A stretch of DNA of 64,000 nucleotides from Xenorhabdus griffiniae (GTDB taxonomy: Bacteria; Pseudomonadota; Gammaproteobacteria; Enterobacterales; Enterobacteriaceae). Under the pieces are notes generated by a model. It made no database searches, was not told where the DNA came from, and saw nothing but the letters and a program-made list of their open reading frames with translations. The translations under genes were made by a program, and so were the position numbers. Shown in pieces: positions 1 through 64,000 of this stretch; the stretch's first letter is position 1, and each line of letters starts with the position of its first letter. The stretch is from the NCBI RefSeq assembly GCF_037265215.1, contig NZ_CP147737.1, forward strand, positions 3,132,001 through 3,196,000, given 5' to 3'.

Positions 1-3000
1 AAGCAGAATATCGCCATTTAATCAACTGGCTGTCTCATCAGGAAACCCAATCCTGCCGCTGGATTAACTCTTATGGTCCTACCGAAACCACGGTGATTGC
101 CACCACGCTGAAATTGGACCACCAAAATTTACCCCAGCTTAAAGGGGTTATCCCGATTGGCTATCCACTGCCGAATACCCGTATTTATATTCTGGATACG
201 CACGGCCGGCCGGTTCCTCTCGGCGTCAGTGGTGAAATTCATATCGGTGGCGCCGGTGTGGCCCGTGGTTACCTCAATCGTCCGGATTTAACCGCCGAAA
301 AATTTGTGGCGGATCCATTTAGCATCCAGCCCGATGCCCGTATGTACAAGACCGGTGATCTGGGGCGCTGGCTACCCGATGGCGCGATTGAATATTTAGG
401 ACGCAACGATTTTCAAATTAAGATCCGTGGCTTTCGCATTGAACTGGGGGAAATTGAAACCCAACTGCTGGCTTGCGAAGACGTCCACGATGCCGTGGTG
501 ATCGCCCGTGAAGAAGAAAGCGGTGACAAACGCTTAATTGCCTATGTGATCCCCAAAGCTGGCAGCACGCTAAAACCGGCGGAGTTACGTGAACACCTCA
601 GTTCCCGCCTGCTGGAATATATGTTACCCCGTGCCTTTGTTATACTGGACGCTTTCCCGATGTCCGCCAACGGTAAACTGGATCGCAAGGCCCTGCCGGC
701 ACCGGATCAAAGCGCTATCGTCAGCCGTGAATATGAAGCGCCACAGGGTGAAACTGAACAGAAACTGGCGGCAGTCTGGCAATCGCTGCTGGAACTGGAA
801 CAGGTCGGGCGCCATGACAATTTCTTTGAACTGGGCGGCCATTCCCTGCTGGTCGTCAGCCTGATCGAACAGTTGCGCCAGCAAGGGCTTTCTCTGGCGG
901 TCAGCGCGGTCTTCGCTGCCCCTACCCTGGCGGCCATGAGCGCCCGCTTACATCAAAAGCAAGATGCCGCGCTAGCGGTTATCCCGCCTAACCTGATCCG
1001 CGAAGACAGCCCGCAGATTACGCCCGCCATGCTGCCACTGGTGACATTAACCCAGGCCCAAATTGACCGTATTGTTGACCATGTCCCGGGCGGTGTCGCC
1101 AATATTCAGGATATTTACCCGCTTGGCCCCTTGCAGGAAGGCATTCTGTTCCACCATTTACTGACCGAAACCGGTGACACCTACCTTGAAAATATTCTGA
1201 TGCACTTTGACAACCGGCCACGGCTGACGCGTTTCTTGCAGGCGTTGCAGCAGGTGATTGACCGGCACGATATCCAACGCAGTGCCTTCCACTGGCAGGA
1301 GCTGCCCATTCCCGTGCAGGTGGTCTACCGTCATGCCCCTCTGCCGATCACAGAGCTGACGTTATCCGCCGGAGAACGTGCCGAAACCCAGCTACGGCGT
1401 CTGACCGATCCGGACAGCATACGGTTAGATATTACTCAGGCGCCATTACTGGCCGCTTATATCGCCCGGGATCCTGATACCGATCAATGGTGGTTAAGCC
1501 TGCTGCATCACCATCTGGTTTGTGACCATCTGTCACTGGAAATCATTTTCAGTGAAGTGCAGGCACTGATCCTCGGAGAAGCCGCACACCTGCCCGCCCC
1601 ATTGCCTTACCGCAATTTTATCGCCCAGACCCGTCAGGTGCCGATTGAAGTGCATCAGGCTTATTTCCAGCAGTTACTGGGCGACGTGGAAGAACCGACG
1701 CTGCCCTTTGGGTTACTGGATGTACAGGGAAACAGCCGCGATAAGCACGATAAAATCGTGGAAGATATTGTCACCTTAGATGAGGAACTGGCCCAACAGA
1801 TCCGGAATTGCGCCCGTCAATTGGGGATCAGTGCGGCCGTGCTATTCCATGTCGCCTGGGCGCAGGTATTGGCACAGTGCGGCGGCCGTGAAGATGTGGT
1901 ATTCGGTACGGTGTTATTGGGCCGCTTACAGGGGGGCATGGGCGCTTCACAGGTGCTGGGGATGTTTATCAATACCCTGCCAGTCCGTATCCCGTTACAG
2001 GCCCGTACCGTAAAACAGGCGGTACAGGAAACCTACCAGCGCCTGAGTGAATTACTGGATCATGAGCAAACCCCTCTGGCGATTGCCCAGCGGTGCAGCG
2101 GTGTGCCAGCCTCATTGCCACTGTTTAACAGTTTGCTGAATTTCCGTCACAGCCCGCGTGATGAGGAAGCGACGCATTCATTGGCTTGGGACGGTATTCA
2201 GGTATTGGACAGTGAAGAGCGCAGTAACTACCCCTTATCCCTGGATGTGGACGATTTTGATGATGGATTTGCACTGACTGCACAATGCAGCCAGCAAATT
2301 AATCCGGTACGCATTACTGCCTATATGAAGACGGCACTGGAAGGCATTGTGGCCGCGCTGCAATATGCGCCTGAGCAACCTATCCACGCTATCGATATCT
2401 TGCCACGGGCCGAACGTACCCAATTATTGGAGGGTTTTAACGATACGGCGATAGACTCTCCACAAGACGCCTTAATCCATCAACTGTTTGAACAACAGGC
2501 AACACGTACACCGGATGCCATTGCATTGGTCTTTGGCGAAAACGAACTGAGTTATGCGGCACTAAACCGCCAGGCTAACCAACTGGCACACCAGCTGATT
2601 GCCGCGGGGGTACGCCCCGATGATCGCATCGCTATCTGTGTTGACCGCAGTCTGGAGTTGATTATTGGTTTGTACGCCATTCTTAAGGCGGGAGCCGGCT
2701 ATGTTCCGCTTGATCCCGAATACCCGGCCGAACGTCTGGCGTATCAACTGTCGGACAGCAAACCGGTGTTATTGCTGACACAGCGCTCTTTACAGGGGCT
2801 GTTGCCAATATCAGATACGCCTGTCTGGTTGCTGGATGATGAAAGCCAGCGCAATAACGTAGCAAAACAGCCAATCCATAATCCGGATATTCAACTTCAA
2901 CCCCATCATCTGGCGTATATTATCTATACTTCCGGCTCCACCGGCCAGCCCAAAGGCGTGATGCTGGAGCACCGCAATGTGGTGAACTTTATTCATGCAC

Positions 3001-6000
3001 AGCACCAGACCAGTGAACCACAATCAGGGGATCGTATTCTGCAATTTGCGACCATTGCCTTTGATACCTCGGTATCCGATATTTTCCCGACCCTGGCCGC
3101 CGGTGCGACACTGGTTTTGCGACCGCCCCATATTCGGATACCGGATATGACTTTTGTCACCTTCCTGCGTGAGCAGAAGATCACCATTATAGATATGCCG
3201 ACCGCCTTCTGGCACCTGTGGGTACAGGAGATGATGGCCGGCCGCAGCGGTTTTAGCCCCTATCTGCATACCCTGATTGTGGGCGGCGAAAAAGCAGAAT
3301 ATCGCCATTTAATCAGCTGGCTGTCTCAGCAGGAAACCCAATCCTGCCGTTGGATTAACTCTTATGGTCCTACCGAAACCACGGTGATTGCCACCACGCT
3401 GAAATTGGATCACCAAAATCCACCGTATCCCGAAGGGGTTATCCCGATTGGCTATCCACTGCCGAATACCCGTATTTATATTCTGGATACGCACGGCCGG
3501 CCGGTTCCTGTCGGCGTCAGTGGTGAAATTCATATCGGTGGCGCCGGTGTGGCCCGTGGTTACCTCAATCGTCCGGATTTAACCGCGGAAAAATTTGTGG
3601 CGGATCCATTTAGCACACAACCTGATGCCCGTATGTACAAAACCGGCGATCTGGGGCGCTGGTTACCCGATGGCGCAATTGAGTATCTGGGACGCAATGA
3701 TTTTCAAATTAAGATCCGTGGCTTTCGCATTGAACTGGGGGAAATTGAAACCCAACTGCTGGCTTACGAAGACGTCAGCGATGCCGTGGTGATCGCCCGT
3801 GAAGAAGAAAACGGTGACAAACGCTTAATTGCCTATGTGATCCCCAAAGCCGGCAGCACGCTAAAACCGGCGGAGTTACGTGAACACCTCAGTGCCCGCC
3901 TGCTGGAATATATGTTACCCCGTGCCTTTGTTATACTGGATGCTTTCCCGATGTCCGCCAACGGTAAACTGGATCGCAAGGCCCTGCCGGCACCGGATCA
4001 AAGCGCTATCGTCAGCCGTGAATATGAAGCACCACAGGGTGAAACTGAACAGAAACTGGCGGCAGTCTGGCAATCGCTGCTGGAACTGGAACAGGTCGGG
4101 CGCCATGACAATTTCTTCGAACTGGGCGGCCATTCCCTGCTGGTCGTCAGCCTGATCGAACAGTTGCGCCAGCAAGGGCTTTCTCTGGCGGTCAGCGCGG
4201 TCTTCGCTGCCCCTACCCTGGCGGCCATGAGCGCCCGCTTACATCAAAAACAAGATGCCGCGCTAGCGGTTATTCCGCCTAACCTGATCCGCGAAGACAG
4301 CCCGCAGATTACGCCCGCCATGCTGCCACTGGTGACATTAACCCAGGCCCAAATTGACCGTATTGTTGACCATGTCCCGGGCGGTGTCGCCAATATTCAG
4401 GATATTTACCCGCTTGGCCCCTTGCAGGAAGGCATTCTGTTCCACCATTTACTGACCGAAACCGGTGACACCTACCTTGAAAATATTCTGATGCACTTTG
4501 ACAACCGACCACGGCTGACGCGTTTCTTGCAGGCGTTGCAGCAGGTGATTGACCGGCACGATATCCAACGCAGTGCCTTCCACTGGCAGGAGCTGCCCAT
4601 TCCCGTGCAGGTGGTCTACCGTCATGCGCCCCTGCCGATCACAGAGCTGACGTTATCCGCCGGAGAACGTGCCGAAACCCAGCTACGGCGTCTGACCGAT
4701 CCGGACAGCATACGGTTAGATATTACTCAGGCGCCATTACTGGCTGCTTATATCGCCCGGGATCCTGACTCCGATCAATGGTGGTTAAGCCTGCTGCATC
4801 ACCATCTGGTGTGTGACCATCTGTCACTGGAAATCATTTTCAGTGAAGTGCAGGCACTGATCCTCGGAGAAGCCGCACACCTGCCCGCCCCATTGCCTTA
4901 CCGCAATTTTATCGCCCAGACCCGTCAGGTGCCGATTGAAGTGCATCAGGCTTATTTCCAGCAGTTACTGGGCGACGTGGAAGAACCGACGCTACCCTTT
5001 GGGTTACTGGATGTACAGGGAAACAGCCGCGATAAGCACGATAAAATCGTGGAAGATATTGTCACCTTAGATGAGGAACTGGCCCAACAGATCCGGGATT
5101 GCGCCCGTCAATTGGGGATCAGTGCGGCCGTGCTATTCCATGTCGCCTGGGCGCAGGTATTGGCACAGTGTAGTGGCCGTGAAGATGTGGTATTCGGTAC
5201 GGTGTTATTGGGCCGCTTACAGGGGGGGATGGGCGCTTCACAGGTGCTGGGGATGTTTATCAATACCCTGCCAGTCCGTATCCCGTTACAGGCCCGTACC
5301 GTAAAACAGGCGGTACAGGAAACCTACCAGCGCCTGAGTGAATTACTGGATCATGAGCAAACCCCTCTGGCGATTGCCCAGCGGTGCAGCGGCGTGCCGG
5401 CCTCATTACCACTGTTTAACAGCCTGCTGAATTTCCGTCACAGCCCGCGTGATGAGGAAGCGGCGCATTCATTGGCTTGGGACGGTATTCAGGTGCTGGA
5501 CAGTGAAGAGCGCAGTAACTACCCCTTATCCCTGGATGTGGACGATTTTGATGATGGATTTGCACTGACCGCACAATGCAGCCAGCAAATTAATCCGGTA
5601 CGCATTACTGCCTATATGAAGACAGCACTGGAAGGCATTGTGGCCGCGCTGCAATATGCGCCTGAGCAACCTATCCATGCTATCGATATCTTGCCACAGG
5701 CCGAACGTACCCAACTACTGGAAACATTTAACGATACCGTTGTTGAGTATCCGCAAGACGCCTTAATCCATCAACTGTTTGAACAGCAGGCAGCACGCAC
5801 ACCGGATGCAATTGCATTGGCCTTTGGTGAGAGCGAACTGAGTTATGCGGCACTAAACCGCCAGGCTAACCAACTGGCACACCAGCTGATTGCCGCGGGG
5901 GTACGTCCCGATGATCGCATCGCTATCTGTGTTGACCGCAGTCTGGAGTTGATTATTGGTTTGTACGCCATTCTTAAGGCGGGAGCCGGCTATGTTCCGC

Positions 6001-6630
6001 TTGATCCCGAATACCCGGCCGAACGGCTGGCGTATCAACTGTCGGACAGCAAACCGGTGTTATTGCTGACGCAGCGCCCTTTACAGGGGCTGTTGCCAAT
6101 ATCAGATATGCCTGTCTGGTTGCTGGATGATGAAAGCCAGCGCAATAACGTAGCAAAACAGCCGATCCATAATCCGGATATTCAACTTCAATCCCATCAT
6201 CTGGCGTATATTATCTATACTTCCGGCTCCACCGGCCAGCCCAAAGGCGTGATGCTGGAGCACCGCAATGTGGTGAACTTTATCCATGCGCAACACCAGA
6301 CCAGTGAACCACAATCAGGGGATCGTATCCTGCAATTTGCGACTATCGCCTTTGATACCTCGGTATCCGATATTTTCCCTACCCTCGCATCGGGCGCAAC
6401 ACTGGTGCTGCGCCCTGCTCATATCCGTGTACCGGATGCAGAATTTGTCAATCTGTTAAATAAGCAGAAAATCACTATCATGGATATGCCGACCGCCTTC
6501 TGGCATCAATGGGTACAAGAGATGATGGCGGGACGCAGTGGTTTCGGCCAATATCTGCGCACCGTTATCGTCGGTGGCGAGAAAGCGGAACTGCGCCATT
6601 TAATCAGTTGGCAATCTATACCTGAAACGC
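1..6630 (+). repeat. Tandem near-identical NRPS module repeat, period 3291 bp
   Basis: Bases 1 to about 3290 recur at about 3292 to 6380 with only scattered, mostly silent changes; landmarks such as the T-domain serine codons (843 and 4134) are exactly 3291 bp apart. Each unit runs from inside an A domain, through T and dual E/C domains, into the next A domain. Similarity then becomes patchy through 6385-7048 and stops after about 7049, where the last A/T/TE region is unique. This suggests recent duplication or ongoing gene conversion between modules. Confidence 0.93.
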
Positions 6631-8411
6631 AATCCTGCCGTTGGATTAACTCTTATGGTCCTACCGAAACCACGGTCATTGCGACCACATTAAAAGTGGA
6701 TGGAACGAGCACGCTATCGACTGATATCACCGATAATATCCCGATTGGCTATCCATTGCCGAATACCCGTATTTATATTCTGGATACATTTGGGAAGCCG
6801 GTTCCTCTCGGCGTCAGTGGTGAAATTCATATCGGTGGCGCCGGTGTGGCCCGTGGTTATCTCAATCGTCCGGATTTAACCGCAGAAAAATTTGTGGCGG
6901 ATCCATTTAGCAAACAGCCCGATGCCCGTATGTACAAGACCGGCGATCTGGGGCGTTGGCTACCCGATGGTGCGATTGAATATTTAGGACGCAATGATTT
7001 TCAGGTCAAGCTACGTGGGTTCCGCATTGAACTGGGGGAAATTGAAACTCGTCTGGTGCAATGTCAAGGAGTACAAGATGCTATTGTCCTGATCCGAGAA
7101 ATAACATCTGATGATAAACGTCTCGTTGCATATGTTCAGCCAGAATCCGGTGTCAACTTGGTTCCCAGTGAACTGCGTCAGCAACTTGCTCAACAGCTTG
7201 CCGAGTTTATGCTACCCAGTGCATTTGTGATCCTTGACGCTTTCCCGCTTACCTCTAACGGCAAAATCGACCGTCAGGCATTCCCTGCTCCCGATCAATC
7301 TGCCATCGTAACCCGTGATTATGAAGCCCCCCAAGGTGAGGTTGAAATAACATTGGCTCAGATTTGGCAAGATCTTCTGGGAGTGGAGCGTGTCAGCCGT
7401 CATGACCATTTCTTTGAATTAGGAGGCCATTCACTGCTTATTTTGAAAGCCAGCTCTTTAGCAATAGAAAAACTTGGGCTTCAGCAGAATATGATGGCGA
7501 GCCTGATGACGTTTACCACTATCAAAGAACAAGCCCGCGCCATTGAAGATCGAGATAATATCCATGTTGGTTCTATGGTCGGCCTGTCACAAAACCTCAA
7601 AGCAACACCGCTGTTCTTTGCGCCCGGCGCTGGAGGACACGTGCTCTATTTGCGGGAATTGGCGACAGCATTGGAAGGTATTTATGCCGTTTGGGGTATG
7701 CAATCACCAGAGTTAGATGGACGTAGTGATCCCCCATCATACCTTGAGATGAACGGCCTTGAGGCAATGGCCAGCGTTATGATCGATGATCTTAAGAAAG
7801 TTCAACCCAATGGCCCTTATTATTTAGCTGGACACTCTTTCGGAGGCTGGCTCGTATTCGAAATGGCCCGACAACTCGTCCAACAAGGTGAAAGCATTGG
7901 TTTGCTGGCTTTAGTCGATAGCGAATCCCCTCTAGAAAGCCTAACCCAAAGGAACGAATCAGAATGGTCTAATCGCCGCTGGCTGGCTGAGTTTGGCAAT
8001 GTGCTTGCTGCATTGGCGGGGGCAGAGGAAAACTTTACCGAAGAAGAATTTGAATCCATGACAGAAGAAGAGCAACTCGATAACTTACGAATTCGTCTCA
8101 TTGAAGAAGAACTCTTACCTCCTCAACTTGAAGCTAAGGAAATCTCTGCCTATTTAAATGTCTTCAAGGCCCATTCTTTGGCAACTTATCAGCCGCAAGA
8201 ACGCTATTCAGGAACACTCCACCTGTTTCTGGCTAACGAGGAGTATGAAGGACAAAATATCTCTGCCGACAGCATTATTAATGGCTGGAAGACGCTGGTT
8301 ACTGGGGAAGTTATCTCCGAAACTTTATCTGGTGATCACATCACCATTATGCGTCAACCTTTCGTTCAAGGGTTAGCATCGGCCATAGCGAGTGTAAATA
8401 TAATTCCATAA
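3..8411 (+). CDS. Nonribosomal peptide synthetase, last synthetase of its line (5' end outside window)
   Basis: The frame is open from base 3, so the window opens inside the gene and the ATG at 93 is internal. Counting residues from 93, the visible order is A (C-terminal part), T, condensation, A, T, condensation, A, T, thioesterase. The T-domain serines in LGGHSL are residues 251, 1348 and 2447. Condensation motifs HHLVCDH lie at 473-479 and 1570-1576. Both condensation domains also carry HHLLTETGD (354-362, 1451-1459), the signature of dual epimerisation/condensation domains, so the preceding residues are probably made D. The thioesterase has GHSFGG (Ser2582) and a late GDH, so it releases or cyclises the product. 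The pocket code aligned by eye to GrsA is DTSDIGSVIK in both complete A domains; Asp at position 278 suggests a basic amino acid. A lysine-rich lipopeptide synthetase such as PaxC of Xenorhabdus is a reasonable but unproven candidate. Confidence 0.95.
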   Translation, partial: AEYRHLINWLSHQETQSCRWINSYGPTETTVIATTLKLDHQNLPQLKGVIPIGYPLPNTRIYILDTHGRPVPLGVSGEIHIGGAGVARGYLNRPDLTAEKFVADPFSIQPDARMYKTGDLGRWLPDGAIEYLGRNDFQIKIRGFRIELGEIETQLLACEDVHDAVVIAREEESGDKRLIAYVIPKAGSTLKPAELREHLSSRLLEYMLPRAFVILDAFPMSANGKLDRKALPAPDQSAIVSREYEAPQGETEQKLAAVWQSLLELEQVGRHDNFFELGGHSLLVVSLIEQLRQQGLSLAVSAVFAAPTLAAMSARLHQKQDAALAVIPPNLIREDSPQITPAMLPLVTLTQAQIDRIVDHVPGGVANIQDIYPLGPLQEGILFHHLLTETGDTYLENILMHFDNRPRLTRFLQALQQVIDRHDIQRSAFHWQELPIPVQVVYRHAPLPITELTLSAGERAETQLRRLTDPDSIRLDITQAPLLAAYIARDPDTDQWWLSLLHHHLVCDHLSLEIIFSEVQALILGEAAHLPAPLPYRNFIAQTRQVPIEVHQAYFQQLLGDVEEPTLPFGLLDVQGNSRDKHDKIVEDIVTLDEELAQQIRNCARQLGISAAVLFHVAWAQVLAQCGGREDVVFGTVLLGRLQGGMGASQVLGMFINTLPVRIPLQARTVKQAVQETYQRLSELLDHEQTPLAIAQRCSGVPASLPLFNSLLNFRHSPRDEEATHSLAWDGIQVLDSEERSNYPLSLDVDDFDDGFALTAQCSQQINPVRITAYMKTALEGIVAALQYAPEQPIHAIDILPRAERTQLLEGFNDTAIDSPQDALIHQLFEQQATRTPDAIALVFGENELSYAALNRQANQLAHQLIAAGVRPDDRIAICVDRSLELIIGLYAILKAGAGYVPLDPEYPAERLAYQLSDSKPVLLLTQRSLQGLLPISDTPVWLLDDESQRNNVAKQPIHNPDIQLQPHHLAYIIYTSGSTGQPKGVMLEHRNVVNFIHAQHQTSEPQSGDRILQFATIAFDTSVSDIFPTLAAGATLVLRPPHIRIPDMTFVTFLREQKITIIDMPTAFWHLWVQEMMAGRSGFSPYLHTLIVGGEKAEYRHLISWLSQQETQSCRWINSYGPTETTVIATTLKLDHQNPPYPEGVIPIGYPLPNTRIYILDTHGRPVPVGVSGEIHIGGAGVARGYLNRPDLTAEKFVADPFSTQPDARMYKTGDLGRWLPDGAIEYLGRNDFQIKIRGFRIELGEIETQLLAYEDVSDAVVIAREEENGDKRLIAYVIPKAGSTLKPAELREHLSARLLEYMLPRAFVILDAFPMSANGKLDRKALPAPDQSAIVSREYEAPQGETEQKLAAVWQSLLELEQVGRHDNFFELGGHSLLVVSLIEQLRQQGLSLAVSAVFAAPTLAAMSARLHQKQDAALAVIPPNLIREDSPQITPAMLPLVTLTQAQIDRIVDHVPGGVANIQDIYPLGPLQEGILFHHLLTETGDTYLENILMHFDNRPRLTRFLQALQQVIDRHDIQRSAFHWQELPIPVQVVYRHAPLPITELTLSAGERAETQLRRLTDPDSIRLDITQAPLLAAYIARDPDSDQWWLSLLHHHLVCDHLSLEIIFSEVQALILGEAAHLPAPLPYRNFIAQTRQVPIEVHQAYFQQLLGDVEEPTLPFGLLDVQGNSRDKHDKIVEDIVTLDEELAQQIRDCARQLGISAAVLFHVAWAQVLAQCSGREDVVFGTVLLGRLQGGMGASQVLGMFINTLPVRIPLQARTVKQAVQETYQRLSELLDHEQTPLAIAQRCSGVPASLPLFNSLLNFRHSPRDEEAAHSLAWDGIQVLDSEERSNYPLSLDVDDFDDGFALTAQCSQQINPVRITAYMKTALEGIVAALQYAPEQPIHAIDILPQAERTQLLETFNDTVVEYPQDALIHQLFEQQAARTPDAIALAFGESELSYAALNRQANQLAHQLIAAGVRPDDRIAICVDRSLELIIGLYAILKAGAGYVPLDPEYPAERLAYQLSDSKPVLLLTQRPLQGLLPISDMPVWLLDDESQRNNVAKQPIHNPDIQLQSHHLAYIIYTSGSTGQPKGVMLEHRNVVNFIHAQHQTSEPQSGDRILQFATIAFDTSVSDIFPTLASGATLVLRPAHIRVPDAEFVNLLNKQKITIMDMPTAFWHQWVQEMMAGRSGFGQYLRTVIVGGEKAELRHLISWQSIPETQSCRWINSYGPTETTVIATTLKVDGTSTLSTDITDNIPIGYPLPNTRIYILDTFGKPVPLGVSGEIHIGGAGVARGYLNRPDLTAEKFVADPFSKQPDARMYKTGDLGRWLPDGAIEYLGRNDFQVKLRGFRIELGEIETRLVQCQGVQDAIVLIREITSDDKRLVAYVQPESGVNLVPSELRQQLAQQLAEFMLPSAFVILDAFPLTSNGKIDRQAFPAPDQSAIVTRDYEAPQGEVEITLAQIWQDLLGVERVSRHDHFFELGGHSLLILKASSLAIEKLGLQQNMMASLMTFTTIKEQARAIEDRDNIHVGSMVGLSQNLKATPLFFAPGAGGHVLYLRELATALEGIYAVWGMQSPELDGRSDPPSYLEMNGLEAMASVMIDDLKKVQPNGPYYLAGHSFGGWLVFEMARQLVQQGESIGLLALVDSESPLESLTQRNESEWSNRRWLAEFGNVLAALAGAEENFTEEEFESMTEEEQLDNLRIRLIEEELLPPQLEAKEISAYLNVFKAHSLATYQPQERYSGTLHLFLANEEYEGQNISADSIINGWKTLVTGEVISETLSGDHITIMRQPFVQGLASAIASVNIIP

Positions 8412-8417
8412 ATTTCT

Positions 8418-8434
8418 GGCAGCCAATGGCTGCC
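8418..8434. other. Short GC-rich hairpin after the NRPS stop
   Basis: GGCAGCC and GGCTGCC form a perfect 7 bp stem with a 3-base loop, 7 bases after the synthetase stop. There is no T-run, so it may protect the mRNA 3' end upstream of the true terminator at 8451. Confidence 0.5.
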
Positions 8435-8450
8435 TTATCCGCTAACAACA

Positions 8451-8478
8451 AACCTCGTTATTTTCAACGAGGTTTTTC
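8451..8478 (+). terminator. Rho-independent terminator of the NRPS gene
   Basis: A perfect 9 bp stem, AACCTCGTT with AACGAGGTT, and a 6-base loop are followed directly by a T-run, 40 bases downstream of the stop. Confidence 0.9.
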
Positions 8479-8484
8479 GATATT

Positions 8485-8589
8485 TATACCAATCTAACTT
8501 CAAGGCGCAACTTGCAAATCAATGTGATTGTTTATATCTCCCCGCTACGCGGGGAGATATAAGACGCATCTTGAAAGGCGATTGGTATA
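8485..8589. repeat. Palindromic intergenic element, copy A
   Basis: Bounded by perfect 10 bp inverted ends TATACCAATC and GATTGGTATA. The centre (8533-8561) is a perfect 13 bp stem, TATATCTCCCCGC, around TAC. It is the best preserved of eight loci of this family in the window and sits between the NRPS terminator and the next gene. It contains no open frame. Confidence 0.88.
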
Positions 8590-8739
8590 ATGCGTATATT
8601 AATAGAGAAGAATATAAATTAAATAAATATATTTTAAAGACAAGAGCCAATATAAGAGACACCCATTATCTTGACATATAAACTAAGCTTCTTATCCTTG
8701 ACATTCCTTCCACAACCAAAAATAAGGGGAATATTTATT

Positions 8740-9366
8740 ATGTCTAAAGATAAATTAACCAACGGCGCTATATTTTATACCGGAAAAAATTATACTGGGG
8801 CGTGTTATGAATACCCAGAAAATAGTACAGAAATCAATCTAATTGGCACGCCATTAAATGATAAGTTTCTTTCCGTTGAAATTGGAACAGGTTCTATTGT
8901 ATTCGCCTGGCGGCATGGCAATGACAGTCAACCTGGACAAATTTATCGTGAATGGGATACAAGCCAGCCAGATATCAGCGATATTAAAGGGTTATCAAAG
9001 TTTATTGTCTCACCCTCAAATCGTGATTTACTCGCAGTAAAATTAATTAATGAATCAGGTATCGATCAAATATTTAGGGCTAATATTCAGACTTATAAAA
9101 TTCCCAATCCTGTAGATTGCTATTCAAATGGAGATTATGAAATTGTTGGTTTAATCCCCAAAGATGGTCAACAATATGTTACATTCGTTGTTGTCTTTGA
9201 TCAGAATAATATTCCAGTCACGCAAGGATCGGTTTATTTTACATACAATGGTACAGATCTTGATATCGTTACTTATGATACGACTAAACCACATCATATG
9301 CGATTTGAAAAAGTAGATGGTTATCATTTTATATTCTTCTTAGAAAAATTTTCTGACAATAAATAA
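8740..9366 (+). CDS. AT-rich orphan gene; N-terminal part resembles a beta/gamma-crystallin fold
   Basis: Translation most likely starts at 8740, where AAGGGGA lies 9 bases upstream of an ATG, giving 208 residues; the longer frame from 8671 adds 23 poorly coding residues. The first 45 residues contain IFYTGKNYTGACYEYPE, which resembles a Greek-key motif of bacterial beta/gamma-crystallin-like proteins. The rest is rich in beta-forming and aromatic residues and ends in a compact domain with paired aromatic stretches. No signal peptide, membrane segment or catalytic motif is visible. Base composition is far more AT-rich than the NRPS, and the gene has its own terminator, so it looks acquired separately. 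The crystallin assignment is tentative; function is unknown, and a role in host interaction would be a guess from the likely entomopathogenic lifestyle. Confidence 0.6.
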   Translation: MSKDKLTNGAIFYTGKNYTGACYEYPENSTEINLIGTPLNDKFLSVEIGTGSIVFAWRHGNDSQPGQIYREWDTSQPDISDIKGLSKFIVSPSNRDLLAVKLINESGIDQIFRANIQTYKIPNPVDCYSNGDYEIVGLIPKDGQQYVTFVVVFDQNNIPVTQGSVYFTYNGTDLDIVTYDTTKPHHMRFEKVDGYHFIFFLEKFSDNK

Positions 9367-9421
9367 AGCTGAAATATTAAATTAACAACCTGCTATTCCG
9401 TTTATTAAATTTTAATAAAAA

Positions 9422-9457
9422 AGGAGTATGTATATTTATAATACATACTCCTATTTT
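9422..9457 (+). terminator. Terminator of the orphan gene at 8740
   Basis: A perfect 12 bp stem, AGGAGTATGTAT with ATACATACTCCT, and a 7-base loop are followed by ATTTT. It lies between this gene and the converging yfcD, so it may serve both strands. Confidence 0.85.
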
Positions 9458-9519
9458 AAATGATTATTGAATATCAACAAAAGATCCTCATTTCCGTAAC
9501 CAATAATTGTCAATGATAA

Positions 9520-10044
9520 TTAAAACGACGCCACTTGATTATTACGTGCTAACCATAAAGAGAGCGCTTTCAGTGAATCCTGGGTGAACTCATCACAACG
9601 GGCCGTGATTTCTTCCGGTGTTAGCCAGTAAACGGCGGCGACTTCTTCTTCCTGCAATGCAAATGGCCCATGGCTAACACAACTGAACAAACCACCCCAT
9701 ATACGACAAGTGTCCTCTTCATAATAAAAAATCCCATGTTCGGCAAAAGGAACACCTGCAATCCCCAACTCTTCTTCTGCCTCCCGACGCGCGGCTTCAA
9801 GCAAAGTTTCTCCCGCCATCACGACACCACCTGCCGTTGCATCTAATTTTCCCGGATAAAAATCTTTCGTTTCTGTACGATGCTGAATCAGGATCTTGCC
9901 CATCCCATCATGCACGACAATATAAGTAGCACGATGCCTCAAGTTCTGCGCTCTCATCTGCTGGCGAGACGATTGCGCAATGACTTCATTGCCTTCATTG
10001 ACGATATCAATCCATTCAATATTTGCCGATTTTTCTTGCATCAT
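9520..10044 (-). CDS. yfcD: Nudix hydrolase YfcD
   Basis: A 174-residue cytosolic protein with a complete Nudix box at residues 73-95 (G-x5-E-x7-REAEEELGI), the Mg2+-binding signature of enzymes that cleave nucleoside-diphosphate-linked compounds. The sequence and position next to yfcG match the E. coli yfcD-yfcG neighbourhood; the YfcD substrate is not firmly known. The frame begins with two consecutive ATG codons and no strong ribosome binding site. It shares a 124-base divergent promoter region with yfcG, which is AT-rich but holds no operator I can name. Confidence 0.93.
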
Positions 10045-10168
10045 TCTAAAAACCTTTTATCAATCAGTTGCCTGTTACTTTTTGCAGTAAATTTATAACA
10101 TTTATAAACAAACGATGGTAAGGTAATATCGTTACGTTTTTCAGAAAGTTATTATCGCTGGAGGTTAT

Positions 10169-10795
10169 ATGATAGATCTGTACTATGCTCCAACCCCAAA
10201 TGGCTACAAAATCACTCTTTTTCTTGAAGAAGCCGGCATTCCTTATACTATCTACCCCATCAATATCAGCACTGGCGAGCAGTTCAAACCTGAATTTCTC
10301 ACCATTTCACCCAATAACAAGATCCCGGCTATTGTCGATCATCAACCCGCCGATGGGGGAGAGCCTGTCTCTATCTTCGAATCAGGAGCTATTTTACTTT
10401 ATCTGGCAAATAAAACAGGCCAGCTATTAAGCAAAGATTTGCGTGAACGTACCGAACAATTGCAATGGCTGTTTTGGCAAGTTGCCGGCTTTGGCCCAAT
10501 GCTCGGTCAAAATCACCATTTCAACCGCTACGCTCCAGAAGTTGTACCTTATGCCATTAATCGCTATGTGGAAGAATCAAAACGTTTATACAAGGTGCTA
10601 AACACTCAACTGGAAAAAACGGCTTATCTCGGCGGAAACGAATATAGTATCGCAGATATTGCCACTTATCCGTGGGCGAGATGCTATGAATACCAAAAAA
10701 TCGACCTACAGGATTATCCGGCGGTTGCTAAATGGTTAGATAAGATCAGCCAACGCCCGGCAACACAAGCCGCCTACGCCGATAAGGTAGCTTAA
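10169..10795 (+). CDS. yfcG: GST-like disulfide-bond oxidoreductase YfcG
   Basis: A 208-residue glutathione-S-transferase-fold protein nearly collinear with E. coli YfcG. The N-terminal thioredoxin-like half keeps TPNG at residues 9-12, which replaces the usual active-site Tyr/Cys and binds glutathione, plus NNKIPAIVD and ESGAILLYL. The C-terminal helical half has WLFWQVAGFGPMLGQNHHF. YfcG acts as a glutathione-dependent disulfide reductase in the cytosol. GGAGGTTAT precedes the ATG. The E. coli neighbours yfcE, yfcF and folX are absent here. Confidence 0.93.
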   Translation: MIDLYYAPTPNGYKITLFLEEAGIPYTIYPINISTGEQFKPEFLTISPNNKIPAIVDHQPADGGEPVSIFESGAILLYLANKTGQLLSKDLRERTEQLQWLFWQVAGFGPMLGQNHHFNRYAPEVVPYAINRYVEESKRLYKVLNTQLEKTAYLGGNEYSIADIATYPWARCYEYQKIDLQDYPAVAKWLDKISQRPATQAAYADKVA

Positions 10796-10930
10796 CGCCC
10801 ATAACCTGATGACGAGATATTTCACCATAAAACTTGATATTGGTAACAGATAACAGCATATTTCGCTGTCACTTAAGCTATCCCTTGTTATAGTCCAATG
10901 TGCAATTATTTTTTGTTACAGGGGGTGGCT

Positions 10931-11842
10931 ATGCGTATCTTAATTACGGGGGGAACAGGGTTAATTGGTCATCGCTTGACCTGCCAATTAATTTCGCTCT
11001 CCCATTCCATCACCATTTTGAGTCGTTCACCACAAAAGGTGTATTCTCTGTTTTCTGATCGCGTTGCCTGTTGGACAACATTGAATGACCAATACGATCT
11101 TAACGACTTTGATGCTGTTATCAATCTTGCTGGCGAGCCTATTATCAATAAACGATGGACATTGAAACAAAAAGAGAAACTGTGTCAAAGCCGCTGGCAG
11201 ATCACTGAACAGTTGAGCAAGCTAATCAAGGCCAGTGAATCTCCGCCATCTGTCTTTATTTCCGGTTCGGCCGTTGGCTATTATGGTGATCAGAAACAAG
11301 CAGTCGTTACCGAAAACGATCTTCCTCACAATGAATTTGCCCATCAGCTTTGTGAACGTTGGGAGCAACTTGCCCTACAAGCTCAAAGTGACAAAACTCG
11401 CGTATGCCTGTTACGTACGGGCGTTGTCTTGGCTCCCGAAGGCGGAGCGTTACAAAAAATGCTGCCACTGTTTCGATTAGGTTTAGGGGGAGCTATCGGC
11501 AATGGCAAGCAGTATATGCCGTGGATACACATTGACGATATGGTCAATGGTATTTATTACCTGCTGGTATCACCTGAATTACAGGGCCCTTTCAATATGA
11601 CATCGCCTTACCCTGTTCATAATGAGCTGTTTAGTGCCACACTCGCGACTGTGTTACATCGCCCTGCTTTTATACGTATTCCTGCATGTGTGTTAAAAGC
11701 AATGATGGGAGAAGCCGCAGAGTTAGTCCTGGGTGGTCAACAAGCTATTCCGAAAAGACTGGAAGAAGCCGGATTTGGTTTCCGTTATTTTCAACTGGAA
11801 GAAGCCTTGCAAGATGTCATAGAGGAAAAAAACAATACTTAA
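10931..11842 (+). CDS. yfcH: SDR-type NAD(P)-binding epimerase-like protein YfcH
   Basis: A 303-residue extended short-chain dehydrogenase/epimerase-like protein of the SulA/YfcH type. The N-terminal Rossmann motif is GGTGLIG, followed by [17 protein letters not shown] and PWIHIDDMV, and a C-terminal DUF1731-type tail with [18 protein letters not shown]. The start at 10931 is chosen because AGGGGG lies just upstream and the length matches E. coli YfcH; the frame extends 11 codons further upstream. No physiological substrate is established. It converges on ubiX with repeat copy B between them. Confidence 0.92.
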
Positions 11843-11848
11843 TTAATC

Positions 11849-11953
11849 TATACGCATTAAACTTCAAATTGCCATTTACAACACGCTATGAAACCTGATT
11901 TCTCCCCGCTTCGCAGGGAGAAATCACACGCATCTTGACGTTAGATTGGTATA
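11849..11953. repeat. Palindromic intergenic element, copy B
   Basis: The left end reads TATACGCATTAAACTTCAA and the right end ATCTTGACGTTAGATTGGTA, with a central CTCCCCGCTTCGCAGGGAG hairpin. It fills the gap between the converging yfcH and ubiX and may act as a two-way terminator. In E. coli, hisPMQJ-argT and yfcI occupy this position. Confidence 0.82.
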
Positions 11954-12022
11954 TCTTGAACAAGGGTAAGATAATAAACGATATGCTGTTATGATTTCTT
12001 CACAACAGCATATTGACTCAAC

Positions 12023-12613
12023 TTAAATGCCATATCCAATGGGCTTAGCGCCCTGCCAACGGTTAAACAGATCTTCTGGCAAGTCAATATCAAATTGATC
12101 AAGCACACGGTTAACCGTTTGGTCGATAATATCCTGAATATGTTCAGGACGATGATAAAATGCCGGAACAGGTGGCATGATCACCGCCCCAATTTCCGCG
12201 GCCTGCGTCATTAATCTCAAATGCCCCAAGTGCAAGGGAGTTTCCCTCACTCCCAGCACTAGCTTACGCTTCTCTTTCAAAACAACATCCGCAGCACGGG
12301 TAATTAAGCCATCAGTGTAACTATGCACAATGCCTGATAAGGTTTTTATGGAGCAAGGCAAAATCACCATACCCAATGTCTTAAAAGAGCCAGAGGAAAT
12401 GGATGCGGCAATATCACGATTGTCATGTACAACATCTGCCAAAGCTTGTACATCTCGCAGCGTATAGTCCGTCTCCAATGCCAAAGTCTGTCGGGCTGAT
12501 TGACTGATCACTAAATGCGTTTCAATGTCTTCTATTGGTCGCAAAACTTGCAGCAACCTGACACCATAAATCGCACCACTCGCGCCGGTCAGCCCGACAA
12601 TCAATTTTTTCAT
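12023..12613 (-). CDS. ubiX: Flavin prenyltransferase UbiX
   Basis: A 196-residue enzyme that joins a dimethylallyl group to FMN to make prenylated FMN, the cofactor of the UbiD decarboxylase in ubiquinone synthesis. The N-terminal GLTGASGAIYG phosphate-binding loop, SGSFKTLGMVILPCS, and the RETPLHLGHLRLM and MPPVPAFYHRP segments are all present. It is third in the cvpA-purF-ubiX transcription unit, 45 bases after purF, as in E. coli. Confidence 0.96.
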   Translation of the reverse strand: MKKLIVGLTGASGAIYGVRLLQVLRPIEDIETHLVISQSARQTLALETDYTLRDVQALADVVHDNRDIAASISSGSFKTLGMVILPCSIKTLSGIVHSYTDGLITRAADVVLKEKRKLVLGVRETPLHLGHLRLMTQAAEIGAVIMPPVPAFYHRPEHIQDIIDQTVNRVLDQFDIDLPEDLFNRWQGAKPIGYGI

Positions 12614-12658
12614 GTTTTCCTCTGAGATTCTGGCTATAACTGCATGATAATAACAATA

Positions 12659-14176
12659 TTATCCTTCATTATATATTTCCAGATCCTCTATTTCGCTCTG
12701 TCCACGCACTTTCATTGCATCGTCTTTGCGTAGATTTTCCAGGTAGTCGAGGTAACACTGGTCAATGTCTTTCGTGACATAAATACCATCAAATACAGAG
12801 CACTCGAATGTCTCAATATCAGGATTTTCTTCCCGGACAGCCTGGATAAGATCGTGGAGGTTTTGGTATATCAGGGCATCAGCACCAATGATCTGACGAA
12901 TTTCATCCACTTCCCGACCGTGAGCTATCAGTTCATTGGCATTCGGCATATCAATACCATAAACATTCGGGAAGCGAACTTCCGGTGCCGCCGAAGCAAA
13001 ATAGACTTTCTTGGCACCCGCTTCGCGCGCCAGTTCAACAATCTGCTCAGACGTGGTTCCACGCACGATGGAATCATCCACCAGCAAAACATTTTTACCC
13101 CTGAATTCAGCGCGATTAGCATTCAGTTTACGACGAACAGACTTACGTCGCTCTTGCTGACCAGGCATGATAAAGGTACGCCCGACATAACGGTTTTTGA
13201 CAAATCCCTGACGATAGGGTTTATCCAGAATATGGGCGATTTCCAGTGCGATATCACAAGAGGTTTCCGGTACGGGAATAACGACATCAATATGTAAGTC
13301 TTCCCATTCACGGGCAATTTTTTCCCCCAATTTCCGCCCCATCCGCAACCGAGCGTTATAGACCGAAACCTTGTCAATAAAGGAATCCGGGCGAGCAAAA
13401 TAGACAAATTCGAACAAACACGGTGTTAATGACGGATTTTCTGCACACTGGCGAGTAAACAGTTGCCCGCTTTCAGTGATATAAATCGCTTCCCCAGAAG
13501 CCACATCACGCAGGAACTCAAAACCCAATGTATCCAGCGCCACACTTTCCGACGCCACCATGTATTCATTGCGGCCATCTTCCCGTGTTTTCTTTCCCAG
13601 CACCAGAGGACGAATGCCATGTGGATCACGAAAAGCCACCACTCCATGTCCAATAATCATGGCAACACACGCATAAGCGCCACGAATTTTTTTGTGCATT
13701 TTTGCGACTGCCGCGAAAATATCATCAGGCTCTAAAGGGAAATGGGGAAATTGGGCTAATTCATTGGCAAAAATATTCAGTAGAATTTCAGAGTCTGAGG
13801 TTGTGTTGACATGACGGCGGGCATTTTCAAACAGCATTTTTTTCAATTCATGTGCGTTTGTCAGATTGCCGTTATGTGCCAACGTGATACCAAAAGGAGA
13901 ATTCACATAAAAGGGCTGCGCTTCAGATGCACTGGAACTGCCCGCCGTAGGATAACGGACATGTCCAATGCCGATGGTTCCCTGTAAACGTAGCATGTGC
14001 CGTGTTTCAAACACATCCTTAACTAAACCATTCGCCTTACGTAAACGAAACTCATTGTTACCATCAATAGTTGCAATACCTGCTGCATCTTGTCCACGGT
14101 GCTGAAGCACCGTCAATGCATCATAAATCGACTGGTTAACCGGTGTAAAACCGACGATACCGACAATACCGCACAT
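12659..14176 (-). CDS. purF: Amidophosphoribosyltransferase PurF
   Basis: It catalyses the first committed step of purine synthesis, PRPP + glutamine to phosphoribosylamine. The start is placed at 14176 so that the protein begins MCGIVGIVG: after Met removal the Cys becomes the N-terminal glutaminase nucleophile, and the length becomes 505 residues, equal to the E. coli enzyme. The longer frame from 14191 would block this Cys. The C-terminal phosphoribosyltransferase half has the PRPP loop [13 protein letters not shown] near residue 367. It lies 32 bases after cvpA and shares its PurR-controlled promoter. Confidence 0.98.
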
Positions 14177-14208
14177 GTAGCCTTTCCTCATCAGCCAAGC
14201 GGAGAGCG

Positions 14209-14697
14209 TTATCTCTCCGGCAAGAAACTCGACGCACTTTGTAAGTAGTCAAAAAACCACCTGATAATTTGACTAAACTGTGGGATCAGTTGTGATTGTT
14301 GCCAATCCTGACTTTTGGGCAGTGGTGTGAAAGAGTCCGCAATAAACAAAATGGCAGACACCACCAAGACACCACGTAAGGCGCCAAAGCAGATCCCCAA
14401 AACCCGATCAGTGCCTGACAGGCCCGTTCGCTGAACAAGTGAACCAATGACATAGTTTACTACTGCGCCAACAATCAGTGTTGCAATGAATAAGATAGCA
14501 ATCGCTACCCCATTGCGCACCAGTTCATCCTCAAGGCGGGTAAAATAAGCCGCCAAATAAGTATAGAAGTGGCTTGCAACAAAGAAAGCACAGCCCCACG
14601 TTATCAGGGAAAGCGCTTCGCGAACAAAACCACGAATCAAGCTAACCAGTGCCGAGAAACCAATGATGGCAATGATCGTATAATCAATCCAGACCAT
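14209..14697 (-). CDS. cvpA: Membrane protein CvpA (colicin V production)
   Basis: A 162-residue inner-membrane protein with about four hydrophobic segments (roughly residues 5-25, 30-50, 63-85 and 103-122), the CvpA family pattern, including the conserved [13 protein letters not shown] early segment. In E. coli it is needed for colicin V export and contributes to envelope integrity. It is the first gene of the cvpA-purF-ubiX operon, directly downstream of an exact PurR operator. Confidence 0.95.
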
Positions 14698-14719
14698 ATT
14701 TTAATCCAAAAACAAGCTC

Positions 14720-14737
14720 CCGACACTCAGGTCGGGC
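14720..14737 (-). other. Leader hairpin in front of cvpA
   Basis: On the minus strand CCCGAC and GTCGGG form a 6 bp stem with a 6-base loop, and a T5 run follows about 7 bases later. It lies between the PurR box and the cvpA start. It could be the dedD terminator placed downstream of the pur promoter, or a transcription pause in the pur leader. Confidence 0.45.
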
Positions 14738-14752
14738 GCATTCTAACAGAAA

Positions 14753-14768
14753 ACGAAAACGTTTGCGT
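14753..14768 (-). promoter_or_regulatory. PurR operator of cvpA-purF-ubiX
   Basis: On the minus strand the site reads ACGCAAACGTTTTCGT, identical to the enterobacterial PurR consensus. It lies about 56 bases upstream of the cvpA start, where E. coli has its purF-operon PurR site, so the operon should be repressed when hypoxanthine or guanine is available. Confidence 0.92.
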
Positions 14769-14838
14769 AGTAGATTCACCACTCTACTGAAAATAATTTT
14801 CGACAGGTAAACAAACAGCATTTGCTGTGCCAATCAGA

Positions 14839-15474
14839 TTATGGCTTATAATTTTTGATCTGCCCTTGTAATCCCGTAAGTTCCTTTAATTCGGGCAAAA
14901 TAGATTCCAGTACCTGCCTTGATGCATTCGGTCCTACATAAATTCGGGTTAACTGCCCCTGTACCGGAGAAGAAGGCACTGTATATACCTGGTGCCCAGA
15001 AAGACGCAACCTTGCCACTATCTCGTCAACTTTATCCGCGTTTTTTAATGCGCCAAGCTGAACAACATATGCCGCTGCCTGGGGGGCTTGCTCTGTTGGC
15101 TCCGGTTTAGGTTTCGTTACCGCTTTTTGTTGAGGAGATGGCTCCACTTTTTTAGGCTCTGGCGTGACAGTAACAGGAGGTGCTGTTATTGGCTCTGCAG
15201 GCGATGGCCAAGACAGCATCTCGATATCTGGCTCTTGCTCCTGTGATTGCATTGCTTGTGCAGCACCTTCAGGCGGTGTAGACGGCATGTTTTGTGTCAA
15301 TGGTGGGATCGAGTCAATATCTTCTTCATCACCAGGTTTTGGCACCAAAGGGATCGCCGCAAATTGATTTTCATTGTATTTCTTATCGCCATCAAAAATC
15401 ATAGGCAGGACAATGACGCCCAATGCAACAAGAACAATCGTACCAACCAAGCGATTTTGGAATTTACTGGCCAC
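14839..15474 (-). CDS. dedD: Cell-division SPOR protein DedD
   Basis: The GTG at 15474 ([19 protein letters not shown]) aligns with the E. coli DedD start and is preceded by purine-rich GGAGGAGGGCAAGGAAA; the longer frame from 15561 reads back into folC. This gives 211 residues: a short cytoplasmic tail, one membrane helix (about 9-27), a Pro/Glu-rich periplasmic linker, and a C-terminal SPOR domain (about 130-211, AYVVQLGALKN onward) that binds denuded peptidoglycan at the septum. It overlaps the folC 3' end by 11 bases. Confidence 0.94.
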   Translation of the reverse strand: MASKFQNRLVGTIVLVALGVIVLPMIFDGDKKYNENQFAAIPLVPKPGDEEDIDSIPPLTQNMPSTPPEGAAQAMQSQEQEPDIEMLSWPSPAEPITAPPVTVTPEPKKVEPSPQQKAVTKPKPEPTEQAPQAAAYVVQLGALKNADKVDEIVARLRLSGHQVYTVPSSPVQGQLTRIYVGPNASRQVLESILPELKELTGLQGQIKNYKP

Positions 15475-16762
15475 TTTCCTTGCCCTCCTCCAGTGCTTCC
15501 ATGACATGTGCGACAGTGTGGAAAGAGCCACAAACCACGATAATATCTTGCACCGACGCATCTTTTTCTGCCTGCTGCCAGGCTGTTTTTACTTCGGGGA
15601 ATGTCCGCGCCTGTACAAGATGCCCAGACAATTCGTCAGCTTCTGCTCCCCTCAGTTCATGCAACGATGCGCAATACCACTCATCAATTTGTTGAGAAAG
15701 ACAAGCAAGTGTACCCGCTATATCCTTATCTCCCAACATGCCAACCACGCCACGGATCTTGCTGTCTGGTGAACGAGGCAATTCTGCCAGTTTTTGCACC
15801 AGATAGCTCGCAGCATGTGGATTATGAGCCACATCCAAAATAACCAGTGGATTTTCCCTGATGATTTGGAAACGCCCCGGTAATTGCGCATTTCTTAGCC
15901 CTACACGGATTGCTTGTTCATCAATGGCCCGGCTGACTTTGTCATCCTGCTGCAACAAGCAGTGGATCACCCCCATTGCAGTTGCAGCATTTGCTAACGG
16001 CAAATTAGGTAAAGGTAACTCGTTGAATTGTTGCTTATCGCTTCGCCAGTTCCAGCTATCTCCACGCTGTGAGAAATGCCAGTCAACGCCACGACGAAAG
16101 AGCTTAGCGCCTAATTCATTCGCAACTTCAGCAATTGAATGAGGCATATCAGGTTCACCCACTACGGCAAAATGCCCACGGCGGAAAATGCCCGCTTTTT
16201 CACGGCCAATGTGTTCGCGATCTGCACCCAACCAATCCGTATGATCCAGTGCAATACTGGTGATTGCGGCAATATCGGCATCAACGATATTAGTGGCATC
16301 CAAACGTCCACCCAGCCCAACTTCCAAAATCACGACATCAAGATCCGCTTCTTTGAAAAGCTGTAATGCGGCCAACGTCCCATATTCAAAATAGGTTAAT
16401 GAGATGTCACCACGCTGGGCTTCAATCGCTGCAAATACACGGCAGAAATCTTGTTCCGTGGGTTCCTTGCCCTGAATACGCACCCTTTCGGTGTAGCGGA
16501 CTAAATGCGGGGAACTGTACACGCCGACTTTAAGCCCTGCGGCCAGAAAAATGGATTCCAGGGTATGGCAAGTGGTTCCCTTGCCATTAGTACCTGATAC
16601 CGTGATAACTTTTGGAGCCGGAGTCAATAAGCCTAACTGACGCCCCAGCTTACCCACACGTGCAAGCCCCATATCAATGGCTTTGGTATGCAGGTTTCCC
16701 AGATAGGAAAGCCACGTCATCAGTGGCGACGTGGCTTGAGGAATTTGTGAAATATCAGACAT
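15464..16762 (-). CDS. folC: Bifunctional folylpolyglutamate/dihydrofolate synthase FolC
   Basis: A 432-residue Mur-ligase-fold enzyme that joins glutamate to dihydropteroate and extends folate polyglutamates. The ATP loop SGTNGKGTT lies near residue 57, followed by [16 protein letters not shown] and the C-terminal DVAHNPHA. It overlaps accD by 8 bases and dedD by 11, matching the E. coli accD-folC-dedD arrangement. Confidence 0.97.
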
Positions 16763-17702
16763 CTTCTTTATTAGGACTGATGTTTATATCCGCTTCGACA
16801 TCAGCAGAATCAACAACGATTGCTTCTACTGGCTCTGCTTTTGTGCCTGGATGAGGTTTGTGGGTCAACATAGCAAGCAAGCTGGCAACTTTATCGCGCA
16901 TATCTGGACGACGCACGATCATATCAACCGCCCCCTTCTCCAGCAGAAACTCACTACGTTGGAAACCTTCCGGCAATTTTTCCCGCACAGTCTGCTCGAT
17001 GACACGAGGCCCCGCAAAGCCAATCAATGCTTTAGGCTCAGCGATATTGATATCACCCAGCATTCCCATACTCGCCGTTACCCCACCCATTGTTGGGTTG
17101 GTCAACACACAGATATAAGGCAAACCACGGTGTTGCATTCTTGCCAGCGCTGCACTGGTTTTTGCCATCTGCATCAGTGACATCAACGCTTCCTGCATAC
17201 GAGCTCCGCCACTGGAAGCAAAGCAGATAAATGGACAGTTATCTTCCAGAGCCTGTTCGACAGCGCGCACAAAACGAGCGCCAACCACAGAGCCCATTGA
17301 GCCACCCATGAAATTGAATTCAAAGGCACCCGCCACAACTGGCATATCATGCAGCTTACCCTTCATAACGATGAGTGCATCTTTTTCTTGCGTCTGCTTC
17401 TGGGCTGCCACTAAGCGATCTTTATATTTTTTAATATCGCGGAATTTCAGGATATCTTTGGGCTCCAGCTCACTGCCTAATTCTGTGCCAGTGCCTTCAT
17501 CCAAAAATGAATGCAATCTCTTACGGGCTGAAATACGCATATGGTGGTCACATTTTGGACACACTTCAAGGTTACGCTCTAATTCAGCACGATAAAGTAC
17601 CTGACTGCAACTGTCGCATTTTGTCCAAACTCCTTCGGGTATACTGGCCTTACGAGTTTGTATGATTTTGCTTTTGTTTAGAATCTTTTCAATCCAGCTC
17701 AT
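16755..17702 (-). CDS. accD: Acetyl-CoA carboxylase carboxyltransferase beta subunit AccD
   Basis: A 315-residue beta subunit that, with AccA, moves the carboxyl group from biotin to acetyl-CoA to give malonyl-CoA. The four-cysteine zinc ribbon is at C29, C32, C48 and C51; the carboxyltransferase core follows ([31 protein letters not shown]). The C-terminal tail after about residue 285 is variable and acidic. It lies downstream of dedA by 134 bases and overlaps folC. Confidence 0.98.
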
Positions 17703-17836
17703 TAATGAACCTTTCCGTCTGAATCTGGCTGCTGCCAGCTATTGTTTTACGTGCCATTAAACCACAATGCCATTGCAGTGTGGATAAAAAACTGCTCAAA
17801 CCTGTTTACGGTTATCGATTTATCTATCTTCTATTT

Positions 17837-18535
17837 TTATCTATCTACTGCACTGCTTGCTGCTTTTTTCGATGCAGCACGACGATGGCGCCAAATTTCT
17901 ATGATGCCAGGCAAAATAGAGATAAAAATAATAGCAACAATCAATAATTTCAGATTTTGCTGTATAACTGGCATATCACCAAATAAATAACCGGCATAAG
18001 TGAATAATAGCACCCAGATAAATGCACCGATGACATTATAAGCAGCAAAGTGGCGGTAAGACATTTTCCCCATTCCTGCAACAAACGGTGCAAACGTTCT
18101 CACAATTGGCACAAACCGAGCCAAAATTATGGCTTTTCCACCATGTTTTTCATAAAACTCATGGGTTTTATCTAAATAACTGCGGCGAAAAATCTTTGAA
18201 TTGGGATTGGTAAATAATTTCTCACCAAAAATTCTGCCAATGGTATAGTTGATAGCATCACCAATAATCGCGGCTGTAATCATCAAAGCGACCATGACGT
18301 GCACATTCAGATCATTAGAATCTAATGCAGATAGTGCGCCAGCCACAAACAGCAAGGAATCCCCTGGCAAAAATGGCGTGACCACCAGACCTGTTTCACA
18401 AAATATAATCAGAAATAGGATGCCATAAACCCAATCACCATAACTGGCAACTAATTCAGCTAAATGAGCATCAATGTGTAAAATAAAATCGACAATGAAT
18501 TTCGCAAAATCAACAAAATGAGTTAAAAACTCCAT
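17837..18535 (-). CDS. dedA: DedA family inner-membrane protein
   Basis: The start at 18535 ([10 protein letters not shown]) has AGGA six to seven bases upstream; the frame extends seven codons further. The 232-residue product matches E. coli DedA, with several hydrophobic segments and the family motifs [14 protein letters not shown] and [18 protein letters not shown], where the conserved Arg residues lie in a re-entrant region. DedA/VTT proteins are linked to the proton motive force, lipid-carrier flipping and envelope fitness; the role of this member is not settled. Lys/Arg-rich C-terminal tail. Confidence 0.95.
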
Positions 18536-18581
18536 AATATTCCTCGTTATGGCCAAACATCCCTGTCACTATTCGAAAATG

Positions 18582-19421
18582 TCAGATTAAATGATTTGCC
18601 AGAAATAGTGGCCCCATGACAGGTTCAGGTAAACCAAAACGCTCAGGATAATCCACAGCAACTAAATATAAGCCTTCAGCCTTAGCAGTGGCTGCCGCTT
18701 TTGTCCTGTCTTTCAGCGCCAATAATTCAGCCATCCAACCAATATCCTGGTTACCGCAACCAATCTCCAGCAGGCTGCCAACGATATTGCGTACCATGTG
18801 ATGCACGAACGCATTCGCCTTAATGTCCACGACAATATAGTGCCCATGCCGACTAACGTTAATATGCATCATATTGCGCCACGGTGAATTGGATTGGCAC
18901 TGTACTGCCCGGAAAGAAGTAAAGTCATTTTCTCCCAACAAGCTCTGTGCCGCTTCATGCATTTTTTTCTCATCCAATGGATAATGAAAACGCGTGACAC
19001 CGTGCGCCAATACCGCTGGACGATAACGATGGTTAAAAATCACATAGCGATAACGGCGAGCAGTTGCACTGAAACGGGCATGGAATTCATCATCCACCGT
19101 TTTAACCCAACGTACTGCAATATCCGCAGGTAAATGGGTATTTACCCCCATTGTCCATGCGGCATCTTTACGTTGGGACGAGGTTTCAAAATGCACGACC
19201 TGGCCGGTCGCGTGTACCCCTGCATCCGTTCTACCTGCACAAAAAACTGAAATCGGCTCATTCGCAACTTTCGACAGGGCTTTTTCCAGGCATTCCTGTA
19301 CGCTTTTCACTTCTTGCTGACGCTGCCAACCATAATATCGACTGCCGTCATATTCAATCCCCAGTGCAATTTTTACTTTTTTTGCCTCTGGCACAGACTG
19401 ACTCAGCTCTGTATCAGACAT
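18582..19421 (-). CDS. truA: tRNA pseudouridine(38-40) synthase TruA
   Basis: A 279-residue TruA enzyme that isomerises uridines 38-40 in the anticodon arm. The catalytic Asp is D66 in [21 protein letters not shown] and [15 protein letters not shown] are conserved. Its ATG shares its A with the usg TGA, so translation is probably coupled, as in E. coli. Confidence 0.97.
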
Positions 19422-20431
19422 CAGTAAAATTGCTCCTGCATCAGCTTTTCAGCGATTTCAACCGCCATCAAAGCACCCCCGAAACGGATATTATCGGCAA
19501 CTGACCAGAATTGCAGCATCTCAGGCATTCCGTAATCGTTACGCAGACAACCTATGCTCAAACTATCACTGCCCGAAGCATCCGTTACCTGAGTCGGGTA
19601 ATCACCCTCTTCTGAAACGTGAATATCGTCAAGGCGTTCAAATTCACTACGGGCTTCTTCTATGCCAACCGGACGCAACGTTTCCAAATTCACCATTTGG
19701 GCAATGCCATAGAAAACAGAAGATTGGACACAACTTACCGAAACCGGCAATCCTTCATCCTGTAATACTTTGCGAATTTGATCGACAATCCGGCGCTCTT
19801 CGCGCACTACACCTTCAGCATCAGGCAACAAAGGCAGCAAATTGAAAGCCAATTGTTTGCTGAAACGACCTTCATCCGGTGGAATGCCATTTAATAAACG
19901 AGCACTCTGCCCTGCCAGTTCATCAATAGCGGCTTTGCCATAAACAGAAACTGGCAAGATATTGGTCAAATGTAAACGGGCAATGCCAGCCGTATCGATT
20001 AATGGCTTGATGGCAGTCAGAACCTGGCTAGTTGAGCTATCTGCCACTGCAATGATGTTACGGTTACGATATTCTGCCAATGCATAAGGGTTAACGCCAG
20101 GAACAACCAGAGGCACATCTGGCTCTGCGGCAAACAAGCCGCTGCTATCGATCACCAGACAACCAGATTCTGTTGCTTTTTCAATATATTGTGCCGTTGT
20201 TTCCATCGTCGCAGCAAAAAAAGCAAGTTGTACCTGTGACCAGTCAAACTCTGCCGCATCACGAACCGTGATATTTTTTCCGTTAAAACGCTGGATCTTT
20301 CCAACACTTTGTTCACTGGCAAGAAGATGCAGTTCACCAACCGGAAATTGACGTTCCTGTAATAACGCCAATATCGCTTCACCTACTGCGCCCGTTGCAC
20401 CCAAAAGCGCAATATTCCAACCTTCTGACAT
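19421..20431 (-). CDS. usg: Aspartate-semialdehyde-dehydrogenase-like protein Usg
   Basis: The ATG at 20431 ([19 protein letters not shown]) is chosen because GGAG lies 9 bases upstream and it matches E. coli Usg; the longer frame uses a GTG five codons earlier. The 336-residue protein has the NAD(P)-binding GATGAVG loop and the Asd fold, but where true aspartate-semialdehyde dehydrogenases have the catalytic Cys (NPNCST-like) it reads ADSSTSQ. As in E. coli Usg, it is therefore probably not an active Asd. Part of pdxB-usg-truA-dedA. Confidence 0.94.
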
Positions 20432-20485
20432 GTTGGTTTTCTCCACTTCTCTTATTTTACTGACAGACAGGGGTTCCTGCCTGTA

Positions 20486-21613
20486 TTAAATCACTTTTGC
20501 ATTAAATCCAAGTCTGGACAGTAATTGAGCACTCTCTTCTGAGTCACAATGCACGGTCAGTGAAGACCATTCCCGACGATCTGGATAGTATTTGCGTAAT
20601 CGATCAAAAGCGCCCTCCTGATCCGCAACCTGACGTAAGGGCGCATCATCACGGCGCACATCATACACTAAATGCATCAAACGCTTGAGGAGACTTTGTG
20701 TCACCTCCCCTCGCACGGTGACCTGACTGAAATCGGGTGTTGGCAACAGATCAGCCAATTCCGTCTTGCGCGGTTGCCCCAGGAATTCACAATAAGCCTC
20801 AAAAACCTGAGTTGTCCCCCGTGCTTTGCCTTCCAGGGTATAGCCGGCAATATGTGGGGTCGCAATATCAACCAACGCTAGCAGGGGTAGAGAAAGGTTA
20901 GGCTCTACTTCCCAAACATCAAGCACTGTGCGTAACCTTTTTCCATTTTGCAGCGCGGAAAGTAACGCTTGATTATCAACCACCTCACCACGGCTGGCAT
21001 TAATCAAAATACAGTTGTCCGGTAATGCAGAGAGTAATGCTGCATCAGCCAAATGATACGTCTGGTATGGGCCAGAGTGATTAAGAGGGGTATGGAAAGT
21101 TAGAATATCCGCTTCTTGCACCAATTTTTCTAAAGGCCAAAACGCCCCTTCATCACCACGATCTGCGCGGGGAGGATCGCACAGTAAGGTCTTCACGCCC
21201 AAGGCCGTCAGTCGATCAGCTAAACGTCCTCCAACATTACCAACACCGACAATACCGACAGTTTTGTCTTTAAGCTGAAATTGATCGCGCTCAGCCAATA
21301 GCATCAATGCCGAGAAGACATACTCAACCACGGCAATCGCGTTACATCCAGGCGCGGCGGAAAAACCAATCCCTGCCTGAGATAACCATTGCTGATCAAT
21401 ATGATCCATTCCCGCCGTGGCCGTCCCGACAAATTTCACCGAACTGCCCTGCAACAAAGATTCATTGACTTTAGTGACAGATCGAACCATAAAGGCATCA
21501 GCATGTTCCAAAATTCCCTCGGGCACTGGGCGCCCTGGAATTGCCTGCACTTCACCTAATTGCTGGAAGAGTTGTTCAGCATAAGGCATATTTTCATCAA
21601 CTAAGATTTTCAC
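20486..21613 (-). CDS. pdxB: Erythronate-4-phosphate dehydrogenase PdxB
   Basis: It oxidises 4-phosphoerythronate in the deoxyxylulose-5-phosphate-dependent route to pyridoxal phosphate. The D-2-hydroxyacid dehydrogenase fold shows [16 protein letters not shown] (NAD loop), [10 protein letters not shown] (catalytic Arg) and [16 protein letters not shown] (catalytic His). The start is placed at the GTG at 21613 ([11 protein letters not shown]) by alignment with the E. coli protein; an ATG at 21622 would add three residues and cannot be excluded. It is first in the run leading to usg and truA, with repeat copy C upstream. Confidence 0.95.
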
Positions 21614-21679
21614 TTTTCTCATCCAATGGCTTAAATGGGCGTGATCCATTATTCTGCCATTTTATCTGTATAAAACCTA

Positions 21680-21765
21680 TATACCAATCTAACTTCAAGA
21701 TGCGTATGATTTCTCCCCGCTTCGCGGAAAGATATTAAGACGCATCTTGAAAGGCGATTGGTATA
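21680..21765. repeat. Palindromic intergenic element, copy C
   Basis: Perfect 10 bp inverted ends TATACCAATC and GATTGGTATA; the interior is shorter than copy A, with a partly decayed CTCCCCGCTTCGCGG hairpin. It separates the 3' end of the AraC-type gene from the pdxB promoter region on the same strand. Confidence 0.86.
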
Positions 21766-21770
21766 GGCTT

Positions 21771-22520
21771 TCAGCCTTTTCTGAAACGTTCTGGTGTTGT
21801 GCCCGCAATCTGTTGAAACATGGCGATAAAAGCCGATGATGAGCTATAACCCACATCAAACGCGATTTCGTGAATACTTTTCCCCTGTTCCAATAAAGAG
21901 ATGGCATGGAGAAAACGCAACCGTTGCCGCCATTCACTAAATGACATGCCCAATTCTTGCTTACAACGCCGCGATAAAGTTCTCTCTGAGGTATAACGCT
22001 TTTTAGCCCACTCCGCTAACGAGGTATTATCCGCCGGATTGCGTTCCAACATCTGTAATACGGGAGCGAGCAACTTATCTTTTGAGGAAGGCAAATAGGT
22101 ACACTGACTTGGTGACAACTCCAACTGATCAATCAATATACGTGCCAGCCGCCGATCTTTTTCTGTTTCCAACTGCCGGATCTTTCGCTGAAAAAAATCC
22201 ACCATAATGGCATTGAAGATACCACTCAAACGGATAAGGCAAGGTTGTTGCGGCAAGGTCTCCGTCCATTGGGGGGAAATGTCAATGATCCAAAATCGCA
22301 TCGCCTTCCGGTTATAACTTGAATGGGCGATATTTTTCGGTATCCAGATACAAAACTCTGGTGGAGCAAGAAAACGCTGCTTTCCCACCTGCGTTTCCAT
22401 GACGCCACAAACGACATAAATTAATTGACCGAAAGGATGTGTATGTAACCGACATTCAGTATCAGCATTCAATGTTTCATCACGAAAAGAGAGGATATCT
22501 GGCATAATTGGCTGAAACAT
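21771..22520 (-). CDS. AraC-family transcriptional regulator with cupin sensor domain
   Basis: The 249-residue protein starts at the ATG at 22520 (GGAGG 11 bases upstream); a TTG six codons earlier is less likely. The N-terminal half is a cupin fold (HTHPFGQLIYVVCG, WIPKNIAHSS). The C-terminal 100 residues carry two helix-turn-helix units: SLAEWAKKRYTSERTLSRR and IHEIAFDVGYSSSSAFIAMF, ending GTTPERFRKG. This is the layout of regulators such as NimR that control an adjacent exporter. It is divergent from an EamA transporter 130 bases away, so that gene is its probable target; the ligand is unknown. Confidence 0.88.
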   Translation of the reverse strand: MFQPIMPDILSFRDETLNADTECRLHTHPFGQLIYVVCGVMETQVGKQRFLAPPEFCIWIPKNIAHSSYNRKAMRFWIIDISPQWTETLPQQPCLIRLSGIFNAIMVDFFQRKIRQLETEKDRRLARILIDQLELSPSQCTYLPSSKDKLLAPVLQMLERNPADNTSLAEWAKKRYTSERTLSRRCKQELGMSFSEWRQRLRFLHAISLLEQGKSIHEIAFDVGYSSSSAFIAMFQQIAGTTPERFRKG

Positions 22521-22650
22521 AACTTGATTTGCCTCCAAGGGTAATATCTTGTCTTAATAGCCACATCTGTTGTCTGATTATCAATATATATAATAAATCG
22601 GTCATTGCTAAACTAAACAGACAAACTACTTACCTAAATAATCCAATTCA

Positions 22651-23550
22651 ATGAAGAACTTATTATTCCCCCTTGTCGCTGTGCTGATCTGGTCAATCAA
22701 CGCCGTTGTCAGCAAAGCTGCTGCCACTCATATTGAACCTGCTGCAATTTCTTTTTACCGATGGTTTATTGCCTTTTTGGTTCTGACGCCTTTTCTTTTA
22801 TTGCCAGTCCTACAACAGCGGAAAATCATTGCTCAATATTGGTGGAAGCTCTTGATTTTGGGTTCTCTGGGTATGGTGCTTAACCAAAGCCTGGCATATT
22901 ATGCAGCCCACACCGTCAGCGCGACAATCATCGGGATTTTCACTTCATTAATCCCCCTGTTAACTGTCATTATCAGTATCTTTGCCTTACGGGTTACCCC
23001 CACTGTTGGTATCACTCTCGGCACTGTACTCTCTCTGTTTGGGCTTGTATGGCTGGTCAGCAAAGGGGAACCCGCTTCCCTATTGCAACAGGGTTTGGGT
23101 ATTGGAGAAGTGATGATGTTTATTGCCGCCGCTTCTTATGCCTTGTATGGAGTTTTAACCAAACGTTGGGCAATTCCATTAGCCAACTGGCAATCACTCT
23201 ATGCCCAAATTGGGTTTGGCGTTTTATTGCTTTTGCCCAATTTCATGATGGCAGATGATATCCAGTTAACGACCGATAATATTTCCCTTGTTCTGTTTGC
23301 TGGTATTCCTGCCTCCATTATTGCTCCCTATTTGTGGATACAAGGTGTCACCCGCATTGGCGCAAACATGACTGCAATTTTTATGAATCTGGCGCCCGTA
23401 TTTACTGCCATTATTGCTATCGTGGCTCTCCATGAAGAAATGCACAGTTACCATTTAATTGGGGGAGGTGTTGTTTTGGCCGGTGTGATACTCGCGCAAC
23501 AGTTACGTATCCCGCTCACGCGCAGAAAGCCTGATTATAATTCTCACTAA
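22651..23550 (+). CDS. EamA/DMT-superfamily drug or metabolite exporter
   Basis: A 299-residue protein of about ten membrane helices in two homologous EamA halves (about 1-140 and 150-290). Typical motifs are WSINAVVSKAA in helix 1, AISFYRWFIAFLVL in helix 2 and TAIFMNLAPVFTAIIAI near the end. Such transporters export amino acids, nucleosides or drugs; the substrate cannot be read from sequence. No good ribosome binding site precedes the ATG. Its last 48 bases overlap the 3' end of the converging tctE gene. Confidence 0.88.
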   Translation: MKNLLFPLVAVLIWSINAVVSKAAATHIEPAAISFYRWFIAFLVLTPFLLLPVLQQRKIIAQYWWKLLILGSLGMVLNQSLAYYAAHTVSATIIGIFTSLIPLLTVIISIFALRVTPTVGITLGTVLSLFGLVWLVSKGEPASLLQQGLGIGEVMMFIAAASYALYGVLTKRWAIPLANWQSLYAQIGFGVLLLLPNFMMADDIQLTTDNISLVLFAGIPASIIAPYLWIQGVTRIGANMTAIFMNLAPVFTAIIAIVALHEEMHSYHLIGGGVVLAGVILAQQLRIPLTRRKPDYNSH

Positions 23551-24924
23551 TAACCCACCCAACACCTCACTGGGTAAAAGCTGGAGAGCGGCATTGTGAT
23601 ACTGGCAAATTTCTTTAACAATAGTCAGCCCTAATCCCGTCCCCTCCAGCCCAGCAGCGTTGTCTAAACGGTTAAATGCCATTAGCGATTGGTGAATATC
23701 TTCTTGAGCGATCCCCGAACCTGAATCATCGATCTCAAGGCAAGCGTGTTTTTTATCTGGCATTATACTCACCCTTCCCGTTACCACGCCCATTTGCGGG
23801 GTATATTTGATGGCATTGTCCAGCAAGTTAGCGCACATTTCTGCTAACAATAGCGGATCTCCCCTGATCCATGAAGCCTCTTCCCCTTCGTAGCCTAAGT
23901 CAATGTTTTTGCTCTCTGCTTGCTGTAAACGAGAAAAGCAAACTTGTTGCAACAGCGCCACGATATTGACCGGCTGATAATTTTGTATTGCCTCTTTTTC
24001 ATGCACTCTAAGTTGTGAAAGTTGCAGCAGGCGATCAGTCAGCACGATCATATTATCCAAACTCTTATCAATTGCCGTCAGTATGCTATCCCTCTGTTCC
24101 AGATCCTGGTTGCCACGTGCTACTGCAACCTGTGTTTTCAATACTGCTAAAGGCGTTCTTAATTGATGAGAAGCATCCGCACTGAATCGTTCTTGGCGTC
24201 CAACCATTAATGCCAACCGGTTAAGCGATTGCAGTAAGGGAGCAAGCTCGGACCACGGTAAAATATCCGGTAATGGCGTTAGATCATTAGCAGAACGCAG
24301 GCTCATCATGCCTGAAAGTTTCCGCAGCGGTTTAAGCAGGAGTTTGAGTAAGATGTAAGCAAGGAATAATGCCAATAATACGACAGCCCCTTGATTAACA
24401 AGCGAAGACAGCAGTAATTGGTGAGCCATATCTTGACGGGAGGTCACCGTTTCCGCCACCAATATCAACGCCATCCCCATGACGTTACCTTCATTGATGG
24501 GTTGATACAATCCCACTACACGTATAGTCTGCCCCTGATATTCCGCATCATAAAAATAAGCCAATGCCGTATATAAGGGTGAACGTTGGACGTTCTGCGG
24601 TATTTGGGGAAGATCATCATAACCGGAAATCGTCTTGCCTTCCGGTGAGATAACCTGGTAGTACAGACGATCATTCGTATTGCGCTCGAAACTGTCCAAG
24701 ACAACATAAGGTACGTCAACGATTAAGTTCTGGTCCCGAACAGTCAAGCGTTCAGCAACAGTTCTTGCTGATGCAAGCAGTGTTCTGTCATAAGCCAACA
24801 TTGCTGCATTTCTCACGCTGGCATACTGGCTATAAACAGAAGCACAGCCCAGTAATAGCAAAGGGACCCCCAGGAACAGTAATAACTGGTGGAATAACGA
24901 TCGCGGTATTTTCAGATACTTCAT
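23503..24924 (-). CDS. tctE: Sensor histidine kinase TctE
   Basis: A 473-residue membrane kinase: one helix near residues 11-33, a periplasmic sensor region to about 165, a second helix near 170-190, a HAMP-like linker, then the HisKA domain with SHQLRTPLAVL (phosphorylated H253) and an HATPase domain with NLLDNAIKYTP, DDSGSGI and GTGLGLTIV. With TctD it is expected to sense citrate or related tricarboxylates and activate tctCBA. Its ATG shares one base with the tctD stop codon. The 3' end overlaps the EamA gene on the other strand. Confidence 0.92.
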   Translation of the reverse strand: MKYLKIPRSLFHQLLLFLGVPLLLLGCASVYSQYASVRNAAMLAYDRTLLASARTVAERLTVRDQNLIVDVPYVVLDSFERNTNDRLYYQVISPEGKTISGYDDLPQIPQNVQRSPLYTALAYFYDAEYQGQTIRVVGLYQPINEGNVMGMALILVAETVTSRQDMAHQLLLSSLVNQGAVVLLALFLAYILLKLLLKPLRKLSGMMSLRSANDLTPLPDILPWSELAPLLQSLNRLALMVGRQERFSADASHQLRTPLAVLKTQVAVARGNQDLEQRDSILTAIDKSLDNMIVLTDRLLQLSQLRVHEKEAIQNYQPVNIVALLQQVCFSRLQQAESKNIDLGYEGEEASWIRGDPLLLAEMCANLLDNAIKYTPQMGVVTGRVSIMPDKKHACLEIDDSGSGIAQEDIHQSLMAFNRLDNAAGLEGTGLGLTIVKEICQYHNAALQLLPSEVLGGLLVRIIIRLSARERDT

Positions 24925-25589
24925 TATGTCAGCTGCTCCAACCGATATCCCAACCCACGCAATGTCTTGATCTCTACATCACTGTTGAGTAATTTTTTTC
25001 GTAACCGATGAACATACAGCTCTATGCTTTGTGGATTGGCCTCATCCGATAGGGAAAACACCTGCTCAAACAGCTGCTGTTTAGAAACCGGACGCCTTCG
25101 ACGATGAAATAATGTTGTTAACACAGACAATTCTCTGGGAGTCAGTGCCAACGGTACATTGTTCAGCACAAAATACCCTTCGCCTTCATAAGTCAATGAA
25201 CCAAATTTCTGTGCCTCTTGTGGTATAGCTGAACTGCGACGCAACAACGCACGAATACGGGCTTCCAGTTCTTGAAAATCAAAAGGCTTGGTTAAATAAT
25301 CATCGGCACCGGAATTCAATCCTTTCACACGATCCGTAACTTCTGTTTTAGCAGTCAATAACAACACGGGTAAGTTTTGACCACGCTTACGCAACCGCGA
25401 TAACAGAGACAAACCATCCAATCTAGGTAAAGCCACATCCAGAATCAACAACGCATAATTTTCAGTCTGCAAAAGCTGATCTGCCACGATACCATCTTCC
25501 GCCAGATCAACCACAAACCCAGCATTATTCAATGCCTTCTGTAACCAATGTGATAATTCTGGGTGATCTTCAACTAATAAGAGCCTCAT
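24924..25589 (-). CDS. tctD: Response regulator TctD
   Basis: An OmpR-type regulator of 221 residues. The start is at 25589 (MRLLLVEDH); the 21 extra codons upstream are not family-like. The receiver domain has D51 as phosphoacceptor (LLILDVALP), T in LLLTAKT and K in LTKPFDF; the winged-helix domain has LALTPRELSVL and LRKKL. Adjacent to tctE and divergent from tctC, so it probably binds the 25590-25873 gap and switches on citrate uptake. Confidence 0.93.
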   Translation of the reverse strand: MRLLLVEDHPELSHWLQKALNNAGFVVDLAEDGIVADQLLQTENYALLILDVALPRLDGLSLLSRLRKRGQNLPVLLLTAKTEVTDRVKGLNSGADDYLTKPFDFQELEARIRALLRRSSAIPQEAQKFGSLTYEGEGYFVLNNVPLALTPRELSVLTTLFHRRRRPVSKQQLFEQVFSLSDEANPQSIELYVHRLRKKLLNSDVEIKTLRGLGYRLEQLT

Positions 25590-25780
25590 TGAATAATACC
25601 TATTGTTAAAAATTAACCAGAGAAATAAAGCGGAGATATCACATAATTGCAATATTAAGATTTAGCAATTGCCTAGGGGTTAACAAAAAAACATGAATAC
25701 AAACAAACCGTTAACGTAATTATGTAAAACACTACGCAAATTAAGCGATTGAGGTCACATCCAGACAACTTTTTTGTTAA

Positions 25781-25799
25781 TGAAAGGTAATTGAAAGGT
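25781..25799 (+). promoter_or_regulatory. Direct repeat, possible TctD binding site
   Basis: TGAAAGGT occurs twice with starts 11 bases apart (25781 and 25792), the spacing typical of OmpR-family regulator sites. It sits about 80 bases upstream of tctC in the tctD-tctC divergent region. A further hairpin, GCACCAG (25821-25827) with CTGGTGC (25851-25857), lies in the tctC leader just before its ribosome binding site. Confidence 0.4.
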
Positions 25800-25873
25800 T
25801 TCGTTTTTATAAATAAACAGGCACCAGAAATTTGTCATTCATATCCTTTACTGGTGCTATGTGAGGAATAAAA

Positions 25874-26848
25874 ATGAGAACTTTTAAAATATTAGTAGCC
25901 ACTGCAAGCCTGTTTATTTGCGCCTGCGCTTTTGCAACTTCTGCTCCCAATAGAACCGAATGTATTGCACCCGCCAAACCTGGTGGAGGTTTTGATTTAA
26001 CCTGCAAACTCATCCAAATTTCACTATTAGAAACTAAAACTATCGATTCTCCCATGCGGGTGACATTTATGCCCGGCGGTGTCGGCGCAGTTGCCTATAA
26101 CGCCATTATTGCTCAACGGCCTGCGGAAGCCGGCACTATCGTCGCCTTTTCCGGCGGTTCCTTATTGAATCTTGCACAAGGCAAATTTGGTCGCTACAAC
26201 GTCAATGACGTGCGCTGGCTCGCCAGTGTCGGTACAGATTATGGCATGATTGCGGTGCGCAAGGATTCTCCCTACAAAACGCTGACAGATTTGATGGAGG
26301 CGTTTAAAAAAGCGCCCGATAGTATTGTGTTTGGCGCAGGTGCTTCCATCGGTAGTCAAGACTGGATGAAAACCGCATTACTGGCAAAAGAGGTTGGTGT
26401 CGATCCCCGCAAAATGCGCTATGTCGCGTTTGAAGGTGGTGGTGAACCTATCACCGCCCTGTTGGGTAATCATATCCAAGTCGTATCCGGTGATTTAAGT
26501 GAAACCTTACCTTATCTCAATGGCGATAAAATTCGCATACTGGCTGTTTATGCCGATAAACGCTTAGACGGCGATCTGGCAAAAATTCCAACAGCAAAAG
26601 AACAAGGTTATAACCTTATTTGGCCAATTATTCGCGGTTTTTATATGGGGCCAAAAGTTTCTGATGAGCAATATCAATGGTGGGTAGATACCTTTAAAAA
26701 TCTCCAACAAACTGATGAATTCAAAAAACAACGTGAACTACGCGGATTATTTGAATTCAATATGGCAGGCAAAGAGCTGGATGACTATGTGAAAAAACAG
26801 GTTATTCAATACCATGAAATGGCCAAATCCTTTGGTTTAGCAAAATAA
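25874..26848 (+). CDS. tctC: Periplasmic tricarboxylate-binding protein TctC
   Basis: The 324-residue Bug/TctC-family solute receptor of a tripartite tricarboxylate transporter. An N-terminal signal peptide (about 1-22, hydrophobic VATASLFICACAFA) directs it to the periplasm. Family features include the KPGGGFDLTCKL loop and the later FEGGGEPITALLGNHIQ segment that cradle a carboxylate. GTGAGGA precedes the ATG. It is the first gene of tctCBA, 13 bases before tctB. Confidence 0.93.
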   Translation: MRTFKILVATASLFICACAFATSAPNRTECIAPAKPGGGFDLTCKLIQISLLETKTIDSPMRVTFMPGGVGAVAYNAIIAQRPAEAGTIVAFSGGSLLNLAQGKFGRYNVNDVRWLASVGTDYGMIAVRKDSPYKTLTDLMEAFKKAPDSIVFGAGASIGSQDWMKTALLAKEVGVDPRKMRYVAFEGGGEPITALLGNHIQVVSGDLSETLPYLNGDKIRILAVYADKRLDGDLAKIPTAKEQGYNLIWPIIRGFYMGPKVSDEQYQWWVDTFKNLQQTDEFKKQRELRGLFEFNMAGKELDDYVKKQVIQYHEMAKSFGLAK

Positions 26849-26861
26849 CAGGGATAGCATC

Positions 26862-27293
26862 ATGAGCGATCGTATCTTTGCTATTGTATGGCTGCTGCTA
26901 TGTGGAATAGGGTTGGTCGTTGGATGGGGTATCCATAGTGAATATAGCTATGAACCTCTAGGCCCCCGCCCATTTCCAATTGTTATTATTTCATTAATGG
27001 CACTCTGTGCTTTTCTATTGCTGTTAAAAAAACCTGATCCTGTTTACTGGCCGACACCACAAGTGTTACGTCGCTTAGTTTTATTGATTGCCACACTAAC
27101 CATTTATGCATGGTCATTTGAGTGGTTGGGTTTTCCACTCGCAACTACGTTATTGACTATCTGTGTGGCACGACTCTTTAACGCCACACTCCTTGCTGCA
27201 ATTATTTCCGGTTTAGTTCTCGGTAGTTCACTCTTTTTTGCTTTTGATCGTCTGTTAGAAGTCACGCTGCCCGTCGGCAGTTGGCTCAGCTAA
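26862..27293 (+). CDS. tctB: Small membrane subunit TctB of the tricarboxylate transporter
   Basis: A 143-residue protein of four hydrophobic segments (about 4-22, 33-52, 73-95 and 100-130), the size and shape of TctB, which joins TctA in the inner membrane. It sits between tctC (13 bases) and tctA (10 bases) in one operon. Confidence 0.92.
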   Translation: MSDRIFAIVWLLLCGIGLVVGWGIHSEYSYEPLGPRPFPIVIISLMALCAFLLLLKKPDPVYWPTPQVLRRLVLLIATLTIYAWSFEWLGFPLATTLLTICVARLFNATLLAAIISGLVLGSSLFFAFDRLLEVTLPVGSWLS

Positions 27294-27303
27294 GGAGACA
27301 ACA

Positions 27304-28812
27304 ATGGATACTTGGATATATCTGAGCCATGGTTTTGAAGTCGCATTAGTACCCAAAAACTTGGTCATTGCATTGATAGGCTGTTTTATCGGTACTGTCG
27401 TTGGGTTACTGCCCGGTCTTGGTCCTATAAATGGGGTAGCTATCCTGCTGCCTTTGGCTTTTGCATTAAAATTACCTGCTGAATCTGCCCTGATCTTATT
27501 GGCAACTGTCTACATTGGTTGTGAGTATGGCGGCCGTATCTCTTCAATCTTACTGAATGTACCGGGAGATGCCGCTGCCATTATGACAACGCTTGATGGC
27601 TACCCGATGGCAAAACAGGGGCGAGCGGGCGTTGCACTCTCTATCTCTGCCGTTAGTTCGTTTTGTGGCTCACTTTTGGCTATCACGGGTATCATTTTAT
27701 TTGCTCCACTTTTGGCACAGTGGTCTTTAGCTTTCGGGCCGGCTGAATACTTTGCACTCATGGTATTTGCCATTGCTTGCCTCGGCAGTATGATGAGCCA
27801 AAATCCTATCAAATCACTCCTTGCCGCCTTAATCGGTTTGGCCTTGGCAACCGTGGGCGTAGATGCCAACACCGGCGTTTACCGTTTCACCTTTGATAAC
27901 GTGCACCTCTCCGATGGTATTCAATTCATTGTTGTCGTTATTGGCCTATTTTCAGTCAGCGAAATTTTATTGATGCTGGAGAGTACTTCTGCGGGGCAAA
28001 AAGTCATTAGCCAGACAGGACGCTTGTTATTCAATAGAAAAGAAGCCGCAACGTGTGTAGGACCAACTTTACGCTCCTCAGTCATTGGCTTTTTTGTGGG
28101 AATATTACCTGGTGCAGGGGCGACAATCGCCAGTGCAATAACCTACATGACAGAAAAGCGGATCAGCGGTAACAGTGATTCATTTGGCAAAGGTGATATC
28201 CGCGGTGTAGCTGCACCAGAGGCCGCGAATAACGCATCAGCTTGTGGTTCATTTATCCCTATGCTGACTCTCGGTGTACCCGGCTCAGGTACAACTGCTG
28301 TGATGCTGGGTGCTTTGACACTCTACAACATCACCCCAGGTCCTACCATGTTCACCGAACAACCTGATATCGTCTGGGGGCTTATTGCTGCTTTGTTGAT
28401 CGCTAATGTTTTGTTACTGATCATGAACATCCCAATGATTGGCTTATTTACCCGTATGCTCAGTATCCCAATGTGGTTTTTGGTTCCTGCAATAGCTATC
28501 GTTTCCGCAGTGGGCGTATATGCCATCCACAGTACCACTTTTGATCTGATGTTAATGGTCGGATTAGGCGTTTTTGGCTATATACTGCGAAAAATGAATT
28601 TCCCAATGTCACCACTGATCTTAGGTTTCGTCTTAGGCGAAATGCTGGAACAAAACCTACGACGGGCACTCTCAATCAGCAATGGAGATTTTGAGATCTT
28701 ATGGAGTAGTACTATCACACAAGTTTTGCTGATTCTGGCGGTATTGGTCATTGTTATTCCGCCAATTCTGCGCATCATTAATAAACGCCGCAATAAAATC
28801 ACGGCGCTTTAA
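27304..28812 (+). CDS. tctA: Large membrane subunit TctA of the tricarboxylate transporter
   Basis: A 502-residue, roughly 12-helix permease. The two family signature loops GLLPGLGP (about residue 36) and GILPGAGAT (about residue 268) are present, as are YGGRISSILLNVPGD and the later TLGVPGSGTTAVMLGAL. It takes citrate-type acids released by TctC across the inner membrane using an ion gradient. GGAGACAACA precedes the ATG. The gene ends just before a hairpin and repeat copy D. Confidence 0.94.
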   Translation: MDTWIYLSHGFEVALVPKNLVIALIGCFIGTVVGLLPGLGPINGVAILLPLAFALKLPAESALILLATVYIGCEYGGRISSILLNVPGDAAAIMTTLDGYPMAKQGRAGVALSISAVSSFCGSLLAITGIILFAPLLAQWSLAFGPAEYFALMVFAIACLGSMMSQNPIKSLLAALIGLALATVGVDANTGVYRFTFDNVHLSDGIQFIVVVIGLFSVSEILLMLESTSAGQKVISQTGRLLFNRKEAATCVGPTLRSSVIGFFVGILPGAGATIASAITYMTEKRISGNSDSFGKGDIRGVAAPEAANNASACGSFIPMLTLGVPGSGTTAVMLGALTLYNITPGPTMFTEQPDIVWGLIAALLIANVLLLIMNIPMIGLFTRMLSIPMWFLVPAIAIVSAVGVYAIHSTTFDLMLMVGLGVFGYILRKMNFPMSPLILGFVLGEMLEQNLRRALSISNGDFEILWSSTITQVLLILAVLVIVIPPILRIINKRRNKITAL

Positions 28813-28820
28813 TAAAAATA

Positions 28821-28847
28821 GCCAATCCACATAATCAATGGATTGGC
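28821..28847 (-). terminator. Hairpin between tctA and fabB, terminator reading from fabB
   Basis: A perfect 9 bp stem, GCCAATCCA with TGGATTGGC, and a 9-base loop. On the minus strand it is followed by TATTTTTATT, so it best fits the 3' end of fabB transcription, but it also lies 8 bases after the tctA stop. Confidence 0.7.
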
Positions 28848-28922
28848 TATACCCATCTAACTTCAAGATGCGTGTGGTTCCATATCGTGTTGTAAATTGC
28901 AACTTGAAGTTTAATGCGTATA
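28848..28922. repeat. Palindromic intergenic element, copy D (short form)
   Basis: Left end TATACCCATCTAACTTCAAG, right end CAACTTGAAGTTTAATGCGT. The GC-rich central hairpin of the long form is missing. It lies between the converging tctA and fabB. Confidence 0.78.
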
Positions 28923-28943
28923 AGTTTTTTATTACTTTAAAAA

Positions 28944-30158
28944 TTAGTTTGAATACTTGCGCATCACCAGGGATGCATTTGTACCACCAAACCCGAAGCT
29001 ATTGGACATCACTGTCCTTAGCTCGCGTTTGGTAGGTTCAGTAATAATATTCATGCCCTGTGCTTTTTCATCCAGGTTTTCAATATTAATGCTTGGTGCA
29101 ATAATGCCATGCTCTAACATTAACAAACTATAAATCGCTTCATGGGCACCCGCTGCACCCAATGAATGCCCTGTCATCGCTTTAGTCGCGGAAATGGCAG
29201 GTGTGTTGTCACCAAAAACTTCTCTAATAGCTTCCAGTTCTTTCAAGTCGCCAACTGGTGTCGAAGTTCCGTGGGTATTGATGTAATCGATTCCCCCTTC
29301 AACACCGTCTAATGCCATTTTCATACAACGCACAGCGCCTTCTCCAGAAGGGGCGACCATATCTGCACCATCTGAATTTGCCCCATAACCGATAATTTCA
29401 GCATAAATATGTGCACCACGGGCTAATGCGTGTTCTAATTCTTCAACAACAACAATACCGCCACCACCCGCGATCACGAAACCATCGCGGTTTTGATCAT
29501 AAGTACGGGAGGCTTGTTCTGGTGTTTCATTATATTTAGTGGAAAGTGCTCCCATTGCATCAAACTCACAAGCCATTTCCCAGCTTAATTCTTCACCACC
29601 ACCGGCAAAAATAATATCTTGCTTACCGAGTTGGATTAATTCAACGGCATGACCGATGCAATGTGCAGAAGTTGAACAGGCAGAACTGATGGAGTAGTTG
29701 ACGCCCTTGATCTTAAACGGTGTTGCCAAACACGCTGATACGCCAGAAGCCATTGCCCGTGTGACCATATAAGGGCCAACGCCACGTAACCCACGGGCAC
29801 GCATACCATCTGAACCTGCGACTTGGTTATAGGGAGAGCCTCCTCCTGAACCGACAACCAATCCAGTACGAAGATTAGAAACTTGTTCATCGGACAGGCC
29901 GGAATCTTTAATTGCCTCATCCATTGCCAGATAAGCATAAATAGATGCGTCACTCATGAAACGTAAAGTTTTGCGGTCAATCAAACCAGAAGTATCCAGT
30001 TTTACATTTCCCCAAACATGGCTGCGCATGCCTATTTCTTTAAATTTTTCTGAGAAAGTTATCCCGGAACGGCCCTCTTTCAGAGATTCCAGCACCTCTT
30101 TCTGGTTATTACCAATACTGGAAACAATACCCAGGCCGGTGATCACTGCACGTTTCAT
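28944..30158 (-). CDS. fabB: 3-oxoacyl-ACP synthase I FabB
   Basis: A 404-residue condensing enzyme that elongates acyl-ACP chains, including the unsaturated branch. The nucleophile is Cys161 in [10 protein letters not shown]; the catalytic histidines are in [11 protein letters not shown] and [22 protein letters not shown] ends the core. It is almost collinear with E. coli FabB rather than FabF. It is divergent from mnmC as in E. coli, and its upstream region carries FabR-like and FadR-like sites. Confidence 0.97.
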
Positions 30159-30208
30159 TACTTACCTCATCAATATGTTTACCTGCGGGATTTATTCACC
30201 TGCACTTT

Positions 30209-30226
30209 AGCTTACACTTGTACGCC
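30209..30226. promoter_or_regulatory. FabR-like operator upstream of fabB
   Basis: AGCTTACACTTGTACGCC is an imperfect palindrome close to the E. coli fabB FabR site (about 15 of 18 positions by memory of that site). It lies about 50 bases upstream of the fabB start and abuts the FadR-like site. FabR represses fabB when unsaturated acyl chains are plentiful. Confidence 0.6.
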
Positions 30227-30227
30227 G

Positions 30228-30244
30228 AACAAGTCCGATCAGGT
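30228..30244 (-). promoter_or_regulatory. FadR-like activator site upstream of fabB
   Basis: On the minus strand ACCTGATCGGACTTGTT fits the FadR consensus (ANCTGGTCNGACNTGTT) with one mismatch. FadR activates fabB in E. coli from a site in this position, so coupling of synthesis and degradation of fatty acids is probably kept. Confidence 0.75.
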
Positions 30245-30362
30245 TAAAAATTCAAGGAAAAATTGATCTTGACTCAACTTTGAAACTTTACCATGGGTGG
30301 TGCAACTAAACGAAGACCGTTAAAATCCACCTATTATTGTTATCAACAGTACAGGCATTATT

Positions 30363-32411
30363 GTGAAAAGCAGCGCTATCAGCAACGCAACCCTAAGCTG
30401 GAATGAGCAGGGCACCCCCATTTCAGAGCAGTTTGATGATGTTTATTTTTCAAATCAAGATGGCTTGGAAGAAACATTATATGTATTTTTGAAAGGCAAT
30501 CATTTTCCTCAACGTTTTAATACACATTCCCGTCCAGAGTGTGTTATTGCAGAAACTGGATTCGGTACTGGATTGAATTTCCTGACACTTTGTCAATCTT
30601 TCTCTCATTTTAGACAACAATATCCTGAAGCTGTATTAAAACGGCTACATTACATCAGTTTTGAAAAATACCCATTAAAACCCATTGACCTGAAAACAGC
30701 ACATCAACGTTGGCCAGAACTGAAAACGTTTTCTGAGCAATTATGCCAACAATGGCCCTTACCACTGGCAGGCTGCCATAGATTAATCCTGGATAATGGC
30801 GCTATTACCCTGGATCTTTGGTTTGGCGATGTAAATGATCTATTACCGAAAATAAGTTCAAGCCTGACAGGGAAAATTGATGCCTGGTTTTTAGATGGTT
30901 TTGCACCAGCAAAAAATCCACAAATGTGGAGTGAACAGCTGTTCGCTGCAATGGCCAAATTTTGTCGTCCTGAAGGAACTTTTGCGACCTTTACTTCCGC
31001 CGGAACAGTCCGCCGAGGATTGCAGGCAGCAGGCTTTAATGTCACTAAGGTTAAAGGCTTTGGGCGTAAAAGAGAGATGCTAACTGGCACCTTATCTCCA
31101 TCAAGTGGCCCACTTCACTTACCTTATGCACCCTGGTTTTCTCGCAAAGCCGCTACCTGTACCGATGACATTGCCATCATCGGTGGAGGTATTGCCAGTG
31201 CATTAACCGCACTTGCCCTATTGCGCCGTGGCGCCAAAGTCACACTATATTGCCAGGATGAACAACCTGCCCAAAATGCATCCGGCAATCAACAAGGGGC
31301 CATTTATCCCCTATTGAATGGTAATAGTGATCCGTTAGAACGTTTCTTTACATCAGCATTTACTTTTGCCCGCCGTCAGTACGATCAATTAATTGACGAA
31401 AATGTATCGTTTGACCATCAATGGTGTGGTGTCAGCCAATTAGCTTATGATGAAAAAAGCGCAAATAAAATCAGCAAAATGCTACGGACAGCATGGCCAG
31501 AAGACATTGCGCTTGGTATGAACCGCAACCAATTAAGCCATGTCAGTGGAATAGATGTGAATTATGCTGGCATTCACTACCCACAGGGAGGATGGTTATC
31601 CCCTGCTCAACTCACTCAAGCGGTGATTAAACTGGCTGAACAACGCGGAATGCAGGTTTATTTTAATCATAAAGTAATTCAGCTTATCCAGGGTGAAAAC
31701 GGCTGGCAATTGCAGCTTGAACATAAGGAAAACCTGCAATGCAAGGCTCACAAAGTTGTCATTATTGCCAATGGCCACTGTCTGCCACAATTTGAACAGA
31801 CTAAAAAACTCCCTGTAACCGCTGTTCGCGGTCAGGTTAGCCATATTCCAACCACAGATAGCCTGAGCCAATTGAAAAGCGTACTGTGCTACGATGGCTA
31901 CATGACTCCCGTTAATCCTAATAACCAATATCACTGTATCGGTGCCAGTTATCAACGCAACCAGTTGGATACACGGTATTCGTCTATCGAGCAACAAGAA
32001 AACCGAGATCGTTTATTAAAATGTTTCCCTGATGTTGATTGGCCACAGGAAATTGACATTTCAGAAGAGAAGTCTCGTCAGGGTATCCGATGTGTCATCC
32101 GGGATCATATGCCAATGATCGGGAATGTTCCTGCTTTCAATGAGCTTATGGATAAATATGCAAATTTATCTCTGCAAATAAACACGAATAAGATGATTGA
32201 AGAATCTCCTTGTTATCCAGATTTATTTGTTCTTGGTGTGTTAGGTTCACGTGGATTATGTTCTGCTCCTTTAAGCGCAGAATTATTGGCTAGCCAAATT
32301 TTCGGGGAACCTCTCCCACTTGATGACGAAACATTAGCGGCTTTACACCCAAATCGCTTTTGGGTGAGAAAGCTATTACGTGGCAAAGCGGTAAGAACAG
32401 AAAAACCTTAA
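30363..32411 (+). CDS. mnmC: Bifunctional tRNA mnm5s2U34 biosynthesis protein MnmC
   Basis: A 682-residue fusion of two enzymes acting on the wobble uridine. The N-terminal methyltransferase (about 1-250) has the SAM loop [13 protein letters not shown] and [17 protein letters not shown]. The C-terminal FAD-dependent oxidoreductase begins near residue 270 with [20 protein letters not shown] and removes the carboxymethyl group before methylation. It starts with GTG at 30363. Divergent from fabB as in E. coli. Confidence 0.96.
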
Positions 32412-32427
32412 AGTAGTTTATGTTGTG

Positions 32428-32456
32428 CACCAGACATGGGAAAATTATGTCTGGTG
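32428..32456. terminator. Hairpin between converging mnmC and GNAT genes
   Basis: A perfect 10 bp stem, CACCAGACAT with ATGTCTGGTG, and a 9-base loop, 17 bases after the mnmC stop. No clear T-run follows, so it is a probable but atypical terminator. Confidence 0.55.
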
Positions 32457-32509
32457 TAAATCCCAAGATTTTTATTCCCCAAATCGATATCATTTTCAAA
32501 TTCAGTAAG

Positions 32510-33052
32510 TTACTTAGGTATAGTCGTCACAGTAAGCAAACGTCTCATTGCACAACGTTGTTCTTCAGCAAATCCATAATCGATTTCACTTTGTCGTATT
32601 TGCTGTAATGACTCAGAAAGTTGCTGTGACTCTAAGATCTCAAACCCCAATTTATGATAGAAGGGTGCATTCCAGTTAACATAACGAAAAGTTGTCAATG
32701 TCACAGCGTTAAGATGGCGCTGTTCAGCAACCTGAATAACTTTTTCAATCAATGCTTTTCCAATACCTTTTCTCTGCCAATTTTCATGCACTGAAAGCTC
32801 CATAATATGTAAGCCATCATCTAACGGCTTAGCTAAAATAAAGCCAACAGGCAGAGCATCTTCATTAAGGGCAACCCAGCTATTGCCTTGCGCAATATAG
32901 TCCAAATGTTGCTGCTCCGTTTGCACATGACCATCGGCTATCCAAGCCAGCTCGGGTATAAACCTAAACAATTTCGCAGCAGAACGTTCTATTGCGGGTA
33001 ATTGGCTTACATCTGATTTTTGTGTTAAGCGAATAGAAGACCTTGTGTTCAA
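32510..33052 (-). CDS. GNAT-family N-acetyltransferase
   Basis: The acetyl-CoA loop is [16 protein letters not shown] (the R/Q-x-x-G-x-G/A motif), preceded by LHIMELSVH and followed by [10 protein letters not shown], the core of a single-domain GNAT enzyme acetylating an amine or small molecule. The frame is open to 33115, but the likely start is a TTG at 33052 with TGAGG seven bases upstream, overlapping the TGA stop of the preceding gene; this gives 180 residues and suggests translational coupling. The substrate is unknown. Confidence 0.8.
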
Positions 33053-33570
33053 ATCATAAACCTCATTGTTGCAATAATGACACCAGAAAAACCAAACATC
33101 ATGGTGACCATCCATTTGGTTTGAGCAACTATTTTGTTGGATAGCTCCTCATTTAGAGTTGATATTTTCTGATGTATAGATGAGATATCACCTCGTATAG
33201 AAGATATCTCACCACGTACAGCTATCATATCCTTCTGCAAGATCGATACGTCATTACGTATAGAAGCTATTTCACTTCTCAGCGAGGACATATCACTACG
33301 CACAGATGATATCTCCTTGTAAATCAGTGAACTAACCATTTCAATATCCGTTTTTGTTGCATAGTTTGATTTTATAACAGCAACATCCATTTTGATTTGA
33401 GCAACGTCTGATTCCAGATTCTCAACTCTTTTTTCCAATGTTATATTCATCGATTTTTTCTCAGCAAATCTTAATACGTCATAATTTATAGGTTCAGGTA
33501 ATAAAAGTGCTTTGTTATTTTCAGCATACTCTCTGTCACCACTTTGAATAAAGTTTCTTCCTAGTTTCAT
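33049..33570 (-). CDS. Coiled-coil protein with C-terminal membrane anchor, function unknown
   Basis: A 173-residue protein starting at ATG 33570 with AGGAG 8 bases upstream. Residues about 42-145 are a long coiled coil with reiterated Ser-Ile/Leu-Arg-x-(D/E)-(I/M/V) units (for example [28 protein letters not shown]), reflected in the DNA as imperfect short repeats. Residues about 150-172 ([19 protein letters not shown]) form one membrane helix. This shape occurs in many small phage- or plasmid-borne proteins of unknown function, such as XhlA-like proteins. The stop codon overlaps the TTG start of the acetyltransferase. Confidence 0.75.
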
Positions 33571-33964
33571 GTCACTATCTCCTGAAATATCCTTTTCTAG
33601 TTTTGACTTACCAAGAGAAATTTATTTGTTTTTTAATCTTAGCCCTTATTGACTTTTAACTTATAAACCCTCTTAAATCAGTGAGTTAGTTAAGTAAAAA
33701 CCTCTTTATTTCCCTGTGTGTCATGACCAAAAGCTTAGCATCATTATTTATTTTAATCATCAGTCGTTCCATTAATAACATGATTATTTAAAAGCAATGA
33801 TAAATAATTATATTCATACTCGTTAAAATCTAACATATTTATACATCATTTTAACGTGACATAAAAAAAATCCTCTTAGATTAAGGTAATAAATAGAATG
33901 TCATTATTTTAGACATCATTTATATTTAATTTAATTCAATATATTAACACCCTAATTATTTTAA

Positions 33965-34069
33965 TACACCAATCCAACCTCAAGTTTCAGCTTGAAAATC
34001 AATGCTATTATTTATATCTCCCCGCGTAGCGAGGGGATATAAAATGCATCTTGAAAGGCGGTGGGTATA
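33965..34069. repeat. Palindromic intergenic element, copy E (decayed ends)
   Basis: The left end is the altered form TACACCAATCCAACCTCAAG and the right end CTTGAAAGGCGGTGGGTATA. The centre keeps TATATCTCCCCGCGTAGCG followed by AGGGGATATA. An older copy, isolated in AT-rich DNA. Confidence 0.78.
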
Positions 34070-34263
34070 TAACAACATTGTTCCAGCAAGGAGTGCTTAA
34101 AGCTATATTTTGGACAAATTTAACCGTCAGATAACTCTACTTTATATTTACTATAAAAAACTCAATAAAGATTTCATTATCACCATTTATTCTCATTATT
34201 GAGATGCACTACGCATTTTTTTGTCGTTGAAGATAGGGGATTACTCAGTCCGAGCAAAAATAA

Positions 34264-34283
34264 AGGGCTATCTGAATAGCCCT
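34264..34283 (-). terminator. Terminator downstream of yfcL
   Basis: A perfect 8 bp stem, AGGGCTAT with ATAGCCCT, and a 4-base loop. On the minus strand it is followed by TTATTTTTGC. It ends the aroC-yfcA-epmC-yfcL direction of transcription after repeat copy F. Confidence 0.75.
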
Positions 34284-34299
34284 AAATAAAGTTATTTTT

Positions 34300-34368
34300 A
34301 TATATCCATCTAACTTCAAGATGCGTGTGATTTCATATCGTGTTGCCACTTGAAGTTTAATGCGTATA
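34300..34368. repeat. Palindromic intergenic element, copy F (short form)
   Basis: Left end TATATCCATCTAACTTCAAG, right end CACTTGAAGTTTAATGCGTA; it lacks the central GC-rich hairpin, like copy D. It sits 8 bases beyond the yfcL stop. Confidence 0.76.
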
Positions 34369-34376
34369 TTAAAGAA

Positions 34377-34652
34377 TTACTCTTTCGCACCATCCAGCAG
34401 TTTTTGCCAGGTCGCCAAAACCAAAACTTGATCTGGTGGAGTCAGTTCTCCCACTTTAATGGCTTTGTGGATGCTTTCTTCAACACGCTGATGAAGCTGT
34501 TCGACCGTATTTGCACCTTCTTGCTCTAATTCAGCAACAGCTAATGTCAGATGCCCGCGGAGGTAACCACCAGCAAATAATTCATCATCACTGGCCTGTT
34601 CAACCATATCATCAATTTGCGCCAGAATGCGTGTTTCAAACTCTGCGAGCAT
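34377..34652 (-). CDS. yfcL: YfcL family protein
   Basis: A 91-residue soluble acidic protein that matches E. coli YfcL along its length, including ASDDELFAGGYLRGHLTLAV. Its function is unknown; it lies 21 bases after epmC, and the fixed yfcL-epmC pairing suggests a link to EF-P modification, which is inference. Confidence 0.92.
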   Translation of the reverse strand: MLAEFETRILAQIDDMVEQASDDELFAGGYLRGHLTLAVAELEQEGANTVEQLHQRVEESIHKAIKVGELTPPDQVLVLATWQKLLDGAKE

Positions 34653-34673
34653 TATTTTTTCCTCAACATCAAA

Positions 34674-35225
34674 TTAATTAGCAAAGCGATCTTCCGGATA
34701 AGGAAAATGCTCTGCTTTTAGTGGAGGCGTATTGTAGAACGATTGCAGACCTTGAATAAAGCGTGCAGCTCGTGCAGGTATCCCATTTTCAAGGTATTGC
34801 ATGACTTGTACATGCACTTTCCGCTGAAAAACAAGGCGATCCGGCTCAAAATCACCTTCAAGGTTGTCACAACTGACATTAAAGGGAAATCCCGCAGCTA
34901 CACAGAATAACCACTCCAGCGATTGTGGCTTAATCTCTACCTTTTCAAACGCTTCCTGAGTTTGAGCGTCACGCCCATCAGGGCAGTACCAGTAACCAAA
35001 ATCGATCAGTTTGCGACGCTCTTCACCCGCAATACACCAATGAGAAATTTCATGTAATCCACTGGCATAAAATCCGTGGGCGAACACTATCCGGTTAAAG
35101 TCCACTTCATCATCTGCAGGCAGATAAATTGGCTCATCGTCACCTTTTATCAGACGAGTGTTGTAGTCATTACTAAAGCAATTATCAAAAATTTCAATCA
35201 GTTGTTGATAATGATGTGCGGTCAT
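34674..35225 (-). CDS. epmC: Elongation factor P hydroxylase EpmC (YfcM)
   Basis: A 183-residue enzyme that hydroxylates the modified lysine of elongation factor P after EpmA/EpmB action. The metal-binding HEISHWCIAG motif, the DFGYWYCPDGRDAQTQ segment and CDNLEGDFEPDR agree with E. coli EpmC. It is flanked by yfcA (21 bases upstream) and yfcL (21 bases downstream). Confidence 0.94.
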   Translation of the reverse strand: MTAHHYQQLIEIFDNCFSNDYNTRLIKGDDEPIYLPADDEVDFNRIVFAHGFYASGLHEISHWCIAGEERRKLIDFGYWYCPDGRDAQTQEAFEKVEIKPQSLEWLFCVAAGFPFNVSCDNLEGDFEPDRLVFQRKVHVQVMQYLENGIPARAARFIQGLQSFYNTPPLKAEHFPYPEDRFAN

Positions 35226-35246
35226 GTATTAATGCCAGATCCTAAA

Positions 35247-36059
35247 TCAAAAATAAAATGCCAGCCAAGAACGGACAGTATCTCCGTGCTGATCATAAAG
35301 AAGTTTGATGCTCATCAAGAAGGAAATTGTCACTAACAGCGGACGGATGAGTTTCTTCCCTTTGCTCAACACCAAACTCGCCCCTAATCGCGCACCGATT
35401 ATTTGCCCTACCAGCATCACAACGCCCGCCAGCCATAAGATCTGTCCACCAAGCACAAAGAATCCCAAGGCTCCGAGGTTAGATGCAAAGTTCAGTACCT
35501 TGGCATGAGCCGTCGCTTTCGCCAAATTGTAACCACAAAGCATGACATAAGAGAGTGCGAAAAACGATCCCGTTCCTGGCCCAAACACGCCATCGTAAAA
35601 ACCAATGCCACAGCCGGCAAGGCAACCAAACGCAATTGAGCCAATACGACGTTGCCGATCTTCGGCACCAATACTCGGTACTAATAGGAAATAAAGGCCG
35701 ATAATGATCACTAATGCCGGCAATAAATAACGCAGAAAATCCGGTGACACAAATTGAACCAACAACGCGCCCAACATGGCGCCAATTATCGTCATGACGA
35801 TAGCAAAACGCTGGGAACGCAAATCGACTACACCACGGCGGATAAAATAAAGGCTGGCAGAGAAAGAACTACCTATAGCCTGTAACTTACTTGTTGCCAA
35901 TGCCTGGACCGGAGAAACCCCCACCGATAGCAACGCAGGAATGGTCAATAATCCACCGCCCCCTGCAATAGAATCGATAAACCCCGCCACCAGCGCAACC
36001 AAAAAGAGGAGACCGTAAATTTCCGGCCCCAATAATGACCATTCCATTATGCATTTCAC
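35247..36059 (-). CDS. yfcA: TSUP/TauE-SafE family membrane transporter YfcA
   Basis: A 270-residue protein of about eight membrane helices, with the family motif GFIDSIAGGGGLLTIPALL at the N-terminus and the matching repeat GIGFYDGVFGPGTGSFFAL in the second half. Family members export sulfur-containing organic anions; YfcA itself is uncharacterised. It follows aroC by 55 bases: the mepA endopeptidase gene that lies between aroC and yfcA in E. coli is absent. Confidence 0.92.
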   Translation of the reverse strand: MKCIMEWSLLGPEIYGLLFLVALVAGFIDSIAGGGGLLTIPALLSVGVSPVQALATSKLQAIGSSFSASLYFIRRGVVDLRSQRFAIVMTIIGAMLGALLVQFVSPDFLRYLLPALVIIIGLYFLLVPSIGAEDRQRRIGSIAFGCLAGCGIGFYDGVFGPGTGSFFALSYVMLCGYNLAKATAHAKVLNFASNLGALGFFVLGGQILWLAGVVMLVGQIIGARLGASLVLSKGKKLIRPLLVTISFLMSIKLLYDQHGDTVRSWLAFYF

Positions 36060-36114
36060 CAGAAAACTGCTTGCTTATTCTCATGATACCTTTCAGCATC
36101 AACCGAAGCAGGTA

Positions 36115-37206
36115 TCAAAAGCCTCTTCCCAGCCTACCAACGTTCACATCAGCACACTGTGCCCGCTGGCGCAGTAAGTGATCCATCAGCACAATCGCCA
36201 TCATGGCTTCTGCGATAGGTACGGCGCGAATACCAACACAAGGATCGTGGCGGCCGCGAGTCACCATATCCACTTCTTCTCCCTGACGAGTGATAGTTCT
36301 GCCTGGCACCATAATGCTGGATGTCGGTTTCAAGGCAATATGCGCAATAATTGGCTGACTACTACTAATTCCGCCTAAAATGCCGCCAGCATGGTTACTG
36401 GTAAACCCCTGCGTCGTCATTTCATCACGGTTTTCACTGCCACGTAAATTGATAACACCGAAACCATCACCAATTTCAACACCTTTGACTGCGTTAATGC
36501 TCATCAAAGCATGGGCAATGTCTGCATCCAAACGGTCAAAAACCGGTTCCCCTAATCCCGCAGGAACGTTTTCGGCAACCACACTGACTTTCGCACCAAT
36601 GGAATCTCCCTCTTTTTTCAATGTCCGGAGTAATTCATCAAGCTGCGTCAACTTACTTGCATCCGGGCAGAAAAAAGGATTCTGTTCAACCAGATCCCAA
36701 TCTTTCAGTTCACAATGAATATCGCCCATCTGAGTCAGGCAAGCACGAATAAGAATACCGTGTTTTTCGAATAGATATTTTTTAGCTATTGCCCCTGCTG
36801 CAACGCGCATGGCAGTTTCACGGGCAGATGAACGCCCGCCACCACGGTAATCTCGCATCCCATATTTCTGTTCATAGGTATAGTCAGCATGACCTGGGCG
36901 GAAAACATCTTTAATCGCACTGTAATCTTGTGAACGCTGATCGGTGTTTTCAATCATCAGGCCAATGCTAGTACCTGTTGTTACGCCGTTAAAAACGCCA
37001 GAAAGAATACGAACCTGATCGGGTTCACGACGCTGTGTCGTATAACGGGAGGTTCCCGGACGACGCCTGTCTAAATCGATTTGTAAGTCAGCTTCTGTAA
37101 TAGCAATACCTGGTGGAACACCATCGACAATACATCCCAGTGCGATCCCGTGAGATTCACCAAACGTGGTGACACGAAAAAACTGCCCAATACTATTTCC
37201 TGCCAT
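36115..37206 (-). CDS. aroC: Chorismate synthase AroC
   Basis: A 363-residue FMN-dependent enzyme that turns EPSP into chorismate, the branch point for aromatic amino acids, folate, quinones and siderophores. The start is at 37206 ([20 protein letters not shown]), matching the E. coli protein; the frame runs 20 codons further upstream. Signatures include [14 protein letters not shown] and [19 protein letters not shown]. It is separated from prmB by repeat copy G, so it may have its own promoter. Confidence 0.97.
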
Positions 37207-37307
37207 TCCTAGCCTGCCATTATTCTCTGTGCATTTAAAAAGAGTGAATAACAATAACTCACCCAATGATTAAAACCTATCATATTCCAGTAATTTTATT
37301 TGCCTTT

Positions 37308-37412
37308 TATACGCATTAAACTTCAAGTTGCAATTTACAATATGCTATGAAACCTAATATCTCCCCGCTTTGCGGGGAGATATCACACGCATCTTAAAGT
37401 TAGATGGGTATA
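37308..37412. repeat. Palindromic intergenic element, copy G
   Basis: Left end TATACGCATTAAACTTCAAG, right end TCTTAAAGTTAGATGGGTAT, with the perfect central hairpin ATCTCCCCGC-TTT-GCGGGGAGAT. It occupies a third of the 315-base gap between prmB and aroC; the rest of that gap shows nothing recognisable beyond the presumed aroC promoter. Confidence 0.84.
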
Positions 37413-37521
37413 TCCTTAATCTTTCGAGCAACAATATTGCTAGTTACGACTCGAAATCCACTGGATATTGATACAATTTATATGAAATAGCCGTTTTAAC
37501 CACTGGATGAATGAGAAAATA

Positions 37522-38457
37522 TCAGTCTTTGAATGGCTGGAAATATTCCTGATATTCAACAAGCTGCTGGCGAGTCAGCACGAAAACACCGTCACCATAA
37601 TCATGTTTGAATGTCAGCCATTTGAAGGGGACTTCCGGGTATTGCTCAATCAGGTGGACCATACTGTTACCTACTTCACATACCACAATTCCCTCTTCTG
37701 AAAGGAAATCCGGGGCAGTTGCCAAAATACGACGAACCAAATCCAACCCATCAATACCTGCAGCCATGGCTAATGTAGGTTCATGATCGTATTCCTGAGG
37801 AAAATCACTCATATCTTCTTCATCGACATAAGGAGGATTAGTGACAATGATGTCGTATTTCACCGGTGGTATATCATGAAATAGATCTGAACGGATCGGG
37901 ATTACACGATGAGAAAGTTTATGATTCTCTATATTTATTTCTGCCACTTCCAAAGCATCAGGAGAAATATCAACAGCATCAACTTCGGCTTCTGGGAAGG
38001 CATGGGCACAGGCGATTGCAATACACCCGCTTCCGGTACAAAGATCCAAAATTGTCGATGGCTGACGTGAGATAAGCCCTTCAAAATGCTCTTCAATCAC
38101 ATCTCTAATCAGTGAACGTGGAATCAAAACGCGCTCATCGACATAGAATTCATGACCACAGAACCAAGCTCGATTTATCAAATAAGCAACAGGAACACGT
38201 TCGTTAATACGACGCAAGACAAGTTCCACGATGCGTTGACGCTCTGTTGATGTCAGGCGTGAAGCCAGCATTGAATCAGGAACATCCATAGGCAAACGCA
38301 ATGAAGGGAGAACTAACTGCAAAGCTTCATCCCACGGATTACATGCCGTATGTCCACAATAGATACCCGATTCGCTAAAACGGCTAGTAGACCAACGCAA
38401 CATATCTAAAATGGTACGCAGTTCTGCAACAGCCTCATCGGCTACGATCTTATCCAA
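37522..38457 (-). CDS. prmB: 50S ribosomal protein L3 glutamine methyltransferase PrmB
   Basis: A 311-residue SAM-dependent methyltransferase that modifies a glutamine of ribosomal protein L3. The SAM loop is [15 protein letters not shown] and the catalytic NPPY motif is in [13 protein letters not shown], about residue 190. In E. coli it is divergent from smrB; here the amino acid permease and hut genes lie between them. Confidence 0.95.
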
Positions 38458-38564
38458 AAAACACCTCCAAACAACAAAAGATATATCAGCTCGCTAGTTT
38501 GCCATGATCCAGAACACAAATCAGCTTTCTTAACACAGCGTTATTTTAGGGTGATATAGGAGGG

Positions 38565-39929
38565 TTAGCCATGACTTGGTTTTTTCACCCATAAATAATA
38601 GCTAATAGTCAATAATACTATCCATACTATCCCTACGTATAACGCAATCCGAGTATTTGGGAAATAACCTAATACCGCAATAACAAATCCCATAAACGCA
38701 ATAGCCAACGTTGGCGCAACAGGCCAGAAGGGAACAGGGAATTTAAGCTGTCTGGCCTCTTCTGCGGGCATCTTCCGGCGCATGATATATTGTGACAGCA
38801 GAATCATCAGCCATACCCACACAGTTGCAAATGTTGCGATGGAAGCAATAATGACGAAAACTTTTTCCGGCAACAAGTAATTCAAGAGGACGCCCACCAA
38901 CAAAATTCCTGACATTGCCAGCACCGTCACCCACGGTACTCCATTTTTAGTCAGTTGGGTAAACGAGGCTGGAGCCTGTTTTTCTTGCGCCATGCCATAC
39001 ATCATCCGTCCGGCACCAAAAATATCACTGTTGATCGCGGAAATTGCGGCAGTAATGACGACAATATTTAAAATATTGGCTGCGGAATCAATTCCCAAGC
39101 TGGAGAAGATTTGGACAAACGGGCTGCCATTTTGCCCCACTTGGTTCCACGGATAAATGCACATCAAAACAAACAGCGTAAGGACATAGAACAATAAGAT
39201 ACGGAATGGGACCGCATTGATTGCACGTGGGATGGATTTTTCTGGATTTTTAGCTTCACTGGCAGTGATACCAATAACCTCAATGCCACCAAAGGCAAAC
39301 ATCACGACCGTAAACGAGGCAATCACTCCCGCTATGCCGTTTGGCATAAATCCACCATGTTCCCATAAATTCGACAGGCCGGTGACATGCTCGGCTTCCT
39401 GACCAAACCCATACATCATGATGGCAAAACCGCCGACAATCATGGCGATAATCGCAACAACCTTGATGATGGACAGCCAAAATTCCATTTCACCAAATAC
39501 CTTCACATTGCATAGGTTGATTGCACCAATAAAAAAGACAATGCCAAGTACCCAAATCCACTGGTCAACATGGGGAAACCAGAGCTTCATATAGATGCCA
39601 AATGCAGTGACGTCAGCAAGGCAAACGACCAGCATTTCAAAAACGTAAGTCCATCCGGTCAGAAAACCCGCCAATGGCCCTAAATACTGGGTGGCATAAT
39701 AAGAGAAAGAGCCTGGCGCGGAGCGATGTACCGCCATTTCCCCCAATGCCCGCATGACCATAAATACAGCTGCACCGCCAATGGCGTAAGCTAGCAATAC
39801 CGCAGGCCCTGCGGCTTTAATGGCTCCCGCTGAACCATAGAAAAGACCGGTGCCAATTGCCGAACCCAGAGCCATAAACCGAATGTGGCGAACACTTAAT
39901 CCTCGTTTGAGTTGTGAAATGTTTTGCAT
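38565..39929 (-). CDS. hutT: APC-family amino acid permease, probable histidine permease HutT
   Basis: A 454-residue, 12-helix permease close to E. coli ProY, with the substrate-binding [13 protein letters not shown] in helix 1 and [21 protein letters not shown] in helix 6. Its place 92 bases after hutH, on the same strand and as the last gene of the block, makes histidine the likely substrate, as for HutT of pseudomonads. Sequence alone would also allow a proline-specific ProY role. A 21-base GC hairpin lies between hutH and this gene. Confidence 0.78.
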
Positions 39930-39982
39930 GATTTATCCTTATGTCTTTTATTATTAGATTGGAAGAGATAAATACTACGATA

Positions 39983-40003
39983 AGGCCGGAGCTTATCCGG
40001 CCT
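39983..40003 (-). other. Intercistronic hairpin between hutH and hutT
   Basis: An 8 bp perfect stem, AGGCCGGA with TCCGGCCT, around GCTTA. No T-run follows on the minus strand, so it looks like an mRNA-stabilising or partial-termination element that would lower hutT expression relative to hutUH. Confidence 0.55.
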
Positions 40004-40021
40004 AAGACGGTGAGTCTGTAC

Positions 40022-41554
40022 TTAGTTTTCTAAGATATTCCCAGCAGGCAACAAGGCAGAAAGTTGCTGTTCGGCCAACAACTGAATTGCTGCATCAATA
40101 TCCGGGGCGAAAAAGCGATCTTTATCATAATGTGCAACTTTATTGCGGAGAATATGGCGGGCTTTTTCCAATATCGGACTACTCGTCAAGCCATGACGAA
40201 AATCCATGCCCTGGCAAGCCGTTAGCCATTCAATCGCTAAGATCCCTCGCACATTATCTGCCATCTCCCATAAACGACGCCCCGCGGCGGGTGCCATTGA
40301 AACGTGATCTTCCTGATTGGCAGAGGTTGGCAAACTATCAACACTGGAAGGATGCGCCAGCGCCTTGTTCTCACTTGCCAGCGCAGCCGCAGTCACCTGT
40401 GCAATCATGAAACCGGAGTTAACACCGCTGTTTTCAACTAAGAATGGCGGCAACTGGGACATATTGCTGTCCATCAACAAGGCAATGCGGCGTTCTGACA
40501 ATGAACCTATTTCTGCCAGAGCAATAGCCAGATTATCCGATGCCATCGCGACCGGTTCAGCGTGGAAATTACCCCCAGAAATCACCTCATCTTCTTCAGT
40601 AAAGACCAGCGGATTATCAGAGACGGCATTGGCTTCAACCATAATGACATCAGCCGCATGGCGGATTTGGGCTAAACAAGCGCCCATCACTTGAGGCTGA
40701 CAGCGTAATGAATAAGGATCCTGAACTTTCGGGCAGTTTTTATGGGATTCACAAATCTCACTTTGTTCTCCCAATGCCAAACGGTAAAGGGCTGCCACAT
40801 CAATCTGGCCTTTCTGCCCACGGACTTCATGGATACGAGCATCAAAGGGTTTACGGGAGCCAAGAGCGGCTTCAACAGACATGGCGCCACAAACAATCGC
40901 TGATGCGAGTAAATCTTCGGCAGCAAATAGTCCTTTTAAGGCGAAGGCGGTAGAAGCTTGTGTACCATTGAGCAGTGCCAATCCTTCTTTGGCGACAAGA
41001 CACATCGGCTCAAGTCCCGCTTTTTCCAGTGCTACTTTTGCCGGCAGCCATTCGCCACGATAATGGGCTTTCCCTTCTCCCAACAATAACAAGCTCATAT
41101 GCGCTAATGGTGCTAAGTCACCCGAAGCCCCTACTGAACCTTTACTTGGAATACAGGGATAAACTTCAGCGTTGACCAAGGCAACCAATCCCTGGATCAC
41201 GCCCAGACGAATGCCGGAATAACCACGGGCAAGGCTATTGATTTTCAACACCATAATCAATCGGACAATTTTATCCGGCAGAGGCTCCCCCACACCCGCC
41301 GCATGTGACAACACAATAGAACGCTGCAATTCTTCCAAATCTTGTTCTGCAATACGGGTATTCGCCAGCAAACCAAAACCGGTATTGATACCATAAGCCG
41401 TTTTATTTTCACTGATAATGCGGTTCACGCAAGCAACACTGCTCTCAATGGCAGGAAAGCATTGTTCGTCCAAACTAATGTGAACAGGATGCTGATAAAC
41501 ATGACGTAATTCTTCAAGTGTCATTTTTCCCGGATGAATAGTGATATTTTTCAT
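40022..41554 (-). CDS. hutH: Histidine ammonia-lyase HutH
   Basis: A 510-residue enzyme that removes ammonia from L-histidine to give urocanate. The Ala143-Ser144-Gly145 triad in [15 protein letters not shown] forms the MIO electrophile; the later [15 protein letters not shown] segment is also conserved. It lies 14 bases after hutU in hutUHT. Confidence 0.97.
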
Positions 41555-41568
41555 TCTAACAACGCTCC

Positions 41569-43263
41569 TTATTTCGCATCAGTCACTGGCAGGTTTAACA
41601 TTGGCAAGTTTAGCCCTTGCTCTTTCGCACACTGGATAGCCAATTCATAGCCCGCATCAGCATGACGCATAACTCCCGTTGCCGGATCATTGTGTAATAC
41701 ACGGGCAATGCGTTCAGCCGCTTCATCCGTTCCATCACAAACAATGACCATGCCGGAATGTTGAGAGAATCCCATACCAACGCCCCCACCATGATGCAAA
41801 GAAACCCACGTCGCACCACTGGCTGTATTAAGTAAAGCATTCAGCAATGGCCAGTCAGAAACAGCGTCGGAACCATCTTGCATGGATTCAGTTTCACGAT
41901 TAGGGCTGGCGACAGAGCCAGAATCCAAATGATCACGGCCAATCACGATTGGGGCGGAAAGTTCCCCACGGCGAACCATTTCATTGAATGCTAATCCTAA
42001 TTTGGCGCGATCGCCCAATCCCACCCAACAGATACGCGCAGGCAAGCCCTGGAAACTGATGCGCTCTCTTGCCATATCTAACCAACGGTGTAAATGGTCA
42101 TCATTCGGCAGCAACGCTTTTACCTTGGCATCAGTTTTATAAATATCTTCAGGATCACCGGAAAGCGCCGCCCAACGGAAAGGTCCGATACCGCGACAGA
42201 ACAGAGGACGAATGTAAGCGGGAACAAATCCAGGAAAATCAAAGGCGTGCTCAACACCTACCTCTTTCGCCATTTGGCGGATATTATTGCCATAATCAAA
42301 AGTAGGTATACCCTGTTTCTGGAAAGCCAGCATAGCTTCAACATGTGCGGCCATTGACGCTTTTGCCGCTTGGATCACCACTTCTGGCTCACTTTCAGCA
42401 CGGCGGCAATATGCTTCCCATGTCCAGCCAGCCGGTAAGTAACCATGTAATGGATCATGGGCGCTGGTTTGGTCTGTCACCATATCAGGATGCACACCAC
42501 GGCGTACCAGCTCAGGTAAAATCTCTGAAGCATTACCACACAATGCTATCGAAATTGCTTTACCTTCCTGGGTATAACGTTCAATACGCGCCAAAGCATC
42601 ATCCAGATCAACGGCCTGTTCATCCACATATTTAGTACGCAGACGAAAGTCAATGCGGCTTTGTTGGCACTCTATGGTTAATGAAGAGGCACCGGCCAAT
42701 GTCGCAGCCAGTGGCTGTGCTCCGCCCATTCCCCCCAAACCCGCTGTCAGTATCCAACGTCCGGTCAAATTGCCGTTGTAGTGTTGGCGGCCTGCTTCGA
42801 CAAAAGTTTCGTAAGTTCCCTGAACAATGCCCTGGCTTCCGATGTAAATCCAACTACCGGCGGTCATCTGGCCATACATAGCCAGCCCTTTGGCATCCAG
42901 TTCGTTAAAATGTTCCCATGTCGCCCAGTGTGGCACCAAGTTCGAGTTGGCAATTAATACACGCGGGGCATTTTCATGTGTTTTAAACACCCCCACAGGT
43001 TTTCCTGATTGCACCAACAGGGTTTCGTCATTTTCCAGATCCTTTAAGGTTTCAACGATTTTTTCATAGCATTCCCAGTTTCTGGCTGCACGACCAATTC
43101 CACCATACACCACCAATTCACAGGGATTTTCCGCCACATCGGGATCAAGGTTATTCATGAGCATACGAAGTGGTGCTTCGGTTAGCCAACTTTTTGCTGT
43201 GAGTTGTGTCCCTCTGGGAGCACGAATGGTTACGTTGCTGAATTTATTATTTTGCGTCGTCAC
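41569..43263 (-). CDS. hutU: Urocanate hydratase HutU
   Basis: A 564-residue NAD-dependent urocanase that hydrates urocanate to imidazolonepropionate, the second step of histidine breakdown. The NAD-binding glycine-rich segment [21 protein letters not shown] and the C-terminal [15 protein letters not shown] are present. Translation begins with GTG at 43263, with AGGAAA upstream. It is the first gene of hutUHT, about 45 bases downstream of a HutC-like operator. Confidence 0.97.
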
Positions 43264-43308
43264 GGTTTTTTCCTATCTCATCGTTGTGAATTTTGTTAAT
43301 TGTATAGT

Positions 43309-43318
43309 TGTATATACA
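43309..43318. promoter_or_regulatory. Putative HutC operator upstream of hutU
   Basis: TGTATATACA is a perfect palindrome inside GTTGTATATACAT; the same 13-mer occurs upstream of hutI at 46624-46636. HutC proteins bind TGTA/TACA-type palindromes, so this is the likely operator of hutUHT. Confidence 0.72.
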
Positions 43319-43494
43319 TGTACATTCAATAGGCAAAAATGTGACAGAGATAAAGTTAATAATGCGGTAAAAATATTTTTTTGATTAAAATCAAAAAGAT
43401 GATATTGATTTATTTCGTGATAAGCAGGGGGATATTTTTGCTGGTTTTGTGTTTAACATCACATTGATTTTACATTATTGTTACAACGATGAAT

Positions 43495-43532
43495 AAAAAA
43501 CCTCTTCGACTCAACGGAAAAAGAGGTTTTTT
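43495..43532. terminator. Bidirectional terminator after hutC
   Basis: A 12 bp perfect stem, AAAAAACCTCTT with AAGAGGTTTTTT, and a 14-base loop, 35 bases after the hutC stop. It insulates hutIGC from the hutUHT promoter. The rest of the 303-base gap holds the hutU promoter and operator and nothing else recognisable. Confidence 0.9.
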
Positions 43533-43566
43533 GCCGCTTAACTTTTTGTAGCTCCATATAGGAGAA

Positions 43567-44298
43567 CTATGAACTAAAACGCCCTTTCAATTTATATCGA
43601 TACCCAGGAAACAATAACCTGGCACTGGAAACAATAAATTCTTTCGACCAGGTTCGCCGGCTGATTAACAAACAAGGCGTATTTGCCTCAATTTGTAATA
43701 ACCGACAAGAGAGGGCATCTCCCGCCACGGCTTCGACGATATGCTCCCCTTCGGTCAATGGCGCTACCTGGGATAAATAATCATGGGCCGTTTGCTGACG
43801 AAAATCTTGCCGCAAATACTCTGGTGCCGCCTGAACATTGACAAAGCGATCTTCAATCTGCACAGGGACATCATTTTCATAATGTACAATGATGGAATGG
43901 TAGAGCGGCGCACCTACTGCAATACTGAATTCCGCAGCCTGCGTCATGTTAGCCTTCACTTCAGCAAGTTTCAGCACCTTGCAACTATGCCGGTTAGAGC
44001 GAGAAGCAATTTCATCGGCAATACTATGAATTTCAAATAACGCCGATTGTCCTTTCGGCTCAGAGACAAACGAACCCACACCTTGCAAACGGAATAGAAA
44101 ACCTTCTGCTGTTAGCTCCCTCAATGCCCGGTTAGCCGTCATGCGACTACAGTTAAATTGCCTGACCAATTCCGCTTCCGAAGGGATCCGATCATACGGT
44201 TTCCACTCCCCCGTATAAATCTTTTCAATAATCACTTGTTTGACTCTTGCATACAAAGGCACTGGTTTGGCATATGTATCTGGTAAATCGTCTGTCAC
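43567..44298 (-). CDS. hutC: GntR-family histidine utilisation repressor HutC
   Basis: A 243-residue regulator of the HutC subfamily: an N-terminal winged helix (about 15-80, PSEAELVRQFNCSRMTANRALREL) and a C-terminal UTRA ligand domain (about 95-240, ending ARLLFPGYRYKLKGRF) that binds urocanate. It begins with GTG at 44298. As third gene of hutIGC it should repress its own operon and hutUHT. Confidence 0.95.
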   Translation of the reverse strand: MTDDLPDTYAKPVPLYARVKQVIIEKIYTGEWKPYDRIPSEAELVRQFNCSRMTANRALRELTAEGFLFRLQGVGSFVSEPKGQSALFEIHSIADEIASRSNRHSCKVLKLAEVKANMTQAAEFSIAVGAPLYHSIIVHYENDVPVQIEDRFVNVQAAPEYLRQDFRQQTAHDYLSQVAPLTEGEHIVEAVAGDALSCRLLQIEANTPCLLISRRTWSKEFIVSSARLLFPGYRYKLKGRFSS

Positions 44299-44334
44299 TG
44301 TCCCTTCCTTCTCGCTTTTTATTCGTTCACCAAC

Positions 44335-45294
44335 CTATTTATTCCACCAATGCACCAACTGCCATGCAAGGCGAGCCGCCGCTTTCCCCCCCATTCCCTG
44401 GATATCATATAAAGGGTTAAGCTCAACTAAATCTACGGCTTGCAATTTTTTGCTCTGACAGATGAGTTGAACCAATGGCAATAAACGCTCCAGCGGAACA
44501 CCCAATGCCGCAGGCGCAGAAACGGCCGGCATTTGCCAAATTGGCAGCACATCCAAGTCGATGGTCATATAAATGATATCAACCTGATTAATTATATCTT
44601 GTAATTGCTGCTGTACCCTATCCAACATGGATTCAACGCAGTGGGTATCCCAAATAATGGTGACATCAAGATGGTTAGCTTCATCCAGTAATGCCTGGGT
44701 ATTTGATGCCAAGCTGGCGCCAACGCAACTGTAATTAAATGGGCGCTGGTGTTGCTGGCAGTAATGCGCAAGTTGCCGAAATGGGGTTCCTGATGTAGGC
44801 TGCGGCGAATTTCTCAGATCCAAGTGGGCATCAAAATTGATGATACCGACACGCTGCTCTGAAAACGCACGGTAAATTCCCATCCCATGAGCAAAAGCCG
44901 TTTCATGCCCACCACCAAAAATCAGCGTCTTCATATTATTCTGCTGGCATTCATAGACAGCATCACTGAGTGCCTGCTGTGCTTCACTTAATTCACCAGA
45001 ATTAGCACGAATATTCCCCAAATCCACCAATCTATCGTGACCATCATAACTCGCCAGGTTTGCCAACGATTGGCGCAAATATTCTGGTCCCAATTTCGCT
45101 CCCGGGCGGCCCTGATTCAATTTAACACCTTCATCACATTCAAATCCCAATAGCGCAATGTGGTGAAGAAATTCGGCTGGAGAGAAACTGGTTGGCTGTT
45201 TTATTGTCTGGAATAACCGTAACGCGTTATTGGCTTCAGCAAGATCATTGCGCCCTTGCCAAATGTTTTCGGATGTTGGATGCCATAAATTCAT
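44335..45294 (-). CDS. hutG: Formimidoylglutamase HutG
   Basis: A 319-residue enzyme of the arginase/agmatinase fold that cleaves formiminoglutamate to glutamate and formamide. The Mn-binding motifs are FGGGHETAFAHG, INFDAHLDLR and MTIDLDVLP. The start at 45294 (MNLWHPTSENIWQGR) has GAGGG 7 bases upstream and lies 19 bases after hutI; the longer frame would overlap hutI. Together with hutH, hutU and hutI it completes the histidine-to-glutamate pathway. Confidence 0.95.
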   Translation of the reverse strand: MNLWHPTSENIWQGRNDLAEANNALRLFQTIKQPTSFSPAEFLHHIALLGFECDEGVKLNQGRPGAKLGPEYLRQSLANLASYDGHDRLVDLGNIRANSGELSEAQQALSDAVYECQQNNMKTLIFGGGHETAFAHGMGIYRAFSEQRVGIINFDAHLDLRNSPQPTSGTPFRQLAHYCQQHQRPFNYSCVGASLASNTQALLDEANHLDVTIIWDTHCVESMLDRVQQQLQDIINQVDIIYMTIDLDVLPIWQMPAVSAPAALGVPLERLLPLVQLICQSKKLQAVDLVELNPLYDIQGMGGKAAARLAWQLVHWWNK

Positions 45295-45313
45295 ATTTTT
45301 TCCCTCACCACCA

Positions 45314-46582
45314 TTAATTAAAGCCATTTAAATCATTACGATGCGTAATTTCGCCATGATAAATACGATAAACCAACGGGTTATGTCCCAGTTCGTATAA
45401 AATATCAACGGGGTTTCGGGCATCCCAAACAATAAAGTCTGCCGTAAAACCTGCGGCTAATTGACCGTGACTACCCGCTCGTCCCAGTGCCTGAGCTGCA
45501 TGAATAGTCACGCCTTGCCAAGCTTCTTCTGGCGTCAAACCAAATTGTACGCAAGCCATATTCATAATCAGGCGCAAGGAAGCAAAAGGACTCGTACCAG
45601 GATTAAAATCGGTTGAAATAGCCATTGGAACACCGTATTGGCGCAATAATGCAATGGGTGGACGTTGAGTTTCTCGTAGGAAGTAAAATGCCCCCGGCAG
45701 TAATACTGCCACTGTTCCACTACGGCTGATAGCCCCAATACCCTTTTCATCCAAATGCTCAATATGATCAACGGATAAACCCTGATATTCAGCAACCAGC
45801 TCACTGCCTCCTAAATTGGAAAGTTGCTCAACATGACCTTTTACGGGAATATTCAAACGTTTTGCTGTTGCAAAAAGGCGTTTAGTCTGATTTAAAGTGA
45901 AACCAACGGTTTCACAAAATACATCAACAGCTTCGAATAACTGTTTTTGCCAGAGAGTAGGCAAGATGGAGTCACAAACTAAATCAATATAGCCATCAGG
46001 ATCATGTTTATATTCAGGTGGGACGGCATGGGCAGAAAGTAATGTCGGGCTAATTTCGATGGGATTTTTTTGTGCCAATGCCCGCACAACCTTTAACTGT
46101 TTTTCTTCATTTATCAGATCTAGCCCATAACCTGATTTCATCTCAATTGTTGTCACCCCTTCAGCCATCAACGCATTGAGACGTTTCTGGGATACGCTTT
46201 CTAACTGTTGAGCGGAACTGTTACGGGTGGCATTAACGGTAGAATTGATCCCTCCCCCTTTAGCACTAATTTCTTCATAAGAAACCCCATTCAAGCGCTG
46301 TTCCCACTCAGAGGCTCTATTGCCACCAAAAACTAAGTGAGTGTGGCAATCGATTAAGCCTGGTGTAATTAAGCGCTGTTCTGCGTCAATGACCTTACAT
46401 TGGTTGGCTGGTACGCTATCTGTCGGTAATATCGCTAAGATTTTTTCATCCCGCACAATAAGGTCATGCTGTTCTAACATGCCGTAATGGCTTTCACCAT
46501 CAACGTTCTTAATTGCAGGATCCATCGTAGCAAGTTTGGCATTGCGCCATATGACATCAGTGTCTCTCAGTTCAATCGACAT
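45314..46582 (-). CDS. hutI: Imidazolonepropionase HutI
   Basis: A 422-residue amidohydrolase that opens imidazolone-5-propionate to formiminoglutamate. The metal site HTH occurs in [15 protein letters not shown], with later conserved [27 protein letters not shown] and [11 protein letters not shown]. First gene of hutIGC, with a palindromic operator about 43 bases upstream and smrB divergent. Confidence 0.96.
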
Positions 46583-46625
46583 TGTACTATCCTGTTATCT
46601 TTCTTGTTTGTATCAGAACTCATGT

Positions 46626-46635
46626 TGTATATACA
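46626..46635. promoter_or_regulatory. Putative HutC operator upstream of hutI
   Basis: TGTATATACA inside GTTGTATATACAT, identical to the element before hutU at 43307-43319. It lies in the 182-base hutI-smrB divergent region. Confidence 0.72.
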
Positions 46636-46764
46636 TTTATTTTATAACCAAACATAATTGTCAAATCATTTTGTGAACAATTTGTTACTTAAAATGATAA
46701 CTGTCAGGAAAAATCACAAAAAATCATGTACACTTGCCAAAAGCAGTGAGTAAATGAATGTGTA

Positions 46765-47307
46765 ATGAAGAAGAAATATCAACTAAACTCAGAAGACATC
46801 AGTCTATTCAGAACGTCTGTTACAGGAACCCGTCGTATTGCACAAGATACGGTTTCCCATCCCCCGAAAAGAAAAAAAATTAACGCTGTTGCCCCTGAAC
46901 GCTTGATGCAGGAGCAAGCTGATGCCAGTTACTATTTTTCCGATGAATTCCAGCCAAATTTGGAAATGGAAGGCCCGACTCGTTACATTCGGGAAGGCGC
47001 CAGCCATTATGAATTAAAGAAATTGCGGCGGGGAGATTATTCCCCTGAACTTTTTCTGGATTTACATGGGCTAACTCAGTTGCAGGCCAAACAAGAAATT
47101 GGGGCATTAATCGCTGCCTGTCGTCGCGAACACGTCTATTGTGCCTGTGTTATGCATGGACACGGTAAACATATTCTCAAACAACAAGCCCCGCTATGGC
47201 TTGCCCAACATCCTGATATTATTGCCTTCCATCAAGCGCCCAAAGCGTGGGGAGGGAACGCTGCGTTACTCATTTTGGTAGAGATGGATGAGTTTACGCA
47301 GCGCTAA
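46765..47307 (+). CDS. smrB: Ribosome rescue endonuclease SmrB
   Basis: A 180-residue protein with a basic N-terminal extension and a C-terminal Smr domain (about 95-175) carrying LDLHGL and [10 protein letters not shown], the nuclease/RNA-binding motifs. SmrB cuts mRNA at collided ribosomes. In E. coli (yfcN) it sits directly beside prmB; here the hut block separates them. Confidence 0.93.
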
Positions 47308-47318
47308 TTTGGTCTTTA

Positions 47319-47481
47319 TATACCAATCGCCTTTCAAGATGCATCTTATATCTCCCGCTACGCGGGGAGATATAAACAATCATATTGATTTACAAGCTGC
47401 AATTTACAACATGCTATGAAACCTGATTTCTCCCCGCAAAGCGAGGAGAAATCACACGCATCTTGAAGTCAGATTGGTATA
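47319..47481. repeat. Palindromic intergenic element, copy H (double)
   Basis: A composite of two elements fused head to tail: ends TATACCAATC (47319) and GATTGGTATA (47472), with two separate GC-rich hairpins inside (around 47352-47374 and 47427-47452). It fills the gap between the converging smrB and sixA. Confidence 0.85.
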
Positions 47482-47515
47482 TTTAATTAAATTGTCTAAT
47501 GGTTAAGGTGGTTGG

Positions 47516-47998
47516 TCAGAATTTCTCCGCTAATTGTGCAGGAGATGTTTGCCATAACAGACACCCTTTTTCTGTTTGGTGATCCAACTCGACACATGCA
47601 ATGCCGGATGTAGCAAACATCGGCGGCGTTTGCCCAGGACAAAGCTCAGAAACCAAATAACCGACTAACGGTAAATGGGAAACCACCAATACAGATTTGT
47701 GTCCTTGTGTTGACAAGACGTGTAAATAGCTAGCAACCAACGCAACATCACCCGATGGCGTTAACTCAGCCAATAACTCTTCATTATCAGGAAGCGCCAA
47801 ATTTTCTCGCACCACCTTTAATGTTTGTCCTGCACGAATATAAGGACTGACCAAAATACAATCAATATCAGGCGTTTGTTGTGAAAGCCAATCTGCCATC
47901 TTCTGTGATTCTTGCCACCCTCTAGGTGTCAGCTCCCGTGCTGCATCACTGATTGCATCCAAAGCAGCATCACCGTGACGCATAATAAAAACGTACAT
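47516..47998 (-). CDS. sixA: Phosphohistidine phosphatase SixA
   Basis: A 160-residue histidine-phosphatase-fold protein with the RHG motif at residues 7-9 (MYVFIMRHGDAALDA), where His8 is phosphorylated, and SHLPLVGYL near the C-terminus. The start at 47998 is chosen by family length; the frame extends 24 codons upstream. SixA removes phosphate from histidine on phosphocarrier proteins such as NPr. The 350-base gap upstream (47999-48348) holds the presumed sixA promoter and the fadJ terminator, nothing else recognisable. Confidence 0.94.
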   Translation of the reverse strand: MYVFIMRHGDAALDAISDAARELTPRGWQESQKMADWLSQQTPDIDCILVSPYIRAGQTLKVVRENLALPDNEELLAELTPSGDVALVASYLHVLSTQGHKSVLVVSHLPLVGYLVSELCPGQTPPMFATSGIACVELDHQTEKGCLLWQTSPAQLAEKF

Positions 47999-48293
47999 AA
48001 TCCACCGTTTAGTTAATTGCAAACCGATCTCAAAATACCCTATACACTCGTATTTCTTGAGATAAGCCATTGGTTATACGGCATTAAAACGTAAGCTCAA
48101 AAGCAATTATCAAGCTAATATTTGATATATGCCCTATGGATTTCCGAAGGATATAAAAACGTTTCAGTTAGGGCCAATCTGCATTCTGCCCTAAAACAAA
48201 GGTAAATAAAATGGCTAAAAAAAATCAATATATCTCTTGTTATTTCGTGGACTCTTTTTAGATAAAAAATACGAATAAGGATTTAATTGCCAT

Positions 48294-48322
48294 AAAAAAT
48301 CGACTCTTAATTAAAAGAGCCG
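48294..48322 (-). terminator. Terminator of fadIJ
   Basis: On the minus strand CGGCTCTT pairs with AAGAGTCG (one G-T pair) around a 6-base loop, followed by ATTTTTTATG, 27 bases after the fadJ stop. Confidence 0.8.
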
Positions 48323-48348
48323 ATCGGGTTATTTAAATAAAATTCAAG

Positions 48349-50505
48349 TTATGCGTGAAATTTCTTTTTCTGTTCAGCCATCTGGACTAAACGCTCACAG
48401 GGCGCAAACCTTTCGCCATATTGCGCCTCCAGACGACGTAAAATTTCTACAACTTTATCACTGCCAAGCTTATCAATATAACGGAATGGCCCTCCCAGGA
48501 ATGGCGGGAATCCGATGCCAAATACAGCACCAATATCACCATCACGCGGGCTTCTGATAATCCCCTCATCCAGACAGCGCACAGCTTCATTCAGCATGAG
48601 CATCACACAACGCTGGGCAATGTCAGCCGGCAACATTTTTATCGCTGGTTTGATCTTTAATAAGGAATAAATCGAAGCATCCACTTCTTTGGCTTTTTTT
48701 CTGCCCGTATACAAATAGAAGCCGCGGCCATTCTTCTTGCCTTTTCGGTCATCCTGCAAAATTGCAGATAAAATCTCTGGTGCTTCAAATCGACTGCCTA
48801 ATTCTTCTACTAAAATAGGGATGATTTTAGTCCCCACATCTATGCCAACTTCATCCAGTAGATTGATAGGACCAACAGGAAAACCAAAATTCAGCAAAGC
48901 ATTATCAATATGTTCAATCGGCTCACCTTCCAATAAACAATAACCCGCCTCATTAATGTAAGGTGTCAGAATCCGGTTTACATAAAAACCCGCTTTATCA
49001 CCGACAACAATCGCTGTTTTTCCCTGTTTCTTGGCTAACGCTACAGCAGTTGCGATCGTTTTTTCACTTGTTCCCTCATGTGGAATAACTTCCACCAGCG
49101 GCATTTTATCTACAGGACTGAAATAGTGAAGACCGATCACCTGCTCTGGCCGAGTCGCAGCTTCAGCAATCTTATGGATTGGCAATGAAGAAGTGTTAGA
49201 CGCAAAAATGGTTTCAGGTTTTGTATTCTCTTCAATCTCTGTAACCATTTTGCGTTTTAAGACTAAATCTTCAAATACCGCTTCAACAACAATATCAGCT
49301 TGCTTAAACCCACTGTAATCGGTCGTTCCTGTCAATAGAGACATTTGACGAGAACGCTCACTTGATTTCAAACGACGCTGTTTTACCCGCTTAGAAAGGA
49401 GATCCCATGTATATTTCAAAGCCTGATTAATACCCTTTTCATTAATATCTTTAATGCGGGCAGGCAAATTTCCTCGCGTCACGGTTACATTGGCAATGCC
49501 GCCCCCCATCAGGCCGCCTCCCAAAATCCCCACCTGTCTGATTTCAGCGGGCTGTTCTGAAGAGCCAGTTTCATTCTTCAACGTGGTAGAAGCAAAAAAC
49601 AGGCTCCGCAATGCTTCTGATTCTTGCGTCATCGCCAGCTCACCAAATGCCTTGGCTTCAAGCTGAAAGCCTTTCTCTGAGCCTTTTTCCAAACCGGCAC
49701 GAATCACATTGATGATTTTTTCTGGGGCGGGATAATGGCCGCGAGTTTTTTCTCGCGTTTTTTTATGAACCATCTGGAATAACAACGGCCTGCCTAACGC
49801 ACTTGCCAGCATACGCTGCGACCATGCCAATGGCTTACGTTTCACGATGCCTTTTTTAACATATTGCACAGCAACATCTAATAAGATATCTAAAGGAACT
49901 GCGTCATCTACAACACCCAACCGTAGCGCCTGTTTTGCCTTGAGCTGACGGCCTGTCAATATAATGTCCAAAGCAGCACTGACACCAATCAAGCGAGGTA
50001 ATCTCTGCGTTCCACCTGAGCCGGGCAATAACCCAAGCTGAACTTCTGGCAAACCAAGACGGGTTTTTTCATCCAAAGAACAGATACGCGCATGGCAAGC
50101 CAATGCTAACTCCAGACCACCACCTAAGCACGCACCATGAATCGCTGCCACAACAGGCAAAGAATAATTGGCAATCTGCGCAAACAGTTTTTGACCTTTT
50201 TCAGCTAATGCTGACGCTTCTTCCTGGGTTTGGCAGTTAGCTATCATGCTAATATCCGCACCAGCAATGAAAGTATCCGGCTTGCCGGACACAATAACCA
50301 ACCCTTTCAAGCCTGAAACTTGTTGCGCTTTTTCAAACATGATCAGGAACTGCTCGACAAATTCAGCTTTCAGGGTGTTGACTTTCTCTCCTGGGACATC
50401 AATGGTGATAATTCCCACCTTGTCGTCCCTGACAGAAAAACGGAATACCGATTGCTCCGGTTGCATTGTTGCTGACATAACCGTTTCTTTTTCAGCCTGA
50501 GCCAT
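48349..50505 (-). CDS. fadJ: Fatty acid oxidation complex alpha subunit FadJ
   Basis: A 718-residue fusion of enoyl-CoA hydratase (N-terminal, [38 protein letters not shown]) and 3-hydroxyacyl-CoA dehydrogenase (NAD loop [13 protein letters not shown], then [22 protein letters not shown]), the anaerobic beta-oxidation alpha subunit. The start at 50505 is preceded by GGAGGT and shares one base with the fadI stop, so the two are translationally coupled; the frame extends 16 codons further. Confidence 0.96.
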
Positions 50506-51815
50506 TATTCTACCTCCAATACCATTGCTGCACCCAAACCACCAGCGGCACAAGCTGTCGTTAATCCAAAACCACCCCCACGGCGACGCAATTCATTCAA
50601 CGTTTGGGTCACCATTCTGGCGCCTGTCGCCGCGAAGGGGTGCCCATAAGCAATTGATCCGCCTAACACATTGAATTTATCCATATCCACTTCACCAATT
50701 GCCTGAGTACGTCCCAACTTTTCACGGGCAAATTTCTCACTGGCAAACATTTTTAAATTCGTTAATGTTTGGGCAGCAAATGCTTCATGCATGTCGATAA
50801 TGGTCAATTCATTGAGAGTGATACCCGCACGCTCAAGCGCCAACGGGGTTGCATAGGACGGCCCCAGTAACATGTCCTGCCAAACATCAATGGCAGAAAA
50901 TGCATAGCTACGTAAATACCCCAATGGAACCATACCAAGCTCTTTGGCAACGGATTCACGCATTAACATCACTGCTGCGGCACCGTCCGTCAGTGGTGTG
51001 CTGTTTGCCGCGGTGACTGTGCCATGTTTTCGATCAAAGGCCGGACGCAATTTGGCATAAGAAGCTAAGGTTGAGTTTTTTCTGATATTGTTATCTTCTG
51101 CCAATGTCTTGCGGTATGGCGGGAAATAGGCCGATATGATTTCCTCTTGCAAAAGCCCTTGCTCCCAGGCTTTGGCGGCCAGTACATGCGAGCGGTGCGC
51201 AAGCTCATCCTGATCTTCGCGGCTGATATGATACGTTTTTGCCATCTGCTCAGCGGTATCTCCCATTCTCAACCCTGTGGAATACTCTGCAACAGCAGGG
51301 GATACAGGCAATAAATCACGTAATTTCAATCGACTGAGTAATTTTAATCGTTGGGTGAGACTTTTGGCTTTGTTCAAGTCAACTAACGTACGCGCCAATG
51401 ACTTCGTCACTCCGATAGGTAAAACGGATGAGGAATCCGCACCTCCCGCGATCCCTATATTGACTACGCCTGCCATAATACTTTCAGCCACGTTTGCAAT
51501 TGCCTGAAAACTCGTCGCACAGGCACGGGAAACACTATAGGCATCAGTATTCACACTTAAGCCTGCCCCCAAAACAATTTCCCTTGCAATATTTGGCGCT
51601 TCCGGCATTTGAACAACTTGCCCAAAAACCAATTGGTCGATCTTCTCAGGCGACAAACCGCTCCTAATGACCAGCTCGCTTACAACAGCCTTTCCCAAGT
51701 CAACAGCCGGAATACCGTGGTAGAAAGTTGCCTGTTTCGCAAAAGGAATGCGCAACCCGCTGACAATAGCAACACGTTCCTTTTGCGATGTCACTTTTGT
51801 TGAAGAATGACCCAT
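50505..51815 (-). CDS. fadI: Acetyl-CoA acyltransferase FadI
   Basis: A 436-residue thiolase equal in length to E. coli FadI. The nucleophilic Cys is in [11 protein letters not shown]; the C-terminal [19 protein letters not shown] and [11 protein letters not shown] supply the catalytic His and the second Cys. It cleaves 3-ketoacyl-CoA in the FadIJ complex. First gene of fadIJ, with a FadR-like box 63 bases upstream. Confidence 0.97.
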
Positions 51816-51877
51816 AGCAACTCCTAATTATTATTAACTAAATCAATTGATTGATTAAAAATATTTACTCACCTCAT

Positions 51878-51894
51878 AAGAGGTCAGACCTGAT
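51878..51894 (-). promoter_or_regulatory. FadR-like operator upstream of fadI
   Basis: On the minus strand ATCAGGTCTGACCTCTT matches the FadR consensus ANCTGGTCNGACNTGTT at all but two fixed positions. Located for repression of fadIJ in the absence of long-chain acyl-CoA. Confidence 0.7.
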
Positions 51895-52107
51895 GATGCA
51901 TTGTTAACGCAATGTTGGAAAATAGCAAATAGGAATAAATCAAAAATGAGAACAAACTCAACTTTAAACTATTTATAATTTATACAACTTAAATGGAGAA
52001 TAAGCGAAAGGAGTACAAAGAAAAGGCAATGATTTACAATCTATTACAAGCGATTTTCCCACTGTTTGGCATGACAAAACAATGAGAAAACCGTTGTTCA
52101 GAGTGAA

Positions 52108-52404
52108 TTAACGCAAGCCTAACTGAAAGATGAGGGCTTCCGCTTGGCAGCTAAAGGTAAAGTCCACCGATAATTGCATCCCACCGTTAACCGCTTCGAT
52201 ACTATGGCGTATAATACAGGGATCAGATTCCACTGATTTTGCCTTCTTAATTAACGTATTAAGCATAATTTCTGCGTCTTGTTCACTCGCAAAAATACAC
52301 TGATAAGAAGCGGTGCAGTCTTCATTATCAATAACGGTTCCCACATCAACACAACAGCAAGCTGCCGTTTCTTCGGCATTACAGCGGTTAATCGCATCAG
52401 ACAT
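52108..52404 (-). CDS. yfcZ: YfcZ/YiiS family protein
   Basis: A 98-residue small protein matching E. coli YfcZ, with the cysteine cluster ACCCVDVGT, NEDCTASY and a C-terminal FTFSCQAEALIFQLGLR. Function unknown; it sits between fadI and fadL as in E. coli. GGAGAAATTAA precedes the ATG. The 359-base divergent gap to fadL (52405-52763) contains a FadR-like site. Confidence 0.92.
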   Translation of the reverse strand: MSDAINRCNAEETAACCCVDVGTVIDNEDCTASYQCIFASEQDAEIMLNTLIKKAKSVESDPCIIRHSIEAVNGGMQLSVDFTFSCQAEALIFQLGLR

Positions 52405-52653
52405 TTAATTTCTCCGGCTAAAAAACTTGCTGATAATTCTACGTTTTCCTGACTGCCAATAACCAGCATTTGCACTGTTTGACGCCATTTATCTCACTAT
52501 TTATTGATCTGACCACGTCAACAAAAACCCGTTTACACTTCATTAACGGAAGTTGTCTATTTTTTGTTAAGCAAGTCCCAATTTGAGAATCATTTTAGTT
52601 ATATTTAGAAAACATTCTTGCAACATATTCTAGTATCAAGCCTATACTTCGTG

Positions 52654-52670
52654 CACTGGTCTGATTTGTC
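52654..52670 (+). promoter_or_regulatory. FadR-like site upstream of fadL
   Basis: CACTGGTCTGATTTGTC has the FadR core CTGGTCNGA-NTGT with three mismatches to the consensus. An inverted repeat ATTTGTCA / TGACAAAT with a 12-base spacer overlaps its 3' side. fadL is FadR-repressed in E. coli from its promoter region. Confidence 0.5.
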
Positions 52671-52763
52671 ATTATTGTCATGGTGACAAATCGACTCTAC
52701 AATCCCGCGCTCTCAGCTACTTGAGTGGCATGTTAATAATAATTAGACAATGAGGTTTTGGTT

Positions 52764-54125
52764 ATGGACCAGAAAAACCTATTTACACGTTCAGCGTTAG
52801 CAGTGGCGGTTGCAATCCTCTCATCCAACGCTAGTGCTGCTGGTTTTCAATTGAATGAATATTCATCATCAGGACTAGGCCGTGCATTTTCTGGGGCAGG
52901 TGCCGTTGCAGATAACGCTTCCGTAGGCAGTCGTAACCCTGCGGCCATGACCTTATTTGATCGCCCATCATTTTCTGGTGGTTTGGTGTATGTCAACCCA
53001 GATGTTGATATCACCGGAAAGTCTCCCATCACCAAAAACAGCACTGATGCTAAAAATATCGCACCGAGTGCATGGATCCCAAACCTGCATTTTATTACGC
53101 CAATCAATGATCAATGGTTTGTTGGCGCATCTGCAACGTCTAACTTCGGCTTGTCTACCGACTTCAGCAACAACTATTCTGCTGGCCTGCTAGGCGGTAA
53201 AACTCAACTGAAGACCATGAACCTAAACCTAAGCGGTGCTTACAAATTTAATAACCAGTTTAGCTTTGGCTTAGGTGTCAATGCTGTTTATGCTGATGCC
53301 AAAATCGCCCGTCATATGGGAGAATTCGGCCCAATAGCCACTAAGATGCTAAACGCTAAAGGACAAGCCATTGGTAATCCAGTCCTTGCACATCTTTCAA
53401 TCCCAGATAGCGCTGAAGCGGCCAGATTGGAAGGTAAAGATTGGGGTTACGGGTGGAATGCAGGGTTCCTATATCAGTATGACGAAAATAACCGCTATAG
53501 CCTGACTTACCGTTCAAAAGTCAAGGTTAAGTTTAAAAGCGGAGATTACAGCAATGATTTGCCATATATACCAAAAGTCTTTGATAATGGGACTAATGGT
53601 AATATAGTCAAAGGCAAGCTGGACCTGAATTTACCGGATATGTGGGAATTCTCAGGTTATAACCGTGTTGCTCCACAGTGGGCAATTCACTATAGCTTGC
53701 TATACACTGGCTGGAGCGAATTCAAAGAATTAAAAGCAGTAAGGAGTGACACGGGTAATGTTGCATTTGAGAAACACGAAGGCTTCCGTGACGCTTACCG
53801 TATCTCACTAGGTACAACTTACTACCATGATGATAACTGGACATTCCGTGGTGGTATCGCCTTTGATGAAAGCCCTGTACCAGCCAAAAATCGTTCTATT
53901 TCCATTCCAGATCAAGATCGTTTTTGGTTTAGCTTAGGAACCACTTACGCATTCAACAAAGATGCTTCTGTAGATGTCGGTGTTTCCTATATGCGTGGCA
54001 AAAAAGTACATATTAGTGAAAAACTCCCAGAAGATGTCCAGAAATTAGGTGGCACGACACCATATGAGTTCGATTCCAAAGGAACTGCATGGTTGTATGG
54101 TATAAACTTTAACTATACGTTCTAA
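52764..54125 (+). CDS. fadL: Long-chain fatty acid outer-membrane transporter FadL
   Basis: A 453-residue beta-barrel. The signal peptide (about 1-25, ending ASA) is followed by the mature N-terminus [17 protein letters not shown], the FadL plug/hatch signature, and NPAAMTLF. It ends in aromatic Phe (NFNYTF), as outer-membrane barrels do. The start at 52764 has GAGG 8 bases upstream. It imports exogenous fatty acids for the neighbouring fadIJ products. Confidence 0.96.
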
Positions 54126-54142
54126 CTACATACTGTAATCCC

Positions 54143-54172
54143 AAAAAAGGATAGCAGATGCTATCCTTTTTT
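54143..54172. terminator. Bidirectional terminator between fadL and mlaA
   Basis: A perfect 14 bp stem, AAAAAAGGATAGCA with TGCTATCCTTTTTT, around a 2-base loop, between the converging fadL and mlaA. Confidence 0.93.
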
Positions 54173-54187
54173 GATTATAAGTACGAA

Positions 54188-54940
54188 CTAATCTATGGAA
54201 TCCAATTCATCTTGAATGCTTGCCGCATTAGGATTTTTTTCTGGCTCCAACTTACCTCCATTGGCCATAAAATCGTGGCGTTGGAAGTAAGCATCGCGCA
54301 CCATCAAATAAGGATCTGAAGAATTTTTTAACAAGCCGTCAGAATCCAGCAAGCGAGCGCGGGTTTCTATACCTTGGAAAATCCACGTGCCTACCGACAC
54401 CCATCCCGTAAGATAACTCAATACAGGATAAGTCATATCCGCAAGGTTACCGCCCTCATCACGCAATGTAAAACTGCCGTAACCGGGCAAAACAACATAT
54501 GGGCCATACCCCACATTATAGTATCCCAATATGCTACCAAAACGCATTGGATCTTCTTTTGCCAGTTTGGGATTAGCCATGGAAGCCACATCAATAAGCC
54601 CCCCCATTCCCAACAACGTATTCAAAAAGAAACGGTTGAAGTGTTTTGCACCTTCATGAACATCGCCACGCAAGAAACTGTTTACCATACTGGCTGGCTC
54701 TTCAAGGTTGCTCATAAAATTACCAATGCCATTTCGTGCAGGCATTGGCACATAATTACGCCAGGCTACAGCAACCGGGCGCAGTACATATGGGTCGAGA
54801 ACATCATAATTAAAGTTAAACATAGCACGGTTAAACCCTTCCAGCGGATCAGAACGCCCCTGCTCCATCGTATTCGATGAACTGGCACATCCTGCAAGTA
54901 AGACGGCTGTAAGAGCAACCCCGCTCAGACTATACTTCAT
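54188..54940 (-). CDS. mlaA: Outer-membrane lipoprotein MlaA (VacJ)
   Basis: A 250-residue phospholipid-transport lipoprotein that removes misplaced phospholipids from the outer leaflet with OmpC/F and the Mla system. The lipobox LLAGC places the lipidated Cys at residue 18; DPLEGFNRAMFNFNYDVLD and the later PGYGSFTLRDEGG are conserved. The start at 54940 has GGAGA just upstream; the frame extends 11 codons further. It is the last backbone gene before the prophage. Confidence 0.95.
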   Translation of the reverse strand: MKYSLSGVALTAVLLAGCASSSNTMEQGRSDPLEGFNRAMFNFNYDVLDPYVLRPVAVAWRNYVPMPARNGIGNFMSNLEEPASMVNSFLRGDVHEGAKHFNRFFLNTLLGMGGLIDVASMANPKLAKEDPMRFGSILGYYNVGYGPYVVLPGYGSFTLRDEGGNLADMTYPVLSYLTGWVSVGTWIFQGIETRARLLDSDGLLKNSSDPYLMVRDAYFQRHDFMANGGKLEPEKNPNAASIQDELDSID

Positions 54941-55540
54941 ACTGTTCTCCATATAATTATTTTTAGATATCAATTATCGCGCTGTATACCAGCTATTGCA
55001 CCCAATATGTAAAATATACTGCCTATCTTTCATTAATGGTAATCAAAAAGAGTGGTGATTATATAGGCAAACAGTTTGTTATACCTTATCTCTGACAAGA
55101 AAAACAGGTATACTGCGTTCCATTGGCCCCCTTAGTTAAATGGATATAACAAACAAAACAATCAACCACCTGATAAATATACAAAAAATAAACTTATAAA
55201 CATCTTAAAAGTACACAGATATGTACACAATCTCAAAACACTGCTCATTTTCTTATTTCTTAGTTTACTATCTATATCCTAATCTCAACAGTTTTTCATT
55301 GCTCAGTAATCAATCAATTGAATAATTTCAACTGGCAACTTTCTGTGAGTTTATTTTATACTCTTCAGCATTCTCCCAACCTCAAATCCCACCCCAATAA
55401 CCGCCTAAATTTCCCCCATCCATCCCCATATCCCTCCAAACTCACATTTTGCACATTTATTGAACTAGTAATTTGTTGAATTTCAACGCGTTCAACAGTC
55501 AGTTACCCGTTTTTAATGCACGAATCGGCCTATTGTGGGA
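54941..55540. other. AT-rich junction between mlaA and the prophage
   Basis: About 600 bases without a credible gene. It holds the mlaA promoter region, the argW 5' remnant (55126-55150), and phage-side DNA up to the first crossover site. No integrase or invertase gene is present. Confidence 0.7.
55126..55150 (+). pseudogene. argW: 5' fragment of tRNA-Arg(CCU) gene argW at prophage junction
   Basis: GCCCCCTTAGTTAAATGGAT and the following ATAAC match the first 25 bases of enterobacterial argW, with 20 bases (CTTAGTTAAATGGATATAAC) identical to the E. coli gene as I remember it and an acceptor strand compatible with GCCCCCT/AGGGGGC. The match stops at the D-arm/anticodon-stem border; no anticodon, T arm or 3' end follows. 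E. coli also has argW close to mlaA, and it is the attachment site of prophage KpLE1. The fragment therefore probably marks the prophage end. Confidence 0.75.
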
Positions 55541-56439
55541 TTTCATTAAACCTCGGTTTGGCAGAAACCCAGCGACTGGCGGAAAATGCTTTATCCAAAA
55601 AAGCGAATGGGGCAGATATTGAGGATAAAACAAAATTTATTGATAACATAGGGTTAAAAGATACTGTTAATAGGGCATATAACGCGTTAAACAAATACGC
55701 TAACGGTGCGGACATTACCGATAAATCGGTGTTTGTGAGCAACCTAAATTTCATGGACCAGGTAATTCGAACTGATCTGATTAACGGTAATCAACAACGT
55801 ATTCAGAGCGAGTTAATAGTAGATAATCGTCTAACTGTGACGAACGAAGTGTACTGTCAGTCGGGAAATGCAGCTATTGCATTGAAATCAACAAAAGGCG
55901 GTCCCCACATAGCGTACACTTGGAATAATTCCCAATGGCATGATGTGCGCTTTCCGGAAGGCAAAGGAACCGCCATCGTTTTAGGCGCTAATTGCTGGAT
56001 AACCGGGGATGGTTACCTGAAATTAGCCTCGCCCATTATCAAAATTTGGCGTGAGGGTAAATTTGAAACCAATAACGAGTCTGAAGGTGCTATCGTGGAG
56101 CGTTTGTCCGAGGGCGTTTACCTCATCAAAAACGTGCTGGGATTCAATGCCGATGCGGCATGGGGCGGTGTTGATGGTGGGGTTGATATACCGCTGTGCA
56201 AAAATAAATTGCCGCTAATTTGGGTAAACTATAAGGTGTTGCCGGATGGTTCTATCAAATTAATGACCTATCACCGTGAACATGCAGATGCCCCCGCATT
56301 CGCCAGAAATGTACGTGAGGGCTATGCCGACGGCGACCCAATTGATATTCCCAGTGGTAGATTTATTTCCGTTCGTGTACAAATGCCGGAAAATTCTATT
56401 TGGAATCAACAGCAACGGAAATTAGCTGAATCAAAATAG
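55516..56439 (+). CDS. Silent alternative tail-fibre C-terminal segment (inverted, promoterless)
   Basis: The frame from 55516 encodes 307 residues, but its first 14 are probably incidental: no ribosome binding site precedes the ATG and homology begins at the crossover site (N-L-G-L). Then come two units of the kind ALxKxANGADIxDKxxFVxN, the same motif as NGADIPNKSEFVKNLGL in the minus-strand fibre. The remainder (about 110-307) is a different receptor-binding tip, with GGVDIPLCKNKLPLIWVNY and MPENSIWN, resembling C-terminal domains of other phage tail proteins. It converges on the fibre assembly gene. It should be expressed only after inversion of the segment. Confidence 0.8.
   Translation: MHESAYCGISLNLGLAETQRLAENALSKKANGADIEDKTKFIDNIGLKDTVNRAYNALNKYANGADITDKSVFVSNLNFMDQVIRTDLINGNQQRIQSELIVDNRLTVTNEVYCQSGNAAIALKSTKGGPHIAYTWNNSQWHDVRFPEGKGTAIVLGANCWITGDGYLKLASPIIKIWREGKFETNNESEGAIVERLSEGVYLIKNVLGFNADAAWGGVDGGVDIPLCKNKLPLIWVNYKVLPDGSIKLMTYHREHADAPAFARNVREGYADGDPIDIPSGRFISVRVQMPENSIWNQQQRKLAESK
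55541..55566 (+). repeat. Serine-invertase crossover site 1 (gix/hix-like)
   Basis: Centred on AAACC-TC-GGTTT (55548-55559), the dyad core of Gin/Hin/Cin-type invertase sites. It is read as N-L-G-L codons in the fibre variant. Its partner, in inverted orientation, is at 57518-57543. Confidence 0.8.
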
Positions 56440-56444
56440 TGTTT

Positions 56445-56461
56445 AGGGGCACACAGCCCCT
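56445..56461. terminator. Hairpin between converging fibre variant and tail-fibre assembly genes
   Basis: AGGGGC and GCCCCT form a perfect 6 bp stem around ACACA, between the two stop codons. No T-run is present on either side, so it is a weak terminator candidate. Confidence 0.5.
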
Positions 56462-56465
56462 GTAT

Positions 56466-57059
56466 TTATTTCGGCTGTTCTGGCCATGAGATATCGGGCG
56501 CGGTAGCGCAATCCACCCGATTGAGCAGTACCCGATATTTGCGCCATTCGGTGAGTGCGGATTTTTCGGCGTCGGTTGCCATATCGAGGTCAACGGCGTC
56601 CTGATAAATATCAATTTTGGCTCTGGCGGTATCCAACAATTGCCGTTTCCGGGATTCCGCCTGTTGCTGTTCATGCTGGCGTTGTGCCTGAATATCTGTT
56701 ACCCACTGTTTGCCATTCCATTTATCAAACGGTGTTGCGGGTGCCTCTGGTGTTGTTTTCGACGGATAATCACCGAGTGCTGTAATCACCTGTGCGGCAC
56801 CTGTTTCAATACTGTAAACGGTTTTACCACGATGATCTGCGACGTACTCCCACGCGGACAAATCTGCCGTTCGGCAAATGGCATAACCCTGTTTGTGGTC
56901 ACCCGGCGCATCAATACACGAGTGAGCCGGAATCCCCAGACCGACGAGTAAAAACTCCACAGATGCAGAACTATATTCTCGCGTTTCGCTGTGATAATTA
57001 TAAACAGTAATATTACCTGCGACAGTGGCGATATGATTTTTGTCTAATTTTGCCGTCAT
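56466..57059 (-). CDS. Phage tail-fibre assembly chaperone (Tfa family)
   Basis: A 197-residue protein with a short N-terminal domain, SYE-like AWEYVADHRGKTVYS, and the C-terminal alpha-helical region ending YRVLLNRVDCATAPDISWPEQP, diagnostic for Caudovirales tail-fibre assembly proteins. It folds or trimerises the fibre tip and may remain attached. Its ATG shares one base with the fibre stop (TAATG). It lies inside the predicted invertible segment, paired with the currently expressed fibre. Confidence 0.92.
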   Translation of the reverse strand: MTAKLDKNHIATVAGNITVYNYHSETREYSSASVEFLLVGLGIPAHSCIDAPGDHKQGYAICRTADLSAWEYVADHRGKTVYSIETGAAQVITALGDYPSKTTPEAPATPFDKWNGKQWVTDIQAQRQHEQQQAESRKRQLLDTARAKIDIYQDAVDLDMATDAEKSALTEWRKYRVLLNRVDCATAPDISWPEQPK

Positions 57060-57988
57060 TATACTGCCCTCACAATGTAGTTAAATGCGATGTTTATGGG
57101 GCGGGTTTCCATTGCTGTGCGCACCGCACGGGATGCATCAAATATCCAATTTACGGCCCCATATCCTGTAATTTCAGTCGATGGTGTTAGTCCAGATGAC
57201 AGAACATGCCCCAATTGTGTGAATGGACCCGAGGCGCTGACACCCTGAAAAAGCTGCGTTCGCCCAAATGTTCCGACAATATTTTGAATCGCATCAATCT
57301 GAATCGATAATAGTTCTCGTCCGGCATCGTCGCCGGTATCGCCGTTCCAGCCGCGCAGAAATTTACCTCTCAAATCCGGCAATGTTAGTGATGGATATAC
57401 ACGCGCCAGCTCTGGATATTGTGCTGCGGTAAACGTAGCGCCGTTACATTGCATCCATCCAGCAGGCGGGGTTGCTAACGGCCACGGAATCGGTACGCCA
57501 ACGGGTAATGCCGAGCCTGCCGTTAAACCGAGGTTTTTCACAAACTCAGATTTGTTGGGGATATCTGCGCCGTTACGGGATTTTTCGAGGCGAGAGTTGG
57601 CATTGTCGTTGGCGTGTCGTAGGGCGTCGGTTGTGGATTTTGCAATACCGATTGCATCTACAAACAGCATCCACTCATTTTGCGACTTATCCGGTTGTTG
57701 ACCTCTAGTTTGTCGTTTAGCTGTATAGAATTGTCCTGCGTGTTGCACTACAGCATATTGTGGATAATCTACAGATGCATCCCACTCAGAAATTCCGCGT
57801 TGGGATAAATACATTAGCCATTGATCGGTGCGTTTGCCGATGGCATTAAACCATTCCATTGGTGGTTTTCCTGCCGTGCGATCAATGGTGACCCCCCAGC
57901 CACGCAGAACGTCAGGAAATGTTTCTATTTCCCCTGTTTTTGCATCATTGGCAAATATTTTGTAATCGGGTTTATTGATGATTGACAT
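57059..57988 (-). CDS. Phage tail fibre, expressed orientation, with tail-collar domain
   Basis: The 309-residue protein starts at 57988 (MSIINKPDYKIFANDA, AGGA upstream); the longer frame runs back into the previous gene. The N-terminal 150 residues are the attachment part (RGWGVTIDRTAGKPPMEWFN, WDASVDYPQYAVVQHAGQFY). The NGADIPNKSEFVKNLGL linker at about 137-153 is where the crossover site lies. Then comes a tail-collar fold (PVGVPIPWPLATPPAGWMQC, LTLPDLRGKFLRGWNGD) and a C-terminal tip ending FNYIVRAV. It overlaps the upstream DUF2612 gene by 17 bases. Confidence 0.9.
   Translation of the reverse strand: MSIINKPDYKIFANDAKTGEIETFPDVLRGWGVTIDRTAGKPPMEWFNAIGKRTDQWLMYLSQRGISEWDASVDYPQYAVVQHAGQFYTAKRQTRGQQPDKSQNEWMLFVDAIGIAKSTTDALRHANDNANSRLEKSRNGADIPNKSEFVKNLGLTAGSALPVGVPIPWPLATPPAGWMQCNGATFTAAQYPELARVYPSLTLPDLRGKFLRGWNGDTGDDAGRELLSIQIDAIQNIVGTFGRTQLFQGVSASGPFTQLGHVLSSGLTPSTEITGYGAVNWIFDASRAVRTAMETRPINIAFNYIVRAV
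57518..57543 (-). repeat. Serine-invertase crossover site 2 (gix/hix-like)
   Basis: On the minus strand the core reads AAAACCTCGGTTTA (57524-57537), matching the Mu gix core as I remember it, and is inverted relative to site 1. It encodes N-L-G-L in the expressed fibre. Confidence 0.8.
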
Positions 57989-58631
57989 TGATAATCCTCG
58001 TAAATTGACCGTCGCCAAAACCGAAAGCATGGCTATCATTTTCCCAACCGAAGGGATGGTCACTGTTAATAACAACAAATTGGTAGCGCACACCAATAGG
58101 CCGACTCAGGATGTCGAGTTTTAAAATGGCGTGTAATCGAAATGGAGTCAGGTAATTAGCAGGAACAACAACATTCATTGTCATGTCATAGTTATCGATG
58201 ACAAATGAATATTCCCCTAATAAGTGTTGTAGTGAATGTGTAATTCCGACAATGGTCGGTCGCTGGAAATTTTTGATAATTTTTGCTCGGATAAAAAAAC
58301 GATAATCCGAATCATCCAATCTGACGGATTTCTGTAACGAGTCACCATAGCGATAAAATAACCCATTATTAAATCCTAACGCGCCAGCAATACCCAGCCA
58401 CCCAAAATAATCTTTTGGTACAAATGATTTCATTGTCCTGCCAATTCCTACATGGCGACCAATGAGATCTAATCCATACCCAACTGATTTATCGATATCC
58501 AATATTTCGGCTAATTTTACGGCTGACTGGAAAACTATTTTGCTCTCAGAAAATAAAAGCTCGACGGTTTGTCGAGCCTTCGGTTTTCCTCTGTATTGCC
58601 ATATCAGAAAATCTTCGGGTTTTTTATTCAA
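57972..58631 (-). CDS. Phage tail protein, DUF2612 family (gpI/Mu gp48 position)
   Basis: A 219-residue protein between the baseplate J-like protein and the fibre, where P2 gpI or Mu gp48 sits. LAEILDIDKSVGYGLDLIGRHVGIGR near residue 40 and the terminal FGFGDGQFTRIIN fit the DUF2612 family. It probably connects baseplate wedge and fibre. The start is a TTG at 58631, after GGAGGTG, overlapping the J-like stop by 8 bases. Confidence 0.85.
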   Translation of the reverse strand: MNKKPEDFLIWQYRGKPKARQTVELLFSESKIVFQSAVKLAEILDIDKSVGYGLDLIGRHVGIGRTMKSFVPKDYFGWLGIAGALGFNNGLFYRYGDSLQKSVRLDDSDYRFFIRAKIIKNFQRPTIVGITHSLQHLLGEYSFVIDNYDMTMNVVVPANYLTPFRLHAILKLDILSRPIGVRYQFVVINSDHPFGWENDSHAFGFGDGQFTRIINVNHQ

Positions 58632-59748
58632 TCAACACCTCCACATTTTCAGGTTTAATGCGAGCGCATTGCCTAACTCCTATAGCGGCTATGTCAGAGT
58701 TGTTGACTGTGATTGATTTGATGTAAAAACCAGAAATAGAATTAACGTTACATGTTAACCGCATAGCATATACTGATTCACCAATAGCAAATTCAGTAGT
58801 AGCCAATGATTTTTTAATACCGTCAGTATCGATATCCTGAAATCCGTTTATGCGGTCAATGACAACCCTGACCTTGATATCAACCATCTCAGCGCGGTCG
58901 AATTTCACTGTTCTCTCTGTACCTGAGTAGTTACATGAACATGAGATGACTCCCATTAAGCCGCACCCGCCAACTTTCTTTTTGAGTATGGCTAATGCAA
59001 TGTCTTCATCTCGACCACCGATGACAACCGCATTCATAGAGTGAGGCGATACGCCATTTTTATCGGTCTGATTGGTGTCATTCTCATAAACGCGCGCCTG
59101 TTTCACATCTGGTAGGTCAAGTAGTGCCGCCTCTATTCCCTGCCTGTCGTCATGATTGTTGATGGAGTGTGAACGCATAAACCGAGTCAAGAAGTTGCCA
59201 TCTGTTTCCTCTTCACTGCCAGATTTAGCCTCTTTGGTTGTGATAATTTTTTCAATACCAACGATCACTGTAACAAGTTGTAGCTCTTGCTGGGCTTGCA
59301 GACTAAATGCGCCCAGTTCCTGACTGCGCAGAATGACGCGGGCTGAGCCGTTGTTATCTAACTTCGCTTCATTGAGAACTATCCATTTGATGCGGTTATT
59401 ATCTGTGAGCACCGTGCCTTTAGGAACAATAATGCCTGTAGCACCCGTCATCACCACGTCATCCAGATAGCTAAATTCAGCCCCCCGACGAACCAAACCC
59501 GCATACATCGCTCGTTGCTCTAACCATGCACCAGTCGCATTGTAGGGATCTAACATCTGTGCAATAAATGCAATGATCTGATTGATATTAGCTAATTCCT
59601 GAGAGAATAACCCCACCATCTGACCATCAGGAGAGTCAGCATCCAGATTAATATCCTCACCATAGATGCGTTTAAAACCTGTTTCTAGCCGTTGGTGAAT
59701 GTCGGACAGTTGGTCAATGACAATTCCTGTTTCAGTGATCTGGAGCAT
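58624..59748 (-). CDS. Phage baseplate J-like wedge protein (Mu gp47/P2 gpJ type)
   Basis: A 374-residue baseplate protein. The N-terminal GFKRIYGEDINLDADSPDGQMVGLFSQELA, followed by YNATGAWLEQRAMYAGLVRR, is the classic baseplate J/gp47 signature. A mid-region Val-rich beta stretch and a C-terminal IKVRVVIDRINGF domain follow. The start at 59748 has GAGG 9 bases upstream and overlaps the gp46-like gene by 17 bases. Confidence 0.9.
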   Translation of the reverse strand: MLQITETGIVIDQLSDIHQRLETGFKRIYGEDINLDADSPDGQMVGLFSQELANINQIIAFIAQMLDPYNATGAWLEQRAMYAGLVRRGAEFSYLDDVVMTGATGIIVPKGTVLTDNNRIKWIVLNEAKLDNNGSARVILRSQELGAFSLQAQQELQLVTVIVGIEKIITTKEAKSGSEEETDGNFLTRFMRSHSINNHDDRQGIEAALLDLPDVKQARVYENDTNQTDKNGVSPHSMNAVVIGGRDEDIALAILKKKVGGCGLMGVISCSCNYSGTERTVKFDRAEMVDIKVRVVIDRINGFQDIDTDGIKKSLATTEFAIGESVYAMRLTCNVNSISGFYIKSITVNNSDIAAIGVRQCARIKPENVEVLIE

Positions 59749-60094
59749 AAGTATTGACCTCGTTTTTTTGTCCGTAAATATCAATGTAGGTCACGCCAAT
59801 CTGTGACTGGCGGTTATCTGCGCTGATTTTGATATCGAAGTAGGTAATTTCTGTCACACCATCCGTATTTAGTACAGCGCCTTTCAATTCAGATTCCATT
59901 GCCATCAAATTAGGATTTTTACGCAGGTAATCAAACCAGCGGATACCGTGATCGGGATTCAAAAACCAGTCATTGTGCAGGGAAAGCAGCCGGGTTTTTA
60001 CTGACTGCGCGATAGCTTCGGAGGTTGTAGCGTAGTCATTGCGACCGTTCCCGAATGTCCAGTCATGATGATTATCTAACCGCCTCACTCTCAT
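59732..60094 (-). CDS. Phage baseplate protein, Mu gp46/gpW type
   Basis: A 120-residue lysozyme-like-fold baseplate component (gp25/gpW/gp46 group): AIAQSVKTRLLSLHNDWFLNPDHGIRWFDYL is the conserved core, followed by a beta stretch. It joins the wedge to the hub. ATGA overlap with the preceding spike gene. Confidence 0.87.
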   Translation of the reverse strand: MRVRRLDNHHDWTFGNGRNDYATTSEAIAQSVKTRLLSLHNDWFLNPDHGIRWFDYLRKNPNLMAMESELKGAVLNTDGVTEITYFDIKISADNRQSQIGVTYIDIYGQKNEVNTYAPDH

Positions 60095-60759
60095 TTATTT
60101 GGCCTCCCCGTATTGCCGCCGTGTGAATCAGGGTGCGTGTGGTTTTCAACATCCACCCCACCACCAATAACCCTAGCCGCTGTGATTGTTCCACTGGATT
60201 CACTGTTGCCGCTGGTCTGATTCCAATTTCCGGCCTGTTGGTGATTTCCGGTTTGTTTACTATTCCCCAGATGTTCAATATCACCCAGAATGGTGATTGT
60301 CCCTTGTGTCATACGAATGAACGTTGAGCCGTCATCCGTTTGCATGGAAGCGCCGCCATGAAAGAAATCAAGGATTTTTTTAGGCTGACTGCAAATGCCA
60401 GGGATAAATGACGCATCGGAATAGTCATGCAATCGCGCATCCAGTGGTACGGATTTATTACCCGTGGCATACCAGCCATCGATGCAACGCTCTGAGAATA
60501 TCGCCAGCCCCTCATCGCCGGATGTCACAGGTACAGTGAAACAGAATCCACCTGCTCGCGGGAACTGGACAACAACATCCACCAGCGGTGGCAATTCTAG
60601 TACCTCACCATTGCGCAATATTTGGTTAATCATCAGTTCGATTGTGGCAGTGTGGCCATTAAATGAGACAACGCGGGCAGGTAAGGCGGTATGGATATCA
60701 AGGCGCTCGTTTTCCGCTTTTCTATCCAAGACATCAAGCAGTGTTGGGTATTTGTCCAT
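60091..60759 (-). CDS. Central tail spike, Gp138-like membrane-puncturing protein
   Basis: A 222-residue protein starting at 60759 (MDKYPTLLDVLDRK), by comparison of lengths and because it overlaps the hub gene 3' end by only 26 bases. An N-terminal OB-fold-like domain (about 20-105, ARVVSFNGHTATIELMI, VTSGDEGLAIFSERCIDGW) resembles the Gp138 N-terminal domain of phage phi92. A Gln/Asn/Ser/Gly-rich beta-helix stalk follows, and a tip with ENHTHPDSHGG, an HxH arrangement like the iron-binding spike apex of gpV/Gp138 proteins. Confidence 0.85.
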   Translation of the reverse strand: MDKYPTLLDVLDRKAENERLDIHTALPARVVSFNGHTATIELMINQILRNGEVLELPPLVDVVVQFPRAGGFCFTVPVTSGDEGLAIFSERCIDGWYATGNKSVPLDARLHDYSDASFIPGICSQPKKILDFFHGGASMQTDDGSTFIRMTQGTITILGDIEHLGNSKQTGNHQQAGNWNQTSGNSESSGTITAARVIGGGVDVENHTHPDSHGGNTGRPNK

Positions 60760-61585
60760 CTTTCTTTTCCACCTTCTGATATTTTCCACCAATGCAGGTG
60801 ATTTTGGTTGTCCAGTTGTCACCCATGAAATCGCCGGAGTGTTCTAAGGCAGTAACTTTGTAATCACCGCTATATTCAGGAATAATTGACTGAACCCGCA
60901 CCAGTCCGCCTATCCGCATAACCGGATTTAGTAAACAACTCACTGATAATCCATCATCGGTTTTCTCTGGACTGCCAATCATTCCCGCCTCCTGAGACAG
61001 AACGAACCCCTCGTTATCGGCGAGCACCTTACTTTTAGGTAATACAGTCATGTTGCCATCCTGCACTGACCAGTCAGCGCCGTTATTACGGGCGATTTTG
61101 TGCATAATGTCGCGTGCATTTCCGGTTAGAACTTTGCCGCGCGGCAGTGCTCTGTCTTTCGGTAAATCCACCACACCATTACCAACCCTCATCGATCTGG
61201 TGGCCTCAGCCAGAATACTGGTATCAGTCGCACCCGCCGCCAACGTTTTATTGACCAATGCGCCCGTGTACGCTTCGTAGCCATCACCGCACGTCAACTG
61301 GATAATGAAGTCCAGCCCATCCCGCTGTGTTATCGCCTCAATGATGTCACCCATGTAGATTACTCGAAGTTCTTCATAACCGACTGCCAGACTGACACGG
61401 TTATAAATTTTACTGGTAATTAAATTGCGATGTGAGGGATTGAGGTTCCACACTTGGATTGTGGCCGGATTTGGTTCGCTACCAATGGTTTTAGATATTT
61501 CGAAGGCGACTCTCAGATTAGTAATTTCAATAGACTCTTTAGTGTTGCCGATATTCAGTTTAACCTGTCGTCCGAATTGCCTCAT
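60734..61585 (-). CDS. Phage baseplate hub protein (gpD/gp44-like position)
   Basis: A 283-residue protein starting at 61585 (MRQFGRQVKLNIG, GAGG upstream). The early part has a beta-rich NLRVAFEISKTIGSEPNPATIQVWNLN segment, followed by VSLAVGYEELRVIYMGDI and a GNARDIMHKIARNNGADWSVQDG core, as in late-control/hub proteins that connect the tape measure to the spike. The assignment rests partly on its place just before the spike gene. Confidence 0.78.
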   Translation of the reverse strand: MRQFGRQVKLNIGNTKESIEITNLRVAFEISKTIGSEPNPATIQVWNLNPSHRNLITSKIYNRVSLAVGYEELRVIYMGDIIEAITQRDGLDFIIQLTCGDGYEAYTGALVNKTLAAGATDTSILAEATRSMRVGNGVVDLPKDRALPRGKVLTGNARDIMHKIARNNGADWSVQDGNMTVLPKSKVLADNEGFVLSQEAGMIGSPEKTDDGLSVSCLLNPVMRIGGLVRVQSIIPEYSGDYKVTALEHSGDFMGDNWTTKITCIGGKYQKVEKKDGQIPNTA

Positions 61586-61898
61586 GCCATGCCTCTTTAT
61601 CGACAAAATAGATTTTTAGCCGCTTTCCCATTTCATTACGCCGGACTGAATTTATCCCTAATCCAGAGCCATCACTCATTAATATGATGAATGGTAGGTT
61701 TTTAGTGAAAAGCACAGGGCTGTTTACCGCCATCCCGTACCGTTGGGCGATGTAGTAATCTGAGTTGGTATCCAGTAAATCAAACTGCCACCCGTTAGAA
61801 ATTGAATTGAAATACAGGGTAAATTTTAGATTCATTTCAAACAGCGTGAACGATTGCTCCTGAACTTCGTCAGTTGAAACGGGTATTTCATATATCAT
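61560..61898 (-). CDS. Small phage baseplate plug-like protein
   Basis: A 112-residue mostly beta protein (MIYEIPVS, NLKFTLYFNSISNGWQFDLLD) that resembles the baseplate plug proteins found next to Dit-like and hub genes in contractile-tailed phages (Pam3 gp18 type). The family call is from memory of similar gene neighbourhoods. Its ATG shares one base with the stop of the preceding gene, after a GGAGG. Confidence 0.65.
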   Translation of the reverse strand: MIYEIPVSTDEVQEQSFTLFEMNLKFTLYFNSISNGWQFDLLDTNSDYYIAQRYGMAVNSPVLFTKNLPFIILMSDGSGLGINSVRRNEMGKRLKIYFVDKEAWHEAIRTTG

Positions 61899-62698
61899 CA
61901 GTTACCTCCCAAAAGCCCATTCAAAAACCGTTTAGTCGCACCGATAGGATCACCAGCCATTTCATTAATCTTAAAAACAGCAGAGGATTTTCCATCTACC
62001 AATTTTGGTTGGGTTTTTCCCATATTGACCTTGTTCGATGCTGATTTTTTCAGATTAGGGTGTAATCCCTGAGCTGTCTGCGTTTCCACGATAAAGATCT
62101 CGCGTAATGTAAGACTAAACTCAGCCGCACCCTCATTCATTTGGGTTACGCTAATACTAACAATCATCATGTTTTTATACTGTTTCAGGCCAGTCATAAC
62201 AGTAATGGGTTCGCCGAGTTTTTGGAGGTTCAATAAGTCGTTATAGGCTGAGCCGACCCTATCCAGTGTTCGCGAGCTGTCATTAGCACGCCCCTGATAA
62301 TTAGGTAGCCACGGCGCTACAGGTCGACTATAACCGACTTGTTCCAGTATGGATGCGCCCATTGACATATAACGATTTACCATAGATTCAGCCTGTTTTG
62401 TCATAGCTCTGATTTCTACAGGAAGTGGGTATTTATCCAGCGCAGCGGAAAAATCACCACCAACTAGCGCATTGAAGTACTGAGGAGGTTGGTAACCCAC
62501 CATAATTCCGGCAATAGTTATTTCTTTCGGTTCCAGAACGGCATGATCAGCAATTGCTGCCCCTGATTCGATAGGGTTCTCAGTAATGCGTAAATTCGAA
62601 CTGTGATTCTCTATAACCACACAGTCAAATTGAAACTCACCTATAGAGCGCGTTATTACTGATGCGCGTGTGGTGTTAAAACCGCTGAGTAAGTCCAT
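61898..62698 (-). CDS. Phage baseplate/distal-tail (Dit-like) protein
   Basis: A 266-residue protein; ATG 62698 is preferred to the TTG at 62710. The N-terminal half carries a beta-rich GEFQFDCVVIENHSSNLRIT, followed by ITAIAG-type ITIAGIMVGY, as in distal-tail proteins that contact the tube, followed by LGEPITVMTGLKQYKNMMIVSISVTQ. The C-terminal third is poorly ordered and Lys-rich. First gene of the visible baseplate run, downstream of the HicA-like gene. Confidence 0.7.
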   Translation of the reverse strand: MDLLSGFNTTRASVITRSIGEFQFDCVVIENHSSNLRITENPIESGAAIADHAVLEPKEITIAGIMVGYQPPQYFNALVGGDFSAALDKYPLPVEIRAMTKQAESMVNRYMSMGASILEQVGYSRPVAPWLPNYQGRANDSSRTLDRVGSAYNDLLNLQKLGEPITVMTGLKQYKNMMIVSISVTQMNEGAAEFSLTLREIFIVETQTAQGLHPNLKKSASNKVNMGKTQPKLVDGKSSAVFKINEMAGDPIGATKRFLNGLLGGN

Positions 62699-62761
62699 AG
62701 TCAGATCCAATAAAAAGGCCGCATTTGCGACCTGTTATTCAGTAATGTTATATGGCAGAAA

Positions 62762-62959
62762 TTAAATTTTCTCGTTAATGCCTGCCTGTTTCAGAATTGA
62801 GTTAGCGGTATGCTTAGAGACTATTGTATATGGCACACTAAATGCTTTGTTGGTTATATCGCTACGCCATATTTCATGGCTGCCTTTGCCTTGTCTTACA
62901 AAGTAACAGCCATGTGCTAATAGAATTTCTTTTAGTTGCGGATATAAGCCGGAACCCAT
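62762..62959 (-). CDS. hicA: HicA-family toxin (mRNA interferase)
   Basis: A 65-residue protein of the dsRBD-like HicA fold, with the catalytic His in QGKGSHEIWR, followed by YTIVSKHTANSILKQAGI. HicA toxins cut mRNA. Its ATG overlaps the stop of the preceding DUF1902 gene by one base. The length is near family standard, so it looks intact. Confidence 0.88.
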   Translation of the reverse strand: MGSGLYPQLKEILLAHGCYFVRQGKGSHEIWRSDITNKAFSVPYTIVSKHTANSILKQAGINEKI

Positions 62960-63201
62960 CAGAGAGCCATCCTGGAATCAGATGATTGTTCTTGGACGAA
63001 CTTAAGGCGGAAAACCTCAGAATGATCGCCAAGTCCATTAATCTCATAAAGCTCAGGCGCTATTTCCCAAACTTTTTCTGTCAGTTCATCGTAAGTTTTA
63101 GCTTCTGTAACCAACCCAAGTTCATCACACTCAGCGACCCACATGTCATCATGGATAACATTTACAACGAAAGCCTCAAGTCTTGTTATAACCACTCCCA
63201 T
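62959..63201 (-). CDS. DUF1902/HicB-like antitoxin
   Basis: An 80-residue protein with the partial RNase-H fold of HicB-type antitoxins, VIHDDMWVAECDELGLVTEAKTYDELTEKV, and lacking a separate DNA-binding C-terminal domain. Such DUF1902 proteins pair with HicA. The antitoxin-first order, with GGAGAGG before the ATG, suits its role. The pair lies inside a phage tail operon as accessory cargo. Confidence 0.82.
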   Translation of the reverse strand: MGVVITRLEAFVVNVIHDDMWVAECDELGLVTEAKTYDELTEKVWEIAPELYEINGLGDHSEVFRLKFVQEQSSDSRMAL

Positions 63202-63297
63202 GTTTACCTCTCCGTATACTGAGTTAATGATTATCTACCCCAATCTTAGCACTCATTGATTATAAAATCATCGAAATTAGCCGTCCATAGCTTGGGG

Positions 63298-63855
63298 TTA
63301 GAATGCGTTCATCGGTAACGAGATCATGCTATCAATGTAATATCCATAACGCTTTGCCAATCCTTCAATAATCCCTTTTGGGGTCTCAGTTCCACCAGTA
63401 AAAGTCTCAGTTTTATCGAGATGCTTGTCGTAAACTTCCATCTTGATAATGTATCTGAAATTAGGTGGTTGAGGTTTTTTCGCTTTAACCTCACCAGTAG
63501 TCCAATACTCATAAAGCACATCATCGCACTCTTCCTGATACCGGATAACTTTATCCCTGATTGATGCTTTAACTTTATTGGGACTGATAGTCGCTAACCA
63601 GCCAGCGAGTTTACGGAGGGCTAGACAACTCATTGATTGCGCTCCGCCTTTTGTAGGTATAACGATTTCCGTGATACCTTTAGAGAAACGTGTTTTTAGC
63701 TTCTCTAATTGAGACTGCCACGCTAGCCCCATTCCATCAACAATTGGTTTCATTGGTACATACGGTTCACCGTTATAATTAACGACATAGAGATCTGAAC
63801 CATAAAATGGGACATTAATAGTTTTACTAACGCTGTTAGTTGCTATAATGGTCAT
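63298..63855 (-). CDS. Phage antirepressor N-terminal-domain protein (P22 Ant-like)
   Basis: A 185-residue protein with the P22 antirepressor N-terminal domain: INVPFYGSDLYVVNYNGEPYVPMKPIVDGMGLAWQSQ at the start, then LRKLAGWLATISPNKVK and VIRYQEECDDVLYEYW. The C-terminal 60 residues are not recognisable as a known antirepressor effector domain. AGGAG lies upstream of the ATG. Such proteins inactivate phage repressors, but its position in the tail region suggests it may serve another element or be cargo. Confidence 0.82.
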   Translation of the reverse strand: MTIIATNSVSKTINVPFYGSDLYVVNYNGEPYVPMKPIVDGMGLAWQSQLEKLKTRFSKGITEIVIPTKGGAQSMSCLALRKLAGWLATISPNKVKASIRDKVIRYQEECDDVLYEYWTTGEVKAKKPQPPNFRYIIKMEVYDKHLDKTETFTGGTETPKGIIEGLAKRYGYYIDSMISLPMNAF

Positions 63856-64000
63856 TGTCTATGCTCCTGCAAGAGTGGTAGACGTTGTATTAGAAGCCCC
63901 GATTGCCTGATCTGCGTTGGGGCTTCGCTGTTTTAGGACGACAATATTTATTACGTAATTGTAACGTTTTGTAAAGGTTCTCAGCCGTGAACTGAGAGGC

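Follow-up and report, generated by a model that had tools for sequence, protein, structure and literature searches.

A prophage of Xenorhabdus griffiniae ID10 carries a tail fibre gene and, on the opposite strand, a second fibre tip, with a short sequence reminiscent of a phage recombination site in each. Does this locus form a switch that supplies one fibre stem with either of two tips, and if so, which enzyme would turn it? The locus lies in a stretch of 64,000 nucleotides (NZ_CP147737.1, positions 3,132,001 to 3,196,000; hereafter the window), and its features are given in window coordinates, with genome coordinates for all other loci. The organism is an insect-killing bacterium, and xenorhabdicin, to which part of the argument leads, is a bacteria-killing tail cluster.

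The cassette is bounded by two copies of the core AAACCTCGGTTT, one at 55548-55559 on the plus strand, at its outer (left) end, and one at 57525-57536 on the minus strand, where the fibre stem joins the expressed tip. The first-pass annotation had described inverted sites 1977 bp apart, which is precisely where they lie, and had recognised the second as the gix core of phage Mu. Mu has this core in each of its gix sites, the two central bases included, and at the second site 14 of 14 bases agree: AAAACCTCGGTTTA is present on the minus strand of the window and, in Mu, at 31961 and inverted at 35019. The cassette has the hallmark of the Gin/Hin/Cin/Pin systems, namely a family core with a fixed central dinucleotide in an inverted pair. 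Between the sites, the minus strand encodes the expressed tip A (57059-57536; collar domain, 158 residues from N-L-G-L), preceded in frame by a constant stem of 151 residues (57537-57988, minus strand), and the tail fibre assembly (chaperone) gene that pairs with it (56466-57059; Caudo_TAP, phrog_105), which is the cassette's only one, as previously noted. The plus strand holds the silent tip B (55549-56439; 296 codons from N-L-G-L, Phage_tail_C_2 domain), without a fibre stem in front. Baseplate and tail genes of the prophage occupy 57972-62710 on the minus strand (DUF2612, baseplate J, hub and others). On the other side, the outer flank at 55381-55547 matches that of the two Mu-tail prophages at 95% over 177 bp, a length that includes the core, and the 23-bp left att repeat lies at 55128-55150 on the plus strand, with its right copy at genome position 3233911, outside the window.

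Both cores are read as N-L-G-L codons in the same phase, in the open reading frame at 55516-56439 (plus strand) and in the fibre reading frame ending at 57059 (minus strand), in agreement with the earlier reading. Strand exchange at the core centre would turn the cassette and fuse the constant stem in frame to tip A or tip B. Tip B had been taken to lack both a promoter and a ribosome binding site. No evident Shine-Dalgarno-like stretch precedes the ATG at 55516, as judged by eye, and a promoter scan of 55000-58700 gave nothing above chance (7 promoter-like sites, where shuffled sequence gave an expectation of 9.4; one of the 7 lies at 55558-55587 on the plus strand, just within the silent tip); the scan is compatible with a promoterless variant, short of proof. 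In ID10, one and the same stem is followed by tip B at 3469 kb (cassette at 3469338) and by tip A at 3997 kb (3997195); the two orientations are seen only between these two sister prophages. In-frame tip exchange is borne out by the equal phase at both cores and by the presence of both tips on this one stem. The comparison of related genomes that the first-pass annotation had proposed thus revealed the same cassette type in both orientations, but not for the window stem: its junction with the silent tip was absent from every genome examined, and strain VH1 has different tips at the window locus. With no flipped example of that stem, we infer the switch at the window locus itself.

Could the cores simply be a conserved protein motif of the fibres, rather than recombination sites? 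They are indeed read as N-L-G-L in the fibre genes. However, the exact 12 bases also occur at outer ends that have no stem (4746273, beside an invertase gene; 3260655, beside a sheath gene; and 3999167, 371 bp from an att site), the outer core is inverted relative to its partner in five of five pairs, and the identity with Mu gix includes the two central bases. An explanation as a protein motif is extremely improbable. The number and pairing of the cores, in ID10 and in the genus, are beyond chance. ID10 has 13 exact cores genome-wide, against 2 in a reversed-sequence control, and ten of these form five inverted pairs with spacings of 1977, 1977, 1972, 1972 and 1972 bp; the five cassettes are distributed over three unrelated tail types. 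The three unpaired cores (1884754, 2679897 and 2972427) were excluded from the cassette count, and that at 2972427 was rejected as a cassette site, having a similar counterpart in VH1 and looking like a chance occurrence. Thirty genomes of the genus together contain 117 cores, and the control 32; a single genome is free of them, and neighbouring cores up to 10 kb apart are inverted in 31 cases and direct in 5. Some genomes depart from this picture: G001 has invertase matches and no core, and G026 has three cores with a best invertase match only 44% identical.

The window prophage encodes no invertase, and the enzyme would therefore have to act in trans. The search of the genome for a Gin/Hin/Cin-type gene, also suggested by the first-pass annotation, yielded two intact Gin relatives, both outside the window prophage, which removes the objection that the genome might have no serine invertase at all. 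They are 66 and 67% identical to Mu Gin, and both carry the catalytic Ser9 and the Resolvase and HTH_7 domains. One (4746341-4746931) follows the site at 4746273 after a gap of 57 bp, beside the 4.744-Mb cassette, the only cassette with an adjoining invertase gene; the other (1927074-1927661) lies between cheZ and flhB, a location conserved in most of the genus. We infer that an invertase of this family is the catalyst, supplied by the gene at 4.746 Mb, by the resident cheZ-flhB gene or by both, and that inversion may be ongoing in living cells. As four other ID10 cassettes have the same sites, the invertase could also join sites of different prophages.

The cassettes themselves suggest such traffic. 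Within two sets they are 99.9-100% identical across different tail types, with flanks that mostly differ. In one set, the cassette at 3258678 equals the window cassette at 1989 of 1989 bases, with no difference; in the other, differences amount to 1-2 of 1984 bases, and the cassette at 3469338 departs from its set to that extent. The shared sequence stops at or near the sites, with 19 bp in common beside 3189525 and 3260655. Near-identical cassettes with mostly different flanks point to recent movement between prophages. Only the five of ID10 were seen to be shared across unrelated loci among 22 cassettes compared, a set of plus-minus neighbours in selected loci that covers part of the genus only; a further identical pair of 1920 bp is found on two contigs of genome G027. 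Sharing between species was considered and rejected, as cross-species pairs among the 22 reach at most 84%.

Two cassettes also mark the ends of a larger rearrangement. The ID10 chromosome is inverted between them, from 3.2607 to 3.4693 Mb (~209 kb), as indicated by att fragments and a tRNA cluster, and gene order agrees with an inversion in every informative relative (19 of 19 and 15 of 15), as does the arrangement in strain VH1. GC skew changes sign, the interval being reversed as one block, and undoing the inversion in silico makes the prophage lengths equal, at 49.9 and 49.2 kb. At the two ends lie the halves of the xenorhabdicin locus, at 3471-3479 and 3261-3269 kb and in opposite orientation. 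Identified by P2 matches, the VH1 contig and flanking genes in relatives, both halves show the xnp1 content (P2 genes V, W, J, I, H and FI to D between conserved flanks), which the window does not. Where relatives have the locus on one contig, gix cores bound the xnp1 segment in 12 of 15 (G004 and G021 have none, G014 one). Apparently, a single event between two gix sites explains the split locus, by recombination between sites of different prophages.

The split was previously described as 'probably due to transposition events' (PMC11566119), and a wrong join could also be suspected, since 2-kb repeats are points of failure that can mislead assemblers. Yet the halves flank a single 209-kb interval in opposite orientation, and the GC skew of that interval is reversed as a block, a pattern that fits an inversion and not a transposition; no open reading frame of at least 110 aa is found between the joint cassettes and the adjoining phage genes. 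As for the assembly, it included Nanopore reads (432x in all), and because the cassettes at the two joints are not the same, a simple swap of identical repeats does not give the structure; it is one snapshot, and the published figure, built on the same assembly, cannot serve as separate confirmation of the join. Transposition or misassembly is thus very unlikely. Homologous recombination between the 2-kb cassettes could instead have produced both the inversion and the identical cassettes, with the gix sites as relics. In its favour, the cassettes are nearly identical over a long stretch and could be homogenised by gene conversion, and a conservative site-specific reaction exchanges cassettes without by itself increasing their number. 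A crossover within cassettes of different sets would, however, leave hybrids, whereas both joint cassettes (3258678 and 3469338) belong purely to one set each, and the sequence in common breaks off at the sites or near them; this route is unlikely.

Site-specific exchange, the reading that we favour, would proceed from two inverted gix-type sites that enclose tip A with its assembly gene and, on the opposite strand, tip B. For the 209-kb inversion, two sites would have recombined: in the Mu-tail prophage at tRNA-Lys, the one on the stem side, and in the P2-type xenorhabdicin locus, the one on the sheath side. The same event would have split that locus and placed the att sites of the tRNA-Lys prophage in inverted orientation, 163 kb from each other; further rounds of exchange could transfer whole cassettes from prophage to prophage. 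As read from the sequence, the window very probably holds a gix-type invertible fibre-tip cassette, served by a Gin-family invertase encoded elsewhere and open to recombination between prophages. The in-frame switch originally proposed stands as the best reading, amended in three respects: the genome has five such cassettes, the invertase would be supplied in trans, and sites in different prophages have apparently recombined. A plausible but tentative extension is that the cheZ-flhB gene of Xenorhabdus is a Gin-type invertase that the host itself encodes and keeps as a resident, serving gix sites across prophages and the xenorhabdicin tailocin, in one genome-wide network that flips and trades tips between unrelated tails, at the cost that a stretch of chromosome is inverted now and then, breaking loci apart and trapping prophages where they sit.

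A Mu-type transposition origin of the two Mu-tail prophages was considered separately and dropped: their location at tRNA genes with att repeats argues against it, an integrase-like open reading frame of 388 aa with a weak match to P2 Int lies at the left end, and searches along their length for Mu A or B, at E 1e-4 to 1e-3, gave no match.

Among known systems, the G segment of Mu with Gin and gix is similar in its 12-bp core with the same central bases, its inverted sites in fibre genes and its convergent alternative tips, with Gin relatives at 66-67% identity in ID10. It differs in that gin adjoins the segment, unlike in the window prophage, and in that each Mu tip has an assembly gene (S-U and S'-U', by annotation), whereas ID10 has one per cassette and no U/U' pair. 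In the PinE/PinQ system of E. coli, the P segment of prophage e14, a 1.8-kb fibre segment, is reported to be flipped by PinQ of the Qin prophage, i.e. in trans (PMC12529663), which resembles what is proposed for ID10. The e14 system comprises one segment, and its repeat, as printed, differs in sequence from the ID10 core; in ID10 there are five cassettes, spread over three tail types, and exchange has apparently taken place between different prophages.

Inversion within a tailocin fibre locus, as here, is also reported for xenorhabdicin (xnp1) and carotovoricin. Sister strains of X. bovienii differ by 4.6-kb and 3-kb xnp1 inversions; none of the xenorhabdicin loci contains an invertase, and invertase genes are present elsewhere in all 97 genomes (PMC13280938). 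The accessible text names neither site nor enzyme for the inversions. Compared with these published inversions, the present analysis adds gix cores bounding the segment in most relatives that have the locus on one contig, and a resident invertase at the che locus; a recombination site and two candidate enzymes can thus be offered where that text names neither. For the split ID10 locus, a single site-specific inversion would replace 'transposition', and fibre tips, which decide the binding of phages and tailocins, may move between unrelated tails by site-specific recombination within one cell. A fibre switch of the Mu or e14 type is of a known kind; what is new is a site network shared by several prophages, the traffic of cassettes through it and its by-product on the scale of the chromosome.

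The ORF listing of the window places an expressed fibre ORF (57988-57059, minus strand; Pfam Collar) beside a tail fibre assembly gene (57059-56466, minus strand; Caudo_TAP), on which a silent tip ORF (55516-56439, plus strand; Phage_tail_C_2) converges as the first-pass annotation had claimed; PHROGs likewise assigned tail fibre and assembly families to these ORFs. Reading of the sequence located the claimed inverted AAACC-TC-GGTTT cores at 55548-55559 and 57525-57536, with a spacing of 1977 bp. AAACCTCGGTTT is present in both fibre-type ORFs and is translated as N-L-G-L in each, which bears out the proposed common reading. The Mu gix core recognised at site 2 also held up: an identical 12-bp core lies at each end of the G segment of phage Mu, and 14 bases of site 2 equal Mu. 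The feature is thus a predicted gix-type, in-frame fibre-tip cassette, in which the two cores enclose tip A with the assembly gene and, on the opposite strand, the silent tip B.

The genome of Xenorhabdus griffiniae ID10 is a single contig of 4,767,870 bp (CP147737.1), listed in Table 1 of the accessible text of PMC11566119 as circular and assembled with Unicycler from Illumina and Nanopore reads at 432x. It contains 13 cores, against 2 in a reversed-sequence control, and ten of its cores are arranged as five inverted pairs (genome coordinates 3187548/3189525, which is the window pair, 3258678/3260655, 3469338/3471310, 3997195/3999167 and 4744301/4746273). A set of 30 genomes of the genus holds 117 cores versus 32 in its reversed control, and only one of the 30 is core-free; cores exceed chance. 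Neighbouring cores at most 10 kb apart are inverted in 31 pairs and direct in 5, with plus-minus order in 30 of the 31 inverted pairs. A scan of named genomes for tip B gave 12 loci, three of which have an inverted pair (two in Photorhabdus, one in VH1, another X. griffiniae strain), while the other nine have no core within the stretch examined. The inverted pairs of Photorhabdus tasmaniensis and P. luminescens (L055:6000-7633 and L056:5358-7250) accompany related tips. A lambda-like prophage fibre gene of ID10 (2679179-2680384) has a single core and no partner site. Three or four cores, in the orders +++-, ++-- and +--, occur in xnp1, the P2-type tailocin (xenorhabdicin) locus, of three relatives (G020, G011 and G026), and more than two fibre forms could arise from such loci. 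Several draft contigs, for example C87, C171, C174 and C188 of G002, start approximately 40-50 bases ahead of a core, as if draft assemblies were breaking near cores.

When probed with protein sets of Mu (36) and P2 (29), the cassette hosts fell into three tail types. One is the window prophage (W); tails of Mu type are found at 3456-3470 and 3985-3998 kb; and P2-type tails occur in a prophage at 4741-4754 kb and, split into halves, at 3261-3269 and 3471-3479 kb. The window cassette is identical to that at 3258678 over 1989 bp, and the cassettes at 3469338, 3997195 and 4744301 differ from one another at 1 or 2 of 1984 positions; between these two sets, the 1616 alignable bp agree at about 94.5%. 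Flank similarity mostly does not track cassette identity, as the flanks at 3189525 and 3260655, beside identical cassettes, have only 19 bp in common and the two P2-type flanks show 71% DNA likeness. There are two exceptions: at W, 3258678 and 3999167 the outer flanks (the side lacking the constant fibre part, or stem) are related at 95-100%, and the first 65 bp are common to the window stem and the Mu-type stems. Because cassettes are near-identical within sets while their flanks mostly differ, they appear to have been transferred recently among unrelated loci, the transferred segments ending at the sites or close to them. Among 22 cassettes compared, none is common to different species above 85%.

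Both orientations are found in ID10. The Mu-type stem at 3469 kb is the same DNA as that at 3997 kb (2350 bp without a difference; the first mismatch comes at 5423 bp), and is joined to tip B in a 391-aa ORF at 3469 kb and to tip A with the assembly gene in a 251-aa ORF at 3997 kb. The flipped orientation, which the first-pass annotation proposed to look for in related strains, is seen within ID10 behind the Mu-type stem, but for the window stem no flipped form was found among the genomes examined. The VH1 homologue of the window locus (L104:191-2062) keeps the stem (90% over 3.9 kb) and the outer flank (88% over 181 bp) with a different tip pair; inside its cassette only a 597-bp tip B stretch resembles ID10, at 85%. 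The two Mu-type joints argue for a gix-type inversion switch in ID10.

A larger rearrangement appears to involve the same sites. A Mu-tail prophage at tRNA-Met spans 49.2 kb between direct att copies at 3950393 and 3999549. Its counterpart at tRNA-Lys has a left end at 3421836 (plus strand, with an integrase-like ORF adjoining) and a right att fragment at 3258276, on the opposite strand and followed by tRNA-Val; its outer flank equals the tRNA-Met copy for 371 bp, to the att. The tail of this prophage leads into the 3469 kb cassette, beyond which P2-type H, I, J, W and V lie on the opposite strand, and beyond the 3260 kb cassette lie FI, FII, E, U, D and ogr, the position of T being taken by a 1239-aa ORF. 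Reversal of 3260661-3469344 in silico yields both a prophage of 49.9 kb whose att copies are direct and a single contiguous P2-type locus. Chromosomal flanks, whose genes are named from ORF reading, point the same way: gltX-side and mtnA-side stretches lie on opposite strands 0.6-2.0 kb apart in all 19 relatives having both (10 of 29 are without the second), versus the same strand and 161 kb apart in ID10, and ecotin-aqpZ and queH stretches lie on opposite strands 13-34 kb apart in all 15 relatives in which one contig carries both (the remaining 14 of 29 being uninformative), versus one strand and 212 kb in ID10. In VH1 the P2-type locus is on a single contig; similarity to ID10 starts at most 5 bp from the core on the sheath side and ends 26 bp before the ID10 core on the stem side, where the fibre shafts differ. 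GC skew of chromosomal DNA is -0.074 and -0.027 left of the interval, +0.065 within it and -0.063 to its right, with single 10-kb windows off-trend (e.g. +0.081 at 3222 kb, -0.080 at 3422 kb and +0.067 at 3522 kb). We read the 209-kb interval as a recent inversion; the observed joints would follow if the stem-side site of one cassette had recombined once with the sheath-side site of the second cassette. According to its annotation, P2 has V-to-G and FI-to-D as separate operons, and expression of both halves may therefore persist.

W itself is bounded by 23-bp direct repeats in normal order (3187128 and 3233911; 46.8 kb), with a Phage_integrase ORF (3232537-3233754) adjoining the right one. The DUF2612 protein of W has its nearest counterpart in Erwinia phage LS-2018a (60%); Proteus phages come next, and Aggregatibacter phages, Aaphi23 among them, are more remote. 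W contains none of the serine recombinases detected in the ID10 genome. The suggested search for a Gin/Hin/Cin-type invertase elsewhere found two intact Gin relatives (Ser9, Resolvase plus HTH_7), at 4746341-4746931 (66% to Mu Gin), where the gene adjoins the cassette of the P2-type prophage, and at 1927074-1927661 (67%), flanked by cheZ on one side and, on the other, by an alsT-like gene and then flhB (names again from ORFs). The latter adjoins chemotaxis genes, with no evident prophage around it. A further serine recombinase (3819739-3820266) is more distant, at 35%, and another is fragmented (1091273-1091746 and 1092943-1093032). In the P2-type prophage, block U-T-E-FII-FI (4746945-4752689) is reversed between gin and D relative to P2; U and T have this same orientation after gin in G027 (C119), and at two other loci (L113 and L115) gin is followed by FI in normal order. 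Elsewhere in G027, three cassettes have a gin fragment beside the outer core, with a match of 46 residues in open frames of 79-105 aa, and intact gin occurs at two other places.

Genus-wide, cheZ, alsT or flhB lies beside the invertase in 22 of 30 fetched loci. Of the eight away from this che site, five have a core no more than about 100 bp away and one has it at 1.7 kb; the other two (G023:C199 and G026:C45) have no core on the contig. Only G024, 82% complete, gave no invertase match among the 30 genomes. In G008 the resident che-site gene is the sole invertase match, yet xnp1 has an inverted core pair, and at least two cores lie between the flanks in 12 of 15 relatives with xnp1 on one contig (G014 has one; G004 and G021 none). 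The resident invertase is therefore the better candidate across the genus, and both could act in ID10.

Literature on gix sites in Xenorhabdus, judged mostly by titles and abstract openings and with subscription journals partly covered, yielded no description, and our claim is confined to this. In the accessible text of PMC11566119, the split xnp1 of ID10 is 'probably due to transposition events'. As far as the available text of PMC13280938 goes, xnp1 fibres are inverted between sister strains of X. bovienii, multi-site recombinases are suggested, and invertases are absent from xenorhabdicin loci and present elsewhere in all 97 genomes. The switch is known as a kind; as a system it is, judging by its predicted parts, a new variant: it lacks an invertase of its own and has a single assembly gene, its five sister cassettes are spread over three tail types, and it comes with apparent traffic of cassettes and an inter-prophage chromosome inversion. 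Precedent for action in trans is provided by the e14 segment, which the available text of PMC12529663 describes as flipped by PinQ of another prophage, Qin.
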